Shown: piece by piece, positions 1-46,954 of the stretch | How the letters are laid out: each line of letters starts with the position of its first letter | How positions within the stretch are numbered: position 1 is the first letter of the stretch | Source: a virus | Length of the DNA: 46,954 bases | IMG/VR virus record: IMGVR_UViG_3300050132_000164 | Span: 1 to 46,954 of that record | Strand: one strand, 5' to 3' | Notes under the pieces: generated by a model | What the model was told of the DNA's origin: nothing | Database searches by the model: none | The model's input: the letters and a program-made list of their open reading frames with translations, nothing else | Translations under genes and position numbers: made by a program

Positions 1-1
1 A

Positions 2-3000
2 AATAGACACTTAGGAACCTTAGACCAAGTTGCTGATGCTACATTGATAACCAATTGCCCTGATTATTGGACAAGTGCTCATAAGCTTACAGGTGTTACA
101 TACATATATGTAATGTTGACTTATAATCCTGCTTTATGGCAAACGGGTATTCCTAACATTTCGGCTATTATTAAAGGTAAAAATGATATATATGATCCTA
201 GAACTGTTAATGCAGGTTCGTTTGTCATAGGACAACAGTATGCTATAAACACTATAGGCACTACTAATTTTACTTCAATAGGACGCATTGGTGCAAACGA
301 GTTGTTCACAGCAACTGGTGTTGGTAGCGGAACAGGTTCTGCTAATCCGGTTGGCTATAGTACTAACTGGGCTTTATGCGTAGCTGACTATATAACAAGT
401 CCTCTTGGTTTGAACGCACCGCAAGCTGAACTAGATTCTGCTGCTTGGATTGCGGCTGCTAATATTTCAGACGAACAATTGCAAGTTGGTGGGCCTACTT
501 ATACTTCTTTCAAAACGTTAAGTAACTATTATCAAGCTAGATATACATGCAATGGAACCATCGATACGGGTAACACCCCGATGGATATTTTGACCAATAT
601 ATGTTCTGCTGGTGCAGGTAGTGTCGTATGGACAGGAGGTTTATATAGAATTTTTGCAGGTGCTTATAGTTCTCCAGTTTGGAATTTGACAGAATCTGAT
701 TTAAGAGATGCTATTACTTTGCATCCAAGAGTTGGAAAGCAAGATTTGTTTAATACTGTGACTGGTACTTATTATGATCCTAATCAGTATTATCAAGCTA
801 CAAACTTTATACCTCAGACTAATTCGTCTTGGGTTATTCAAGACGGTGGTACTGCAAATCTAGTTGATGGCAATTGGATTTATACAGGTCAGCTCATACG
901 TAATGTTGAAATGCCTTTTACTAATGACCCATTTGAAGCTCAGCGCACAGCGTTGTTGACTTTAAAACGAGCTAGACAAGGTATGATAATTGATTTTCCT
1001 GCTAAATATACAGCTTTGCCTATAAATGTTAACGACATAGTTACTGTCTCTATAGCATTGCTAGGTTTAGTTGATGCTGAATTTAGAGTTATAAATTGGA
1101 AAATGGGAGCTGACGGAGCGGGTATAGATTTGGTAATGCAGCAAGAATCATCTGATTCTTATATATTTGATCCTGCAAACCAATCGCCTATTAGTTATGC
1201 GCCTAATACAAATCTACCTAGCCCTTGGAATGTAGCCACACCAACAGGTCTTAAAGTTGCAGAAACTTTATACTCAACTAATACTCCGTCTATAATTTTA
1301 ACTAAAGTAACACTTGATTGGAATGCTATAGCAGATTCATCAATAACATATCGCTTATTATTAAACAATGTTGCTGCGGGTGGTAATATTGTGGGTAATT
1401 CCTATGTATTTGACGATCTAACGCCCGGTGCTTATACGTTTACTTTGCAAGCTGTGAATGGAATAGGTGCTGTAAGTGCTCCTTTTACAGTTGCTTATAC
1501 TGTTACAGGTAAAACAGACGGGCCTGCTAATGTTAGTGGGTTTTCTGCAACTTTAGCTAAAGGACAAATTTTGTTAGCTTGGACTCCGTTGACTGAGGCT
1601 GATGTTGATGTTTACGAGATACAAATAGGAAATACCTGGGGAAGTGGTAATGCTGTATTGATACAGAACTACACAGCTAATTCTTTTTCTTATGTTCCTT
1701 CACATTCTGGTACTATTAATTACTTAATAAAAGCTGTTAACACAACTGGTATATTTTCAGTTTCAGCCACTTCGACTAGCATAACTATATCTGGAGCGGC
1801 TGCACCTACGGCTATTAGCGGAACACCTATTCTTCAGGGTATTGATTTAGTTGTTACTTATGCTAATACTGCCGACATTAATTATTGCGAGATTTGGGCT
1901 GCTACTACAAATAATAGGGCTAGTGCTTCATTAATAGGTATTACTAGAAACGGCAAGTTTACTCACACTGGATTGGGTAATGCAGCTTCACGTTACTATT
2001 GGGCTAGAACTGTAAACGTTTATGCTGAAAACTCAGCTTGGTATCCGTCAGGTGCTACTTCTGGTGTGTTAGAAATTAGTGTTTCTGATCCTTCGGCTGT
2101 TTTAACTTTATTGAATGCAGGTATAACTTCGCCTAGTCTAACTGCTTACTTGGCTGGTGCAATACCTATGTTGCAATTGTTAGATACAGGCTCGCCTGCA
2201 TTTACTTCTGCTGCTGCATTGTCTTCAGCAGCAGCTAGTACGCTCACAGGATTGCAGCGTGCAGCATCTGGCGTGATTACGCAAGGTTCGCAAGTTGCTA
2301 ATGTAGCTGCTGCAATAGCAAGTGCTAATTCTAATTTAACTACATTAAATGCTACTGTAGCTGGACTACTTACTAATAATTATGATCCTACTATAGCGTA
2401 TTCGTTAAATCAGTATGTTAGATATTCTGACGGAAATGTTTATCAATGTATATTAGCTACAACAGCAGGTATTAATCCAACTAATCCAACTTATTGGGTA
2501 TCTGCTTCCAATATATCAACTTTAATTTCTTCTATTCAAGCTAACGTTGTTACTTTAAATAGTGAAATAGCGACTACTGTTAGCACTACCACTTATAATA
2601 CTGAAGTTGGAAATTTAGTTGCTGCTACAAGTGCTGTTGCTCAAACTGCATCTAATATAAACAGCAAAGTTACTGCGACTACGGTTGCGTTTCTTGGTGG
2701 TGAAGAATTTGACCCTACCGTCAGATACTCAACAGGCACTAACGTTGTAGTGACTGATCCGACGACGCACGCGACGTTGCAGTACCAGTGCTCGGCGACC
2801 CTACCCTTACCCCCTACAGGCACGTTACCTGCCTCTGACGGGGCACATTGGACGCTGGTAGCGTCTACTGGGCGACTGGTAACAGCTGAGTCAAATATTA
2901 GCCAAAATGCAAGTGCAATCACCCTGAGCAATCAAACGATTACCGGGCCGCTAGCATTTCTTAGCACAGCTGCAAAGAATAGCGCGTCTATTATGACGAT

Positions 3001-6000
3001 TGCTGATTTACCTCCTGGTATTAACACTAGAATATCCAGCACTACAATAAAAGCAGATTCTGCTATTGCTACTATTGCTTTACAAGCGTCGATGATAGAT
3101 TCTTTAACAGGTAGAGTAAGCAATGCTGAAGTTAATATAGATGGTGCTAACGCTGCTATTTTATTATCAGCTAGCGTTACTTCAGTTGATGCTGTAGCAG
3201 CAACAGCCGCTACTGGTATCGCAAATGCAGCTGCGGCGCAAGCCGCTGCCACAGCTGCTCAGTCTACGGCAACAACAGCAGTAACAAATGCGGCTACCGC
3301 TACAGCAAATGCGGCAACAGCAAATAGTCTTTTGGCTGACATAGCTAACGACAACAAACTCACTCCTGTTGAAAAGTCACAAGTACTCAATGAATGGAAC
3401 ATTATTGTTGCTGAGAAATCAGGTTTTGACACGTTGGCTGCTAGCTATTCGCTTAGCACTACAACTTACGATACAGACTATTCAGCACTTTCATCTTATA
3501 TAACACCTTTGTTGTCAGATTTAACAACAACATCAAACATAATTGGAAGTACCTTTAGAAGGTATTTTGCTAACTATTATAATGACAGAACTGATATTTT
3601 AAATGCAGCGGCATTATCGGCTAAGAGTTTAGCTAATGCGGCACAAGCCCAAGCTAACACAGCGACAACTAATGCTGCTGCTGCTCAGAGTACTGCAAAC
3701 ACAGCAGTAGCTAATGCGGCTACGGCACAGTCTTCTGCTAATACAGCCAATATCGAATTATCCAACATAGCGTCCGATAACATGTTAAGTGCTGGTGAAA
3801 AACCTGCTGTTTTACTCGATTATACTAATATTATAAATGAGCAATCTGGAATTGATGCACAAGCAACATCATTCGCAATTACTACGGAAAAGACCGCTTA
3901 TGATAGTGCTGTTAGTACGTTAACTACTTATTTAGGTATTTTGACAGGATGGAACACAATTCCAGGTACAGATGTTGTTATTGTAGGAACAACTTTTAGA
4001 ACTAACTTTGCTAATGTTTATTCCACAAGGCAAACGCTACTCAATAAAATATCAACTGTAGCTAAAGCAGCCGCTGATGCAGCACAAGGAACAGCTACCA
4101 GTGCGGCAAGTAGTGCTTTAACTGCAAATAATTTACTGGCTGACATTGCAAATGATGATAAATTAACTCCTAGTGAAAAATCAGCAACGTTAAATATATG
4201 GAATGTTATTGTTGCTGAAAAGTCAAACATCGATGCGGAAGCTTCTGCTTTTAGTGTTAGTAGTACTTCTTATGATTTGTATTACACAGCTTTAAGTAGT
4301 TATATAACACCATTATTGGCTACGTTAACTTCAACTGATACCATTGTAGGTAGTGATTTTAGAACCTACTTCAGTAATTATTATACATCAAGAACTGCTT
4401 TATTGAATGCAATTAGTACCGCTGGTAAAAACGCTGCACAAAGTTCAACTACTTCGTCAGCATATGTTTTAGCAAATGCAGCTAACGGATCAGTTACTAT
4501 TCAGTCGGAATATATTTTAGGACCGCCTGCTTTCAGTGCTTTGGCTGCGAGTAATTCAGCTGCTATCTTTAACGTTTCAGATATTCCAGTTGGAATGAAT
4601 GCTAGACTATCTTTAACAACCATAAAAGCAGACGCTGCTAATAGTGTTATTCAATTGCAATCCTCAATGATAGATTCGTTAACAGGTCGTATGAATACTG
4701 CTGAAATTGACATTAGTGGTGTGAATGCAGCAATTACTTTAACTGCAACTTCAGCAGCAGGTGCTTTAGCAGGTCAAGTCACTATCTTGTCAGATATGAT
4801 AGGACTAAAATTAAACGCAAATGGAACAGCAGGGCCGGGATTAGCGATAGGATGGACGGACGATACCCACACTAAATCAACAGTTGAAGTGGATTCAGAT
4901 ACATTTAGTGTGGGCAATAGTGCTGAATTGCTAGCCGGTGTTCCTGTATTTGCTATTGGTAATGTAAATGGACTAAGAACTATTGGTATAAATGGTGCTG
5001 ATTTAATTATAGATGGAAGCATTACAGCAACTGCTATAGATACATCCACTTTGCTGATCGGAAGTAATATATTTATGGCACCCGACGCGACTATTAGTTG
5101 GGCTAGTGTTAGTAAGTTAGGCGCTGCTTTAAGCGATGTAGATTCAAGTGCATCTACTAAATTAAGTGGTATTGCGGCAGGGGCTACTAAAAATACAGTA
5201 ACCTATAGTTCTTCAGCACCTAGTTCTCCAACAGATGGTGATTTATGGTGCGATACGTCCGTTAACCCTAACGTATGGAAAGCAAGAGTTTCTAGTGCTT
5301 GGCAAATAACAGCTAATTATGTTACTAATACTACGCAGGTCACAGATGGGGCAAATTTAGGCGGCACATCGCTGTGGAGTGGAGTAAGCGGTACAGGCAA
5401 GCCTTCTGATAACGCAACAGTAGGCGCTGTTTGGGGAACTAATCTTTCAAGCGTGCCGTCTAATATTTCAGCTGCCGTAACTGCTGGGACTGCTATCCTT
5501 AATAGCGATTCGACTTTACAAGGACAAATCACAACTGCTGCTGGTACATCTACTTACTCTGGAATAAGTTCGTTGCCCAGAAATATTGCAACTGCTGGTT
5601 CTTCTCCTTCAGTTAGTTTGTTAAATAATGCAATCACTGTAGACGGCAGTGGTAATATTCAGGGAATAGGAACAGGAAATTCAACTACTGTAAGTAATCA
5701 AATGGTTACTATTGATGTAAATGGTAAGTTAGTTGGAGTTGGCACTGCTGATATTGTTGTTGATAACAGTAAAGTAACATTGACAAGTTTAAGTGCAATG
5801 CCTTTAAATGCAGCTACACCTACTAACATAGGAAGCAACTGGATATATACTGGAACTCTGACTGCTGCACAAGTCAACGCTGTGGCAATAGACGCGAATA
5901 GCATTACAACAGGTGATTTGACGGCAGTTGGTATTAAAACGAAAGCGTCTACCAGCGTTCAACGAATAGAAATAGATACTTCTACAGATACTTTCAATTT

Positions 6001-6337
6001 TTACGAAGCTGGCGTAGGAGCTTCGCCTGCTGTAACAATACAAGCTGCTAGCAGTATTACAGGTTGTATATATGTCAACACAGTTTTTATCGGAATATTA
6101 AGTCATGGTGACTTAGCAGGAATGTGGGCTACAGGTGGAACAAACGGCGCAGGTGCTGTATTGTCCGGTGGTAAATTTGGAGCAGAAGTCGGCGCTGGTT
6201 ATGCCGGTTCGATTTTACTAGGTAGCCTTAGCTCCGATCCTACAGGTTCAAACTGTGTAGAAGGTGCTATGTATTATAATAGTGTAACCCATCAGTTTAA
6301 AGGGTATAACGGTGTCGTTTGGTCAGTGTTAGGATGA
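2..6337 (+). CDS. Tail tip / central tail hub protein (lambda J-like), 5' end outside window
   Basis: The frame is open from base 2 to the stop at 6335-6337, so the first residues lie upstream; TTG at 44 is only an internal codon. The N-terminal part resembles the phage tail-tip (J) family, which closes the tail tube and contacts the receptor. Numbering from base 44, fibronectin-III-like segments lie near residues 393-575. A short carbohydrate-binding-like stretch (Y-DPT-Y, VYQC, PTYW) is near 779-823. Three tandem copies of a helical repeat of about 130 residues (LADIAND-KLTP-EKS ... YITPLL ... FR-YF-NYY) lie near 1096-1495. A second duplicated block (TTIKAD ... SMIDSLTGR) flanks these. Long Ala/Thr/Asn-rich helical linkers and a GYNGVVW C-terminus suit a fibre-bearing tip. 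Bases about 2700-2960 are much GC-richer than the rest, a likely recombination patch. The stop is 1 bp from the end of the opposing lipoprotein gene. Confidence 0.85.
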   Translation, partial: NRHLGTLDQVADATLITNCPDYWTSAHKLTGVTYIYVMLTYNPALWQTGIPNISAIIKGKNDIYDPRTVNAGSFVIGQQYAINTIGTTNFTSIGRIGANELFTATGVGSGTGSANPVGYSTNWALCVADYITSPLGLNAPQAELDSAAWIAAANISDEQLQVGGPTYTSFKTLSNYYQARYTCNGTIDTGNTPMDILTNICSAGAGSVVWTGGLYRIFAGAYSSPVWNLTESDLRDAITLHPRVGKQDLFNTVTGTYYDPNQYYQATNFIPQTNSSWVIQDGGTANLVDGNWIYTGQLIRNVEMPFTNDPFEAQRTALLTLKRARQGMIIDFPAKYTALPINVNDIVTVSIALLGLVDAEFRVINWKMGADGAGIDLVMQQESSDSYIFDPANQSPISYAPNTNLPSPWNVATPTGLKVAETLYSTNTPSIILTKVTLDWNAIADSSITYRLLLNNVAAGGNIVGNSYVFDDLTPGAYTFTLQAVNGIGAVSAPFTVAYTVTGKTDGPANVSGFSATLAKGQILLAWTPLTEADVDVYEIQIGNTWGSGNAVLIQNYTANSFSYVPSHSGTINYLIKAVNTTGIFSVSATSTSITISGAAAPTAISGTPILQGIDLVVTYANTADINYCEIWAATTNNRASASLIGITRNGKFTHTGLGNAASRYYWARTVNVYAENSAWYPSGATSGVLEISVSDPSAVLTLLNAGITSPSLTAYLAGAIPMLQLLDTGSPAFTSAAALSSAAASTLTGLQRAASGVITQGSQVANVAAAIASANSNLTTLNATVAGLLTNNYDPTIAYSLNQYVRYSDGNVYQCILATTAGINPTNPTYWVSASNISTLISSIQANVVTLNSEIATTVSTTTYNTEVGNLVAATSAVAQTASNINSKVTATTVAFLGGEEFDPTVRYSTGTNVVVTDPTTHATLQYQCSATLPLPPTGTLPASDGAHWTLVASTGRLVTAESNISQNASAITLSNQTITGPLAFLSTAAKNSASIMTIADLPPGINTRISSTTIKADSAIATIALQASMIDSLTGRVSNAEVNIDGANAAILLSASVTSVDAVAATAATGIANAAAAQAAATAAQSTATTAVTNAATATANAATANSLLADIANDNKLTPVEKSQVLNEWNIIVAEKSGFDTLAASYSLSTTTYDTDYSALSSYITPLLSDLTTTSNIIGSTFRRYFANYYNDRTDILNAAALSAKSLANAAQAQANTATTNAAAAQSTANTAVANAATAQSSANTANIELSNIASDNMLSAGEKPAVLLDYTNIINEQSGIDAQATSFAITTEKTAYDSAVSTLTTYLGILTGWNTIPGTDVVIVGTTFRTNFANVYSTRQTLLNKISTVAKAAADAAQGTATSAASSALTANNLLADIANDDKLTPSEKSATLNIWNVIVAEKSNIDAEASAFSVSSTSYDLYYTALSSYITPLLATLTSTDTIVGSDFRTYFSNYYTSRTALLNAISTAGKNAAQSSTTSSAYVLANAANGSVTIQSEYILGPPAFSALAASNSAAIFNVSDIPVGMNARLSLTTIKADAANSVIQLQSSMIDSLTGRMNTAEIDISGVNAAITLTATSAAGALAGQVTILSDMIGLKLNANGTAGPGLAIGWTDDTHTKSTVEVDSDTFSVGNSAELLAGVPVFAIGNVNGLRTIGINGADLIIDGSITATAIDTSTLLIGSNIFMAPDATISWASVSKLGAALSDVDSSASTKLSGIAAGATKNTVTYSSSAPSSPTDGDLWCDTSVNPNVWKARVSSAWQITANYVTNTTQVTDGANLGGTSLWSGVSGTGKPSDNATVGAVWGTNLSSVPSNISAAVTAGTAILNSDSTLQGQITTAAGTSTYSGISSLPRNIATAGSSPSVSLLNNAITVDGSGNIQGIGTGNSTTVSNQMVTIDVNGKLVGVGTADIVVDNSKVTLTSLSAMPLNAATPTNIGSNWIYTGTLTAAQVNAVAIDANSITTGDLTAVGIKTKASTSVQRIEIDTSTDTFNFYEAGVGASPAVTIQAASSITGCIYVNTVFIGILSHGDLAGMWATGGTNGAGAVLSGGKFGAEVGAGYAGSILLGSLSSDPTGSNCVEGAMYYNSVTHQFKGYNGVVWSVLG

Positions 6338-6338
6338 T

Positions 6339-6581
6339 TTATTTTTCAGATATTTGCAACCAAACCAATGCATCAGCCATATCAATTACACCGTCCGGTT
6401 TAGCGGGTGAAATGTCTAAGGTTTTCAAATCATCATCGGTAGGAACTATCAAACCTATTGATATGTCTAAACATTTTTGAGCATTTGCGTGCATTTGGGC
6501 ACTTGTCAGAGGTTCGACGTAATTAGGATCACCACAACCAGCAACAACCAGCATAGCACAAATCAACATTAAACGTTTCAT
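6339..6581 (-). CDS. Small lipoprotein with dockerin/EF-hand-like C-terminus; possible moron
   Basis: 80 residues. A hydrophobic signal ending in the lipobox VAGC (cysteine 16) predicts a lipid-anchored periplasmic protein. The C-terminal segment D-I-S-P-A-K-P-D-G-V-I-D-M-A-D-A-L resembles the EF-hand/dockerin-type repeat often found at the C-terminus of Geobacter-type surface proteins, which hints at a host origin. The Shine-Dalgarno GGAGG lies just upstream of ATG. It is transcribed against both tail genes and ends 1 bp from the tail tip stop, so it needs its own promoter in the 70-bp gap to the fibre gene. This is the layout of a moron. Lipoproteins in such positions in other phages often block superinfection, which is inference here. 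Confidence 0.75.
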   Translation of the reverse strand: MKRLMLICAMLVVAGCGDPNYVEPLTSAQMHANAQKCLDISIGLIVPTDDDLKTLDISPAKPDGVIDMADALVWLQISEK

Positions 6582-6651
6582 AGCAGCCTCCTGTTATTTA
6601 ATTTTAGCAACTCTAACCTAGCAACATAACTTTGTCAAGGAGAAATATTAC

Positions 6652-8022
6652 ATGTCTACTAAAACCATTTTCGTCGGAACGAAACCCTCAGTATCCACCG
6701 GCAGCGATGTGCAGAGCTACGGCCCCCATGACGTTGCGTCTATTGACCAGAACTTTGCTAACCTTCAGGCATCTGTGGACGCTAAAGCACCTATGACGGC
6801 GCTCACCACAGGCTTCTCCATCGCTGGCGGCACCACGTCCAAAACCCTCGCAGTGACCAACTCCATCACCCTGGCTGGCACAGACGGCACCACGATAACT
6901 TTTCCTGGCACCAGCACGGCGCTTTGTCCTGTTGCCGGCCCCGGCTCTGGTCAGGCTTTTGCTACGGGGGCGCTGGCGGTTACAGGTAACGAAACGGTAA
7001 GTGGCTTTTTGCTTGTTGGAGTATCGAGTGGTACAAGAAACACTATAGCAAGTGACGATGGTGGGGTAGACGGGGCTTTTATACTAAACATATCTGGGCT
7101 GACTTATGGATCAGCAACATTTTTTAACGGTTCAGGAAGCAGTCCAAATGCTGCTGTTACCGTCATGACCGTTGCAAAGAACTCCATTACGGGGCGCTCT
7201 ATCAATGCTGGTGGCACAATAAACGCCTCCGGTGCTGACTATGCGGAATACGAACTTAAATCGGCAACCTGCGGGAATGTCCCAAAGGGTCAGATAATCG
7301 GCTTTGATGCAAGCGGGCAAGTAACCGACAAGTGGACCGAGGCTATTTCCTTCGGCGTCAAATCGACCTCTCCAAACCTTGTCGGCGGCGATACCTGGGG
7401 AAATGAGGACGCTATCGGCAAGAGGCCTGAACAGCCGATTTACCAAGCTCCTGTCTACACTGGCGTGGCCGATCCTGGTGCAGAACCGGCAGAGCCAGTG
7501 TTGTCCCTCCCCTTGCAGCCGGTGCAGCAGGAGGGAGAGACCGCCGAGACTTTTGCTGCCCGCACTGCCGATTGGCAGCAGTCTTGCGTAGCCGCTCAGA
7601 CGGTGCACACGGCAGCCGAAACCGCCCACCAAGCCGCACTCACTGTATGGCAGACGACATCTGCCCAGCACACCTCTGATCAGGTGACCTACGCAACGGC
7701 GGTACAGGCGGCAGAGGTAGTCCACGCTACGGCCATGACTCAGTACCAGACCGACCTCGCGACATTCGAGGCGAAACTGGAAGCCGAGCGGCAGAAGGTT
7801 GATAGGATCGCCTACTCAGGGAAGGTACCGTGCAACTCAGAGCCAGGGGCGTTTGTTGGAGGCTACGTCGTAGCCGTTGAGGGTGCGGCGAATAGCGTCT
7901 CCGGGAAGATTATCACAAAAGAGCAAATGAAAGCCGACATGACGCAATATTTGGACGCGGTGGGGCGGATCCGCTGCATCCTGACTGATGGTCGGCCTGA
8001 AATAGCGGTGATTGTTCACTAA
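6652..8022 (+). CDS. Tail fibre with Peptidase_G2-type intramolecular chaperone domain
   Basis: 456 residues, SD AAGGAG about 11 bp before ATG. The N-terminal part (1-190) is Gly/Thr/Ser-rich, as in beta-structured fibres. From residue 193 it carries S-G-A-D-Y-A-E-Y, followed by G-Q-I-I-G-F, FGVKSTSP and, after an insertion, D-R-I-A-Y-S-G-K-V-P. This pattern belongs to the Peptidase_G2 / intramolecular-chaperone autocleavage domain of phage appendages, which helps fibre trimers fold and then cuts itself off. An Ala/Gln-rich helical insertion (about 275-385) splits the domain. Base composition is far GC-richer than the neighbours except for an AT-rich island around 6990-7150, so the gene looks mosaic and recently acquired. 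It directly follows the tail tip module and probably sets host range. Confidence 0.75.
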   Translation: MSTKTIFVGTKPSVSTGSDVQSYGPHDVASIDQNFANLQASVDAKAPMTALTTGFSIAGGTTSKTLAVTNSITLAGTDGTTITFPGTSTALCPVAGPGSGQAFATGALAVTGNETVSGFLLVGVSSGTRNTIASDDGGVDGAFILNISGLTYGSATFFNGSGSSPNAAVTVMTVAKNSITGRSINAGGTINASGADYAEYELKSATCGNVPKGQIIGFDASGQVTDKWTEAISFGVKSTSPNLVGGDTWGNEDAIGKRPEQPIYQAPVYTGVADPGAEPAEPVLSLPLQPVQQEGETAETFAARTADWQQSCVAAQTVHTAAETAHQAALTVWQTTSAQHTSDQVTYATAVQAAEVVHATAMTQYQTDLATFEAKLEAERQKVDRIAYSGKVPCNSEPGAFVGGYVVAVEGAANSVSGKIITKEQMKADMTQYLDAVGRIRCILTDGRPEIAVIVH

Positions 8023-8035
8023 AGGAGGCAAAGTA

Positions 8036-8458
8036 ATGAAAGTTTGGATTGTGGCATTGGTGATTTTGGCTGCGTTCATGGCGACGGTTACGCAGTACCA
8101 AGCCTCCGAAATGTATTCGTGGAGTACTTCTGATGCTTTATATCAAGTTGCTGTTGCGACAGTTACAGCCGCCGATTGGGCACAGACAAGATACATTTCA
8201 AATAATTCAACTACATGCTTTGAGTATAATCCTATAATTGGTGTTCATCCGTCTCTAGGTAAAGTAAACGATTACTTTGGAGCAACTATAGCTACTGAAG
8301 CGTTAATAGCTTACGGTGCACCTGAAATAATTTTATTGTTCGGTGGAAGTCAAATAGCAGTTGCAAAGGCTAGAACCTTAGCTCAAGGCATTTTCATAGG
8401 TGTCGAAAGTGTTGCTGTTAGTACTAACTTGCGACATGGTGTTAAATTTAACTTCTGA
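8036..8458 (+). CDS. Small membrane/periplasmic phage protein, unknown function
   Basis: 140 residues. ATG 8036 is chosen because AAAGGAGG lies 7 bp upstream; the frame itself opens at 8012. A hydrophobic N-terminal segment (residues 1-22) could be a signal or anchor, and two further hydrophobic stretches follow (IATEALIAYGAPEIILLFGG and a segment near 115-130). The pattern DWAQTRYI ... E-NP-IGVHPS ... YF ... HGVKFNF is one I recognise from unnamed conserved phage proteins. It is the last rightward gene before the 8463 inverted repeat. A lysis or membrane role is possible but nothing in the sequence proves it. Its AT-rich composition contrasts with the GC-rich fibre gene 14 bp upstream. Confidence 0.7.
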   Translation: MKVWIVALVILAAFMATVTQYQASEMYSWSTSDALYQVAVATVTAADWAQTRYISNNSTTCFEYNPIIGVHPSLGKVNDYFGATIATEALIAYGAPEIILLFGGSQIAVAKARTLAQGIFIGVESVAVSTNLRHGVKFNF

Positions 8459-8462
8459 AATG

Positions 8463-8507
8463 AAATATCCCGCTGAAATGCCGATAAAGCAGATCAGCGG
8501 GATATTT
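8463..8507. terminator. Perfect 14-bp inverted repeat between convergent gene blocks
   Basis: Arms 8463-8476 (aaatatcccgctga) and 8494-8507 (tcagcgggatattt) are perfectly complementary with a 17-base loop. It lies 4 bp after the last rightward gene and before the end of the leftward block, so a two-way transcription terminator is the simplest reading. There is no long T-run, only TATTT within the stem. Confidence 0.65.
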
Positions 8508-8569
8508 GACCTCCAAATTTGCCCTACAGCGGCACTTTAGACTTCAAGCCATACTCCGCTATGGCTCAT

Positions 8570-9040
8570 TTAACCCTCTTCAATGATTTCCATGATACTT
8601 AGAACATGGGCACCTGTAATGTCGGCTGGAAGAGATGATTCTTTCAGCTTACACAGCGTAATATTAGCTTCTTCCTCAAGTAATATATTAAATTCATCAA
8701 GCTGTTTCTTTCTAACATTTAACACATCAACGTAGTTTGTAGTCACATTATCAAGTTCTGTTTCAAAAGCTTTTTGAGCATATTCAGACAATTCGTATTG
8801 ATTGCCATTTACTTTAGCCGAACCGTCTTCGTTTTTATTAGCAAAAGACGCAGCTAGAGAAGAGCGTTTTTGTTCGTACTCTTTAAAACTTTCAGAAGGT
8901 TCGATTAGCTTTTCAAGTATAGTACATTCTTCAGTGAGCGTTTTAATGTTCTTTGCAACAGTGTACGCAAACTTAGCACCTGAATAAGACGATACGGCTT
9001 TTAGGCTATGCAACAATTGAAACAGGTCTGACTTTTTCAT
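8570..9040 (-). CDS. DUF1617-like phage protein
   Basis: 156 residues, mostly helical and charged, SD AAAGGAG before ATG 9040. The order of features (K-FAY-VAKN near residue 25, then an E-rich helix, PSESFKEYE near 48, then FANKNEDG) resembles the DUF1617 family of phage proteins of unknown function. It is the last gene of the long leftward replication block and is separated from the polymerase by a 173-bp gap in which I see no convincing gene. Similarity is judged by eye, so the family name is tentative. Confidence 0.6.
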   Translation of the reverse strand: MKKSDLFQLLHSLKAVSSYSGAKFAYTVAKNIKTLTEECTILEKLIEPSESFKEYEQKRSSLAASFANKNEDGSAKVNGNQYELSEYAQKAFETELDNVTTNYVDVLNVRKKQLDEFNILLEEEANITLCKLKESSLPADITGAHVLSIMEIIEEG

Positions 9041-9213
9041 TTAAGCTCCTTTTATGGGTGTTTCGGATTGGCGCGAACGCCTGAAAATCAAAATGGGCCA
9101 ATCTGAACGGGTAACGCGGCGAAAGCTCTGTTTCAAGGTATACCTTAGTCTACCCTTGATAATAAACTCCCTCTACAAGGTATCCTCGAAAGCCTGAATT
9201 TTAGGCAGATTAG

Positions 9214-11358
9214 TCAAAAGAAGGTAATCTGGCGTTCTCGTTCGTAATAGGCTACGTCAAATAGCATTTGCGTAGTAAGTTGAAGATATTTGTCATAATC
9301 TATATTGTCAGGAAATGATTCAGGTAAATCCATAGCTGGGAAAGCTCCTTCGCTATTAGCAACTTTATTCCCATTCATAACATAGTTGATTGTTCCAGTT
9401 TCACCTTTACCGTAGTAATATCTTACAGTTTTACCTAAATAAATTCCATCTTTTTCAGCACCTCCTTTAACTTGTCGCAAAGTTATAAAACGTCTTATAT
9501 CTTTACATTCTATAATTGTTTTTTCAATCGGAATATCGTCAGTAAGCAATGCTATCATTGCGTCTGAACAAATTAAGTTCTCAGGATTTTTAGATAAAAC
9601 ACTATTAAGCGCAGACCCTCTTTCGGCATATCTACCTTTAACTTTACATTCTTTTTCTTTAATTGCGAAATAATTATTTACATCGGCTGAGTAAACACCT
9701 TTGTAACGAGTTTCTTCAGTTTCAAATCTAGTAATTTTTTCCCATTCTGCAATTATAGCATTTAGTTCATCGTATCTTTCTACAGGACACTTTATTATAA
9801 TTCCATCTGTATTACCAGAAACTACAGGAATACCCACAAGTTCAATCATTTCTATTAACATTAACAATGATAGTTGTCCTGTCATAGTAACAGTAATCAT
9901 TAAGTCTGGAGCAAATAACAACGACCATTTACTACCAAATTTACCAAAGCCCCCGTTTATAGAAATTTTAATACAATCTTGAGCAGTTTTGCATTCGAGC
10001 AATAAAGTTTTAAGTTCTTTTATTTGAATTTCATTTTTAGGAATTACAGCTAACTGATTTAGTTTATTTTGAGTCTCTTTTTCAAATTCTATAAAAAGCT
10101 TTTCTAGTTCCTCTAACTGTTTTTTAAGATCACTAGCTTTAGCTTTAGCATCTAGTCTTTGATTGACTAAACTTTCATAAACTTTAAGGAAAGCTTCAGT
10201 GAGATGTTTGGGAAACAGTCTAAGGTTTAGAATTATTCTAGGATAAAAACTAGCAACGTCTCTATCGAGCAAAAGGATTAAATCAGTAGCTCTATGAGAA
10301 ACACTACTCTCTGTACTATGCAAGCCACCTATGCCCATCTTGTAGATCGAACTGCCAATTGACATTCTCAGTTTACTTATCTCTTCAGGCATGACTACTT
10401 TGCCGGTATCTCTTACTACAAAATCAGCGTTCTTTACAATTTCGTACATTTGCTGCAATTGAGGCGTTTTGTATTTAATATATTCCGGTATTTCATATTT
10501 AAAAGTAGTTCCTTCTTCAATCTTTGGACGTTTAGGACGATAGCCTAACACTTTAGTAATTTCACCGCCTATAACAGCTTCTGCAATCTGAGCATCCGAT
10601 TTAGATCGAAGGTCTTGCTTAAAGTCAAGGCTTAGTCTGTGACGCAACTCTAATTGTGGGTATAATTCATTTAACAACAAATGAGTTACTTCAAGATCAT
10701 TCACACAATAGTTTAGAACGTCAACGCATTGCGGCTTAGACAAAAACATATCAGGATCGTAAGGTAAATCTTGAAGTCTAGGAGCATGTAAGCGTCCACC
10801 ATATGTTTTCAACGATGCTTTCAATGGTGCAACTTCAATAAGGTCAATATGATTAATTTGACCCATTTTGAAATTATACATCTTTTCAATATCATTTGGG
10901 CGCATGTTGCCTTTGATAATGAAACCGCAAACATTGTAAAGTGTTTCGTTTGTAACATCAGGTTGTAAAGAAAGCCAAAGCAAAGGCAAGTCAAAGTTAA
11001 GCGAATTAAAACCTACTAAACAATATCTATGCATTACTTTTAATAGCAAGTGAATATCGAATTTGCTCTCAGGGGTTAGTTCAAAATATATTACACGCTT
11101 AGTATGAAAACATCTAAAAGCAGCTAAAAAATAATTCGGAAATATTTCTAAATCGAAAACTAGGACAGTAGTTTGATTGTTTGTAATTTCAACAATACTT
11201 GTTTCAGTGAATGCTTCCCAACCGCGTTCAGTTCGCGTCATTGGAATAGTGAGGGTTTTAACTCGCTTTTTTATAGATATTAATTCTTCATCAGAAAATA
11301 AAAGTTCCTGAGCACTATCTTTCTTTTGTACATAATGTTTATCATTCGCACCGCGCAT
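9214..11358 (-). CDS. Family B-type DNA polymerase with 3'-5' exonuclease
   Basis: 714 residues. The exonuclease domain shows Exo I (FDLEIFPN, D69 and E71), Exo II (GFNSLNFD, near 116-123) and Exo III (Y217-x3-D221). The polymerase domain has motif A D367-V-A-S-F-Y-P, motif B K464-I-S-I-N-G-G-F-G and motif C G-N516-T-D518-G. In motif C the first Asp of the usual DTD is Asn; the second, catalytic Asp is kept, and related phage enzymes tolerate this change. A Lys/Glu-rich coiled stretch (about 400-450) sits between motifs A and B. The start ATG overlaps the stop of the upstream gene by one base (TAATG), indicating translational coupling. It is the replicative polymerase of the phage, expressed with the probable clamp two genes upstream. 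Confidence 0.88.
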   Translation of the reverse strand: MRGANDKHYVQKKDSAQELLFSDEELISIKKRVKTLTIPMTRTERGWEAFTETSIVEITNNQTTVLVFDLEIFPNYFLAAFRCFHTKRVIYFELTPESKFDIHLLLKVMHRYCLVGFNSLNFDLPLLWLSLQPDVTNETLYNVCGFIIKGNMRPNDIEKMYNFKMGQINHIDLIEVAPLKASLKTYGGRLHAPRLQDLPYDPDMFLSKPQCVDVLNYCVNDLEVTHLLLNELYPQLELRHRLSLDFKQDLRSKSDAQIAEAVIGGEITKVLGYRPKRPKIEEGTTFKYEIPEYIKYKTPQLQQMYEIVKNADFVVRDTGKVVMPEEISKLRMSIGSSIYKMGIGGLHSTESSVSHRATDLILLLDRDVASFYPRIILNLRLFPKHLTEAFLKVYESLVNQRLDAKAKASDLKKQLEELEKLFIEFEKETQNKLNQLAVIPKNEIQIKELKTLLLECKTAQDCIKISINGGFGKFGSKWSLLFAPDLMITVTMTGQLSLLMLIEMIELVGIPVVSGNTDGIIIKCPVERYDELNAIIAEWEKITRFETEETRYKGVYSADVNNYFAIKEKECKVKGRYAERGSALNSVLSKNPENLICSDAMIALLTDDIPIEKTIIECKDIRRFITLRQVKGGAEKDGIYLGKTVRYYYGKGETGTINYVMNGNKVANSEGAFPAMDLPESFPDNIDYDKYLQLTTQMLFDVAYYERERQITFF

Positions 11359-12176
11359 TACTTCACACTATAAGATTTTTCAATCTTACCATCAGCCGAC
11401 TTTCCAACAACCATGTTATTTATCCAAATATTATAAGTCGGGTAGCGCCTAATGTGACCTCTTCTAAGATGCTGTCGCGGCGAAGCGTGTTTACCGCCTT
11501 TCCATTCTGTATCTACAGTCTTTTCTGATGAATCGACAACTAATATTTTAGTTTCGTAAAGTGGTAGTTTACCTTTAGCTGCTCGTTTCTTGTTTTTGCT
11601 TTCGTCTATAGGTTCAAGCGAATGAATATAAACATTACGACAGGTGAGGGCTTCGAGGAATTCAAAGATTCCGTGAGCAGAACTTATCAAGAAAGCCTCA
11701 AGTTGTTCTTTTGATAATTTACTTTTATCAAAGTCGTTCTGTTTAATAAATTTGTATTTTACAAATTTAATGTTACTTACTGTTTGATCTTCAATTTCTA
11801 TACCCATTGGTACAAAAGTCCATAAATTTTCAGATGCAATAAAGCCAACAACTCTAGTAGAAAATCCTAAGATAACATTGCTTTTTGATAAATTGTTTTC
11901 ACAAACAAGAACTATTTTAGTGAACGGACAATTAAACACCGCAAATTCTACAGTTATTTTATTAAATGGTAATCTTAAGGCATGGCCGCTAAGACCTTTC
12001 CAACCGTCATTTAATATTTGACCATTATCAGGCATGGCGAAATGATGTGAAAAATTGATTATTTGAGATAGCTCAAACGCCCATTTTGAGTATTCTGGAT
12101 TAAAATGCTGTTTGACAATACTTTGCTTGCGTAAATCAATTTCAGCTTGCGCTGCATAGTTTCTAGCTGTTATCAT
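11358..12176 (-). CDS. Conserved phage protein next to DNA polymerase, unknown function
   Basis: 272 residues. The C-terminal block K-HASPRQHLRRGHIRR followed by Y-IWIN-MVVG and KSYSVK is a signature I recognise from unnamed phage proteins and is strongly basic, so nucleic-acid binding is plausible. The N-terminal two thirds have no motif I can name. It overlaps the clamp gene upstream by 4 bp (ATGA) and the polymerase downstream by 1 bp (TAATG), so all three are probably translated from one message. Confidence 0.7.
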   Translation of the reverse strand: MITARNYAAQAEIDLRKQSIVKQHFNPEYSKWAFELSQIINFSHHFAMPDNGQILNDGWKGLSGHALRLPFNKITVEFAVFNCPFTKIVLVCENNLSKSNVILGFSTRVVGFIASENLWTFVPMGIEIEDQTVSNIKFVKYKFIKQNDFDKSKLSKEQLEAFLISSAHGIFEFLEALTCRNVYIHSLEPIDESKNKKRAAKGKLPLYETKILVVDSSEKTVDTEWKGGKHASPRQHLRRGHIRRYPTYNIWINNMVVGKSADGKIEKSYSVK

Positions 12177-13168
12177 CCTCTCACTCCCGCTACTACCCCG
12201 CGTAAATTAGGACCGAAGAAATATGCACAGTTTTGACTATAAAAATCTATCTCTGTTATGTATTCTTTAATCCTTAACAACTCTTTTATATTATAACACG
12301 GCCCATGTCTAACGCCAAGCACTTCATAGGAAGCACCTTCTATTTTATCCCTATGAGATTGCAAACTGCCGTTTTCAAAATATACATTACCTGAATTTGA
12401 AAAAGGTTCAATTGACTTTAATGCCTCAAAGAAACTTTCAGGCACTGGCTCTTGATTAGACTTAGCGTTTAGTATTCCATCAGTGTTAGGATAAGCTTCA
12501 CTTCTAAGCTGAGTCTTAATCCAACAACCGTCTGAATAATGAAACGTACAGCTTGTTCCTGAGTAGCCAAAGCCTGAAAGCGTTTTGTCGCAATTCATAA
12601 TTGAGGACACGAATCGCTTAGGGAGAATCATAGAAGGAATGTCAACACCATGCCATACTTCAATGATTGTCTTGTTGTTGGTGGAAACCATTGACATTGA
12701 TTTCAAATGGACTGAACACAGTGCTAGGCGCTGAGAATCGCGTTCTACGATAGGCGCAACTATTTCAAACCACTCCTTGAATTTATTATCAACATGTAAA
12801 CAAATCGGGTCAGCAATAATTGTGGGCATTTGCTCTGTTAAAGAATTAACTTTGACTTTAAAGTTACCTGAGTTGAATAGAATATAACCATCTATGCAAG
12901 TTATACTTGTTTCAGACTTGCACTCTTTGAGTGCGTTTATCATATCAAATGTGCAAGGGTTAGATTCTAAAGTCTCTTCAATTTGGCAACCTGCTGAAAT
13001 AACACCGTCTGTAGCTGAAGCAAACCCATTGCTTAAAACGCAATGGGTTTGAATAGGATTGCCCTTTTTTACTTGTGCTAACGATATAAATTCAAGTTTT
13101 TCAATCAGATTGCTAGAATTCGCTTTAGTTTCACTATTTTCAACTTTAACCTTTTTAGGACGGGCCAT
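12173..13168 (-). CDS. Probable DNA polymerase sliding clamp (DnaN-like)
   Basis: 331 residues. The protein has the layout of a phage beta-clamp-like processivity factor: a Lys-rich start, then LEFISLAQV, THCVLSNGFASATDG, LKECKSETSITCIDGYILFNSG and a middle part with LPKRFV and LSGFGYS. It resembles clamp proteins encoded beside phage family B polymerases, and its position one gene upstream of the polymerase supports this. It overlaps the upstream gene by 14 bp and the downstream one by 4 bp. By-eye homology is moderate: a specialised hypothetical is the alternative. No PIP-like or clamp-binding motif was found to settle it. Confidence 0.55.
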   Translation of the reverse strand: MARPKKVKVENSETKANSSNLIEKLEFISLAQVKKGNPIQTHCVLSNGFASATDGVISAGCQIEETLESNPCTFDMINALKECKSETSITCIDGYILFNSGNFKVKVNSLTEQMPTIIADPICLHVDNKFKEWFEIVAPIVERDSQRLALCSVHLKSMSMVSTNNKTIIEVWHGVDIPSMILPKRFVSSIMNCDKTLSGFGYSGTSCTFHYSDGCWIKTQLRSEAYPNTDGILNAKSNQEPVPESFFEALKSIEPFSNSGNVYFENGSLQSHRDKIEGASYEVLGVRHGPCYNIKELLRIKEYITEIDFYSQNCAYFFGPNLRGVVAGVRG

Positions 13169-13385
13169 TGTAGCCTCTGCTGTCAGGAATAAAGTCAGTC
13201 ACGTTATTATGAATTCTTTCAGCGGATAAAGTTATAGCGTCAGCTACAGCTTTATCAATACCGTGTTCCATTAAATAATGTCCACCGTCTTTATGAATAA
13301 TAGCAAGCAGGTTAAATAGTTTATCCCGCAGTTCGTCACGTTCTTTGATTAGTCTTACAGCTTCACAATCACATTTGTTGCACAT
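13155..13385 (-). CDS. Small phage protein with N-terminal Cys motif
   Basis: 76 residues, ATG 13385 with AGGAGG 6 bp upstream. It begins M-C-N-K-C-D-C-E-A, a possible metal-binding cluster, followed by a charged helix (LIKERDELRDKLFNLLAII). Function unknown. It overlaps the start of the clamp gene by 14 bp. Its upstream neighbour is the interrupted zinc-ribbon gene, whose last codons contain this gene's Shine-Dalgarno site. Confidence 0.6.
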   Translation of the reverse strand: MCNKCDCEAVRLIKERDELRDKLFNLLAIIHKDGGHYLMEHGIDKAVADAITLSAERIHNNVTDFIPDSRGYNGPS

Positions 13386-13387
13386 GT

Positions 13388-13572
13388 TTACCTCCTAATA
13401 GTGTTGCTTAAATCTTTGGATGTATAAGTTAAAGGTGCGTAGTTGTTACATTTTTTATTTGCACATATCCATTCGTTATCAGGAAATTGACATCCTCCCC
13501 GCCCTGAACGACGGGGCTTTACGGCTCGTTCCGGTAAATCAACTCTTTATTGCATTTATTGTATAATTTCAT
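13388..13572 (-). pseudogene. Small zinc-ribbon gene interrupted by an IS605-type end
   Basis: ATG 13572 follows AAGGAGCGAG and reads M-K-L-Y-N-K-C-N-K-E-L-I-Y-R-N-E-P, then stops at 13519-13521 inside the palindromic relic. Beyond the relic a frame resumes with F-P-D-N-E-W-I-C-A-N-K-K-C-N-N-Y and runs to TAA 13388-13390. The CxxxxC half suits the second half of a zinc ribbon. The simplest reading is a gene of roughly 45-50 residues broken by insertion. The Y-R-N-E-P end of the first part may itself belong to the inserted element (TnpB C-termini often end this way). Confidence 0.55.
13487..13536 (-). mobile_element. Relic resembling the right end of an IS200/IS605 (TnpB) element
   Basis: On the minus strand the sequence ends AGCCCCGTCGTTCA-GGGCGGGGAGGATGTCAA. 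The stem CCCCG (13512-13516) pairs with CGGGG (13497-13501). This closely resembles the 3' end commonly found after tnpB genes of IS605/IS1341-type elements, the part that also forms the scaffold end of the TnpB guide RNA. No transposase gene is present. Its GC-rich palindrome stands out in an AT-rich region. A chance GC-rich hairpin is the alternative. Confidence 0.55.
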
Positions 13573-13587
13573 TGTTAACTCGCTCCT

Positions 13588-13677
13588 TTATAGCAAATAT
13601 TCAAGTTCATCTTTGCTCATCTGCCACACTCCTTCGCCACAGCCACAGCCACAGCCGGGCAGGTTTGTTTCAAACAT
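13588..13677 (-). CDS. 29-residue Cys/Gly-repeat peptide, hypothetical
   Basis: ATG 13677 overlaps the stop of the upstream gene (TAATG), which suggests coupled translation. It encodes M-F-E-T-N-L-P then a C-G-C-G-C-G run and ends DELEYLL. The alternating Cys-Gly run could bind metal. It is short and only supported by coupling and tight packing. Confidence 0.4.
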   Translation of the reverse strand: MFETNLPGCGCGCGEGVWQMSKDELEYLL

Positions 13678-13883
13678 TATAGCGGAGTATCGTTATAATC
13701 CCAATCAGGGCAACCTCTAGCAATTACAGTAGCAGGCGGTCTAGCTTTAAACTTACAACACAATTCGTCTTGACCATTAAATTGAATGCAATTTATACAG
13801 GATCTGAGCTGCGTGTCAAGTATTTTAGTCAGTTCCTTGCACAACTCTTTTGACAATTCTTTCACGGCTTCCGTCCTATTCAT
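13677..13883 (-). CDS. Small Cys-rich phage protein, putative zinc-binding
   Basis: 68 residues. A charged N-terminal helix is followed by C-I-N-C-I-Q-F, C-C-K-F-K-A-R-P-P-A and G-C-P-D-W, a Cys pattern known from unnamed phage proteins and likely to bind zinc. It overlaps the upstream gene by 4 bp (ATGA) and the downstream peptide by 1 bp. Confidence 0.6.
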   Translation of the reverse strand: MNRTEAVKELSKELCKELTKILDTQLRSCINCIQFNGQDELCCKFKARPPATVIARGCPDWDYNDTPL

Positions 13884-14038
13884 GCTTCACCGTCAACTTG
13901 CATGACAGCCGCATTGTCGAGATTTATTCTGAAGTAATTGAATGTTTTGGTTTCAGTGCTAACTGTCATTGATTGCGACTTATCAGAAAGCTCAACAACT
14001 TGACCGTTCAACGGCCCTCCTACTGCTAAAAATTTCAT
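13880..14038 (-). CDS. Small phage protein, hypothetical
   Basis: 52 residues. The start at 14038 (M-K-F-L-A-V-G-G-P-L-N-G) is chosen because AAGGAGG lies 7 bp upstream; an earlier ATG at 14062 has no such site. The G-G-P-L-N-G-Q opening is common in small phage proteins of unknown function. The end overlaps the next gene by 4 bp. Confidence 0.6.
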   Translation of the reverse strand: MKFLAVGGPLNGQVVELSDKSQSMTVSTETKTFNYFRINLDNAAVMQVDGEA

Positions 14039-14095
14039 TTTAAGCCTCCTTTTTACAGTCAAGGATGATTGCGATGATCGCTTTGTACGCTGATT

Positions 14096-14200
14096 CTAGC
14101 GCGTAGCAAGCATCACACACACATAGTTGACAGACGCATCGCATTTGCACTGCTCACTGTTTAGAACGTTTATCGTTGCTGTTGCGGCATCGTTCCTCAT
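14096..14200 (-). CDS. Possible 34-residue ORF or gene remnant
   Basis: In the 164-bp gap a frame from ATG 14200 encodes M-R-N-D-A-A-T-A-T-I-N-V-L and two Cys pairs. The same frame is open upstream to about 14280, under the end of the coiled-coil gene, and reads like an amphipathic helix (KAEIIAAERRG). There is no clear Shine-Dalgarno site. It may be the tail of a gene displaced by a frameshift. Local GC is higher than around it. Confidence 0.25.
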   Translation of the reverse strand: MRNDAATATINVLNSEQCKCDASVNYVCVMLATR

Positions 14201-14226
14201 TGACTCCCTGCCGCGACGTTCGGCGG

Positions 14227-14502
14227 CTATGATTTCGGCTTTATGCTCTTGAACAATTCGGTTGCAACTTTCAAGAGTTTATCATCTAACAAGCCTTTTT
14301 TGTTAAGGGTAACTAAAGCGTCATATTTATCTTGCAAACTATCAAGTTGATCTGCAATTTCCTCCAAGTCTTCTCTTTCCTCAGTCTCAAGTTGCTCAAT
14401 GACTTTTATAACCTGAGAGTCTGTAATAGTATCTTTGTAACGTTCTAACCATTCAACAGCATCGCTATAACTTACTATCAAAGCTTCATCTCTATGTGAC
14501 AT
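14227..14502 (-). CDS. Coiled-coil phage protein, hypothetical
   Basis: 91 residues, very acidic, SD AAAGGAG before ATG 14502. Residues 40-65 (E-T-E-E-R-E-D-L-E-E-I-A-D-Q-L-D) look like a coiled coil. No known domain. A second frame over the last 50 bases also looks protein-like, so the natural C-terminus may have shifted. Confidence 0.55.
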   Translation of the reverse strand: MSHRDEALIVSYSDAVEWLERYKDTITDSQVIKVIEQLETEEREDLEEIADQLDSLQDKYDALVTLNKKGLLDDKLLKVATELFKSIKPKS

Positions 14503-14513
14503 TTAAGTCTCCT

Positions 14514-14888
14514 TTAGACAATTTTACAGGGTATTGAAATGTCTTCATTAAATGTATAAACTGAGCACATTCTATGATAGCCGTCAGCAATAATAACTTT
14601 ATCGTTTTGTCCACGAACAAGTAAGATAGGTGACATTGCAGTTCCGGCATTTATCTTTTTGATATTAGTTTTGACATGTGAATTGCTAACGCCTAACAGA
14701 CTAAGACCGGAAGCTCGAAATATGTCTTTAGCTTTGAATGAAGTCATGTTAGCAGTTCTAAGTTTGTTACCATAAAACTCAGAATCTTCTTCAGAATATG
14801 CTAACGACAAGTAGTTTTCAGCAGCTGCATAATCATGATCTTGCGATAATTTCATCCACTTTACTTCGACGGGTGTTTTCTTTTTCAC
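14514..14888 (-). CDS. ParB/sulfiredoxin-fold-like protein
   Basis: 124 residues, SD GGAGAA before ATG. The segment SPILLVRGQNDKVIIADGYHR (about 86-106) matches the I-x-D-G-x-H-R core of ParB/Srx-type domains, which bind nucleotide or DNA. The N-terminal part (DHDYAAAENYLSLAYSEE) matches a family of bacterial and phage proteins with this core. Function in the phage is unknown. It sits immediately downstream of the helicase gene (15 bp gap) in the same leftward message. Confidence 0.55.
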   Translation of the reverse strand: MKKKTPVEVKWMKLSQDHDYAAAENYLSLAYSEEDSEFYGNKLRTANMTSFKAKDIFRASGLSLLGVSNSHVKTNIKKINAGTAMSPILLVRGQNDKVIIADGYHRMCSVYTFNEDISIPCKIV

Positions 14889-14903
14889 ATGTTCTCCTTT
14901 AGT

Positions 14904-17471
14904 TTACCACTCAACTTGTCTTATCTCAGGATATTGACTGCTTGTAATTACGTGAATCCTTTTAGGCGTTCTTAGCTGCGATACGAACAACAAAGCTTCA
15001 TCAACTGTTTCAGGAATATCCGAAGCATGTCGCTGCTGCCACCAACTTTTCGCACGCGTGTGAGCATATCCTTTTGCCTCAATACCTATCCATTCTGTGT
15101 ATCTTTGCAAGCCAACAAAGTAACTAACCTTGAGTGACGGACTTGAACCAATTTTGGTATGTTTGTGATATAACACTCTGTTAACATCAAATATTTCTAT
15201 TGTGGGTACGTCACCTGCAATTAGTTCATCTGTTCCAGCTGTACGAACTAATTTAGTTTTGAATACAAACTCAGCTCCGCAACCTTCTGTGGTAGGATAT
15301 GGTTTACCGCCACAATATCTAGCTGAGCTATGGTTGTAGATTCCACAAGCTTCGCATACTTTGATTGGCGCTTCACCTACTTTTTCACCTTTTTTACGAG
15401 GTTTGAGCACATCATTTATAGGCCCGAGCCGTCTCGTGTTTCCAGAATAATCTAAAACTAAGCAATTTGAAACTAAGATTCCTGATACAGTGAAACGATG
15501 TAAGGGTCCGGCGTTAACGATGTCCCATACACGCCTTTTGGTTTTTTTGAATATTGGTAATATCTTTCCGCTATTTCTTTGAAAGTCATTTCTTTCCAAA
15601 GAAAAGTCCTCATAGTAGAATCTGCATATTTTATTTCGGGATATTGCTCTCTGAACGCATGAAGTGCTGCACTCCGCATTTCCTTTTGAGTATGTGCTAA
15701 ATTTTGTTCTGCTGTTGAGTATCTTAGATTTCCAGGCTCGTAATGACCGTTGTTGTCTATCCGATCTATTTGTTTGCTTCTGTTCAAACCTAACGTTTCT
15801 TGAATATACAAAGCCATTTCTATTGAGGATTTGAATCGAAACTCTATCCCCCTTGCTCCGTATCTTTCGTAAGCTAGATCGTTTGGATTTGTGCATCTTT
15901 GTTTTGCTGAAATAGTTCGATTGTTCAACCATTTCGGAACTCTTCGTGGATGTCCACAAGTACGACAACCAGCCTTTTCTTCTGTAACGTTGTTGTAAGA
16001 CTTTATATCTTCCAATCCGCAATCGCATTTTACCAAAAGATAAGCAACGTTGTTCTTTCCTTTTCGGAATATCTCTGACGAAATGACAGTCAATTTCCCG
16101 AATTTCTTGTTCAGCAATTCCGGTTTGTGCGATGGCAATTTGTTTATCGGCACACCGCCGCAAGGTCTGCCAACCTTCTTCGGTCCACACCCTGTGGTCT
16201 TCTGTTCCTGTGAGTCCTGCATAAGTTATAGTCTCCTGTTCGCCCTTAAATACAATACCACAATGCGTAACCCAGTTATAGCCGTCCCACAAAAGCATGT
16301 CAAGGGAAACTTCCTCAATTGGAACTAAGCCTTTATTGGTCAAAACTAATTCACCTTCAGCGATACAATTTAACTTTACATAATTAAATCCTTCGATATA
16401 TTGTTCTGGATTGTTGCAATCGTAAGGTCGTGTTCCTCTTGATAACTTTTGGACATGCATCCCTGGAGAAACGGTTGGATAAAGATCAATTATAAAGTCT
16501 ATAGGAGGATGGTCAAAACCTGTAGTCAAAACCCTGAAGCCTACTAAACATCGCAACTCTCCTGTTTTAAATGCTATTAACCTTTTGTTACGTTCATCTT
16601 TTGTTATTTTAGAATGAATAAAAGATGTTGCTATGCCAAAACTATTTAATATTTCAGATATGTGTTCACAATGTTCAATGCCTGAAGCAAATACTAGCCA
16701 GCAAAATCTGCCAAATCCTAATTCAATTGCTTCGCGTATTGCTGCAAATGTGACTTCTTGCTTATCTACAGCTTTTTGTAATGTGCCTTGTGCAAAATCA
16801 CCTTTACTCATACCCACATTAGATATATCAAGTTCAAATGAAGTTCTTCTAGGAACAAGTGCTGCTAAATATCCTTCAGCTATCAATCTGTTAAAGCATT
16901 CGATTGTTGTAATATCAAAACAAATATCTGTAAAGAAACCGCCGTCTGTTAAACAGCCTTGCCCTAAACGGTAATTGGTTGCGCTGTAACCAATAACACG
17001 CAAGTTAGGATTGATTGCTGTTAAAACATCTATTATTTTGCGATATGATGTTTCTTCTTCTGGCGAAACCGTATGGCTCTCGTCTATCAGTATAAGGTTG
17101 CGAAATCCAAAAGCTTCAATGTTGTTAACCATACTAGACATTGAACCAAATATAATAGGATCGTTAGTATCTTTTCTGTTTAAACCCGCACAATAAATAC
17201 CAGCTGGAGCATTGTGCCAAAGTTTGAGTAATTTTAAATAATTTTGTTCCACTAACTCTTGTGTATGAACTATTTGAAGCACTCTAAGATAAGGAAACAT
17301 CTTAAAAGATTCATAAATTTGGCCTGCTATCATCACTGCTTTGCCAGAACCTCCTGGTGCTGAAACTAAAGGGTGTCCTGTTGGATTGTTAACAAGGTAA
17401 TCAAATACAGCTTGCATTGCCTCGCGTTGATAATCTCGATATTGGATGGTTTTGTGAAGTTCCAAACTCAT
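14904..17471 (-). CDS. Superfamily 2 DNA helicase interrupted by an intein
   Basis: 855 residues before splicing. Helicase motifs: Walker A A-P-G-G-S-G-K44-A, DESH box 130-133, SAT 163-165, motif VI Q-K-L-S-R-G-T-R (341-348). Walker A ends GKA rather than GKT/S, an unusual change. Directly after motif VI the reading frame enters an intein, C369 to N669 (about 301 residues). Splicing would join ...YVKLN to CLVLDYSGNTRRLGPI, which restores a normal helicase sequence. The C-terminal part has a zinc-finger-like set (C706-x2-C709, C720, C731). The mature protein would be about 554 residues. It likely unwinds DNA during replication or recombination and lies with the polymerase and clamp. The middle of the intein frame is Arg/Lys/Ser/Gln-rich and looks like the shadow of the nested endonuclease gene. 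Confidence 0.85.
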   Translation of the reverse strand: MSLELHKTIQYRDYQREAMQAVFDYLVNNPTGHPLVSAPGGSGKAVMIAGQIYESFKMFPYLRVLQIVHTQELVEQNYLKLLKLWHNAPAGIYCAGLNRKDTNDPIIFGSMSSMVNNIEAFGFRNLILIDESHTVSPEEETSYRKIIDVLTAINPNLRVIGYSATNYRLGQGCLTDGGFFTDICFDITTIECFNRLIAEGYLAALVPRRTSFELDISNVGMSKGDFAQGTLQKAVDKQEVTFAAIREAIELGFGRFCWLVFASGIEHCEHISEILNSFGIATSFIHSKITKDERNKRLIAFKTGELRCLVGFRVLTTGFDHPPIDFIIDLYPTVSPGMHVQKLSRGTRPYDCNNPEQYIEGFNYVKLNCIAEGELVLTNKGLVPIEEVSLDMLLWDGYNWVTHCGIVFKGEQETITYAGLTGTEDHRVWTEEGWQTLRRCADKQIAIAQTGIAEQEIREIDCHFVRDIPKRKEQRCLSFGKMRLRIGRYKVLQQRYRRKGWLSYLWTSTKSSEMVEQSNYFSKTKMHKSKRSSLRKIRSKGDRVSIQILNRNGFVYSRNVRFEQKQTNRSDRQQRSLRAWKSKILNSRTKFSTYSKGNAECSTSCVQRAISRNKICRFYYEDFSLERNDFQRNSGKILPIFKKTKRRVWDIVNAGPLHRFTVSGILVSNCLVLDYSGNTRRLGPINDVLKPRKKGEKVGEAPIKVCEACGIYNHSSARYCGGKPYPTTEGCGAEFVFKTKLVRTAGTDELIAGDVPTIEIFDVNRVLYHKHTKIGSSPSLKVSYFVGLQRYTEWIGIEAKGYAHTRAKSWWQQRHASDIPETVDEALLFVSQLRTPKRIHVITSSQYPEIRQVEW
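15465..16367 (-). mobile_element. Intein in helicase gene (protein splicing element)
   Basis: Block A begins C369-I-A-E-G-E-L-V-L-T. Block B is T-G-T-E-D-H426-R-V-W, the T-x-x-H type. Block F reads V-W-D-I-V-N-A-G-P-L-H-R-F-T-V and the end is V-S-N669 followed by C670 of the extein. The nucleophiles Cys1 and Cys+1 and the terminal Asn are all present. The penultimate residue is Ser, not the usual His, a known but less common variation. Between blocks B and F there is no in-frame LAGLIDADG or HNH domain; the roughly 190-residue linker is basic and low in order-promoting residues. Confidence 0.85.
15473..16222 (-). CDS. HNH-type homing endonuclease nested in the intein in the +1 frame
   Basis: 249 residues. 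It begins at ATG 16222 with AGGAG 10 bp upstream, inside the intein, and stops 8 bp before the intein's last base. Visible parts are F-G-K-L-T-V (41-46), a zinc-type set C66-D-C68 and C86-x2-C89, C110-TNP, YGARGI (121-126), and Q-I-D-R-I-D-N-N-G-H-Y-E-P-G-N (151-165), the signature of a family of phage HNH-like endonucleases. The protein at 36804-37313 shares all these blocks. It is read in the frame +1 to the helicase, its first 70 residues overlap intein block B, and its last 24 overlap block F. It probably cuts intein-free helicase genes to spread the intein. Confidence 0.8.
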   Translation of the reverse strand: MQDSQEQKTTGCGPKKVGRPCGGVPINKLPSHKPELLNKKFGKLTVISSEIFRKGKNNVAYLLVKCDCGLEDIKSYNNVTEEKAGCRTCGHPRRVPKWLNNRTISAKQRCTNPNDLAYERYGARGIEFRFKSSIEMALYIQETLGLNRSKQIDRIDNNGHYEPGNLRYSTAEQNLAHTQKEMRSAALHAFREQYPEIKYADSTMRTFLWKEMTFKEIAERYYQYSKKPKGVYGTSLTPDPYIVSLYQES

Positions 17472-17495
17472 ACATACAGACTCCCATTTATTATT

Positions 17496-17702
17496 TTAAA
17501 ATACCTGCTTGCAAAGTTCAAGACTTTGTTGCTCAGTAAATCCTTCTGCTATTAAAGCATCATATTTGTGTTTATGTAATTTAGCAACTAATCTGCCGTG
17601 TTCTATCAAGGCAGGTAAATTACTTGTTAATTCACGAACAGCTTCTTTAAACTTATCTGCATTACCACTACCGTTTATCGCAGTTAAATTACCTTTTATC
17701 AT
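17496..17702 (-). CDS. Small conserved phage protein (MIKGNLTAINGSGN type)
   Basis: 68 residues from ATG 17702. This start is chosen because GGGAG lies 7 bp upstream and the M-I-K-G-N opening matches phage relatives I recognise; an ATG at 17720 overlaps the upstream gene. The protein is helical and reads L-P-x-L-I-E-H-G-R-L-V-A-K-L then Y-D-A-L-I-A-E-G-F-T. Function unknown. It lies just upstream of the helicase gene. Confidence 0.65.
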   Translation of the reverse strand: MIKGNLTAINGSGNADKFKEAVRELTSNLPALIEHGRLVAKLHKHKYDALIAEGFTEQQSLELCKQVF

Positions 17703-17703
17703 T

Positions 17704-17955
17704 TTAAACTCCCAAATCATTTAATGCTTGTTTCAATCGCTGAATACAAACTGAAACAGCTTCTACCGGAGAGCTGTGTTTAAATTCACTAGCTATTTTG
17801 AATTCAACGCCTTTGCTTTGTACCCACATTTCGATATTGCAATACCATTCATCCTTACCCATACAAGACAGGCGAGGTTTACCATATTTACACAGTTCAT
17901 ACAAACCTTCTTCAATTGAGTTGACTGTTATTAAAGCTTTGATTGCAGGTAACAT
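17704..17955 (-). CDS. Hypothetical phage protein
   Basis: 83 residues, start ATG 17955. No domain recognised. It contains two Cys near the middle (LSCMGKDEWYCNIEMWV) and a helical C-terminus. The SD upstream (GAGGAT) is moderate. The stop lies 1 bp upstream of the next gene's ATG, so the two are probably coupled. The gene begins just after a pair of inverted repeats. Confidence 0.55.
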   Translation of the reverse strand: MLPAIKALITVNSIEEGLYELCKYGKPRLSCMGKDEWYCNIEMWVQSKGVEFKIASEFKHSSPVEAVSVCIQRLKQALNDLGV

Positions 17956-17971
17956 AATATCCTCAATATTT

Positions 17972-18011
17972 GCTCCTGCTGTTACCAGACCAATCTAGCA
18001 ACAGCAGGAGC
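17972..18011. terminator. 12-bp perfect inverted repeat
   Basis: Arms 17972-17983 (gctcctgctgtt) and 18000-18011 (aacagcaggagc) with a 16-base loop. It lies in the intergenic gap between leftward genes and could act as a terminator, attenuator or mRNA-processing hairpin. No strong T-run follows on the minus strand. Confidence 0.5.
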
Positions 18012-18016
18012 TGTGA

Positions 18017-18085
18017 ACCGCTCAGTGATTAAGTTTTGCCCACTAAATACGCTACCTGAAAAAATTGAACGGTAGTCTGAGCGGT
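18017..18085. terminator. Second nested inverted repeat
   Basis: Outer arms 18017-18025 (accgctcag) and 18077-18085 (ctgagcggt). Inside, CTACC pairs with GGTAG closer to the right arm. With the adjacent 12-bp repeat this 136-bp gap is nearly all hairpin, unlike most gaps in the block. Confidence 0.45.
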
Positions 18086-18091
18086 CTATGT

Positions 18092-18619
18092 TTAGTTTGC
18101 TGAAAAGGTACGCTTAGGAATGTCAATAGGACTAGGTTTGACTTTTTGATCGGCTACAATCTCTGCCTTTGTCATAACCGGAATTGCTTCACCTTTTAAT
18201 CTGCGAATATCAAAATCACATTCTTCTATAGCAGCGCCTGTTTTATCAAGCTTACCTCTAGGCTGAACATTGACATGAACACAACCGCTAATATGCAAAA
18301 CAATCGAAACGGCAATACCAGTAAAACCTGTTGCAATATCTGTTACTTTAGTACCGAGTACAGCTAAAGGAAGTTCAGGTTCAACTATTCTTTGTCCACC
18401 TTCAAGCCTTTCCTCAACAACCCACATCTTTTTAACAGGATGCCCTGTTTCAGGATTAAGTCCGTTAGGCTGAAACAGATACATTCTAGTATTGTTAGTT
18501 TCAACTTGCATATGCGTAAGCATGCCTCTTGAAGCTGTTGCTTTTTCTGTCACAATTGAACCTAGTTCAATGATAGTTTTAACCTGAGAAGGTGCTTGTC
18601 GCGGAGCGTTGGTTGTCAT
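18092..18619 (-). CDS. Conserved phage protein with SH3-like segment
   Basis: 175 residues, SD AAAGGAG before ATG 18619. The middle (L-G-T-K-V-T-D-I-A-T-G-F-T-G-I-A then ISGCVHVNVQP) matches a small beta-barrel-like block found in many unnamed phage proteins (V-x-D-x-x-T-G-F-x-G). The Lys-rich end is likely flexible. Function unknown. It starts a group of small genes that feeds into the helicase cluster. Confidence 0.55.
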   Translation of the reverse strand: MTTNAPRQAPSQVKTIIELGSIVTEKATASRGMLTHMQVETNNTRMYLFQPNGLNPETGHPVKKMWVVEERLEGGQRIVEPELPLAVLGTKVTDIATGFTGIAVSIVLHISGCVHVNVQPRGKLDKTGAAIEECDFDIRRLKGEAIPVMTKAEIVADQKVKPSPIDIPKRTFSAN

Positions 18620-18630
18620 TTAAATCTCCT

Positions 18631-18819
18631 TTAGTTAATTATTTCACTGAGCAACAGACGCTTATATTCTTGTAACTCATTCACCATTTTATCTACTGTG
18701 GTAAACTCTTCTAAAACGTCAATATGGTTAAAATCAAATTCGTTGGACGCAATATCACCTATTCTATTGGAAATGTTGCGTCCAGCTCTGAACACGCTGT
18801 ATCGGTCTTTGAATTTCAT
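18631..18819 (-). CDS. Small hypothetical protein
   Basis: 62 residues, start ATG 18819 with AAGG 8 bp upstream. It is charged with a helical C-terminus (VDKMVNELQEYKRLLLSEI). No family recognised. It lies 2 bp after the upstream gene and 11 bp before the next, consistent with one message. Confidence 0.5.
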   Translation of the reverse strand: MKFKDRYSVFRAGRNISNRIGDIASNEFDFNHIDVLEEFTTVDKMVNELQEYKRLLLSEIIN

Positions 18820-18821
18820 AT

Positions 18822-19016
18822 TTAACCTTTATTTTGTGCAACAAGCAATTCGTTTAACGTATATTTCTTTTTGCAAGCATCGCACGTATAAATAGGTTCT
18901 GTTGTTGCTTTTGAATAATCCATTACAATATTAAAGCCAGCATTCATACATTTAAACGTTGCGTCACCAACTCCGTTCACTCTACCGTTGCAAGATAGTA
19001 GTTTAGACTTTTGCAT
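18822..19016 (-). CDS. Small putative zinc-binding protein
   Basis: 64 residues from ATG 19016, chosen for the AAAGGAG 6 bp upstream; the longer frame from 19121 runs under the nuclease gene and has no such site. Cys residues at 9, 22, 44 and 47 (last pair C-D-A-C-K-K-K-Y) suggest a zinc ribbon. Function unknown. Confidence 0.55.
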   Translation of the reverse strand: MQKSKLLSCNGRVNGVGDATFKCMNAGFNIVMDYSKATTEPIYTCDACKKKYTLNELLVAQNKG

Positions 19017-19032
19017 ACTAAGCTCCTTTAGT

Positions 19033-20037
19033 TTAAAAATAAGAAATCCATTCACCACAACCGTCTTTAATAAACTCTTTAGGAATAGTTTGCTGATATT
19101 GGGTACAGTACCAGCAAGCATCTTCTATTGCAAGCGAATTCTTGCAGCTTCTGCAATTTTTATCTACAGGCTTTCCTAAATGACAATATTCTTTAGCATC
19201 GCAATAAGAGCATTCAAAATAAGCAGGCGACATACTGAGCTTAGCAGGCGGTGTTGCACCGAATATTATCATTTCAGCTTTGCGTTCAAGTGCTTCACCC
19301 AAGAAAGGATCTAATTTAACAACTTCAATATGCAGTTCGTCTGTGTTTTTATTAACTGCTATATAAAGCACGTACTTTAAACCAAGTTTATAACCGTAAA
19401 TTGAACATTGTGCGAAGTGTTGGGCTTTCTTTATCTTCATTCCTTTTTCAGTTAATTCAATAAAGTTTTTACCTTTCTTACCAATCCCTTGCGTTTTCAA
19501 TTCAAGCAATATCCATTCAGGAATTCCGTATCTTTCTGGAAGTATTACTTGCCCGTCTGTTGAGCCACCAAAGTGTCCTTTGCAAGCAGAAATACGTATC
19601 TGTCTTTTTCCCTTGTCTAAAGTAATTCCTCGTTTAGCCGCTTCTATTTCATGTGTGGGTATATCTTCAACGCATTGCACATATCCTTCAGTGCAATCTT
19701 CTTCAGGACCGTAATAATAAGCATCACTTTCGGCATGAAACAGCAATACTTTATCAAAACTTTTAACATTACAGCCCATGCCTGTTAGATAATTTATAAA
19801 TCTAGGTTCTTCAAAATGACCACGTTGAAACAACCTATATTGAACTGCTTCATGAACTTTGTAAAAAGCCCATCTAAATGAAAGAGACAAATAATAAGAA
19901 CAATTATGACCAATAACACTTGCGCCTAAATGTGAGCGAGGGCCTTCGTCCCATTTACGCACACAATACTCGTCAATATCCGTGCTTATCCGCCTAGCAA
20001 CTTGTTTCATCGTGCCGGGTGAATCAAGATCAATCAT
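19033..20037 (-). CDS. Cas4/RecB-like PD-(D/E)XK nuclease with iron-sulfur-type cysteines
   Basis: 334 residues. The active-site pattern is D161 (G-S-T-D-G-Q-V) and E179-L-K181. C46 together with C276-x2-C279-x5-C285 matches the four-cysteine iron-sulfur layout of Cas4/AddB-type nucleases. A second set, C295-x2-C298 and C308-x2-C311, looks like a zinc finger and is an extra. The N-terminal HLGASVIGHNC fits the family's first helix. It probably trims DNA ends for recombination or genome processing, alongside the Sak4-like ATPase and the DUF669 protein. It overlaps the upstream gene by 4 bp (ATGA). Confidence 0.75.
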   Translation of the reverse strand: MIDLDSPGTMKQVARRISTDIDEYCVRKWDEGPRSHLGASVIGHNCSYYLSLSFRWAFYKVHEAVQYRLFQRGHFEEPRFINYLTGMGCNVKSFDKVLLFHAESDAYYYGPEEDCTEGYVQCVEDIPTHEIEAAKRGITLDKGKRQIRISACKGHFGGSTDGQVILPERYGIPEWILLELKTQGIGKKGKNFIELTEKGMKIKKAQHFAQCSIYGYKLGLKYVLYIAVNKNTDELHIEVVKLDPFLGEALERKAEMIIFGATPPAKLSMSPAYFECSYCDAKEYCHLGKPVDKNCRSCKNSLAIEDACWYCTQYQQTIPKEFIKDGCGEWISYF

Positions 20038-20225
20038 AGCGTAGCGTCTGCTTCAGCAGCCTTCTCAAGACCAATAAGAGCCATTGCAATTAGCCCGTTA
20101 TTACCATAAATGCTTATTGTACTATCCAAGGTAACTCGACATTGCTCAATCATTCTTCTGTCTTCAACATCTAGTTCAGCAAGACCTTCTTGAAGTTGTT
20201 TTAGCAATTTTTCGTTTTCAGACAT
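20034..20225 (-). CDS. Small hypothetical protein
   Basis: 63 residues from ATG 20225, chosen because AAAGGTGG lies 5 bp upstream. It overlaps the upstream gene by 8 bp and the nuclease gene by 4 bp. It is helical and acidic. No family recognised. Confidence 0.5.
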   Translation of the reverse strand: MSENEKLLKQLQEGLAELDVEDRRMIEQCRVTLDSTISIYGNNGLIAMALIGLEKAAEADATL

Positions 20226-20382
20226 TAGAACCACCTTTCATGTTAGCATTGATTATCTTTTTATTTAGTTCCAAGTAGCGAGACAGTTGACCTTTGTTTA
20301 CATTACCGACTTTAATCTTACTCAGTTCATGATATTCAAGTTTCTCTTCGTCGGTCAATCCTAGAGTGTTTTCAGTTTTCAA
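20218..20382 (-). CDS. Small hypothetical protein, TTG start
   Basis: 54 residues. TTG 20382 is preferred because AAAGGAG lies 7 bp upstream. The longer ATG frame (20442) runs under the membrane-protein gene without a ribosome site. The sequence is charged (LTDEEKLEYHELSKIK) and likely helical. It overlaps both neighbours. Confidence 0.5.
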   Translation of the reverse strand: MKTENTLGLTDEEKLEYHELSKIKVGNVNKGQLSRYLELNKKIINANMKGGSNV

Positions 20383-20593
20383 AGTTAAACTCCTTTCCAT
20401 ACATTTCATAATATTCTTTTTCGAGATGTTTAAGTTCAGCACTAAGTTCGGTTATAAGAGACTCTTCAGCTATTCTCAATGCTATACCAAACAAATTTAG
20501 CATGCTTAATATAAACAATAACCAATGGAAATAGCTTATAGCGTAATGCAAATACAATAGAGCTGCTATAAAGAAAAAGTAGTTTACTTTCAT
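20372..20593 (-). CDS. Small membrane protein
   Basis: 73 residues, AAGGAGG before ATG 20593. Residues 4-37 are strongly hydrophobic (YFFFIAALLYLHYAISYFHW then LLFILSMLNLFGIAL) and fit one or two membrane helices. An acidic cytoplasmic tail (SAELKHLEKEYYEMYGKE) follows. Function unknown. It overlaps both neighbours. Confidence 0.6.
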   Translation of the reverse strand: MKVNYFFFIAALLYLHYAISYFHWLLFILSMLNLFGIALRIAEESLITELSAELKHLEKEYYEMYGKEFNFEN

Positions 20594-20928
20594 TTACCCT
20601 CCTTAAACTTAAATTTATTGCCGCTATTACAAGGTCCACAATGCTTGCCAATTTCACTATCTTCTCTCATATATTCGCAATTACCACAAGTTCTCATTTT
20701 AGGATCAGTTAGCCTATGATCGTAATCCTCTCTGCTGTCTTCACCAAAGCCTTCCATAAATTTAGCACAATCGCGTGAACAAGTGTCTCTTTTATTGTAA
20801 TCTTTTTTAGGTTCAGCGTGTCGTCTATAAAATACAGAATTACAATGCAAGCATAGTTTACTTGGATCTGAATGTTTTCTAAAGGAAAGAGAATCGGTAA
20901 GATTTGCAGCAGAAGTAACTACGGTCAT
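20590..20928 (-). CDS. Cys-rich putative zinc-finger protein
   Basis: 112 residues, AGGAGG 6 bp before ATG. Two zinc-type sets are visible: C26-x2-C29 with C50-x3-C54, and C81-x2-C84 with C97-x2-C100. Likely nucleic-acid binding. It overlaps the membrane protein by 4 bp. A TATAAT box lies about 23 bp upstream on the minus strand with no good -35 element. Confidence 0.55.
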   Translation of the reverse strand: MTVVTSAANLTDSLSFRKHSDPSKLCLHCNSVFYRRHAEPKKDYNKRDTCSRDCAKFMEGFGEDSREDYDHRLTDPKMRTCGNCEYMREDSEIGKHCGPCNSGNKFKFKEGK

Positions 20929-20988
20929 GCAGAACCTCCTAAATATTATTATATAACAAGTTTATTGCTCACACTTAGCTAGTGAAGG

Positions 20989-21016
20989 GATTGTGCTAAC
21001 CGAAGCTAGCACAATC
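20989..21016. terminator. 10-bp inverted repeat
   Basis: Arms 20989-20998 (gattgtgcta) and 21007-21016 (tagcacaatc), 8-base loop. It lies between the 30-residue gene and the zinc-finger gene, in a 315-bp gap that otherwise holds only that small gene. Confidence 0.5.
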
Positions 21017-21076
21017 AATTTCAACAGCTTAGTGTTCCATATGAGAAGTTACAGCAACAGAATGCGAGAATGCTTT

Positions 21077-21169
21077 TTATTGGTAAATCAAGTCAAATCT
21101 ATCAGCAGCTTTGGCTTGAAGTATTTCAGCTAGCAATTTTGCTTCTATAGCTTTTTGCAATTCAGTCAT
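21077..21169 (-). CDS. 30-residue peptide, hypothetical
   Basis: ATG 21169 with GGAGGTGA 5 bp upstream, an excellent ribosome site. The product is M-T-E-L-Q-K-A-I-E-A-K-L-L-A-E-I then AADRFDLIYQ, an amphipathic helix. Too short for assignment, but the ribosome site and the otherwise empty gap support it. Confidence 0.5.
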   Translation of the reverse strand: MTELQKAIEAKLLAEILQAKAADRFDLIYQ

Positions 21170-21243
21170 TTAGTTCACCTCCTTTACAGTATTAAAGCTA
21201 CTTCCCATTCCTCAAGAACTAATTTAGGAATGGAAGTGTTTGT

Positions 21244-21888
21244 TCACTTTGCAGCAGCCCATGCAGGAGCAGCCGCAGCACCAGCAGGATTGCTTGCCCA
21301 TGCAGGAGCAGCAGCAACCGGCTCAGCGGCAGGCGCAGCCCCTCCCCATACTGGAGCAGCGGAAGCCGCCTGTGCCGCAGCAGCTGGAGGGGTAGGAGGT
21401 GCAGCAGCAGCAGCAGCTGCTGGTGCTTGTGCAGCGCCTCCTTTGCTCTTGCCTGGATCAGCACCATTACTGTCTTTCAGACCTTTAATCTCTGTATATT
21501 CAACATCACCGTCTTTCCAATCAGGTTTACGCTTCTGATAGCCAACAAGTACTCTGAATGGGCGGTTATGCAGCTGAGCCGAATCGCTGATATTCAGTAC
21601 ACCAGTGACATAACCAAGCGCAGACAGTTGACGCATTGCAACTATAACAGCTTTTTCGCTCTTAGAAAAGATGTTGAGTCGAAACATACCGGTTTGTCCA
21701 GCATGTTCACCTTCAGTGACCTGAAGCGTCATTTCGAGGAAGCCTGCTTGTGGATCGTTAGCGGTAGCTTTCATTTCAGAAGCGGTAATAATTACAGGAA
21801 GTCCTTCAGGACCGGATACGGGAAGCTGCGTGGAATTGCCTTGCGGCTGAACGGAAGTGCAGTCAAACGTCATACCAAGATTAGCCAT
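21244..21888 (-). CDS. DUF669-type single-stranded-DNA-binding-like protein
   Basis: 214 residues. Residues 1-140 match the DUF669 family of phage proteins (F-L-E-M-T-L-Q-V-T-E-G, G-M-F-R-L-N-I, then N-R-P-F-R-V-L-V-G-Y), thought to bind single-stranded DNA beside recombinases. From about 150 the chain is an Ala/Pro/Trp-rich low-complexity tail, GC-rich, and ends A-W-A-A-A-K. Flexible tails of this kind are common in single-strand-binding proteins. SD GGAG precedes ATG. Antisense frames over the tail are open because of the GCN codons and are not genes. Confidence 0.65.
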   Translation of the reverse strand: MANLGMTFDCTSVQPQGNSTQLPVSGPEGLPVIITASEMKATANDPQAGFLEMTLQVTEGEHAGQTGMFRLNIFSKSEKAVIVAMRQLSALGYVTGVLNISDSAQLHNRPFRVLVGYQKRKPDWKDGDVEYTEIKGLKDSNGADPGKSKGGAAQAPAAAAAAAPPTPPAAAAQAASAAPVWGGAAPAAEPVAAAPAWASNPAGAAAAPAWAAAK

Positions 21889-21922
21889 TGCTTTGTTACT
21901 CCTTTGTTAGTGGTTGTGCTGC

Positions 21923-22159
21923 TTAGTGGTCAGGTTCACAAATGTTTTCGATGTATTCAATAATGTCTTTTACTGTGATAAAAGTTGCTGCTACAGAATT
22001 ATCAATAACTATTTCAAACTCTTCTTCAAACTTCATTACTAAACTTGTTTTGTCAAGTGAATCACCAAGTTCTTCAAGAGGTAGTTCATCAGTTACAAGC
22101 TTTACGTCAATATCAAATTCGTTAGCAATAATATCTTTAACCTTTTCTGCAATTGTCAC
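21923..22159 (-). CDS. acpP: Acyl carrier protein
   Basis: 78 residues, close to normal ACP length. It shows the ACP pattern E-L-x-x-L-G-D-S34-L-D-K-x-x-L-V-M-K-F-E-E-E-F-E-I then D-x-x-x-x-F-x-T-V-K-D-I-I-E-Y-I. Ser34 in D-S-L is the expected 4'-phosphopantetheine site, though one residue is missing from the usual G-A-D-S-L. The SD AGGAGG lies upstream of ATG 22159. Host fatty acid synthesis normally supplies ACP, so a phage copy is notable. It could alter host lipid synthesis or serve as a scaffold. It is transcribed between the lipoprotein and the DUF669 gene. Confidence 0.8.
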   Translation of the reverse strand: MTIAEKVKDIIANEFDIDVKLVTDELPLEELGDSLDKTSLVMKFEEEFEIVIDNSVAATFITVKDIIEYIENICEPDH

Positions 22160-22172
22160 TTTAAGCCTCCTT

Positions 22173-22688
22173 TCACTTCAATTTAAACGGCGACACCACA
22201 ATGCGAGGTTCAATATAAACTGGTCTTGTTTTGTTACTGTTAGGATCTTTAAGCATTACCCAAGTTCCTTCAGCTGTGCTTGGTGAAAACAATCCGTTAG
22301 GGTCGGCTTGGGGAAGTATTGCAAAGCTATCGGCAGACTGATTGCCGCCGCAACTATGAGCAGCAATCTTTTGAGGATTAGTATATTGAGTTGCAGCAGG
22401 AATACCGTAGCCAATAGATTCCCCTATGAATACAAGTTTGCCTGTCATTTCAGCTACGATATATGTGTACGTTGTTAGCCCATCTTGGTCACGAAGTTCA
22501 AGAATATCTTTCAACAACTTCTTTTCACGAAAGTTCTTTATTGCAGGCATTCCTGTCTGTGCAGCGCCCTCTTTAAGAATCCGTTCCTGTTGTGCTTGCT
22601 GCTGTTTATCGCTGTCAGGTGCTTGCTGTTGTTGTTCGCAACCAGCAAGTGCTAGGGAAAAGCAGACTAACATGAAAATGTGTTTCAT
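22173..22688 (-). CDS. Phage lipoprotein
   Basis: 171 residues. Signal sequence with lipobox L-A-G-C (cysteine 17), then a Gln-rich linker. The mature part (NFREKKLLKDILELRDQ then YTYIVAEMTGKLVFIGESIG) belongs to a lipoprotein family common in phages of Gram-negative hosts. It lies 32 bp downstream of a membrane-anchored protein with which it usually pairs in such phages. Likely acts at the envelope. Function unknown. Confidence 0.7.
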   Translation of the reverse strand: MKHIFMLVCFSLALAGCEQQQQAPDSDKQQQAQQERILKEGAAQTGMPAIKNFREKKLLKDILELRDQDGLTTYTYIVAEMTGKLVFIGESIGYGIPAATQYTNPQKIAAHSCGGNQSADSFAILPQADPNGLFSPSTAEGTWVMLKDPNSNKTRPVYIEPRIVVSPFKLK

Positions 22689-22720
22689 TCAATTCTCCTT
22701 TAGTTATAATTTACAAATAT

Positions 22721-23062
22721 TTATCGATTTGCTTTTAATTCGTTTATGAATTGTCTCAAATCAGCAGGTAGTTTAGCCTCATTGTAATCAGCTGCACGAT
22801 GCAAAATTATTTGTGCAAGTGCTGCTTTATGCTCGGGGGAAGCTTTGATATACTCAAATTGCATATTGCTAATCTCTTGAATCATTCCTTGGTTGTAAGA
22901 CTTTGTTTCTTCAAATACTTGTCGTCTAACAGCTTCTTGCTTTGGAGCAAAAAACTTGTACATGAAAAACTCATTCCCTTGGACAAACCATCCTACAGCA
23001 GTTGCTATAACAACTGCTAAAACAAACAGACCTGTTGCTTGAAAAACTTCTTTAACTGTCAT
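22721..23062 (-). CDS. Single-pass membrane protein, conserved in phages
   Basis: 113 residues. One N-terminal membrane helix (TGLFVLAVVIATAVGWFVQG), then a helical domain with the recognisable VRRQVFEETKSYNQGM and SNMQFEYIKA, a phage family of unknown function often found beside the neighbouring lipoprotein type. The ATG overlaps the upstream gene by 4 bp. Confidence 0.7.
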   Translation of the reverse strand: MTVKEVFQATGLFVLAVVIATAVGWFVQGNEFFMYKFFAPKQEAVRRQVFEETKSYNQGMIQEISNMQFEYIKASPEHKAALAQIILHRAADYNEAKLPADLRQFINELKANR

Positions 23063-23304
23063 GCTATAACTCCTTTATTACGTTCTTTAACCCGTTCGCG
23101 CTTTGCTGCTTTGCGAGCTGCTTTGCCCGGTTTGACATTATACAGTAGATGTAAAGCACCTGTTTTATCGCGTTCATAAAATGCATCGGTAGCACATTCA
23201 ATCTCTTTACCGTCAACCGTTTGCTTGCGAAGTTTGAAGCATACTTTGCTTCTCGCTACCTGTTTACCATCAATTTCAATCATCGCTTCCTGCTTACTTT
23301 TCAC
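23059..23304 (-). CDS. Small basic protein, hypothetical
   Basis: 81 residues, SD AGGAGG before ATG 23304. The N-terminal half alternates charged residues and has two Cys (V-C-F-K-L then E-C-A). The C-terminal third is strongly basic (G-K-A-A-R-K-A-A-K-R-E-R-V-K) and could bind nucleic acid. Unknown function. Confidence 0.5.
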   Translation of the reverse strand: MKSKQEAMIEIDGKQVARSKVCFKLRKQTVDGKEIECATDAFYERDKTGALHLLYNVKPGKAARKAAKRERVKERNKGVIA

Positions 23305-23315
23305 AGCAACCTCCT

Positions 23316-24797
23316 TTAGTTATGAGCTTTAAGCAAAGCTTTGATTTCACTCAATGATTGCAAGTACATTGCTTCTCCGTCCCAAAAAATAGGTTGAAGC
23401 AGATCGAATTCAGCTTCGTTGCTTTCCTGAATAGACAAGTTATCTCTGACTGTAACAAGACCATCATAATTCATTTCAACAACACATCTGCCAGTAAGCG
23501 ATTTTTTAACCTTATCTTTATCTGTAGCAGGATCTTTGAAAATGTTGACTTCTTTGCCGTCAATCACACAATGAGTTGCTTTCATAGCAAAACCGAAAGT
23601 GTCTCTTGTGTTATATTGATAAGTGTAAGAACCGATGCCAAAAACAATGTTAGTTGAGGCAAAACCTTTATCTCTAAGTCTGCTGCAAATGTCAACACAA
23701 CGAGGTACTGTTATAGCATCACCATAAATAGCTCCAATGTGCGAGTCAAGCTGAATAAAACCTTTGCTATTCCTTTCGCCGCCAAATATTTCATAAAGTA
23801 GTTTAATCACCCCTTTGTATTCAGGTGAATCTTTCTCAGCTTTAGGATTACCGCAAATAATATCAGCAGGATCACCAGAGTCAGGACGTATGACCGTTTT
23901 ACCATCTCTTGACATAATTACTTCTTTTAGCCGAGGAAGCGTTTTAGTGATAACTTCCCAAAGATCCCATGTATCAGACACAATAGAAACTATTCCAGAA
24001 GGATGAACTTCAGTAAGTAAGCGTAGATATGTTTCATATTCATCAGTAGCACCACCAGCACACATGACACTATGTTCGGTAGCTGGAACGGAACAGCCGA
24101 CTAATTCTTTTTCAATGTTTGCCTCATAAAACTCTTCAAGATAAAGAATAGCAGGAATAGTATCAGTGCCCACAAATGATAACAAATGGCCTGCTCCACT
24201 ACTAGCAGCTGACTCAAGACTGCTCATACCTCTGAAAGAGAAATCATGGCCTTGAAAGTCAACAAAGTCAGTAATATCTGACGTAAGGTCAGCCCAACTA
24301 TCCAGTATTCGCCGGTAAGCAAGAGCAATAGTGGCGCTAGTGGCGGATTGCCATAGAGAGCATGAAGCAATTGTTTCAATATAGTTAGTGAGCCAAGCAT
24401 ATTGAGGTTTTGTGTTCTCGATAGTAAGCATAGGTACTCTAAGCGGAACAAGTGTACCTTCAGGAACGGCTTTGACTAGCAACGGGAGATAGCCGAGACT
24501 ATGTAATTGCATAATGTGGGTAACATCTGGATTTTCTACGCCCAATGCAAATTTAATCACTCTTTTATATTCTGAAACAACATTAGCTAGAGGTCTTTTA
24601 AAAAATTGTTCATTAAAGTAATCAACAAGATACTCTTTAACAAAAGCTTGAAAACCAAAAGCAACAACTTCGTCTGCAAAGTCAAGCCTAGATGTTCTAG
24701 GTATCCACGTACTATAAACAATTTCAGTGTTATCAGGGTATTGGTGCCGGTGAGATACCTTGTAAAAATCACAGAGCAAAGTAGCAGGATATTTCAT
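23316..24797 (-). CDS. nadV: Nicotinamide phosphoribosyltransferase-like enzyme (NadV or Namat)
   Basis: 493 residues, the normal NAMPT length (about 490). Family signatures: D-F-Y-K-V-S-H near the start, P-L-R-V-P-M-L-T-I-E-N-T, H-D-F-S-F-R-G-M-S-S then FVGTDTIPA, S-V-P-A-T-E-H-S, SIVSDTWDLW and V-I-R-P-D-S-G-D-P. The enzyme attaches nicotinamide to PRPP giving NMN. In the NARP1 pathway of phages its homologue (Namat) attaches it to ADP-ribose-pyrophosphate giving NAD+. Substrate cannot be told from this sequence. It lies 1 bp from the end of the Prs-like gene and shares its message. Both fit NAD+ rebuilding after host defences destroy it. Confidence 0.88.
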   Translation of the reverse strand: MKYPATLLCDFYKVSHRHQYPDNTEIVYSTWIPRTSRLDFADEVVAFGFQAFVKEYLVDYFNEQFFKRPLANVVSEYKRVIKFALGVENPDVTHIMQLHSLGYLPLLVKAVPEGTLVPLRVPMLTIENTKPQYAWLTNYIETIASCSLWQSATSATIALAYRRILDSWADLTSDITDFVDFQGHDFSFRGMSSLESAASSGAGHLLSFVGTDTIPAILYLEEFYEANIEKELVGCSVPATEHSVMCAGGATDEYETYLRLLTEVHPSGIVSIVSDTWDLWEVITKTLPRLKEVIMSRDGKTVIRPDSGDPADIICGNPKAEKDSPEYKGVIKLLYEIFGGERNSKGFIQLDSHIGAIYGDAITVPRCVDICSRLRDKGFASTNIVFGIGSYTYQYNTRDTFGFAMKATHCVIDGKEVNIFKDPATDKDKVKKSLTGRCVVEMNYDGLVTVRDNLSIQESNEAEFDLLQPIFWDGEAMYLQSLSEIKALLKAHN

Positions 24798-24798
24798 T

Positions 24799-25620
24799 CT
24801 AAATCTCCTTTGAATAAAGTCGAGTGATATCTATTCTTTTGTTTACTCCAAGAGCAGGCCAATCGGACAAGATACTGTTTGTTGTAAAAACTTTTGCAAT
24901 TAGATCGGTCTTGAAAATTTCACCTTCATAAATAGTATTTTCGCAATGTCCGGTTAGTAGATAAACATTACCAGCACCCATATCTTTGAGAATTTTTGCA
25001 GCACCTATGAAAGTTCCACCTTTTGAGCAAAGATCATCAACTATCAATACGTCAGAGTCTGTTTTCAACAATCCGAAGACTTCATAGTTTATAATGTTCC
25101 CTGAAGCGAAATCTCTAACCTTAGAACCTATCAAACTCGGATAGTTAAACGTCCCTCCTGAATATTTTTTCTGAGCACCAGCATCGGGATAAAATATGTG
25201 AAGATCCTTATAAGGAACTTCATTTCTGAATTTAGCAAACAACGCAGGAATGTTTGTTTTATCAACAACATTATTCAGCAATGCACTGGTTACTTCTGAG
25301 TGAGCATCGTACACAATTACCTTTTTGAAAGCAAGACTATTAATCAAATTACAAACATATTTGAGGTTAAAAGTATAAGTTGAGTTTCGTCTATCCATTC
25401 GGCTATAAGGCATGTAAAGAATTTTAAGTTCGTAGTTATTTACAGGAAAAACTTCATCCATTAAATTTTTAAGAATGAATAAATTAAATAGATCATTGTC
25501 CGATTCAAATTTAAGAGTTACTTTAGCGTCGAAACCAAAAGCGAGTTTGTTAAAATTTAGATTACTTTCGCCATTTGGAAATTTGCCAAATAAAACTTCT
25601 TTGTTGTCAAGTAGTAGCAT
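24799..25620 (-). CDS. prs: Ribose-phosphate pyrophosphokinase-like enzyme (Prs or Adps)
   Basis: 273 residues, shorter than bacterial Prs (about 310). Visible motifs: F-P-N-G-E-S (16 region), MPYSRMDRR (loop binding ATP), Y-D-A-H-S, FYPDAGAQKKY and the PRPP-binding loop V-L-I-V-D-D-L-C-S-K-G-G-T-F. Prs makes PRPP from ribose-5-phosphate and ATP. Phage relatives in NARP1 (Adps) pyrophosphorylate ADP-ribose instead. The pairing with the NAMPT-like gene makes either NAD+ salvage route plausible. It begins the message after a structured leader, with SD GGAG at the start. Confidence 0.85.
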   Translation of the reverse strand: MLLLDNKEVLFGKFPNGESNLNFNKLAFGFDAKVTLKFESDNDLFNLFILKNLMDEVFPVNNYELKILYMPYSRMDRRNSTYTFNLKYVCNLINSLAFKKVIVYDAHSEVTSALLNNVVDKTNIPALFAKFRNEVPYKDLHIFYPDAGAQKKYSGGTFNYPSLIGSKVRDFASGNIINYEVFGLLKTDSDVLIVDDLCSKGGTFIGAAKILKDMGAGNVYLLTGHCENTIYEGEIFKTDLIAKVFTTNSILSDWPALGVNKRIDITRLYSKEI

Positions 25621-25815
25621 TGGATTCTCCTTTAGTTGAAGTTAATAAGCCTTCGATGCAACAATTGCACAGGCTTTGGCGTTCGGTCCGAGTATGTCGT
25701 TCCCCGATGAAAAACCGGCTCGGAAGTAGTCACAAGCCGCCGCTTAGTGCCGGAACTTACATTTCAGACAATAACCCTTTCAAGAGGAAGACAGCACTAA
25801 GCGGTCAAACACTGA
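25621..25815 (-). promoter_or_regulatory. Structured leader ahead of prs-nadV
   Basis: 195 bp without a gene. An 11-bp perfect inverted repeat has arms 25740-25750 (ccgcttagtgc) and 25794-25804 (gcactaagcgg). Several shorter GC-rich pairings lie on the side toward prs (for example CCGAG with CTCGG). It could be a terminator of the upstream gene, an attenuator or a riboswitch. No known riboswitch consensus was recognised by eye. Confidence 0.4.
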
Positions 25816-26661
25816 TTAAACTAATTCTCTGTTAAATACATCAATCCCACTACCTGTATAAATGGCTTGCGCTAGATAGTTCCATGAGCCTTCACGCGGC
25901 ACAGAGATTTCACCTTTCATGTTAAACCTGTTTTTGGCTACATATCCAGGTGTTCTTTCAAGACCTAAAACACGACCTTTGTTTGCAGAAATGCCTTGTG
26001 AAAATGTATCGCTAGATTTGCTTACAAACATAGGTTCATACAAGTATGCGCATATGTCACACCACTGTAAGATCATTTCTCGCTTGCCGCTCGTTTTATT
26101 ATTTTTAGGTGAATGCAAAAGTAGATCGAATTGATTAAACTCTCCGCAAGTTGGATCTAAAACCTTTGAAGCGAATACATGGCAGGGTAGCACGATATGG
26201 ATTCCACCGTGTGTAGCTAAATCATCTAGCGAAGAAAGAAACTTAGCGCACAGTTCGTTAGCATAATCATAAGCTTTACCATAACCGCCAAGAGCCGACT
26301 CCATAGTCACCGCCTTGGCATTTCCTGGTTTAAAGTTAGGATCACGTTGAATAGTAGCATCGTGAATCAACCGTTCCAACGCAGTAGCACTATCAAATAT
26401 CAATGTTTTGAATTTGAATGTACCTTTTTGAGCACTGGCTGTTATTTCAGTAACCAGCGCACTAACTTCATCGAAACTTTTAAGCAACGGAGTTCTGTTA
26501 CATTTCATACCGGCAAAACCTTGTTCCAACGGTATTAAAAGCGGAGCAGGAGCGTCACAAGCAAGGCTTGTTTTTCCCGAGCCTTCACTTCCCGAAAGCA
26601 CAATCCTCAAGCCTGATTGTGTTGAAGTTGTATGTGTCACTTGTGTTAGAAAACTACTCAT
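25816..26661 (-). CDS. Sak4-like RecA-fold ATPase (AAA_24)
   Basis: 281 residues. Walker A is G-S-E-G-S-G-K30-T-S, and Walker B lies in K-T-L-I-F-D-S-A-T (about 84-92). Later blocks (QWCDICAYLYEP, GRVLGLERTPGYVAKNRFNM) are those of the phage AAA_24/Sak4 single-strand-annealing ATPases. It likely promotes recombination or replication restart with the DUF669 protein and the Cas4-like nuclease. The start overlaps the end of the small zinc-ribbon gene upstream by 4 bp. Confidence 0.75.
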   Translation of the reverse strand: MSSFLTQVTHTTSTQSGLRIVLSGSEGSGKTSLACDAPAPLLIPLEQGFAGMKCNRTPLLKSFDEVSALVTEITASAQKGTFKFKTLIFDSATALERLIHDATIQRDPNFKPGNAKAVTMESALGGYGKAYDYANELCAKFLSSLDDLATHGGIHIVLPCHVFASKVLDPTCGEFNQFDLLLHSPKNNKTSGKREMILQWCDICAYLYEPMFVSKSSDTFSQGISANKGRVLGLERTPGYVAKNRFNMKGEISVPREGSWNYLAQAIYTGSGIDVFNRELV

Positions 26662-26810
26662 TTACTTCTCCTTATAGGTTTCAACCAAGTATCTTTAAGT
26701 TCTTTACCGCAATTAGGACATTTGACAGTTTCTTCAATAAAGGTTCTAGTTATTATTTTAGTGTTAGGAACTGGCACCATTGTCAACTTGCATGTTCTAC
26801 AGGTTTTCAT
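26658..26810 (-). CDS. 50-residue zinc-ribbon protein
   Basis: ATG 26810, stop overlapping the Sak4-like start by 4 bp. Two CxxC knuckles are visible: C4-R-T-C7 and C31-P-N-C34-G, the classic small zinc ribbon. There is no SD of note before the ATG (GCATGAGAATAA), so translation may depend on coupling. It probably binds nucleic acid or protein. Confidence 0.55.
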   Translation of the reverse strand: MKTCRTCKLTMVPVPNTKIITRTFIEETVKCPNCGKELKDTWLKPIRRSK

Positions 26811-26829
26811 TTATTCTCATGCAATCGCC

Positions 26830-27159
26830 TTATTTAATCAAAGGATCTTTTTGTTTAAGTCTTTCTTTGTTTATAAAATCAAGTATTTCAATAGGCCAGC
26901 CTTTAATCAACGGAAATCCCTGATTATTACCAAACATATCAAAGCAGGATATTTGACACAATGTGAACTTACCAGATGAATTTATTAATTGAAAACCTCC
27001 ATCTATGCGTTTATTTTGTATTAAAAATTTAGTAGGTAACTGTTGACATGCTTTTATGGTTAAAACTCCAAATTCAGCTTTTGAAAAATCACAGTCAACA
27101 TATCTAACTTTGTTATAAAAATCATAAGGTAAAGCATCGTTTTTATTGCGCTTACTCAT
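26830..27159 (-). CDS. Hypothetical protein
   Basis: 109 residues. Start overlaps the ligase stop by 1 bp (TAATG), so it is probably coupled. No domain recognised. The sequence mixes charge and beta-strand-like segments (F-G-V-L-T-I-K-A, G-G-F-Q-L-I-N-S-S-G-K-F-T-L-C). Position suggests a role with the ligases, but this is only context. Confidence 0.5.
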   Translation of the reverse strand: MSKRNKNDALPYDFYNKVRYVDCDFSKAEFGVLTIKACQQLPTKFLIQNKRIDGGFQLINSSGKFTLCQISCFDMFGNNQGFPLIKGWPIEILDFINKERLKQKDPLIK

Positions 27160-28283
27160 TATTTATCTCCTTTCTTAATTTCAGCAATTAAGTTTGACAA
27201 AGTACAATCAGCCGCTGATTTATCGTCACGCCAGCGCCTGAACCGAGGATGCCGCAAACTGTAGCCACAGGAAGCGTCAGATTTGACCTGTAGACCGTTG
27301 TGGAGGCATTCGACAGGTCTACCTATCAGTCCAGACGCTATGAACTGTTCAGGGGTCATAAGGGCGCTTTCATCGTCCATAATCGCGCTTATCCAGCCAA
27401 TGTGATGCAGCGAACCGTTGTGATATATGCCCACACTAATACTAGATACTTTACCTAACATCTTGCCTGTTTGACCTTCTTCACCTACTTTATACTGTCC
27501 AGTAACAACACAATCAACAGGATAGTAACGCTTCAGCTTATACCAGTTAGTGGGAGCATTATACTTAGCGTCCATTACTTTACCAATAAGCCCTTCACCT
27601 TCAGCATCAGTAAGCAAGTAAAATAGCTTTTCAACTTCAGCGGATGTTAGATTAACCCATTGTGGCATGAGCATCATAAGGTTTGGATCGACCTGATACA
27701 ATGCGTTTGCTAAATAAGTTCGTCTGAGTTCTTGGGTCCATTTAGTTGAATCAACACATTCAAATTGAACCATATCAAAAGCATAAGCCTTAATCCAAGC
27801 ATTTTGCTCAGTCTGCTTTCTAATAGCTTCATCTGGAAGACTACCTAGTATTGAGCAAGTCATTGATACGTGAGGATATACAGGAATCGTACCTTGATAA
27901 TTATTTTTAAACCATTGAGTATGAGGATGATTGCTATCGGCTAATTTATCATAGAAAACACCAGGAACTTCAACACGAATTTCATCACCTGTTGACACAA
28001 ATTCGCAATCAATAATACTTTTTTCAGGAAGACCTGAAGCAGTCATAATGTGGGGAACACGATCAGTTTTTTCAGTGAAATTGTTAGTAGCTTTGCTAAT
28101 ACAGCGAGAATCGCAACGATGTGTTAAAGGAAATCCTTGAAACATAGACGCTTTATAAGTATGAATCTTAAAGCGTTCACCATCTATCTTATTTTCCCAA
28201 CCAAGACCTTCAGGAGTATTAGCAGGATCGTCAAGTTTCTTTTTAGCTCTTGCTGGTGCAAATTGAGTTAGCGGCATAAGCAT
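27159..28283 (-). CDS. ATP-dependent DNA ligase
   Basis: 374 residues. The nucleotidyl-transfer motif is E-N-K32-I-D-G-E-R, with K32 as the probable AMP-accepting lysine. Motif III is S-I-I-D-C-E-F, motif IV E-G-L-I-G-K-V, and motif V W-Y-K-L-K-R-Y-Y, followed by a C-terminal OB-like part. It seals nicks in replicating DNA. It lies directly downstream of the RNA ligase gene, with no gap. The two share the fold but not the motif spacing, so this is not a simple duplication. A Cys-rich middle region is unusual for the family. Confidence 0.8.
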   Translation of the reverse strand: MLMPLTQFAPARAKKKLDDPANTPEGLGWENKIDGERFKIHTYKASMFQGFPLTHRCDSRCISKATNNFTEKTDRVPHIMTASGLPEKSIIDCEFVSTGDEIRVEVPGVFYDKLADSNHPHTQWFKNNYQGTIPVYPHVSMTCSILGSLPDEAIRKQTEQNAWIKAYAFDMVQFECVDSTKWTQELRRTYLANALYQVDPNLMMLMPQWVNLTSAEVEKLFYLLTDAEGEGLIGKVMDAKYNAPTNWYKLKRYYPVDCVVTGQYKVGEEGQTGKMLGKVSSISVGIYHNGSLHHIGWISAIMDDESALMTPEQFIASGLIGRPVECLHNGLQVKSDASCGYSLRHPRFRRWRDDKSAADCTLSNLIAEIKKGDK

Positions 28284-29186
28284 TTATTTATCCTCCGCAA
28301 AGCTTCTTTCAACCAATTGTTGTTTATACCATTCAGGAAAACCACCAGTAGCCGAAGACAAAATTTCACGCTTATATTGATTCCAAAGGAATTCTTTTAT
28401 TGCTTCTTTTTCTTCAGTTTCAATATCAACATTAACTTCCTTAAGTAACTTGCCAATGTCTTTAGGCGAATTGTCAAGTTCTCCAATTTCAGCTAAATGT
28501 TGAACAGCTTTTGCCCATCTAGCTTCTGTTTTAAAAGACATGCAGAAAGTTGCCCATTTGGAGCTGCCTTTTTCTTCAGTTCCCCATCTATTGCGATGAA
28601 CTTCTTTGAACGCTTCAGAAACAAATTTTCCAGCCATAAGAGGCATTGGTTGACCGCCTAGAAGAAATTGCCGAGTGTAGTTTTTAACTACAACACCTTC
28701 AATGTTGCATCCACCAAGAATAGATTCTTTGTTCAGAAGCTCACGTAAATCTTCAGGACTATTAATTTTAAGAATTTGTCTAGGAACCACTTCAAGATTT
28801 AATTTAGCAGCGTGTTTATAAAATTCAGGATCAAACAAATCACCAGCGGGAGAAGAAGCACCGAACAAAATAATGTGATTATTTGGAATTCTATTGTATT
28901 TGAGAGTATTGTGCTTAGGTGTTTTTAGATATTCACCGTAGAAGCAAACTCCTTCAGGCAATTCATCTTGAATAGACTGAACATATTCAATTCCTTGCGA
29001 AAACATTTTTTCAGGATTATCAACATATAGTTGAGCACCTTTGGAGCGAATGAAAAGCTCACCGTTTACTTTACCAAAAGCAAATTGAGATCCATCTATT
29101 TTTTCAGTAACTTCCACTTCTTCGTTAAATATATCTCTAATGTAATCAGTACCGATTGCAAAAATTTTAGGAAATGCACGTAACAT
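28284..29186 (-). CDS. RNA ligase (Rnl2-like, RNA_ligase family)
   Basis: 300 residues. Motif I E-K29-I-D-G-S-Q, then R-S-K-G, F-Y-G-E-Y-L, E-G-V-V-V-K-N-Y and A-G-K-F-V-S-E-A-F, the order of nucleotidyl-transferase motifs in Rnl2-type RNA ligases. The length is near that of T4 Rnl2 (334). Such phage enzymes repair RNA cut by host defence ribonucleases such as anticodon nucleases. SD AGGAGG lies upstream of ATG 29186. It is the first gene of the leftward message from a promoter near 29.45 kb, and has a long hairpin-rich leader. No polynucleotide kinase partner was seen in this window. Confidence 0.78.
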   Translation of the reverse strand: MLRAFPKIFAIGTDYIRDIFNEEVEVTEKIDGSQFAFGKVNGELFIRSKGAQLYVDNPEKMFSQGIEYVQSIQDELPEGVCFYGEYLKTPKHNTLKYNRIPNNHIILFGASSPAGDLFDPEFYKHAAKLNLEVVPRQILKINSPEDLRELLNKESILGGCNIEGVVVKNYTRQFLLGGQPMPLMAGKFVSEAFKEVHRNRWGTEEKGSSKWATFCMSFKTEARWAKAVQHLAEIGELDNSPKDIGKLLKEVNVDIETEEKEAIKEFLWNQYKREILSSATGGFPEWYKQQLVERSFAEDK

Positions 29187-29280
29187 TTTAGTCCTCCTAT
29201 CATTTAAGTTTATTTAATCACTCGACAGTAAGGCTTTATCTTTTACAACAAAACCTTACTAGCAACTGTTAAATAGGCTA

Positions 29281-29334
29281 GCCTGATTGCAATAATCAGC
29301 GCGTTCAGCCTGATTGCAATAATCAGCGCGTTCA
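29281..29334. repeat. Two tandem 27-bp hairpin units
   Basis: Units 29281-29307 and 29308-29334 are identical. Each holds the inverted repeat CTGATT-N5-AATCAG. They lie in the 284-bp leader ahead of the RNA ligase gene. Further hairpins occur at 29227-29260 (AGTAAGG/CCTTACT) and 29339-29358 (AAGGCA/TGCCTT). Confidence 0.8.
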
Positions 29335-29444
29335 GCCCAAGGCATTCTTATGTGCCTTTTAAAGATACGACGATTGAGTTGTTACTTTAGTTAGACCATG
29401 ATTCAATCCCTCCTATAACTTCTCAACTCGTTTAAGTTGACCGG

Positions 29445-29474
29445 ACTATAACATTATCTATTTAGCTTTGTCAA
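29445..29474 (-). promoter_or_regulatory. Promoter ahead of RNA ligase leader
   Basis: On the minus strand, TTGACA (29469-29474) and TATAGT (29445-29450) are 18 bp apart, a good sigma-70 match. The -35 box overlaps the 3' end of thyX. It would start a transcript reading the 255-base leader and then the RNA ligase, DNA ligase and downstream genes. Confidence 0.6.
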
Positions 29475-30142
29475 CAACTAATATCATCAAATATGATAGG
29501 AATTGCTTTTTTAAATTCAGCTAGTAGGGGAAACATAAGATGTTGCATAGATTCATCAGCATGACTATCAGCTCTTTGTTTAAAGATATGCCTCCATTCT
29601 TCTAAATTTGCTGAAAGTATGAGTTCGGTTTTACAATCGTTAGGAAGTACACCTCTAGCACGTTCAGGCTTCCAACCTTTAGCTATTAAATCATGATATC
29701 TGTGTTCAGAAAAAAGCATTCCTTCAAGCCAATCACATTCGCCGTTGGCATTAGCGTAATTTATTTTTTCATAAATATCTTCTTTGTAGCGACCTTCGGG
29801 AATAGCATCTTGCAAATAAAAAGGAATAATAAATTGAATTTCACCATTGTTCTTTTTACTATAATTACAGAAGCGTTGACTCTCCTGTAAGAAATGCGCT
29901 AAACCGTGACGCACGATTTGATGTGAGATCGAGCGTGAGCATATCATTCTAACGGTAGCTTGTTTGTGTCGCAAAACAGAATAGTGATGTTTATCATTCA
30001 CAATCATGTCTATGAATCTGTTTGCTGATTCAGGTGTAATTCGGTCCTCGCTCTTATAACAGACCCTTCCAAAAAGTTCCAAATCTTCAAGAACGTTTGT
30101 AGGCAATCGTAATATTTCAATGGACGGTTTTAGAAGTATCAT
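29471..30142 (-). CDS. thyX: Flavin-dependent thymidylate synthase
   Basis: 223 residues. ThyX features: Y-S-V-L-R-H near 54-59, I-S-H-Q-I-V-R78-H79-G80 followed by Q-E-S88-Q-R-F, and A-R-G-V-L-P near 163. The ThyX signature is RHR-x7-S; here its third position is Gly instead of Arg, so it is R-H-G-x7-S. It makes dTMP from dUMP using FAD and folate, for phage DNA synthesis. SD AGGAGG lies before ATG 30142. The stop is beside the promoter that drives the RNA ligase group. Confidence 0.8.
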   Translation of the reverse strand: MILLKPSIEILRLPTNVLEDLELFGRVCYKSEDRITPESANRFIDMIVNDKHHYSVLRHKQATVRMICSRSISHQIVRHGLAHFLQESQRFCNYSKKNNGEIQFIIPFYLQDAIPEGRYKEDIYEKINYANANGECDWLEGMLFSEHRYHDLIAKGWKPERARGVLPNDCKTELILSANLEEWRHIFKQRADSHADESMQHLMFPLLAEFKKAIPIIFDDISC

Positions 30143-30154
30143 TTTGTTCCTCCT

Positions 30155-30313
30155 TTAATGGCTCATTTTTTCACAAAATACACAAAGACAACCCACTAGA
30201 ATAACAAGGGCAACACCTGTTATAATTTGAGGAATTGTAGCTGGTATTTGGAGTAGAATGCCTATCGCTAGAAGTGTGGAAGCGGCTGTTGCAACTTTAC
30301 CGTTATTGCTCAT
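30155..30313 (-). CDS. 52-residue two-helix membrane protein
   Basis: ATG 30313 overlaps the end of the MazG-like gene by 4 bp. The sequence has two hydrophobic stretches (residues 9-24 and 28-46, the latter I-I-T-G-V-A-L-V-I-L-V-G-C-L-C-V-F-C), suggesting a small membrane hairpin. It is too short for family assignment. Confidence 0.55.
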   Translation of the reverse strand: MSNNGKVATAASTLLAIGILLQIPATIPQIITGVALVILVGCLCVFCEKMSH

Positions 30314-31197
30314 TTGTTATTATTCTCCTTTCCAAAAGATTCTTTATGCTTACTGGCAGCGATTTGAGTATAATGGGCTGTCTTTAAGAATCCAAGAACA
30401 TCTTGACCTTCTCTTTGATTCTTGCCGTAGCGATTAGCATACTTTTTAGATTCCTCAATACAATGTTCAATAGACCATCCTTCAGCTTGGTCATTAGGTT
30501 TATCACCATATTGTTTCGTTGTGTAATTTTCAACATGGTCTGCTACTTCAGAAGCAAATTCAAGCCACTCTTTAGCGCGTATTGATTTGTAAATAAGACT
30601 AGAAAAAGAAATGTTACCGCAGCACATATTATGATGAACTGGAGGTGGGACGCTAGGTACAGGCAGATCTTTATATTTCATCCAAATATCTTTACTATCT
30701 TTCTTCAACAATTCAACAGCAATTTCTTTAGCTTCTGTTGAAGTTGTAATATTTTGCTGTGTGCCTAAAGGTCCGAGTTCATTTCCATATTGTACGTATA
30801 TAGGCATTTTAGCCTTTTCAAGCAACTCTCTTTCAGCATCAACATCTCTGTTAATAGCATCTTCAGAAGTAAACTTGTTAGGATAACGCAGTTTGAGCTT
30901 TTCAATATTTAATGTTAATACTTCATTCATTGTGGTTTTCATTTCATCTACAGCAAGACCAATATACCACGAAGAGTCACCGATTTCTTCTTTAGCATTA
31001 ACCATGTCAAGTTTTTTTCCATAGTATATGTGCTTTTTTAACATGTCCAACAATTCAGCTGCTTCAGTAACAAGTCCCATAGCAGCGTGCAACATTCTAG
31101 CTGACTCAACGAGTCTAACTGCGAGTTTTGTATCATACACACAGTCCGTTTTTATTACATTCTCAACATAATTTTCAGAAGTCATTTCTTTGCTCAA
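30310..31197 (-). CDS. MazG-like nucleotide pyrophosphohydrolase with extra C-terminal domain
   Basis: 295 residues from TTG 31197, preferred because AAAGGAG lies 6 bp upstream; an ATG at 31284 lacks a ribosome site and is overlapped by another small gene. The N-terminal part has M-G-L-V-T-E-A-A-E-L-L-D and A-K-E-E-I-G-D (E-x2-E-x..-E-E-x3-D), the metal site of MazG-type all-alpha pyrophosphatases, which clear nucleotides or alarmones. The C-terminal part (Y-G-D-K-P-N-D-Q then Y-A-N-R-Y-G-K-N) is a separate helical domain that I cannot name. Possible roles are dNTP balance or lowering (p)ppGpp. Confidence 0.65.
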   Translation of the reverse strand: MSKEMTSENYVENVIKTDCVYDTKLAVRLVESARMLHAAMGLVTEAAELLDMLKKHIYYGKKLDMVNAKEEIGDSSWYIGLAVDEMKTTMNEVLTLNIEKLKLRYPNKFTSEDAINRDVDAERELLEKAKMPIYVQYGNELGPLGTQQNITTSTEAKEIAVELLKKDSKDIWMKYKDLPVPSVPPPVHHNMCCGNISFSSLIYKSIRAKEWLEFASEVADHVENYTTKQYGDKPNDQAEGWSIEHCIEESKKYANRYGKNQREGQDVLGFLKTAHYTQIAASKHKESFGKENNNK

Positions 31198-31208
31198 TTT
31201 CTTCTCCT

Positions 31209-31313
31209 TTATACCAATTTGTAATGTATTAGTAGCAAACCGATAGCGTTGCCCAGTGCAACACCCAAAATAAACGGTTTCCAATCTAAACTAACCCAAC
31301 GAGGAACTTTCAT
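31209..31313 (-). CDS. 34-residue membrane peptide
   Basis: ATG 31313 with AAAGGTG 4 bp upstream. M-K-V-P-R-W-V-S-L-D-W then F-I-L-G-V-A-L-G-N-A-I-G-L-L-L-I-H, one likely membrane helix. It is the first leftward gene from the divergent control region. Confidence 0.55.
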   Translation of the reverse strand: MKVPRWVSLDWKPFILGVALGNAIGLLLIHYKLV

Positions 31314-31359
31314 TCAGCACCTTTAACAATTTAACTGGTCAGTTTCAAAATGTAGCGGC

Positions 31360-31388
31360 ACAGTAACGTAGCTTGTATCTGCTGTCAA
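31360..31388 (-). promoter_or_regulatory. Leftward promoter of the replication block
   Basis: TTGACA (31383-31388) and TACTGT (31360-31365) on the minus strand with a 17-bp spacer. The position suits transcription of the first leftward gene, about 45 bp on, and the genes behind it. Confidence 0.6.
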
Positions 31389-31421
31389 GTAAAATTTTAG
31401 CAGTACAGAATTATTAATTTA

Positions 31422-31450
31422 TTGACTTGAGAATCTCCTTGTGTTAGGTT
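31422..31450 (+). promoter_or_regulatory. Rightward promoter of the 31-36 kb block
   Basis: TTGACT (31422-31427) and TAGGTT (31445-31450), 17-bp spacer. The -35 is good and the -10 weak, suggesting activation or repression. It is back to back with the leftward promoter, and the first gene is the HTH protein. Confidence 0.45.
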
Positions 31451-31479
31451 GCCGCCAAACTTTGAAAGGAGATTTTACT

Positions 31480-31689
31480 TTGTCTGAGCAAACGCTACAT
31501 GAAAAAACTTTAACTTTATTACGTACCAGACCTCCTGAGTTAAAACTGATGTATATATCTGAAAAAACAGGGCTTACCTTGTATTGGTTGCAATCTTTTC
31601 TAAAAAATACCAACAAAACTAAAGATCCCGGCGTAAACAAGATACAAACATTATATGAATTCTTAAAACCTAACACGCTTAAATATTGA
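31480..31689 (+). CDS. Small helix-turn-helix DNA-binding protein
   Basis: 69 residues from TTG 31480, preferred because AAAGGAG lies 8 bp upstream. The stretch Y-I-S-E-K-T-G-L-T-L-Y-W-L-Q-S-F-L (about 24-40) resembles a Cro/XRE-like helix-turn-helix, followed by D-P-G-V-N-K-I-Q-T-L-Y-E-F-L. Such small proteins in phages bind operators. Its position as the first gene of the divergent control region suggests it regulates the two back-to-back promoters. Unproven: whether it represses or activates. Confidence 0.6.
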   Translation: MSEQTLHEKTLTLLRTRPPELKLMYISEKTGLTLYWLQSFLKNTNKTKDPGVNKIQTLYEFLKPNTLKY

Positions 31690-31696
31690 GGTTGCT

Positions 31697-31903
31697 ATGA
31701 CTGTTATAATAATACTTTCAGAATCAACTAGAATTGGTGCAATGTTATCACGCTTAGATCAAGCGTCCGAAACACCACTTCTGAGCGTCCAAGTTCAGCC
31801 TGCACTAAGAGATTATCCAGCAGAGGCGTTCTTATATCGAGAACGAGATTATCCGACCTTAAAGGAAGGTTTACGTAATCCTAAGATAAGGAGAAAGAAA
31901 TGA
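31697..31903 (+). CDS. Small hypothetical protein
   Basis: 68 residues, start ATG 31697 with GAGG upstream. No domain recognised; the C-terminus is basic (R-N-P-K-I-R-R-K-K). It overlaps the next gene by 4 bp (ATGA). Confidence 0.5.
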   Translation: MTVIIILSESTRIGAMLSRLDQASETPLLSVQVQPALRDYPAEAFLYRERDYPTLKEGLRNPKIRRKK

Positions 31904-32268
31904 AAGACAACCTTATTTGCGAATCGACACCCGGTAATGAAAAAAGCTGGCTTGAAAATAAGTATCTCCAATCTGAAGTTAAACCTGAGTGTAAAGGTCT
32001 AGTCTTTAGAGGTTATAACAGTTCTTTTATAAAAGGTAATCATATTGGTAACAGGCAAGGAATCAAACTGCTAAAGCGTAAATCGTGCAGCGGATGTGTA
32101 AGTTGTGACTCTGCGCTTGAATATTTAGCTGAAGATATGGGTAACAATCGTATACTTCCTGAAATTGAGCACGGTAAACTGTATTCACTTAGTTGGGTAG
32201 ACGACGGGACTGATTGGGAAACCGGTTATAAAGAATTTCACGTTGAAATTTACAAACTGGAGGATTAA
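31900..32268 (+). CDS. Conserved phage protein with Cys cluster
   Basis: 122 residues. C-S-G-C-V-S-C-D near residue 65 suggests metal binding. The I-E-H-G-K-L-Y then D-W-E-T-G-Y end is seen in other phage proteins of unknown function. It lies 2 bp before the phosphatase gene. Confidence 0.55.
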   Translation: MKDNLICESTPGNEKSWLENKYLQSEVKPECKGLVFRGYNSSFIKGNHIGNRQGIKLLKRKSCSGCVSCDSALEYLAEDMGNNRILPEIEHGKLYSLSWVDDGTDWETGYKEFHVEIYKLED

Positions 32269-32270
32269 TT

Positions 32271-32876
32271 TTGCGTTACGCTATCTCAGATATACATGGT
32301 TGTAGTAAAACCTTTCTTGCTTTGCTCAATCAAATTCCTTTTAACTCAGCGAACGATACTTTGTATCTTCTCGGTGATTATATTGATCGTGGACCTGACA
32401 GTAAAGGCGTGCTTGATATTGTAATGCAATTACCTAACACAGTTTGTCTTAAAGGTAATCATGAAGAATTCATGATCGATGCTGCTTTTGGCAGCAATTC
32501 AGGTATAAGCTTGTGGATTATGAACGGTGGAATGCAAACTTTGAACAGCTTCAATAATTACATAGACGATAAATATATTAACTTTGTAAGAAGCTTACAT
32601 TCAATAGCTAAACTTAAAGACTTCTATCTAGCTCACGCTGGTATTAGAAGTTTTGACACCTTAAATACACCTGAAGAGATATTACTTTGGGATAGAGACT
32701 GTAAAGTAGATTTAACTTTAACAGGTAATCGCAGACTAATATGTGGGCATACAGTCACTCCGCTTGAATTGATTGAAGATAGTATTTTGGCTGACAAAGT
32801 AGTTATTGACGCAGGTTGTGTGTTTGGCGGTAATCTGGTTGCGCTTCGCCTAGATGATATGAAACTGTTTGTTTAG
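32271..32876 (+). CDS. PPP-family metallophosphatase
   Basis: 201 residues, TTG start with GGAGG upstream. Metal-binding signatures: S-D-I-H-G-C (near 6-11), L-L-G-D-Y-I-D-R-G-P (near 33-42) and K-G-N-H-E-E (near 64-69), with late histidines LAHAG and CGHT. These mark the PPP/serine-threonine phosphatase class, which includes ApaH-like dinucleoside tetraphosphatases and lambda phosphatase. Substrate unknown. In phages such enzymes remove phosphate from host proteins or break down dinucleotide alarmones. It lies upstream of a Nudix enzyme. Confidence 0.75.
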   Translation: MRYAISDIHGCSKTFLALLNQIPFNSANDTLYLLGDYIDRGPDSKGVLDIVMQLPNTVCLKGNHEEFMIDAAFGSNSGISLWIMNGGMQTLNSFNNYIDDKYINFVRSLHSIAKLKDFYLAHAGIRSFDTLNTPEEILLWDRDCKVDLTLTGNRRLICGHTVTPLELIEDSILADKVVIDAGCVFGGNLVALRLDDMKLFV

Positions 32877-32893
32877 CCTAACATTGAGGGCGT

Positions 32894-33010
32894 ATGAGTA
32901 AGTGTTATTATGCTACTTTAGGTTGTGCTTACGCTGAATCTTGTAATAAACTTGTTCCCGCTACTTGTGGCTATTTCCTTTATTTTGTTTATTTGGATGA
33001 AAACTTTTAG
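32894..33010 (+). CDS. Possible 38-residue Cys-containing peptide
   Basis: ATG 32894 with GAGGGCG upstream encodes MSKCYYATLGCAYAESC and more, stopping 10 bp before the Nudix start. A second frame over the same DNA (GTG 32925) encodes a hydrophobic helix followed by F-R-R-F-K and runs into the Nudix gene, but has no ribosome site. Either may be real. Confidence 0.35.
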   Translation: MSKCYYATLGCAYAESCNKLVPATCGYFLYFVYLDENF

Positions 33011-33020
33011 GAGGTTTAAA

Positions 33021-33428
33021 TTGAAATATTATACTGTCGGATTTATGTTTGACGATGATATGAAAAGCGTACTTATGATTAAAAAGAATAGACCTGAATG
33101 GCAAAAAGGTTTATTGAATGGAATTGGCGGCAAAATGGAACATGGTGAAATTCCAATTGAAACAATGATTCGTGAATTTCAAGAAGAATGTGGAATAAAA
33201 ACTTTTGAATCTGATTGGTTGAGTGTTTTAGATTTGAGGTTTAAAGAAGCTATTATTTATTTCTTTGCTGGTAAAAATTCTCAAATATATCATTCTGCGA
33301 TTTCGCTTACTGATGAAATGGTTGTTCGTTGTGATGTTGGAAATATTTTAAACGGATCAATTGCAAGAACTATTGAAAACATTGCTAGTTTAATTACATT
33401 GTCCAAACAACGCTTGCTTCAAGGATGA
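33021..33428 (+). CDS. Nudix hydrolase
   Basis: 135 residues from TTG 33021, preferred because AGGAGG lies 6 bp upstream; the open frame continues upstream as a hydrophobic stretch. The Nudix box G-x5-E-x7-R-E-x2-E-E-x-G reads G-K-M-E-H-G-E-I-P-I-E-T-M-I-R-E-F-Q-E-E-C-G. Substrate unknown. It may cleave damaged dNTPs, or nucleoside diphosphate derivatives such as ADP-ribose, which would bear on the NAD+ genes at 23-26 kb. It overlaps the next gene by 4 bp. Confidence 0.75.
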   Translation: MKYYTVGFMFDDDMKSVLMIKKNRPEWQKGLLNGIGGKMEHGEIPIETMIREFQEECGIKTFESDWLSVLDLRFKEAIIYFFAGKNSQIYHSAISLTDEMVVRCDVGNILNGSIARTIENIASLITLSKQRLLQG

Positions 33429-33784
33429 TTTATTGCGGTGAAGCACCTTTCTTAGAATGCAGCTCTAAAGGTGATAAACGCTTTTCTGCATTTTACGCTA
33501 GAATTAAATTTTACGGTAATAAAAGCATAGAAGACCTTTATCAAGCAGCTAAGTTGTTTGAAGATGGTTCACACGGTCTTACTTGGAAAGAAGCTAAAGG
33601 ACGCAAAGCCGTTAATCAAGAATGGTGTAATTTATACTATTCTCATTTGTGGGATTATTATATTTGGGAAAATCCAAGCTTGTTGAATGTGCTTAAAGCT
33701 GCTAGTGGTTTATCTGATAAATTTGGTCAGGTGAACCATTGTTGCCAATGCGTTGAACTTTGGCGTATAAGAAATACTTTGTAA
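33425..33784 (+). CDS. Conserved phage protein, unknown function
   Basis: 119 residues. The sequence APFLECSSKGDKRFSAFYAR and later G-L-T-W-K-E-A-K-G and GLSDKFGQ then V-E-L-W-R-I-R is highly ordered and matches unnamed proteins of other phages. No catalytic motif recognised. The ATG overlaps the Nudix stop by 4 bp, so it is coupled to it. Confidence 0.6.
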   Translation: MIYCGEAPFLECSSKGDKRFSAFYARIKFYGNKSIEDLYQAAKLFEDGSHGLTWKEAKGRKAVNQEWCNLYYSHLWDYYIWENPSLLNVLKAASGLSDKFGQVNHCCQCVELWRIRNTL

Positions 33785-33803
33785 TTTAATTATAAGAGGG
33801 TCC

Positions 33804-36536
33804 ATGTCTCTATCTCCTGCCGAATTGCGTCTAATGCAAGACAATATACCCACAGAATTAAAACAATTAAGAAGCTGGATCATCTGGCAATTTGAGTATG
33901 ATGGTGAAAGTAAACCTACCAAAGTACTTAAAAATCCATTTAATCCAGAATATAATGCTAGCGTTAGTAAGCCTAGTACTTGGTCTACTTTTGACCATGT
34001 GATTTCTATTGCTGAAAACTATGATGGCATTGGCTTAGTTATTGTAGCCGAAGAGGGCTATTGCTGTCTTGACCTGGATGATCCTTATGAAACCCTAAAG
34101 GACGGCACGCTCAAGTTTTCAGATCCAGCCGCTATTTCAGCGCGTCAGCAAATGATTGCAGCAACTTTTATCAGTTATCAAGAAGTATCACCTTCAGGCA
34201 AGGGTTTACATATTTGGATTAAAGCATCAGTACCTTCAGGACGTAAACGCGAAGGAGTAGAGATTTACAGCACTGGTCGTTATATGTCTTTTACAGGCAA
34301 TGTGTTTAATAATAGTCCTATTTTGGAATATAACAACCTCGCTAATCAACTTTGGCTTGAGCTAGGAGCTGAAAAGAAAGACGCTGGTATAGTAACAAAT
34401 AAACCACAATCTCAAGAAGATCAAGCAGTGCTTAAAATAGCTAGTGAAGCAGCTAATGGTTTAAAGTTTATTGAATTATATGAAGGTAGATGGCAAGGTG
34501 TTTATCCTAGTCAGAGCGAGGCAGATCAAGGTTTGTGCAACATGTTGGTATTTTACACTCAAAATATTGAACAGGTCAAAAGGCTATTCAAAGCATCTGT
34601 CCTAGGTAAAACACTTAATCGCAAACCTAAGCCTGAAAGATATTTGCTAGATCCTAAGTTCGGACTCATTCCGAAGGCATTTGATAAAATGGTGCCTGAC
34701 TTACCTCTTGACGAAATGCGTAATAATCTTGAAATACAACTAGCTCAGCTACGCGAATCTAAAACAAAGGAACTTCCTATTTTAGATTCTGCTGAAAATC
34801 TAAAACAGCTTGAAACTCAACCGGCCCAAGCCGCAAAACCCTCGCTACGCTTATCTGCCCACACTATCGATAAACTGACTGATTTACGGGCATACCCTAG
34901 CCAGGGTCCGACCGAAAAGTCCGTCTACAGGGCATCCTCGTGTGTCGATATTTCAGCAGAAACCGTTAATGTTGTCGATTTGCCTCAAAGTCACACTGAG
35001 CATGAAGAATTTGTAATATTCACGCCTCCTGGCCTTTCTTGTCCTCAGATACATGCAGAAAAGCCTATATATGAAAAACCACATATAGCAGAACCTGAAT
35101 ATAAAGAAATCCATATATCTAAGAAACCGAATGCATTGCCTGAACATTCAAAAAGTCATATATCCAAAAAAGTGAATATATCAAAAACTCCGTATTCGCT
35201 TCCTCCCGGCCTTGTCGGGGAAATGGCTAGGTTCATCCACGATGCCGCACCTCGACCTGTTCCTGAGATAGCCTTGGCTGCCGCAATAGGTCTAATGGCC
35301 GGTGTATGTGGGCGTGCTTACAATGTAAGCGGTACAGGATTAAATCAGTACACTTTCTTGCTAGCTGGTACAGGGCGAGGTAAAGAAGCTATCAATGGAG
35401 GTATAAGCAAGCTAGTTAACTGTGCAGTATTGACAACACCAGACGCTAGCAAGTTTATCGGTCCTGCTAAAATTGCATCTTCCCCTGCTTTGATGAAATA
35501 CATTTCTAAAACATCAAAGAGCTTTATTTCAGTTATGGGCGAATTTGCAGACACTCTTAAAAAAATGTCTAACGGTAGTAGGGATAACAACAAACAAGAC
35601 TTGCGAATTGACATGCTTGATATTTATAACAAATCAGGCAAAGGCGATGTTCTAGGCAACTTGATTTATTCAGATAAAGATAAGAACACTGAAGTAGTTA
35701 AGTCACCTGCCGTGTCTATTATTGGCGAATCTGTACCTGATAAGTTTTATGAATATCTTAGCAGGGAAATGATTACAGAAGGTTTGCTACCTCGTTTTTG
35801 TATTATTGAATATAAAGGTGATAGACCGCCGTTTAATAAGAATCATAAAAGCACAGTTCCTTCGCCTATATTAGTCGATGGTTTCAGTACATTATGCCAA
35901 TATGCGTTGAATCTAAACAACGGTGATAATGTAGTCGATGTTGGTTTTACGCCTGAAGCTGAGCAACTTTTTGACAAGTTCAACGAGTTATGCGATGCTA
36001 AAATAAACTCGGGTATTGACGTAGCTCAAGAGTTATGGAATAGAGCACATATCAAGTCACTAAAACTTGCCGCATTACTAGCCGTTGGAGTTAACCTATA
36101 TAATCCAATTATAGACGAAGAATGTGCAAATTGGGCGCTTAATCTAGTTAAGAACGACGTTGCTAACATCTTATCTAGGTTTGAAACAGGTGACATAGGC
36201 GGTACTTCAGTGCAAAATGAACAGATAGTTGAAGTACGTAAAGCTTGCTATAAATATCTTGCTGTAGATTGGAGTGAGCTAGAAAAGATCAACGGCGCTT
36301 CAATGGTTACTTGGAATTTAAAGGTAATACCTTACAGTTATCTGTCTCAAGTTTGCAGGCCGAAGGCTTGCTTCAAAACTGATAAAGCTGGGCCGGTTCA
36401 GGCTATTAAAACATGTATTCAGTCCATGATAGATTGTGGGGAAATACAAGAGTTGACAGCTCCGAATAAAACTAAGATTGGACTAGGAGCAGGAGCTAGA
36501 GTGTTTGCGGTAGGTGATATAAACAAGTTGAAATAG
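33804..36536 (+). CDS. Primase-polymerase / helicase-like replication protein
   Basis: 910 residues. The N-terminal region (about 1-190) has C-C-L-D-L-D-D-P, S-P-S-G-K-G-L-H-I-W and V-E-I-Y-S-T-G-R-Y, a pattern of phage and plasmid prim-pol-type domains. A linker (about 320-470) is rich in repeats of S-K-K, E-P and H-I. The C-terminal part from about 473 fits the DUF3987 helicase-like family, with G-T-G-R-G-K as P-loop-like motif and E-F-A-D-T-L-K-K-M in the usual order. It likely primes and unwinds phage DNA. It is the last gene of the rightward block and is followed at once by a strong terminator. SD GAGGG is 6 bp upstream. Confidence 0.65.
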   Translation: MSLSPAELRLMQDNIPTELKQLRSWIIWQFEYDGESKPTKVLKNPFNPEYNASVSKPSTWSTFDHVISIAENYDGIGLVIVAEEGYCCLDLDDPYETLKDGTLKFSDPAAISARQQMIAATFISYQEVSPSGKGLHIWIKASVPSGRKREGVEIYSTGRYMSFTGNVFNNSPILEYNNLANQLWLELGAEKKDAGIVTNKPQSQEDQAVLKIASEAANGLKFIELYEGRWQGVYPSQSEADQGLCNMLVFYTQNIEQVKRLFKASVLGKTLNRKPKPERYLLDPKFGLIPKAFDKMVPDLPLDEMRNNLEIQLAQLRESKTKELPILDSAENLKQLETQPAQAAKPSLRLSAHTIDKLTDLRAYPSQGPTEKSVYRASSCVDISAETVNVVDLPQSHTEHEEFVIFTPPGLSCPQIHAEKPIYEKPHIAEPEYKEIHISKKPNALPEHSKSHISKKVNISKTPYSLPPGLVGEMARFIHDAAPRPVPEIALAAAIGLMAGVCGRAYNVSGTGLNQYTFLLAGTGRGKEAINGGISKLVNCAVLTTPDASKFIGPAKIASSPALMKYISKTSKSFISVMGEFADTLKKMSNGSRDNNKQDLRIDMLDIYNKSGKGDVLGNLIYSDKDKNTEVVKSPAVSIIGESVPDKFYEYLSREMITEGLLPRFCIIEYKGDRPPFNKNHKSTVPSPILVDGFSTLCQYALNLNNGDNVVDVGFTPEAEQLFDKFNELCDAKINSGIDVAQELWNRAHIKSLKLAALLAVGVNLYNPIIDEECANWALNLVKNDVANILSRFETGDIGGTSVQNEQIVEVRKACYKYLAVDWSELEKINGASMVTWNLKVIPYSYLSQVCRPKACFKTDKAGPVQAIKTCIQSMIDCGEIQELTAPNKTKIGLGAGARVFAVGDINKLK

Positions 36537-36539
36537 TAG

Positions 36540-36567
36540 AAAGCCCTCGCAGTTAAGGAGGGCTTTT
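36540..36567 (+). terminator. Rho-independent terminator
   Basis: AAAGCCCTC (36540-36548) pairs with GAGGGCTTT (36558-36566) with a 9-base loop, followed by TTAGTTT. It ends the rightward 31-36 kb block and may also stop leftward transcription from the next block. Confidence 0.85.
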
Positions 36568-36573
36568 AGTTTA

Positions 36574-36591
36574 GCAAGTATTAACAGTTAA
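36574..36591 (-). repeat. Interspersed 18-bp motif, copy 1
   Basis: Plus-strand form GCAAGT-ATTAA-CAGTTAA; on the minus strand TTAACTG-N5-ACTTGC. It lies between the primase terminator and the next leftward gene. Confidence 0.7.
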
Positions 36592-36608
36592 GATGTTTAT
36601 TTGCTAAT

Positions 36609-36791
36609 TTATTTTCCAAATCTACCCATTTCTAGCATCTTCTTGCTTTTAGTAAATAGTTTGTATTGTTCCAACTCTCGCTCAGTATCAAATACGTAAG
36701 CGCCACCAGCGCACCCTACTACAAATTTACCTTCTTTACGTAGTTTATTAAAATTGCTAGCTGTTACTATCGGTAACAGATGAACGCTCAT
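36609..36791 (-). CDS. Small hypothetical protein
   Basis: 60 residues, SD AAAGGAGG before ATG 36791. G-C-A-G-G-A-Y-V-F-D is a recognisable short block, and a basic helix follows. It is the last leftward gene before the opposing primase terminator. No family recognised. Confidence 0.5.
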   Translation of the reverse strand: MSVHLLPIVTASNFNKLRKEGKFVVGCAGGAYVFDTERELEQYKLFTKSKKMLEMGRFGK

Positions 36792-36803
36792 TTGAACCTC
36801 CTT

Positions 36804-37313
36804 TTATTTAGTGAGTTTATTTTTCTTACTATTTCGTCTATTATTCATATTCACCTTTTTAGTTACCCATCTGCAATTATCAGGAGAATAACCCAAATCA
36901 TTATTTTCTCTATCTACTTCAGCACCTTCAAATGGTCTTTCTCCCATATCAGCAAAGAAGTTTTCAAAACTATAACGCCATCTATCACAAACAGTTATAC
37001 CTCTACCACCGTAATATTCCCATTGTTTATACTTTGGATTAGTACATCTTTGAATTATTTGACTGTAAACATCATAAAGTGAATTGTGGCTTTGACCGTG
37101 AGTTATACATTTTTCTTTTAATTTTTCAATTCTATAGCAACCGCATGATGTTGAGTTTTTAGATAATAAACCATGTGCTCTTACTATAATTTCTGTTCCA
37201 CAATCACATAAGCAAAACCAAGCTGTTTTTCTAGCAATCTTTTCAGCTTCTTTTAAAACAACTAATCTTCCAAAACGTTGCCCTGTTAAATCATTAAACC
37301 TAACTCTTGCCAT
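36804..37313 (-). CDS. HNH-type homing-endonuclease-like protein
   Basis: 169 residues. Shares all visible blocks with the endonuclease nested in the helicase intein: F-G-R-L-V-V, C36-D-C38-G with C57-G-C59, R-C-T-N-P, Y-Y-G-G-R-G-I and E-V-D-R-E-N-N-D-L-G-Y-S-P-D-N-C-R-W (132-149). Zinc-binding cysteines frame an N-terminal DNA-binding part. It is free-standing, starts 1 bp after the previous gene, and shows no intron signs. A second family member in one phage suggests the group moves within the genome. The ATG follows a stop directly with no strong SD. Confidence 0.7.
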   Translation of the reverse strand: MARVRFNDLTGQRFGRLVVLKEAEKIARKTAWFCLCDCGTEIIVRAHGLLSKNSTSCGCYRIEKLKEKCITHGQSHNSLYDVYSQIIQRCTNPKYKQWEYYGGRGITVCDRWRYSFENFFADMGERPFEGAEVDRENNDLGYSPDNCRWVTKKVNMNNRRNSKKNKLTK

Positions 37314-37610
37314 TTAATTATCACCTTGTCCTTGCAACTCCCAATCTTTGCGAGTTATCTTATGATGTATTAGCAATCTAATTAGATAGATAAAGTCACT
37401 ACAATACTTGTCAATATTGCGCGAGTATTCTTCTTTGCAGCCTGGACAACAGTTTTCATATCTACCCTTAACGCCTTTTACGTATTGTTCAGTCCGATGA
37501 AAATTAGTAGCTTGAACCATACAGGCTGTTTCTTTGCCGCATACTCTACACGGTTTGACATATTTAGCCTTTGACTCGCTTCCAAACTTCAAAATATTTC
37601 TCAGCTTCAA
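37314..37610 (-). CDS. Cys-rich zinc-binding-type protein
   Basis: About 98 residues, frame opens at TTG 37610, start uncertain (weak GGGA site). Motifs C-R-V-C-G and C-C-P-G-C suggest zinc binding. The 47-bp overlap with the gene upstream favours a start inside it, or a shorter form. No function recognised. Confidence 0.4.
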   Translation of the reverse strand: MKLRNILKFGSESKAKYVKPCRVCGKETACMVQATNFHRTEQYVKGVKGRYENCCPGCKEEYSRNIDKYCSDFIYLIRLLIHHKITRKDWELQGQGDN

Positions 37611-37908
37611 ATATCCCAGGCTCGAATGTTTGGCATTGAAGAACTATTTGAAGCGCTGTTTTGAGTTCCTTGTGCAACTCAGCTAGCGTAAATCTCATTG
37701 AACATTCTATATCACCTTCATTGTCAAACAGAGGTTTCAAATCAAGTGCTTTGCACATATCCTCATAAATGTTATAATCACCAGCGTTGCCATATGGGCG
37801 CGCCGGATCAACTTCAGGTGCTCCAAAACAAGCATAGTTCCATTGAACATTAACAGCTTTCAGTAGTTTAATGTGTTCCAATTTTAATTCAAAATTAATT
37901 ATTCTCAT
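37564..37908 (-). CDS. Hypothetical phage protein
   Basis: 114 residues, SD AAAGGAG before ATG 37908. The segment ARPYGNAGDYNIYEDMCKAL resembles a block of unnamed phage proteins. Helical C-terminal half. Overlaps the downstream Cys-rich frame. Confidence 0.5.
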   Translation of the reverse strand: MRIINFELKLEHIKLLKAVNVQWNYACFGAPEVDPARPYGNAGDYNIYEDMCKALDLKPLFDNEGDIECSMRFTLAELHKELKTALQIVLQCQTFEPGIFEAEKYFEVWKRVKG

Positions 37909-37909
37909 T

Positions 37910-37984
37910 TTAATTTCTCCTTTTAAGGCAAACCAGCACAGTTAAGAGCCAAACTAAACATATTGCAATAACAACACATTTCAT
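37910..37984 (-). CDS. 24-residue membrane peptide
   Basis: ATG 37984 follows AGGAGGTG. The peptide is M-K-C-V-V-I-A-I-C-L-V-W-L-L-T-V-L-V-C-L-K-R-R-N, a single membrane helix with a basic end. Stop lies 1 bp upstream of the next start. Confidence 0.5.
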   Translation of the reverse strand: MKCVVIAICLVWLLTVLVCLKRRN

Positions 37985-38004
37985 TAGCACCTCCTGACAG
38001 TTAA
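37928..38004 (-). repeat. Interspersed 18-bp motif, copies 2-3
   Basis: GCAAAC-CAGCA-CAGTTAA at 37928-37945 (within the 24-residue ORF) and GCACCT-CCTGA-CAGTTAA at 37987-38004, the latter containing the peptide's Shine-Dalgarno site. Both are more diverged than copies after 40 kb. Confidence 0.45.
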
Positions 38005-38012
38005 GCTAATGC

Positions 38013-38225
38013 TCATAAAACTGACATAACCCATTCAATAGCAGCATCTAGTTCGTCTTCAGCTTGTTGATAACCATCTACAAGCTGCTGTCTAGTTCGG
38101 CCACTTTGTCCATACTGTTCTTGCATTTCTTTATAACCCATTCCTGCAAACGCTCTTTGTGCTCTTTGAAGATCATCGCCACGGCTATGCTCCAAAATGT
38201 AAAGTGTTCTTTGTTTAGGTGTCAT
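38013..38225 (-). CDS. Small helical phage protein
   Basis: 70 residues, SD AAAGGAG before ATG. Contains F-A-G-M-G-Y-K-E-M-Q-E-Q-Y-G-Q-S-G, a block seen in other small phage proteins. Acidic helical end. Function unknown. Confidence 0.5.
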   Translation of the reverse strand: MTPKQRTLYILEHSRGDDLQRAQRAFAGMGYKEMQEQYGQSGRTRQQLVDGYQQAEDELDAAIEWVMSVL

Positions 38226-38273
38226 TACAAACTCCTTTCAGTTGATAGCATAAGTAAACGGTTAATGGATTTA

Positions 38274-38672
38274 TTACATATACATTTTGCAAATTTTGCA
38301 TTCTTTATTGAGATGATCTTTAATGTGAACACAAATAGATTGTAAAAAATCTCTGTCTTTGGAAAGCATAGAAGACCTGATTTTTCTCTTATCAAGTTCA
38401 TCATTACAAAAAGTAATAAAATGCAAAACTTTAGTGTTATCCATCTTCAAACTACTTCTAGCATTCAACAGATAGCCAGCTTCTTTATTAGCTCTGTTGT
38501 ATAGTTCATACAAGCTTTGTAAAGCATCTATCTCACTATTTATTGCGTTAACACATTCAACAAACTCAGTGAAATTATAACTTTTAACAAGCAATTCAGC
38601 TTTGTCTATTTGTATAAGTTTGTCAATTGAATCGGCTTCTATCTGTTTGCGAAGTTCATTCAAATAGTCCAT
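38274..38672 (-). CDS. Helical protein with C-terminal Cys pairs
   Basis: 132 residues, SD AAAGGAG before ATG 38672. Mostly long helices, with a C-K-I-C-K-M end. No family recognised. Confidence 0.45.
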   Translation of the reverse strand: MDYLNELRKQIEADSIDKLIQIDKAELLVKSYNFTEFVECVNAINSEIDALQSLYELYNRANKEAGYLLNARSSLKMDNTKVLHFITFCNDELDKRKIRSSMLSKDRDFLQSICVHIKDHLNKECKICKMYM

Positions 38673-38674
38673 TA

Positions 38675-38713
38675 GTAACTCCTTTCAGTTAAGCAGCAAT
38701 GGTTGACAGTTAA
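38675..38713 (-). repeat. Interspersed 18-bp motif, copies 4-5
   Basis: GTAACT-CCTTT-CAGTTAA at 38675-38692 and GCAATG-GTTGA-CAGTTAA at 38696-38713, in tandem with 3 bp between. The first contains the ribosome site of the gene at 38672. Confidence 0.5.
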
Positions 38714-39081
38714 AGCAGTCTTTGAGCACGAACAATCATCTTTCTAAAAATCCAGTGCCGAATATACTCAGGATGAGCACCGCACAAGCTCAGAGGGATA
38801 GGAAATCGTTCAATAGGCATAATTCCACGATAATCAGCGTCCTCAAGATCGTCATGATGCATAATGTGGGCAAGCGATCCTCTTGCATTGAGAAAGATCA
38901 TATAGCCTGTGCAAAGAGGTGTTTTACGCATTACCTGTATTTTGCTATCGATACCCCTTAGATCAAAGTTAGAAGTTATCATCATTCGCTTAATACGTTC
39001 TTTGTTTTCCTTTGTTTCTTCCATTTGAGGTAAAGAAGGTTTAACTTTATGAAGGTTATGCTTAACCGTTTGTACTTGCAT
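38710..39081 (-). CDS. Hypothetical phage protein
   Basis: 123 residues, SD AAGGAG 5 bp before ATG 39081. It has a basic N-terminus (E-N-K-E-R-I-K-R-M-M) and two His pairs in L-A-H-I-M-H-H-D-D-L. No known fold recognised. Confidence 0.5.
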   Translation of the reverse strand: MQVQTVKHNLHKVKPSLPQMEETKENKERIKRMMITSNFDLRGIDSKIQVMRKTPLCTGYMIFLNARGSLAHIMHHDDLEDADYRGIMPIERFPIPLSLCGAHPEYIRHWIFRKMIVRAQRLL

Positions 39082-39118
39082 AATAGCTCCTTATGATAGT
39101 AAAATTCATTTTATCTCC

Positions 39119-39262
39119 TTAGTTTATTTTAATATATGTTTCAAGTTCTTCAAGTCTTGCTTTCAAAGCTGCCATTTTAGGTTCAGAAGTAGCAAATTGA
39201 ATATCCCGTGTAACTCGCTTAATTGTCGCTCTAAGTCTTTTAATTTCAATACGTTTCATCAT
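39119..39262 (-). CDS. 47-residue basic helical protein
   Basis: ATG 39262 with AAAGGAG upstream. M-M-K-R-I-E-I-K-R-L-R-A-T-I-K-R-V-T-R-D-I then K-A-R-L-E-E-L-E-T-Y-I: a coiled coil with a basic start, possibly nucleic-acid binding. Confidence 0.5.
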   Translation of the reverse strand: MMKRIEIKRLRATIKRVTRDIQFATSEPKMAALKARLEELETYIKIN

Positions 39263-39283
39263 ACAGTCTCCTTTAGAATTTAG

Positions 39284-39343
39284 TCACAGCAAAATAAGCA
39301 ACTCTAAACCCAAAGATATAAACAATATAATATATCCTCGCAT
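39284..39343 (-). CDS. Possible 19-residue hydrophobic peptide
   Basis: ATG 39343 starts M-R-G-Y-I-I-L-F-I-S-L-G-L-E-L-L-I-L-L, one hydrophobic helix, 3 bp after the upstream stop. No ribosome site seen; speculative. Confidence 0.25.
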   Translation of the reverse strand: MRGYIILFISLGLELLILL

Positions 39344-39346
39344 TAT

Positions 39347-39427
39347 TTACAGTTCTAAACTTTCAAAAGTGATAGGTGTTAACAAGTGGTCAAAATCAAT
39401 TATATTAGCTAAACATTTAATTTTCAT
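39347..39427 (-). CDS. 26-residue peptide
   Basis: ATG 39427 follows AAAGGAGCTGAAA, a very good ribosome site. M-K-I-K-C-L-A-N-I-I-D-F-D-H-L-L. Function unknown. Confidence 0.4.
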   Translation of the reverse strand: MKIKCLANIIDFDHLLTPITFESLEL

Positions 39428-39438
39428 TTTCAGCTCCT

Positions 39439-39492
39439 TTAGTGAGTTAAAACAGCCAGTGTAATAATAAGCATTATTATGAGCGTAAACAT
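39439..39492 (-). CDS. 17-residue hydrophobic peptide
   Basis: ATG 39492 with GAGG upstream encodes M-F-T-L-I-I-M-L-I-I-T-L-A-V-L-T-H. Starts 8 bp after the upstream gene. Speculative. Confidence 0.3.
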   Translation of the reverse strand: MFTLIIMLIITLAVLTH

Positions 39493-39499
39493 AGTATCC

Positions 39500-39676
39500 T
39501 CACTTTGCAATATAAGCATTGATGTTGATAGTAACAACTTTACCTGCTACTTTGCAATCAGTAACAAAAGGACCGTTAGTTGACGCTACTATCAGCGTCT
39601 TGCCAGACTTGCTAGATGAAGGCTTTAGCAGATCGATTGTGATAATTAGCTTGTTATCTTTTATTTCAGTTTGCAT
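39500..39676 (-). CDS. 58-residue conserved phage protein (DNKLIITIDL type)
   Basis: ATG 39676 with AAAGGAG upstream. The product M-Q-T-E-I-K-D-N-K-L-I-I-T-I-D-L then S-G-K-T-L-I-V-A-S-T-N-G and I-N-A-Y-I-A-K is the pattern of a small protein family I recognise from many phages, of unknown function. It is likely a compact beta-sheet protein. Confidence 0.65.
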   Translation of the reverse strand: MQTEIKDNKLIITIDLLKPSSSKSGKTLIVASTNGPFVTDCKVAGKVVTININAYIAK

Positions 39677-39715
39677 TTATTCTCCTTTTATTGTCGAGCT
39701 TCGGCAGTTAAACAA

Positions 39716-39733
39716 CACATGTTGACAGTTAAT
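39716..39733 (-). repeat. Interspersed 18-bp motif, copy 6
   Basis: ACACAT-GTTGA-CAGTTAA. The core CAGTTAA and the N5 spacer are kept, the left half is diverged. A bare CAGTTAA occurs 20 bp upstream. Confidence 0.4.
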
Positions 39734-39926
39734 CAACTAAATCAAGTATCTTTTCTTTGAGATCACGTTCACCCGTTTTAAATCCATCCACAAATATTTA
39801 GTAGCAAATTCCTTCAACTCCAAATGCTGAAAAGTCAAAGCATCTATCTGTCAGCTTGTGATAAAATATGCCGTTGCCTCTGTAGCTAAAGCCTAGCGGT
39901 TTTAAGTAATTCAGCCTTCTCTTCAT
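39729..39926 (-). pseudogene. Small gene with an in-frame stop
   Basis: From ATG 39926 the frame reads M-K-R-R-L-N-Y-L-K-P-L-G-F-S-Y-R-G-N-G-I-F then FDFSAFGVEGICY, stops at TAA 39798-39800, and then continues in the same frame as I-F-V-D-G-F-K-T-G-E-R-D-L-K-E-K-I-L-D-L-V-D to 39729. The second part looks like normal protein. Either a recent nonsense mutation or readthrough. No SD at 39926; translation may depend on the preceding 24-residue ORF. Confidence 0.45.
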
Positions 39927-39960
39927 TACAATCGGCGTGTCTTTGCTCGTTGCTTTTCAT
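39886..39960 (-). CDS. 24-residue leader ORF
   Basis: ATG 39960 follows AAAGGAG. M-K-S-N-E-Q-R-H-A-D-C-N-E-E-K-A-E-L-L. It ends inside the next frame and so may lead translation into it. Confidence 0.35.
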   Translation of the reverse strand: MKSNEQRHADCNEEKAELLKTARL

Positions 39961-40000
39961 TTATTTCTCCTTTTAGTTAAAGGCTATCGGCATAAGCCGG

Positions 40001-40762
40001 TTAAACTAAAACAAGTTTCCAATCACCGGATTGATAAATAGTCTTTTCTTTGCAATCTTTGAGCGTGCTGTTTTCCATAAGGATAATACTTTCATGTTCA
40101 ACACTGGAATATTCAGGCAAACAAGAAACAGAAAAACCCCAATGTTTCGATGTGGCATTGCCGTAATGTTTCGATGTGGTATTGCTGCAATGTTTCGATG
40201 TGGCATTGTCGTAATGTTCCGATGTGGTATTGCCCCAATGTTTCGATGTGGCATTGCTGTAATGTTTCGATGTGGCATTGTCGTAATGTTCCGATGTGGT
40301 ATTGCCCCAATGTTTCGATGTGGCATTGCTGTAATGTTTCGATGTGGCATTGTCGTAATGTTCCGATGTGGCATTGCCGTAATGTTCCGATGTGGTATTG
40401 CTGCAATGAGAATTTTTGCAATCTTTCAAGTAAAACATTCCTTCTGAAAGTCGTAAATCATCAACACCAATGAAAATATGATCTTTAGCCCAAAGCTTTA
40501 CAGCCTCACGTATTCTTGTTTCTTCATATTCTTTAACAAACCATTCAGGAATAATGTCTTGATCTACAACAAATTTCCAGGTATCAATATCTGAAAACAC
40601 GTCATTGTTAAGCGGGACAAGTTCAGCTCTAACAAAACGCTTTTCAGCATTACGTTGATTATCTTCAATTTTTAACTCTTCTAACATTGTTGTATGCGAC
40701 TCGGAAACTTTAGAAATGTAAACATGATCTTTCAGAATAATAGCAGATTTAAATTGGCACAT
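40001..40762 (-). CDS. Protein with 11 tandem 8-residue repeats
   Basis: 253 residues from ATG 40762, preferred because GGAG lies 9 bp upstream. The first 120 residues (ILKDHVYISK ... RFVRAELVPL ... WKFVVDQDIIPEWF) match a conserved N-terminal domain of unnamed phage proteins. Then 11 copies of an eight-residue unit of the form N-A-T-S-K-H-Y-x, as in stacked beta-helical repeats. A tail (S-L-P-E-Y-S-S-V-E-H then YQSGDWKLV) follows. Number of repeats probably changes easily. Possibly a binding or scaffolding surface; function unknown. The antisense frames across the repeats are shadows. Confidence 0.65.
   Translation of the reverse strand: MCQFKSAIILKDHVYISKVSESHTTMLEELKIEDNQRNAEKRFVRAELVPLNNDVFSDIDTWKFVVDQDIIPEWFVKEYEETRIREAVKLWAKDHIFIGVDDLRLSEGMFYLKDCKNSHCSNTTSEHYGNATSEHYDNATSKHYSNATSKHWGNTTSEHYDNATSKHYSNATSKHWGNTTSEHYDNATSKHCSNTTSKHYGNATSKHWGFSVSCLPEYSSVEHESIILMENSTLKDCKEKTIYQSGDWKLVLV
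40141..40404 (-). repeat. 11 tandem 24-bp repeats with a 72-bp super-repeat
   Basis: Unit AATGTTTCGATGTGGCATTG plus four variable bases. Units 3-5 (40189-40260) and 6-8 (40261-40332) are identical, so a 72-bp block has duplicated recently. Unit 9 begins a third copy. The array encodes the repeat region of the 40001-40762 gene. Confidence 0.85.
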
Positions 40763-40806
40763 GTTTAAGCTCTCCATTGGTTAAGGTTAATAGTTAAATA
40801 CATGAT

Positions 40807-40835
40807 ATTATAGCAAGTCTTTGCAGTTAAAGCAA
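40807..40835 (-). promoter_or_regulatory. Promoter built from two repeat motif copies
   Basis: On the minus strand TTGCTT (40830-40835) and TATAAT (40807-40812) are 17 bp apart, with TGC before TATAAT as an extended -10. The spacer is one 18-bp motif copy minus a base. It would transcribe the repeat-protein gene at 40762. Confidence 0.55.
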
Positions 40836-40849
40836 GTACTTTCAGTTAA
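40813..40849 (-). repeat. Interspersed 18-bp motif, copies 7-8 (tandem, 19-bp period)
   Basis: GCAAGT-CTTTG-CAGTTAA at 40813-40830 and GCAAGT-ACTTT-CAGTTAA at 40832-40849. Both match the consensus exactly outside the N5 spacer. They supply the -35 and spacer of the adjacent promoter. Confidence 0.75.
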
Positions 40850-40852
40850 GTA

Positions 40853-41020
40853 TCAATTGCAGTAAATCAAATCACCGTCGCCTACATAAATATTAACTTC
40901 GCCAAATGCTTTACTAGCTTTGGTTAGCCTTTCACCTACCTCTTTATACCATTCACCATCCCAAAAGCCCGCACCATGACCGTTGCGGGTGAGCCAGAAA
41001 TCATGTCCAGCTCGACTCAT
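40853..41020 (-). pseudogene. N-terminally truncated GHDFWLTRNGHG-type phage protein
   Basis: 55 residues from ATG 41020: M-S-R-A-G-H-D-F-W-L-T-R-N-G-H-G-A-G-F-W-D then F-G-E-V-N-I-Y-V-G-D. This is the C-terminal signature of a conserved phage protein that normally has a longer N-terminal part. Here no SD precedes the ATG. About 60 bp upstream there is GGAG followed by ATG and a stop after four codons (M-L-K-N). The gene seems to have lost its front end. Confidence 0.5.
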
Positions 41021-41087
41021 ATTTGTGAATTTTCTGTATGAATTCTATAATCCATTTAAATTTAGTTTTTTAGCATAGTAACTCCTT

Positions 41088-41516
41088 TCAGTAAGTTAAA
41101 TAACTTTTAATAATTTTAGATTGCGCCGACTCTGCCGCCGACCATGCCGCCGACCTTGCCGCCGACAATTCATTATTTGTAGCATTTCCATCGGCAAATT
41201 TACGACTAACAGCAATAATATCTTTTAGTTCGTCATTAGCTACAATATCAGCACAATCGCATGCAATGTGTCTAGCTATCTTTTCTATTTCGGGATGATT
41301 AACAGCGCGTAAAGACCATAAACAATCTTGTACGTCATTACTTTCTAAAATCGTCAATAAATTAATTGGAGCGTCATGTTTATATCTAATGTAAGTTTCT
41401 TTTTTTTCATCGTAAGTTTTGCCTGATAGTGAACAAACAAGTTTATTATAATCTGATATACAAGCTTTTTCTTTTCTTAGTTGTTTAAGCGTAGTTTTAA
41501 ATATTACCTTTTCCAT
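41088..41516 (-). CDS. Phage protein with Ala/Trp/Ser repeat end
   Basis: 142 residues from ATG 41516, with AAAGGAG about 9 bp upstream; an alternative ATG lies 24 bp earlier. The N-terminal part is helical. The end (S-A-A-R-S-A-A-W-S-A-A-E-S-A) is coded by a GC-rich 15-bp-like repeat (GTCGGCGGC core). Similar Ala-rich repeat proteins are frequent in phages. Function unknown. Confidence 0.5.
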   Translation of the reverse strand: MEKVIFKTTLKQLRKEKACISDYNKLVCSLSGKTYDEKKETYIRYKHDAPINLLTILESNDVQDCLWSLRAVNHPEIEKIARHIACDCADIVANDELKDIIAVSRKFADGNATNNELSAARSAAWSAAESAQSKIIKSYLTY

Positions 41517-41536
41517 TGTGGCATTCTCCTTTATCG

Positions 41537-41577
41537 TCAAACGATTGCAGTTAAGGTTAGCAAGTCCCGGCAGTTAA
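41537..41577 (-). repeat. Interspersed 18-bp motif, copies 9-10
   Basis: TCAAAC-GATTG-CAGTTAA at 41537-41554 and GCAAGT-CCCGG-CAGTTAA at 41560-41577, partly overlapping the end of the small gene at 41557-41709. Confidence 0.6.
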
Positions 41578-41709
41578 GCGACTCAGTGTTACAGCAATTT
41601 CGCCTTGCCTATCCATTGACAAGTTATGAAACAAGTCTCTTCTGTCATGTTTAAGCATTTCAATTTCTTTCTTAGTCAGTTCCTTGGATAGCTTTTTGAA
41701 AAATCCCAT
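41557..41709 (-). CDS. 50-residue phage protein, paralogue A
   Basis: ATG 41709 with GGAGG upstream. M-G-F-F-K-K-L-S-K-E-L-T-K-K-E-I then D-L-F-H-N-L-S-M-D-R-Q-G-E-I. Closely related to the gene at 45293-45445, with the stretch F-H-N-L-S-M-D-R-Q-G-E identical also at DNA level. TATAAT at 41724-41729 (minus strand) lies just upstream. Confidence 0.6.
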   Translation of the reverse strand: MGFFKKLSKELTKKEIEMLKHDRRDLFHNLSMDRQGEIAVTLSRLTAGTC

Positions 41710-41729
41710 TGTAACCTCCATTAATTATA

Positions 41730-41747
41730 GCAAGTGTTCATAGTTAA
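41730..41747 (-). repeat. Interspersed 18-bp motif, copy 11, beside IS21 insertion
   Basis: GCAAGT-GTTCA-TAGTTAA. It joins TATAAT (41724-41729) directly with TGC before it, an extended -10 promoter. The IS21 target duplication TAGGCA begins at 41748, so the insertion fell against this motif and probably cut off its -35 region. Confidence 0.6.
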
Positions 41748-41852
41748 TAGGCATGATCAGCGACAATTAAACCTCCCGCCTGGCGACAATTAGAATTCCC
41801 GGAATTGTAGGGGAATTGTAAACTCCGACCATCTTTAGAGAAAGGATGGCGG

Positions 41853-43340
41853 ATGGTCACCAATCAACAGGTACGGAGGTTATTCAAGCTGATGCAAACA
41901 GAAGACACTGGTTACATCGCCGCTGCCAAAGCTGGCATGGACGAAAAGACAGCCCGCAAGTACTTGAAATCTGGCACACTGCCAAGTGAGCTCATGATGG
42001 AGCACACCTGGCGCACTAGGGTCGACCCATTTGAAGCCCATTGGAAGGAAGTACGTGAGAAACTGGTCGAGAACCCGGGGCTAGAGGCGAAGACCCTTTT
42101 CGAGGATCTCCAGCGCCGTTTCCCCGACACGTTCTCTGACGGGCAGTTGCGCACCCTGCAGCGCCGCGTGAAGCGGTGGCGCGCCCTGGAAGGTCCTTCA
42201 AAGGAAGCATTCTTCCCTCAACTGCACCACCCCGGCGAACTGGCTCAATCCGACTACACGCACATGGGGAAGCTCGGGATCACCATCAACAAGCAGCCGT
42301 TTGACCACCTCGTCTATCATTTCGTGCTCACCTACTCCAACTGGGAAACCGGCAGCATCTGTTACTCGGAGAGCTTCGAAAGCCTCAGCGAAGGATTGCA
42401 GGCGGCGTTGTGGGAGTTAGGCGGTGTACCGCGGACCCACCAGACTGACCGATTGACGGCAGCAGTCCATAACGCCCTACACGCCGAGGAATTCACGCAA
42501 CGCTACCAAGCCCTGCTCAAGCACTATGGGCTCATCGGGCGCAAGAGTCAGGCCGCAAGTCCCAACGAGAACGGAGACGTTGAGCAGCGTAACCACAGGT
42601 TCAAAAGAGCGGTGCAGCAGGCCCTTCTTTTGCGCTGCAGCTTCGACTTCGACAACATCAATGAGTACCGGGACTTTTTGCACAAGCTCTTCGCCAGGCT
42701 TAACCGCGGCCGCCGGGAGCGGTTCATGGAGGAGCAGCGCTTACTTCGCAGCCTGCCGGAAAGACGCCTGGAAAGCTGTACCCGCCTTGAGGTAGGCGTC
42801 GGTCGCGCCAGCACCATCCGGGTCAGCAACAACACCTATTCCGTGGCAAGCCGCCTGATTGGCGAGACATTGCAGGTGCAGCTCTTTGCCGACCATCTTG
42901 ATCTTTACTACGCCCAGAAGCGGGTTGACACGGTGCCCCGCCTGCGCGGCAAGAACCGGCATCTCATCAATTATAGGCACGTGATCGACCAATTGCGGCG
43001 CAAGCCGGGGGCCTTCGAGAACTACCGGTACCGCGAGGAGATGTTCCCGGGCAGTTGCTTCCGGGTCGCCTATGACGAGCTCAAAGAGCGCCACACACAG
43101 CAAGTGGCCGCCCGCGAATACCTAAAGATTTTGATGCTGGCTGCGCACGAGAGCGAAACGGCTGTCGCTGCGGCTCTGACCGAACTGTGCGGACGGCAGC
43201 CGATCACGGCGGAGGCCGTGGAGCAACTGCTGCGGGCACAGCAGCCTCCCTCACCTGTGACCGAGGTAGGCGTGGTTGCAGTCGATCTTGCCTGTTACGA
43301 CCGTCTCCTGTCTGGGGAGGAGGTGGCCTATGCAATGTGA
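41853..43340 (+). CDS. istA: IS21 transposase IstA
   Basis: 495 residues, normal IstA length. N-terminal helix-turn-helix region (residues 1-45), then the DDE catalytic core with S-D134-Y-T-H-M, H-Q-T-D-R-L (second Asp, near residue 197) and S-P-N-E-N-G-D-V-E-Q-R-N (Glu, near 240). It cuts and joins the ends of the element. The stop overlaps the istB start by 11 bp, the typical coupling in IS21. ATG 41853 follows AAAGGATGG. Intact, so possibly active. Confidence 0.88.
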   Translation: MVTNQQVRRLFKLMQTEDTGYIAAAKAGMDEKTARKYLKSGTLPSELMMEHTWRTRVDPFEAHWKEVREKLVENPGLEAKTLFEDLQRRFPDTFSDGQLRTLQRRVKRWRALEGPSKEAFFPQLHHPGELAQSDYTHMGKLGITINKQPFDHLVYHFVLTYSNWETGSICYSESFESLSEGLQAALWELGGVPRTHQTDRLTAAVHNALHAEEFTQRYQALLKHYGLIGRKSQAASPNENGDVEQRNHRFKRAVQQALLLRCSFDFDNINEYRDFLHKLFARLNRGRRERFMEEQRLLRSLPERRLESCTRLEVGVGRASTIRVSNNTYSVASRLIGETLQVQLFADHLDLYYAQKRVDTVPRLRGKNRHLINYRHVIDQLRRKPGAFENYRYREEMFPGSCFRVAYDELKERHTQQVAAREYLKILMLAAHESETAVAAALTELCGRQPITAEAVEQLLRAQQPPSPVTEVGVVAVDLACYDRLLSGEEVAYAM

Positions 43341-44115
43341 AAAGGAGAAAGCCGGCCGCCTGCACCGCTACCTCACCGAACTGCACCTCCCAAACATTCG
43401 ACGCTGCTATCAGGAGACCGCCATAAACGCCCGTCGGGACAACTGGGAGTATGAGAGCTACCTTCTTGAGTTGGCGGAACGGGAGCGTGAAGCACGCAGT
43501 AACGCCAGGATAGCCCGCCTGCTCAAGGACTCGAAGCTGCCCCTGGAGAAAAACCTGAAGGCCTTCAACCGCAAGCGACTGCCGCGAAAGGTGGATGCAC
43601 AACTGACCCAGCTCCTCAAGGGTAACTTCTTGGATCATAAGGAAAACGTGCTGGCCTTCGGCACTCCTGGCGGCGGCAAGACCCACCTTCTATGTGCGGT
43701 CGCACAAGAGTTGGTCCATCAGGGCCGGCAGGTGCGCTTCACCTCGTGTAGCCTCCTGGTCCAAGAGCTTCTGGTCGCGAAGAGGGACCTGAAATTGGCG
43801 CGGGCGCTCAAACAGTACGCCCGCTACGAGGCGCTGATCATTGACGACATCGGCTATGTGCAGCAAAGCCGGGAAGAAATGGAGGTCCTCTTCACACTGC
43901 TTGCCGACCGTTATGAGCGAAGCAGCGTGATGCTTACCAGCAATCTATCCTTCTCAAAGTGGGAGCAGATCTTTAAGGATCCGATGACCACAGCGGCGGC
44001 CATTGATCGGCTTGTTCATCACAGCGTAATCCTGGAACTGAACGTCCCAAGTTACCGGCTGGAGGAATCCCAAAAGGCCCAGGCTCAAGCAGAGCCTCAA
44101 CACGACCAGAAATGA
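43330..44115 (+). CDS. istB: IS21 transposition ATPase IstB
   Basis: 261 residues from ATG 43330 (GGAGG upstream), overlapping istA by 11 bp. DnaA/DnaC-like AAA+ ATPase: Walker A G-T-P-G-G-G-K-T-H, Walker B A-L-I-I-D-D-I-G-Y, sensor T-S-N. It chooses the target and helps IstA. The frame is open from 43276, but no ribosome site is there. Intact. Confidence 0.88.
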   Translation: MQCEKEKAGRLHRYLTELHLPNIRRCYQETAINARRDNWEYESYLLELAEREREARSNARIARLLKDSKLPLEKNLKAFNRKRLPRKVDAQLTQLLKGNFLDHKENVLAFGTPGGGKTHLLCAVAQELVHQGRQVRFTSCSLLVQELLVAKRDLKLARALKQYARYEALIIDDIGYVQQSREEMEVLFTLLADRYERSSVMLTSNLSFSKWEQIFKDPMTTAAAIDRLVHHSVILELNVPSYRLEESQKAQAQAEPQHDQK

Positions 44116-44126
44116 GAGGACGCGCT

Positions 44127-44372
44127 ATGGAATGCACGGTGTATGACCCCCAAAAGGGCCGTCTGGTAACCCTCGACATTGAGTTTACCGACGACAACAC
44201 GACCCAGTTCTACAGCCGCCGCAGTGACTGTGTCACTATGATCGCTGACTGCGAAGGAGGGCTGCTCATCAAGTCTGGATACGACTACCCTATGTACATT
44301 TACGACGTCTCGCGGGGCGATATCGGGTTCAGCCGCAACAGGGCAGAGAAATTGAAGCGACAGTACCTCTAA
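44127..44372 (+). CDS. Third IS21 gene, small unknown protein
   Basis: 81 residues from ATG 44127 (GAGGACGCGC upstream). It is GC-rich like the rest of the element and lies inside the terminal repeats, so it moves with it. M-E-C-T-V-Y-D-P-Q-K-G-R-L-V-T-L-D then F-Y-S-R-R-S-D-C. No motif recognised. Standard IS21 elements carry only istA and istB, so this is a passenger gene or an accessory factor. Confidence 0.6.
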   Translation: MECTVYDPQKGRLVTLDIEFTDDNTTQFYSRRSDCVTMIADCEGGLLIKSGYDYPMYIYDVSRGDIGFSRNRAEKLKRQYL

Positions 44373-44516
44373 AAAAACGAGGGCGGCTGAAGGGCTGCAT
44401 CGCAAGCTCGCAGCCGCCTCCGTTCCACCATCCCAAAACGGGAATTTTAATTGTCGTTGAGCGGGAATAATAGTTGACGTTGATCATAGGCAAGTTCAGT
44501 TGAGTTGCACAAATAG

Positions 44517-44720
44517 TTAAGCAAACATCTTTTTGATAAATCTGCCAGTACGATAGCGTTTGATTTCAAAAGCCGTGTTATCTTTGCGATAGGCGAAGAT
44601 TACTCCAATTCTATCAGCGGCAATATCTGCTTTGAGTTGACGCAAGCGCGCTGATTTATCAAACTGCTTAATCAGCTTCACGACTTCAATATAAGATATG
44701 CTCAATTCGTTTTCAGGCAT
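44517..44720 (-). CDS. Small basic hypothetical protein
   Basis: 67 residues, AGAGGTA upstream of ATG 44720. Mixed charge, with basic end (I-K-R-Y-R-T-G-R-F-I-K-K-M). Begins the leftward run after the IS21 right end; unknown function. Confidence 0.5.
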   Translation of the reverse strand: MPENELSISYIEVVKLIKQFDKSARLRQLKADIAADRIGVIFAYRKDNTAFEIKRYRTGRFIKKMFA

Positions 44721-44739
44721 GACGGTACCTCTTAAGTTA

Positions 44740-44757
44740 GTACAGCATTGCAGTTAA
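44740..44757 (-). repeat. Interspersed 18-bp motif, copy 12
   Basis: GTACAG-CATTG-CAGTTAA, a diverged copy between two leftward genes. Confidence 0.45.
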
Positions 44758-44760
44758 GGG

Positions 44761-45048
44761 TTATTTCAATTCGTTATATGATCTAGTCAACTCAGTTAAA
44801 GAAAGGTTAAAGTATCCTGCCAAAGACTCAAGTTTAGCATTAACTTTAGCAGGTTCAGTGCTTAAAGCTTGTTTAGCTTTGTCGGTTAATACAGCTTGAC
44901 ACAATTCGTCGGCTGTAAAGTTAACTTCACCTATAAAGACGTTCTTGTCGTTACCAAAGTCTTTTATAAACTTCTTACAAATAGACTTCAACGGTTTACC
45001 TTTAAACAGGTATCTTGTGACGTATTCAATGCTAGTTGCGCTTATCAT
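44761..45048 (-). CDS. Hypothetical protein
   Basis: 95 residues from ATG 45048. Helical; no domain recognised. Two Cys near the middle (S-I-C-K-K, E-L-C-Q-A). Begins 2 bp after the upstream gene's stop. Confidence 0.5.
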   Translation of the reverse strand: MISATSIEYVTRYLFKGKPLKSICKKFIKDFGNDKNVFIGEVNFTADELCQAVLTDKAKQALSTEPAKVNAKLESLAGYFNLSLTELTRSYNELK

Positions 45049-45050
45049 AG

Positions 45051-45251
45051 CTAGTCCTCACTATCAATAGTTCCAATGTATTCTTTAAACGGTTCACCGT
45101 CTATAAACCAAACAACTGATTCGCCGGAAGCTTTGCCATATCCTGCTTTAGACTGTTTTAGATATTCGCTATAAGTTATCATAGCTTCTTTAAGCAAGTT
45201 GCCGTCGTAAACTGTTCCAATGTTACCCACAATAATTTGATGTTTATTCAT
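45051..45251 (-). CDS. Conserved small phage protein (VGNIGTVYDG type)
   Basis: 66 residues, SD AAAGGAG before ATG 45251. V-G-N-I-G-T-V-Y-D-G, then Y-S-E-Y-L-K-Q-S-K-A-G-Y-G-K-A-S-G-E and D-G-E-P: a family common in phage early regions. Function unknown. Confidence 0.6.
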   Translation of the reverse strand: MNKHQIIVGNIGTVYDGNLLKEAMITYSEYLKQSKAGYGKASGESVVWFIDGEPFKEYIGTIDSED

Positions 45252-45272
45252 AGCAGTTATTCTCCTTTATTA

Positions 45273-45313
45273 GAAACTGTTAGCAGTTAAGATTAGCAAG
45301 TCTTGACAGTTAA
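45273..45313 (-). repeat. Interspersed 18-bp motif, copies 13-14
   Basis: GAAACT-GTTAG-CAGTTAA at 45273-45290 and GCAAGT-CTTGA-CAGTTAA at 45296-45313. The second overlaps the end of paralogue B. Confidence 0.6.
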
Positions 45314-45445
45314 GCTAGCAAGTATTACCGTTACTTCGCCTTGCCTATCCATTGACAAGTTATGAAACAAGTCTTTACGGTTATTCTTGATAATGTCAAT
45401 TTCTAGCTTACTCAGTTGTGCCGATAGCTTTTTAAAGAATCCCAT
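45293..45445 (-). CDS. 50-residue phage protein, paralogue B
   Basis: ATG 45445 with AAAGGAG upstream. M-G-F-F-K-K-L-S-A-Q-L-S-K-L-E-I then D-L-F-H-N-L-S-M-D-R-Q-G-E-V. Related to 41557-41709, so a small local gene family exists on both sides of the IS21 insertion. Confidence 0.6.
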   Translation of the reverse strand: MGFFKKLSAQLSKLEIDIIKNNRKDLFHNLSMDRQGEVTVILASLTVKTC

Positions 45446-45446
45446 G

Positions 45447-45659
45447 CTAGTTATTCTCCTTTATGTTAGTAGGTATGCTATTGCTTATTCGAACCATCGG
45501 ATAAACTAATGTTATGTTTATTTCTGAAATTAAATCAATTGTACTATTAAATATTTTTGAGCCGCCCTCATGACTAATTACAACTTGGTTGTTTACATAC
45601 CTAACTGAAATTACACTTGTAAATGCCATTCTACTACCGTCTACAAATATAACTTTCAT
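45447..45659 (-). CDS. Hypothetical beta-rich protein
   Basis: 70 residues from ATG 45659, GGGG upstream. M-K-V-I-F-V-D-G-S-R then V-I-S-H-E-G-G-S. No family recognised. Overlaps the upstream gene by 4 bp. Confidence 0.5.
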   Translation of the reverse strand: MKVIFVDGSRMAFTSVISVRYVNNQVVISHEGGSKIFNSTIDLISEINITLVYPMVRISNSIPTNIKENN

Positions 45660-45835
45660 AGTTTAACCCCTTTGTTAGTTAATTTTTCAAGGTAAATTCT
45701 ATTCCCTCTTACGCATAAAACTCCATAATCTCTATTTATTTCCATGAACAAATTTGCACGCTTTACGCTTGTAAACCAATAAAAGATTTCGTGCTTAGTT
45801 CCCATATCACTAATTACCGTTATTGATTTATGCAT
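45656..45835 (-). CDS. 59-residue hypothetical protein
   Basis: ATG 45835 with GGAG upstream; its stop overlaps the next start by 4 bp (ATGA). M-H-K-S-I-T-V-I-S-D-M-G-T-K then V-L-C-V-R-G-N-R-I-Y-L-E-K-L. Supported by coupling and the ribosome site. Confidence 0.5.
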   Translation of the reverse strand: MHKSITVISDMGTKHEIFYWFTSVKRANLFMEINRDYGVLCVRGNRIYLEKLTNKGVKL

Positions 45836-45855
45836 AGCAATCTCCTTTTAACTTA

Positions 45856-45892
45856 GCAAGCGATTACAGTTAAGGCAACTCTTTGCAGTTAA
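45856..45892 (-). repeat. Interspersed 18-bp motif, copies 15-16 (tandem, 19-bp period)
   Basis: GCAAGC-GATTA-CAGTTAA at 45856-45873 and GCAACT-CTTTG-CAGTTAA at 45875-45892. On the minus strand TTGCCT-N17-TAAGTT across the pair gives a promoter-like arrangement ahead of the gene at 45835. Confidence 0.65.
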
Positions 45893-46146
45893 TGATAAGC
45901 GCAAGCGGCATCTTTATCAAAATAACCTCCCTCATTGTTATCGTTAGGCTGTTCCTTAGTACATTGAAATATCTTTACAGGTTTACCTTTCCATTCAACA
46001 AAGCGAAAATAAAGCTTGTATCCATCGGTTATATCTTCAATAAATTTCCAGTTAGTTTGTGCATAGTTTGAACCTCCTTTAAAGGCCGGTCTATTTCCAG
46101 CCATGCTAGTATATGCGTCGTGGTCTAAAGTACCTCTGTAGGGCAA
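45889..46146 (-). CDS. Hypothetical protein, start uncertain
   Basis: Up to 85 residues; the frame begins at TTG 46146 with no clear ribosome site, and an ATG (M-A-G-N-R-P-A-F-K) lies further in. Aromatic and charged, with one Cys in the middle and one near the end. The stop overlaps the motif copy at 45892. Unknown function. Confidence 0.45.
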   Translation of the reverse strand: MPYRGTLDHDAYTSMAGNRPAFKGGSNYAQTNWKFIEDITDGYKLYFRFVEWKGKPVKIFQCTKEQPNDNNEGGYFDKDAACAYH

Positions 46147-46155
46147 ATTTGGAGC

Positions 46156-46383
46156 TTAGTTTTTAGCCAGTTTGCTGTTTTCAAGGCGCAATTCCCTAAA
46201 ACCTCTTGTCCGATCGAACCATGCCTTATATGAGACTACGCTAATCTTGACAGTCTTCGGAGCTAGTACACTTCCTGAAGTCATAGCGGGAAGCTTGCCG
46301 CTTTTAAGAGCTTTGCCAGTACTACCTTTTGCATCGGCGTTAACTGATGCAAGCAAGCAACAAATTATAAGTAAGGTTTTCAT
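46156..46383 (-). CDS. Small secreted protein
   Basis: 75 residues, AAAGGAG upstream of ATG 46383. N-terminal signal peptide M-K-T-L-L-I-I-C-C-L-L-A-S-V-N-A-D-A. Mature part basic (K-G-S-T-G-K-A-L-K-S-G-K). Probably periplasmic. Function unknown. Confidence 0.55.
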   Translation of the reverse strand: MKTLLIICCLLASVNADAKGSTGKALKSGKLPAMTSGSVLAPKTVKISVVSYKAWFDRTRGFRELRLENSKLAKN

Positions 46384-46384
46384 G

Positions 46385-46588
46385 TTATAGTTTCTCCTTT
46401 ATAGTTTTGACTAATTCACCGAATTCGTTTTCTATCTCAATTAAAACTGTTTGCCAAGGTGGATTTTTACAGCTCATTATATCGTTAGCGTGCTTAATAG
46501 CTATTCGTTTGGTTTTCCATGAAGTTTTACCTTTTACAGATAGATAAGAGCCTTTACCGTTATTGTCAATCAAATAAATGCTAAACAT
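46385..46588 (-). CDS. Small hypothetical protein
   Basis: 67 residues, AAGGAG upstream of ATG 46588. S-Y-L-S-V-K-G-K-T-S-W-K-T-K-R-I-A-I-K then an acidic end. No family recognised. The stop lies 1 bp from the next start. Confidence 0.5.
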   Translation of the reverse strand: MFSIYLIDNNGKGSYLSVKGKTSWKTKRIAIKHANDIMSCKNPPWQTVLIEIENEFGELVKTIKEKL

Positions 46589-46635
46589 AGCTTTATTCTC
46601 CTTTATTTGTTAATTGGCTACAATCTAATAAATCG

Positions 46636-46672
46636 GCAACTAGCGACAGTTAAGGCAACTAGCGACAGTTAA
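46636..46672 (-). repeat. Interspersed 18-bp motif, copies 17-18 (tandem, identical)
   Basis: GCAACT-AGCGA-CAGTTAA at 46636-46653 and again at 46655-46672, identical and 19 bp apart. Identity of the N5 spacers suggests a recent duplication. Confidence 0.75.
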
Positions 46673-46697
46673 GTGCTTGCCGATTTAATGCATTGCA

Positions 46698-46954
46698 CTA
46701 ATCAACTGTATATTCTTCATTATTATAACGTGTATCTGCAATCTCTTGCCAATTAACCTTTCCCATAGTCCAGCTATCTTTTTTGAGATTTAGCCGGTTA
46801 AACTGATTTTTAACATCGTCGGCTGATACCTGTTTACCAACTTTCCGAATAGCGGTTAATGCCTCATATGCTGCCCTTTCTTGTTGTACCAGATAAGCAC
46901 AGCTCCATGTTGCGCTATTAGTCCAGCCTTGATATTTGTCGGCTAATTTCTCTA
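46698..46954 (-). CDS. Phage protein of the WTNxxTW type, 5' end outside window
   Basis: 85 codons visible, from the window end (frame at 46952) to TAG 46698-46700; the start is beyond the window. G-W-T-N-S-A-T-W-S-C-A-Y-L then W-Q-E-I-A-D is the pattern of a small phage protein family (W-x-N-x-x-T-W) of unknown function. Confidence 0.6.
   Translation of the reverse strand, partial: EKLADKYQGWTNSATWSCAYLVQQERAAYEALTAIRKVGKQVSADDVKNQFNRLNLKKDSWTMGKVNWQEIADTRYNNEEYTVD

Follow-up and report, generated by a model that had tools for sequence, protein, structure and literature searches.

Known mobile inteins carry their homing endonuclease as a domain in the intein's own reading frame, of the LAGLIDADG or, rarely, the HNH type. 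Under the name of 'fractured genes', Dassa et al. (2009), to whom PMC3229294 refers, reportedly described split inteins whose two halves are separated by a free-standing endonuclease gene. An out-of-frame HNH insertion was published for ShiLan in 2025; its HNH gene starts with GTG and has no detectable ribosome-binding site, the insertion has neither the splicing blocks nor the fold of an intein, and the authors saw no support for an intein or an intron (PMC11855218). In the literature that we searched, we found no description of an intein whose endonuclease is out of frame, and a preprint on actinobacteriophage inteins (10.1101/2025.01.02.630785) may describe something related.

We analysed a stretch of phage DNA of 46,954 nucleotides (IMG/VR record IMGVR_UViG_3300050132_000164, positions 1-46,954), here called the window, to which all coordinates refer. 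It contains a helicase gene with an intein, and an HNH endonuclease gene lies within the intein in another frame (Table 1). The locus is very probably a mobile intein of the class-1 type, in which one piece of DNA encodes the splicing domain in one frame and the homing endonuclease in another. As in inteins with an in-frame endonuclease, the endonuclease information is placed between blocks B and F of the Hint domain and the insertion is at a conserved site of a DNA-replication gene, but here the endonuclease is in the other frame, with a start and a stop of its own, and is predicted to be a separate protein. A separate endonuclease gene between intein halves is also what is seen in the split inteins, which consist of two intein genes, whereas the window intein is part of one continuous ORF of 855 aa. 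With ShiLan, the window element shares the HNH gene in an alternative frame, the host frame kept open and a stop near the end of the insertion (PMC11855218); it differs by its splicing blocks, its predicted intein fold and its Shine-Dalgarno (SD) signals.

Table 1. Features of the helicase-intein-HNH locus in the window.
Feature	Position	Strand	Basis
Helicase precursor ORF, SF2 helicase, 855 aa	14904..17471	-	N-extein, intein and C-extein in one frame; ORF list
N-extein, helicase residues 1-368	16368..17471	-	alignment with intein-free L003 across the junction
Intein, 301 codons, Cys1 to Asn301	15465..16367	-	motifs conserved over 19-75 relatives; AF2 model; Foldseek
C-extein, first residue Cys (+1), stop codon included	14904..15464	-	alignment with intein-free L003 across the junction
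Block A, intein residues 1-13, C-IAEGELVLTNKG	16329..16367	-	C1, T10 and G13 invariant in 75 aligned members
Block B, T-x-x-H, T55-E-D-H58	16194..16205	-	invariant (T55, H58) or almost invariant (D57) in 75 aligned members
Intein linker, about residues 101-278, helicase frame	15534..16067	-	mostly disordered (predicted), basic, little amino-acid constraint
Blocks F/G, residues 279-301, RVWDIVNAGPLHRFTVSGILVSN	15465..15533	-	D282, G287 and N301 invariant; strands at pLDDT >90
HNH endonuclease gene, 249 codons and stop, +1 frame relative to intein	15473..16222	-	PHROG_374 1.1e-24; relatives; conserved residues
Folded HNH core, residues 31-230	15533..16132	-	AF2 pLDDT mostly 87-98, lower in both tails
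Shine-Dalgarno AGGAG, within intein codons Q44-E45-T46	16233..16237	-	sequence; 10 nt before ATG
HNH ATG, intein Tyr49 codon (TAT) and following G	16220..16222	-	sequence; commonest family start position
HNH stop TAG, within block G Leu-Val codons (TTA GTT)	15473..15475	-	sequence; 8 nt to intein end

The helicase frame has no internal stop and runs unbroken through the intein, as the first-pass annotation had read it. The protein matched the Pfam domains ResIII (5.6e-17) and Helicase_C (2.8e-11) and, among the PHROGs, the DNA helicase PHROG_16 (9.7e-67). Cys1 is codon 369 of the helicase (nt 16365-16367), the terminal Asn301 is encoded at 15465-15467 and the +1 residue is a cysteine, the junction being FNYVKLN/CIAEGE...GILVSN/CLVLDYSG (slashes mark the intein ends). 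When the 301 codons were taken out in silico, a protein of 554 aa was obtained. It aligned across the junction at 64% identity with the helicase of L003, which carries no intein, and the ends proposed before (YVKLN/C...SN/CLVLD) were confirmed; the insertion site in L003 reads FEYTKRNC-RILDFAANTKRLGPIND. The insertion point is directly after helicase motif VI.

The features of a class-1 intein that were seen in the window are Cys1, T-x-x-H, blocks F/G with Asn301, Cys+1, a removable in-frame insert and a predicted Hint fold. The generic intein models (Pfam, TIGR01445) did not match the window protein, and across the family Intein_splicing matched two and TIGR01445 seven of 75 members, and we therefore base the assignment as an intein on the motifs, the fold, the intein-free homologue and, as described below, the relatives that are mini-inteins. 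In the AF2 model of the intein, residues ~1-90 and 271-301 had pLDDT values above 90, and residues 101-270 had values mostly below 60. The best Foldseek matches of this model were all inteins (DnaB, DnaE, RecA, gp41-1; E about 1e-4, prob 1.00). The conserved blocks A, B, F and G with Cys1, Asn301 and Cys+1, and the resemblance of the model to solved inteins, suggest that the precursor would splice. Residues 101-270 contain 44 K/R and 11 D/E. The linker had earlier been read as only a basic by-product, and it was found to be basic, mostly disordered by prediction and under little amino-acid constraint.

HNH genes are common in group I introns, and a self-splicing intron of this kind, with the endonuclease as its ORF, would be removed from the RNA and not from the protein. 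This candidate was excluded, as no Rfam intron matched in 14800-17500 even at E values up to 1. In addition, the host frame has no stop along its whole length and conserved intein motifs are encoded at either end of the insert, and we give the intron practically no weight.

The nested gene was confirmed where it had been proposed, by both the ORF list and its start and stop signals. Its protein matched PHROG_374 (HNH endonuclease, 1.1e-24) and PHROG_3377 (1e-16), and the conserved residues comprise the zinc-ribbon cysteines C66, C68, C86 and C89 together with D153, R154, Y161 and N165. The HNH motif reads D-R-I-D-N-N-G-H-Y within the conserved region D153-R154...G159-H160-Y161...N165, and its first histidine is not evident. 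No Pfam model matched the window HNH, and a Foldseek search with the predicted HNH structure returned no solved HNH fold at a significant level (PacI ranked 28th, E=4.7); its putative catalytic activity is therefore assigned by homology to the PHROGs. Sequence searches of solved structures with the intein and HNH profiles found nothing. The zinc ribbon (CxC...CxxC) and the HNH core are shared with free-standing phage HNHs (PHROG_374), but the window gene is embedded in another gene, and the intein blocks give rise to the tails of its protein as by-products. AlphaFold gives complementary pictures of the two frames, with an intein fold and a disordered linker in one and a confidently folded HNH core in the other. 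As had been noticed, both HNH tails overlap splicing blocks, but according to the AF2 model the parts over the conserved blocks are the first ~30 residues, not 70, and the last ~20, both poorly predicted.

The same +1 layout was found in 154 non-identical elements, which form 131 clusters at 85% nucleotide identity; these clusters were taken as distinct elements. Their host genes are those of DNA polymerase A, SF2 helicase and DnaB-like proteins, in phages and in contigs of bacterial genomes, and the insertions lie in conserved motifs of all three. None of the contiguous elements of the family had an HNH in the intein frame, in agreement with the earlier claim that the window intein has no endonuclease in its own frame, and the recurrence of the layout in so many non-identical elements rules against a sequencing error that hides one. 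When a mini-intein profile was later used for a scan, partly of the same loci, the outcome was 47 elements nested in +1, two nested in +2, 30 mini-inteins and none in frame. In some relatives, L089 among them, the HNH is shortened. Mini-inteins of 110-140 aa occur at the same polymerase motif, therefore the linker is dispensable.

The out-of-frame HNH gene might also sit in a permissive loop of the host protein, be read through and never be excised, and the same type of HNH nesting with an open host frame is known from ShiLan (PMC11855218). We consider such a non-splicing insertion very improbable, as Cys1 was present in 131/131 clusters, the terminal Asn in 129/131 and Cys or Ser at +1 in 129/131, blocks A, B, F and G are conserved around a predicted intein fold, and a stretch of 301 residues so close behind helicase motif VI should disrupt the helicase.

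It was also found that the intein and the HNH are inherited together. The distances of the two are correlated (Mantel r=0.70, p=0.001), and the host gene switches five and three times on their two trees, compared with about 44 switches after shuffling. In the relatives L038-L077, which are in DNA polymerase, IntN, HNH and IntC occupy three overlapping frames; with IntN and IntC in separate genes, these loci are split inteins. On the current HNH tree, the nested, split and free-standing genes form separate, poorly rooted clades.

It had been proposed that the DNA is overprinted with two selected proteins, and we compared the two frames for stops and substitutions. Over the HNH core of the window the intein frame contains no stop, whereas 12.2 are expected, and in 300 permutations that left the HNH protein and its codon usage unchanged the frame was never open. 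In the family, the intein frame was free of stops over the core in 131/131 clusters with 6.75 expected, a count that is partly true by definition since elements were selected for having their two intein ends in the same ORF; the third frame had 7.85 stops and was open in 0/131. The per-element stop expectation and the substitution pattern are free of this selection bias. In 33 independent pairs, the fastest codon position was intein position 3 in the intein-only part, in block B and in blocks F/G, and HNH position 3 in the HNH core, the switch being seen with bootstrap values of at least 0.999 everywhere. Purifying selection was read in the HNH frame in 33/33 pairs, and intein-frame replacements that are silent in the HNH were 2.1 times as frequent in the core as expected.

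Selection thus works as a relay, or tiling: any given stretch is under selection chiefly in one of the frames, and the two proteins hardly compete for nucleotides. The claim of overprinting stands in that both frames are conserved, but because selection switches frame along the element there is little true double selection. Full double selection over the block overlaps was rejected, as the HNH tails show no clear constraint there. The same data bear on the idea of a dead intein with a fossil endonuclease, once in frame or free-standing, whose second frame is open by chance. The shortened HNHs of some relatives and the mini-inteins without HNH would fit it, but the lack of stops in the window, the conserved zinc-ribbon cysteines and HNH motif, and the substitution pattern, which refutes this reading for the family, make it highly unlikely.

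The endonuclease of such an element could be translated from its own start or, in principle, as a fusion to the N-half of the intein by programmed ribosomal frameshifting. The two frames share one mRNA, a +1 shift would connect them, and no SD of at least 5 nt was found in about a quarter of the relatives. However, the HNH frame of the window has a TAA at 16226-16228, two codons upstream of the ATG, and a stop at most 15 codons upstream of the start was present in 94/130 relatives. An SD of at least 5 nt with a start codon occurred in 97/131 clusters in the HNH frame and in 10/131 in the third frame, used as a control. We therefore regard frameshifting as unlikely. The start of the window HNH, at intein nt 145, is at the commonest position of the family (57/131), and a stop 8 nt from the intein end was seen in 78/131. 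We also considered whether Tyr49 and the Q-E-V-I codons are conserved for the sake of the HNH start and SD, and rejected this. Tyr49 is kept in 14 of 15 mini-inteins without HNH (as TAT-G in 12), and only 71/131 nested elements have ATG at that position, so its conservation is mainly intein-related or inherited.

In the arrangement that we favour, a mobile intein with initiation of its own at the nested gene, the helicase frame would give a precursor protein, in which intein residues ~1-100 and 272-301 would make up the Hint splicing domain, which would cut itself out and ligate the exteins to a helicase of 554 aa. Residues ~101-270 would be a floppy spacer with the sole duty of containing no stop codon. 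Ribosomes starting independently at the internal SD and ATG, within the codons between blocks A and B, would produce the separate 249-aa HNH endonuclease; this enzyme would cut intein-free alleles at the insertion site, and repair would then copy the whole element.

It is possible, though we put it forward tentatively and at slightly less than even chances, that nesting out of frame is a third general way of building a mobile intein, which arose more than once (+1 and +2 frames, separate HNH clades) and forms an evolutionary bridge to the split inteins. If this is true, an endonuclease with its own start and stop would allow the intein frame to come apart into separate genes for IntN and IntC, with the polymerase loci split over three frames as the outcome. 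The nested layout offers a concrete, testable route toward split inteins with free-standing endonucleases. It breaks the textbook picture of the endonuclease as a domain of the spliced-out protein and, as a widespread natural case of two proteins taking turns on one stretch of DNA, with selection passed between the frames, it is a clean test bed for the theory of overlapping genes. It also exposes a blind spot of annotation, as nearly all of the relatives had been overlooked and most of these inteins are missed by the standard intein models.

The first-pass annotation knew of no described case. In the literature searched, this holds for inteins with the endonuclease out of frame, but ShiLan and an annotated gene of the Hamiltonella phage APSE-1 are precedents. 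In the RefSeq record of APSE-1 (NC_000935), the HNH CDS P46 (APSE-1_46) lies inside the DNA polymerase CDS P45 in the +1 frame. Like the window gene, P46 is within an intein of the same family, but its HNH is of another subtype. It is the earliest annotated instance of the layout that we found, and in the literature searched it was not described as an intein architecture. Among the nested-HNH phage records whose annotation we viewed, APSE-1 is the only one with the hidden gene annotated. The genome of the window also has a free-standing relative of the nested HNH, at 36804-37313.

The first-pass annotation had the helicase frame of the window running unbroken through an intein of about 301 codons, and this was borne out: the insert has 301 codons, begins with Cys at codon 369 and ends in ...SGILVSN/C. 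When the helicase flanks were joined in silico, the 554-aa product aligned through the junction with the intein-free helicase homologue L003 (64%). The HNH-type ORF described in the +1 frame was also found, and it matched PHROG_374 'HNH endonuclease' at 1e-24 and three further HNH or restriction-endonuclease PHROGs. As had been noted, its ATG is preceded by AGGAG at 10 nt and its stop, TAG, lies 8 nt short of the intein end; in addition, an HNH-frame TAA two codons 5' of the ATG closes that frame upstream.

Features of the window
Feature	Position	Strand	Remarks
Helicase ORF, 855 aa	14904-17471	minus	unbroken; ResIII and Helicase_C domains
HNH ORF, 249 aa	15473-16222	minus	+1 frame relative to helicase ORF
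124-aa ORF	14514-14888	minus	adjoins helicase; DGYHR motif
Nicotinamide phosphoribosyltransferase-like gene	23316-24797	minus	PHROG_448 at 1.8e-195
Free-standing HNH endonuclease	36804-37313	minus	PHROG_374 at 4.7e-67
Transposase-like gene in phage contig	41853-43340	plus	PHROG_1157 at 5.7e-59

Viral contigs and bacterial genome contigs were scanned with each frame as query, and three HMMs, one each for intein N, intein C and HNH, were used to build a catalogue. With a full-length query, which is biased towards the nested form, it held 199 non-identical elements. Of these, 154 were continuous inteins carrying the HNH in +1, one carried it in +2 (L093, EBPR siphovirus 2), 15 were mini-inteins without HNH and about 20 had the intein C-part in a different ORF; none of the 199 was a continuous intein with the HNH in frame. 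When mini-inteins served as query, a further scan, whose loci partly overlap the first catalogue, gave 47 nested +1, 2 nested +2, 30 mini-inteins and none in frame. In-frame HNH inteins are already known (Dalgaard 1997, as cited in PMC5050341). The 154 elements sharing the nested +1 layout formed 131 clusters at 85% nucleotide identity. Of these clusters, 75 lie in family-A DNA polymerase, which also hosts 13 mini-inteins, 51 in SF2 helicase and 5 in a DnaB-like ATPase, at its DVV/CIDYAD motif. Among the genome contigs with copies are records of Gardnerella, Corynebacterium, Clostridia, Synergistales, Spirochaetales and Proteobacteria, and in a tblastn search of GenBank phages, Gardnerella phage vB_Gva_AB1 and several Streptococcus phages had DNA polymerases that matched both translations.

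Since curated models barely detect the family (Pfam Intein_splicing matched 2/75 members, TIGR01445 7/75), intein identity was tested by other means. Cys1 was present in 131/131 clusters, terminal Asn in 129/131 and +1 Cys or Ser in 129/131; T55 and H58 (T-x-x-H), D282 and G287 were invariant across 75 aligned members. In the AlphaFold2 intein model, pLDDT exceeded 90 at about residues 1-90 and 271-301, against values mostly <60 over residues 101-270, and the model's top Foldseek PDB matches were all inteins (Ssp DnaB, DnaE, RecA and gp41-1; prob 1.00). Mini-inteins of 110-140 aa in the same polymerase motif retain exactly these folded parts. Three streptococcal mini-inteins (L205, L227, L090) keep the HNH-frame flanks and have lost the HNH core; they are probable in-frame deletion derivatives showing endonuclease loss. 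The nested HNH conserves the zinc-ribbon cysteines C66, C68, C86 and C89, as well as R109, C110, Y121-G122, D153-R154, Y161 and N165, and in its AF2 model confidence was high at about residues 31-230, whereas both tails were poorly predicted. By these models the folded parts therefore tile the element in the order intein, HNH, intein.

Substitutions were compared in 33 pairs, no member being shared between pairs. At intein codon positions 1/2/3, the per-site differences were 0.20/0.12/0.43 in the intein-only part, 0.15/0.09/0.32 in block B, 0.42/0.20/0.14 in the HNH core and 0.14/0.09/0.19 in blocks F/G. Because intein position 1 is HNH position 3, the fast position moves to the HNH third position exactly in the core (33/33 pairs), and it reverts at block F/G; selection thus follows the intein frame over the blocks and the HNH frame over the core. 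In the core, HNH-silent, intein-replacing changes were 2.1 times expected and intein-silent, HNH-replacing ones 0.54 times. The observation as a whole was confirmed, and its interpretation as DNA overprinted for two selected proteins is supported in a refined form: both frames are selected, but selection is relayed between them along the element with little conflict. Over the core the intein frame had no stop in 131/131 clusters, against 6.75 expected when synonymous codons were permuted within each gene (window, 12.2 expected; 0/300 permutations open), while the third frame had 7.85 stops and was open in 0/131.

The best HNH-frame start had a Shine-Dalgarno match of >=5 nt in 97/131 clusters (third frame, 10/131), favoured starts being intein nt 145 (57), 133 (22) and 187 (14). 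An HNH-frame stop lay <=15 codons upstream in 94/130; these signals therefore favour independent initiation of the HNH over frameshifting. The HNH stop ended 8 nt short of the intein end in 78/131.

Intein and HNH distances were correlated (overall Mantel r 0.70; polymerases only, 0.81; helicases only, 0.54) and host-gene changes numbered only 5 and 3 on the two trees, so the two frames travel together. The wider HNH tree set the main +1 clade apart from a +2 clade (L076, L077, L093; support 100) and a split group (support 99), and placed three +1 polymerase elements (L046, L067, L092) among free-standing HNHs; out-of-frame nesting probably has more than one origin, the rooting being uncertain. 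In the split layout, found in about 18 polymerase loci (L038, L046-L077; e.g. L048:3476-6315, L063:312-4018), the IntN ORF terminates near +309, the HNH is in +1, and an IntC of ~26 aa plus C-extein has its own ATG in the +2 frame from about +920, in most with a Shine-Dalgarno-like stretch 5'. With its three ORFs overlapping in three frames, each locus resembles a split intein that either descends from the nested form or gave rise to it. Another layout has the HNH in +2 of a continuous polymerase intein (L076:3249, L077:5710, L093:3001, L387, L388) and includes EBPR siphovirus 2, Pseudomonas phage MR14 and Vibrio phage 97.13; in L076 and L077 the polymerase is already interrupted by a split intein, and its C-part is where this HNH lies.

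The evidence supports a mobile intein of variant architecture, for which we infer splicing, separate translation, cleavage and homing. The ShiLan domain, in which an HNH is inserted out of frame into a methylase, hides its HNH alike, but it is not an intein because it has no splicing blocks (PMC11855218); that paper credits overlapping frames in actinophages to a preprint. The first-pass annotation knew of no described case. Nested-HNH inteins are widespread and almost unannotated, but RefSeq has P46 of APSE-1 (NC_000935; APSE-1_46, L385:2931-3353) as an HNH endonuclease within DNA polymerase P45 (L385:677-3658). By our reading P45 contains an intein of this family with P46 in its +1 frame. 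At least one case thus already exists in annotation; P46 is probably annotated too short, since the HNH frame continues without a stop for about 80 codons 5' of its annotated start.

Elsewhere in the window, the free-standing HNH is distantly related to the nested HNH, with 27-28% identity. The 124-aa ORF resembles ParB/Srx-like proteins and had no match in the PHROG search, and the nicotinamide phosphoribosyltransferase-like gene suggests phage NAD metabolism.
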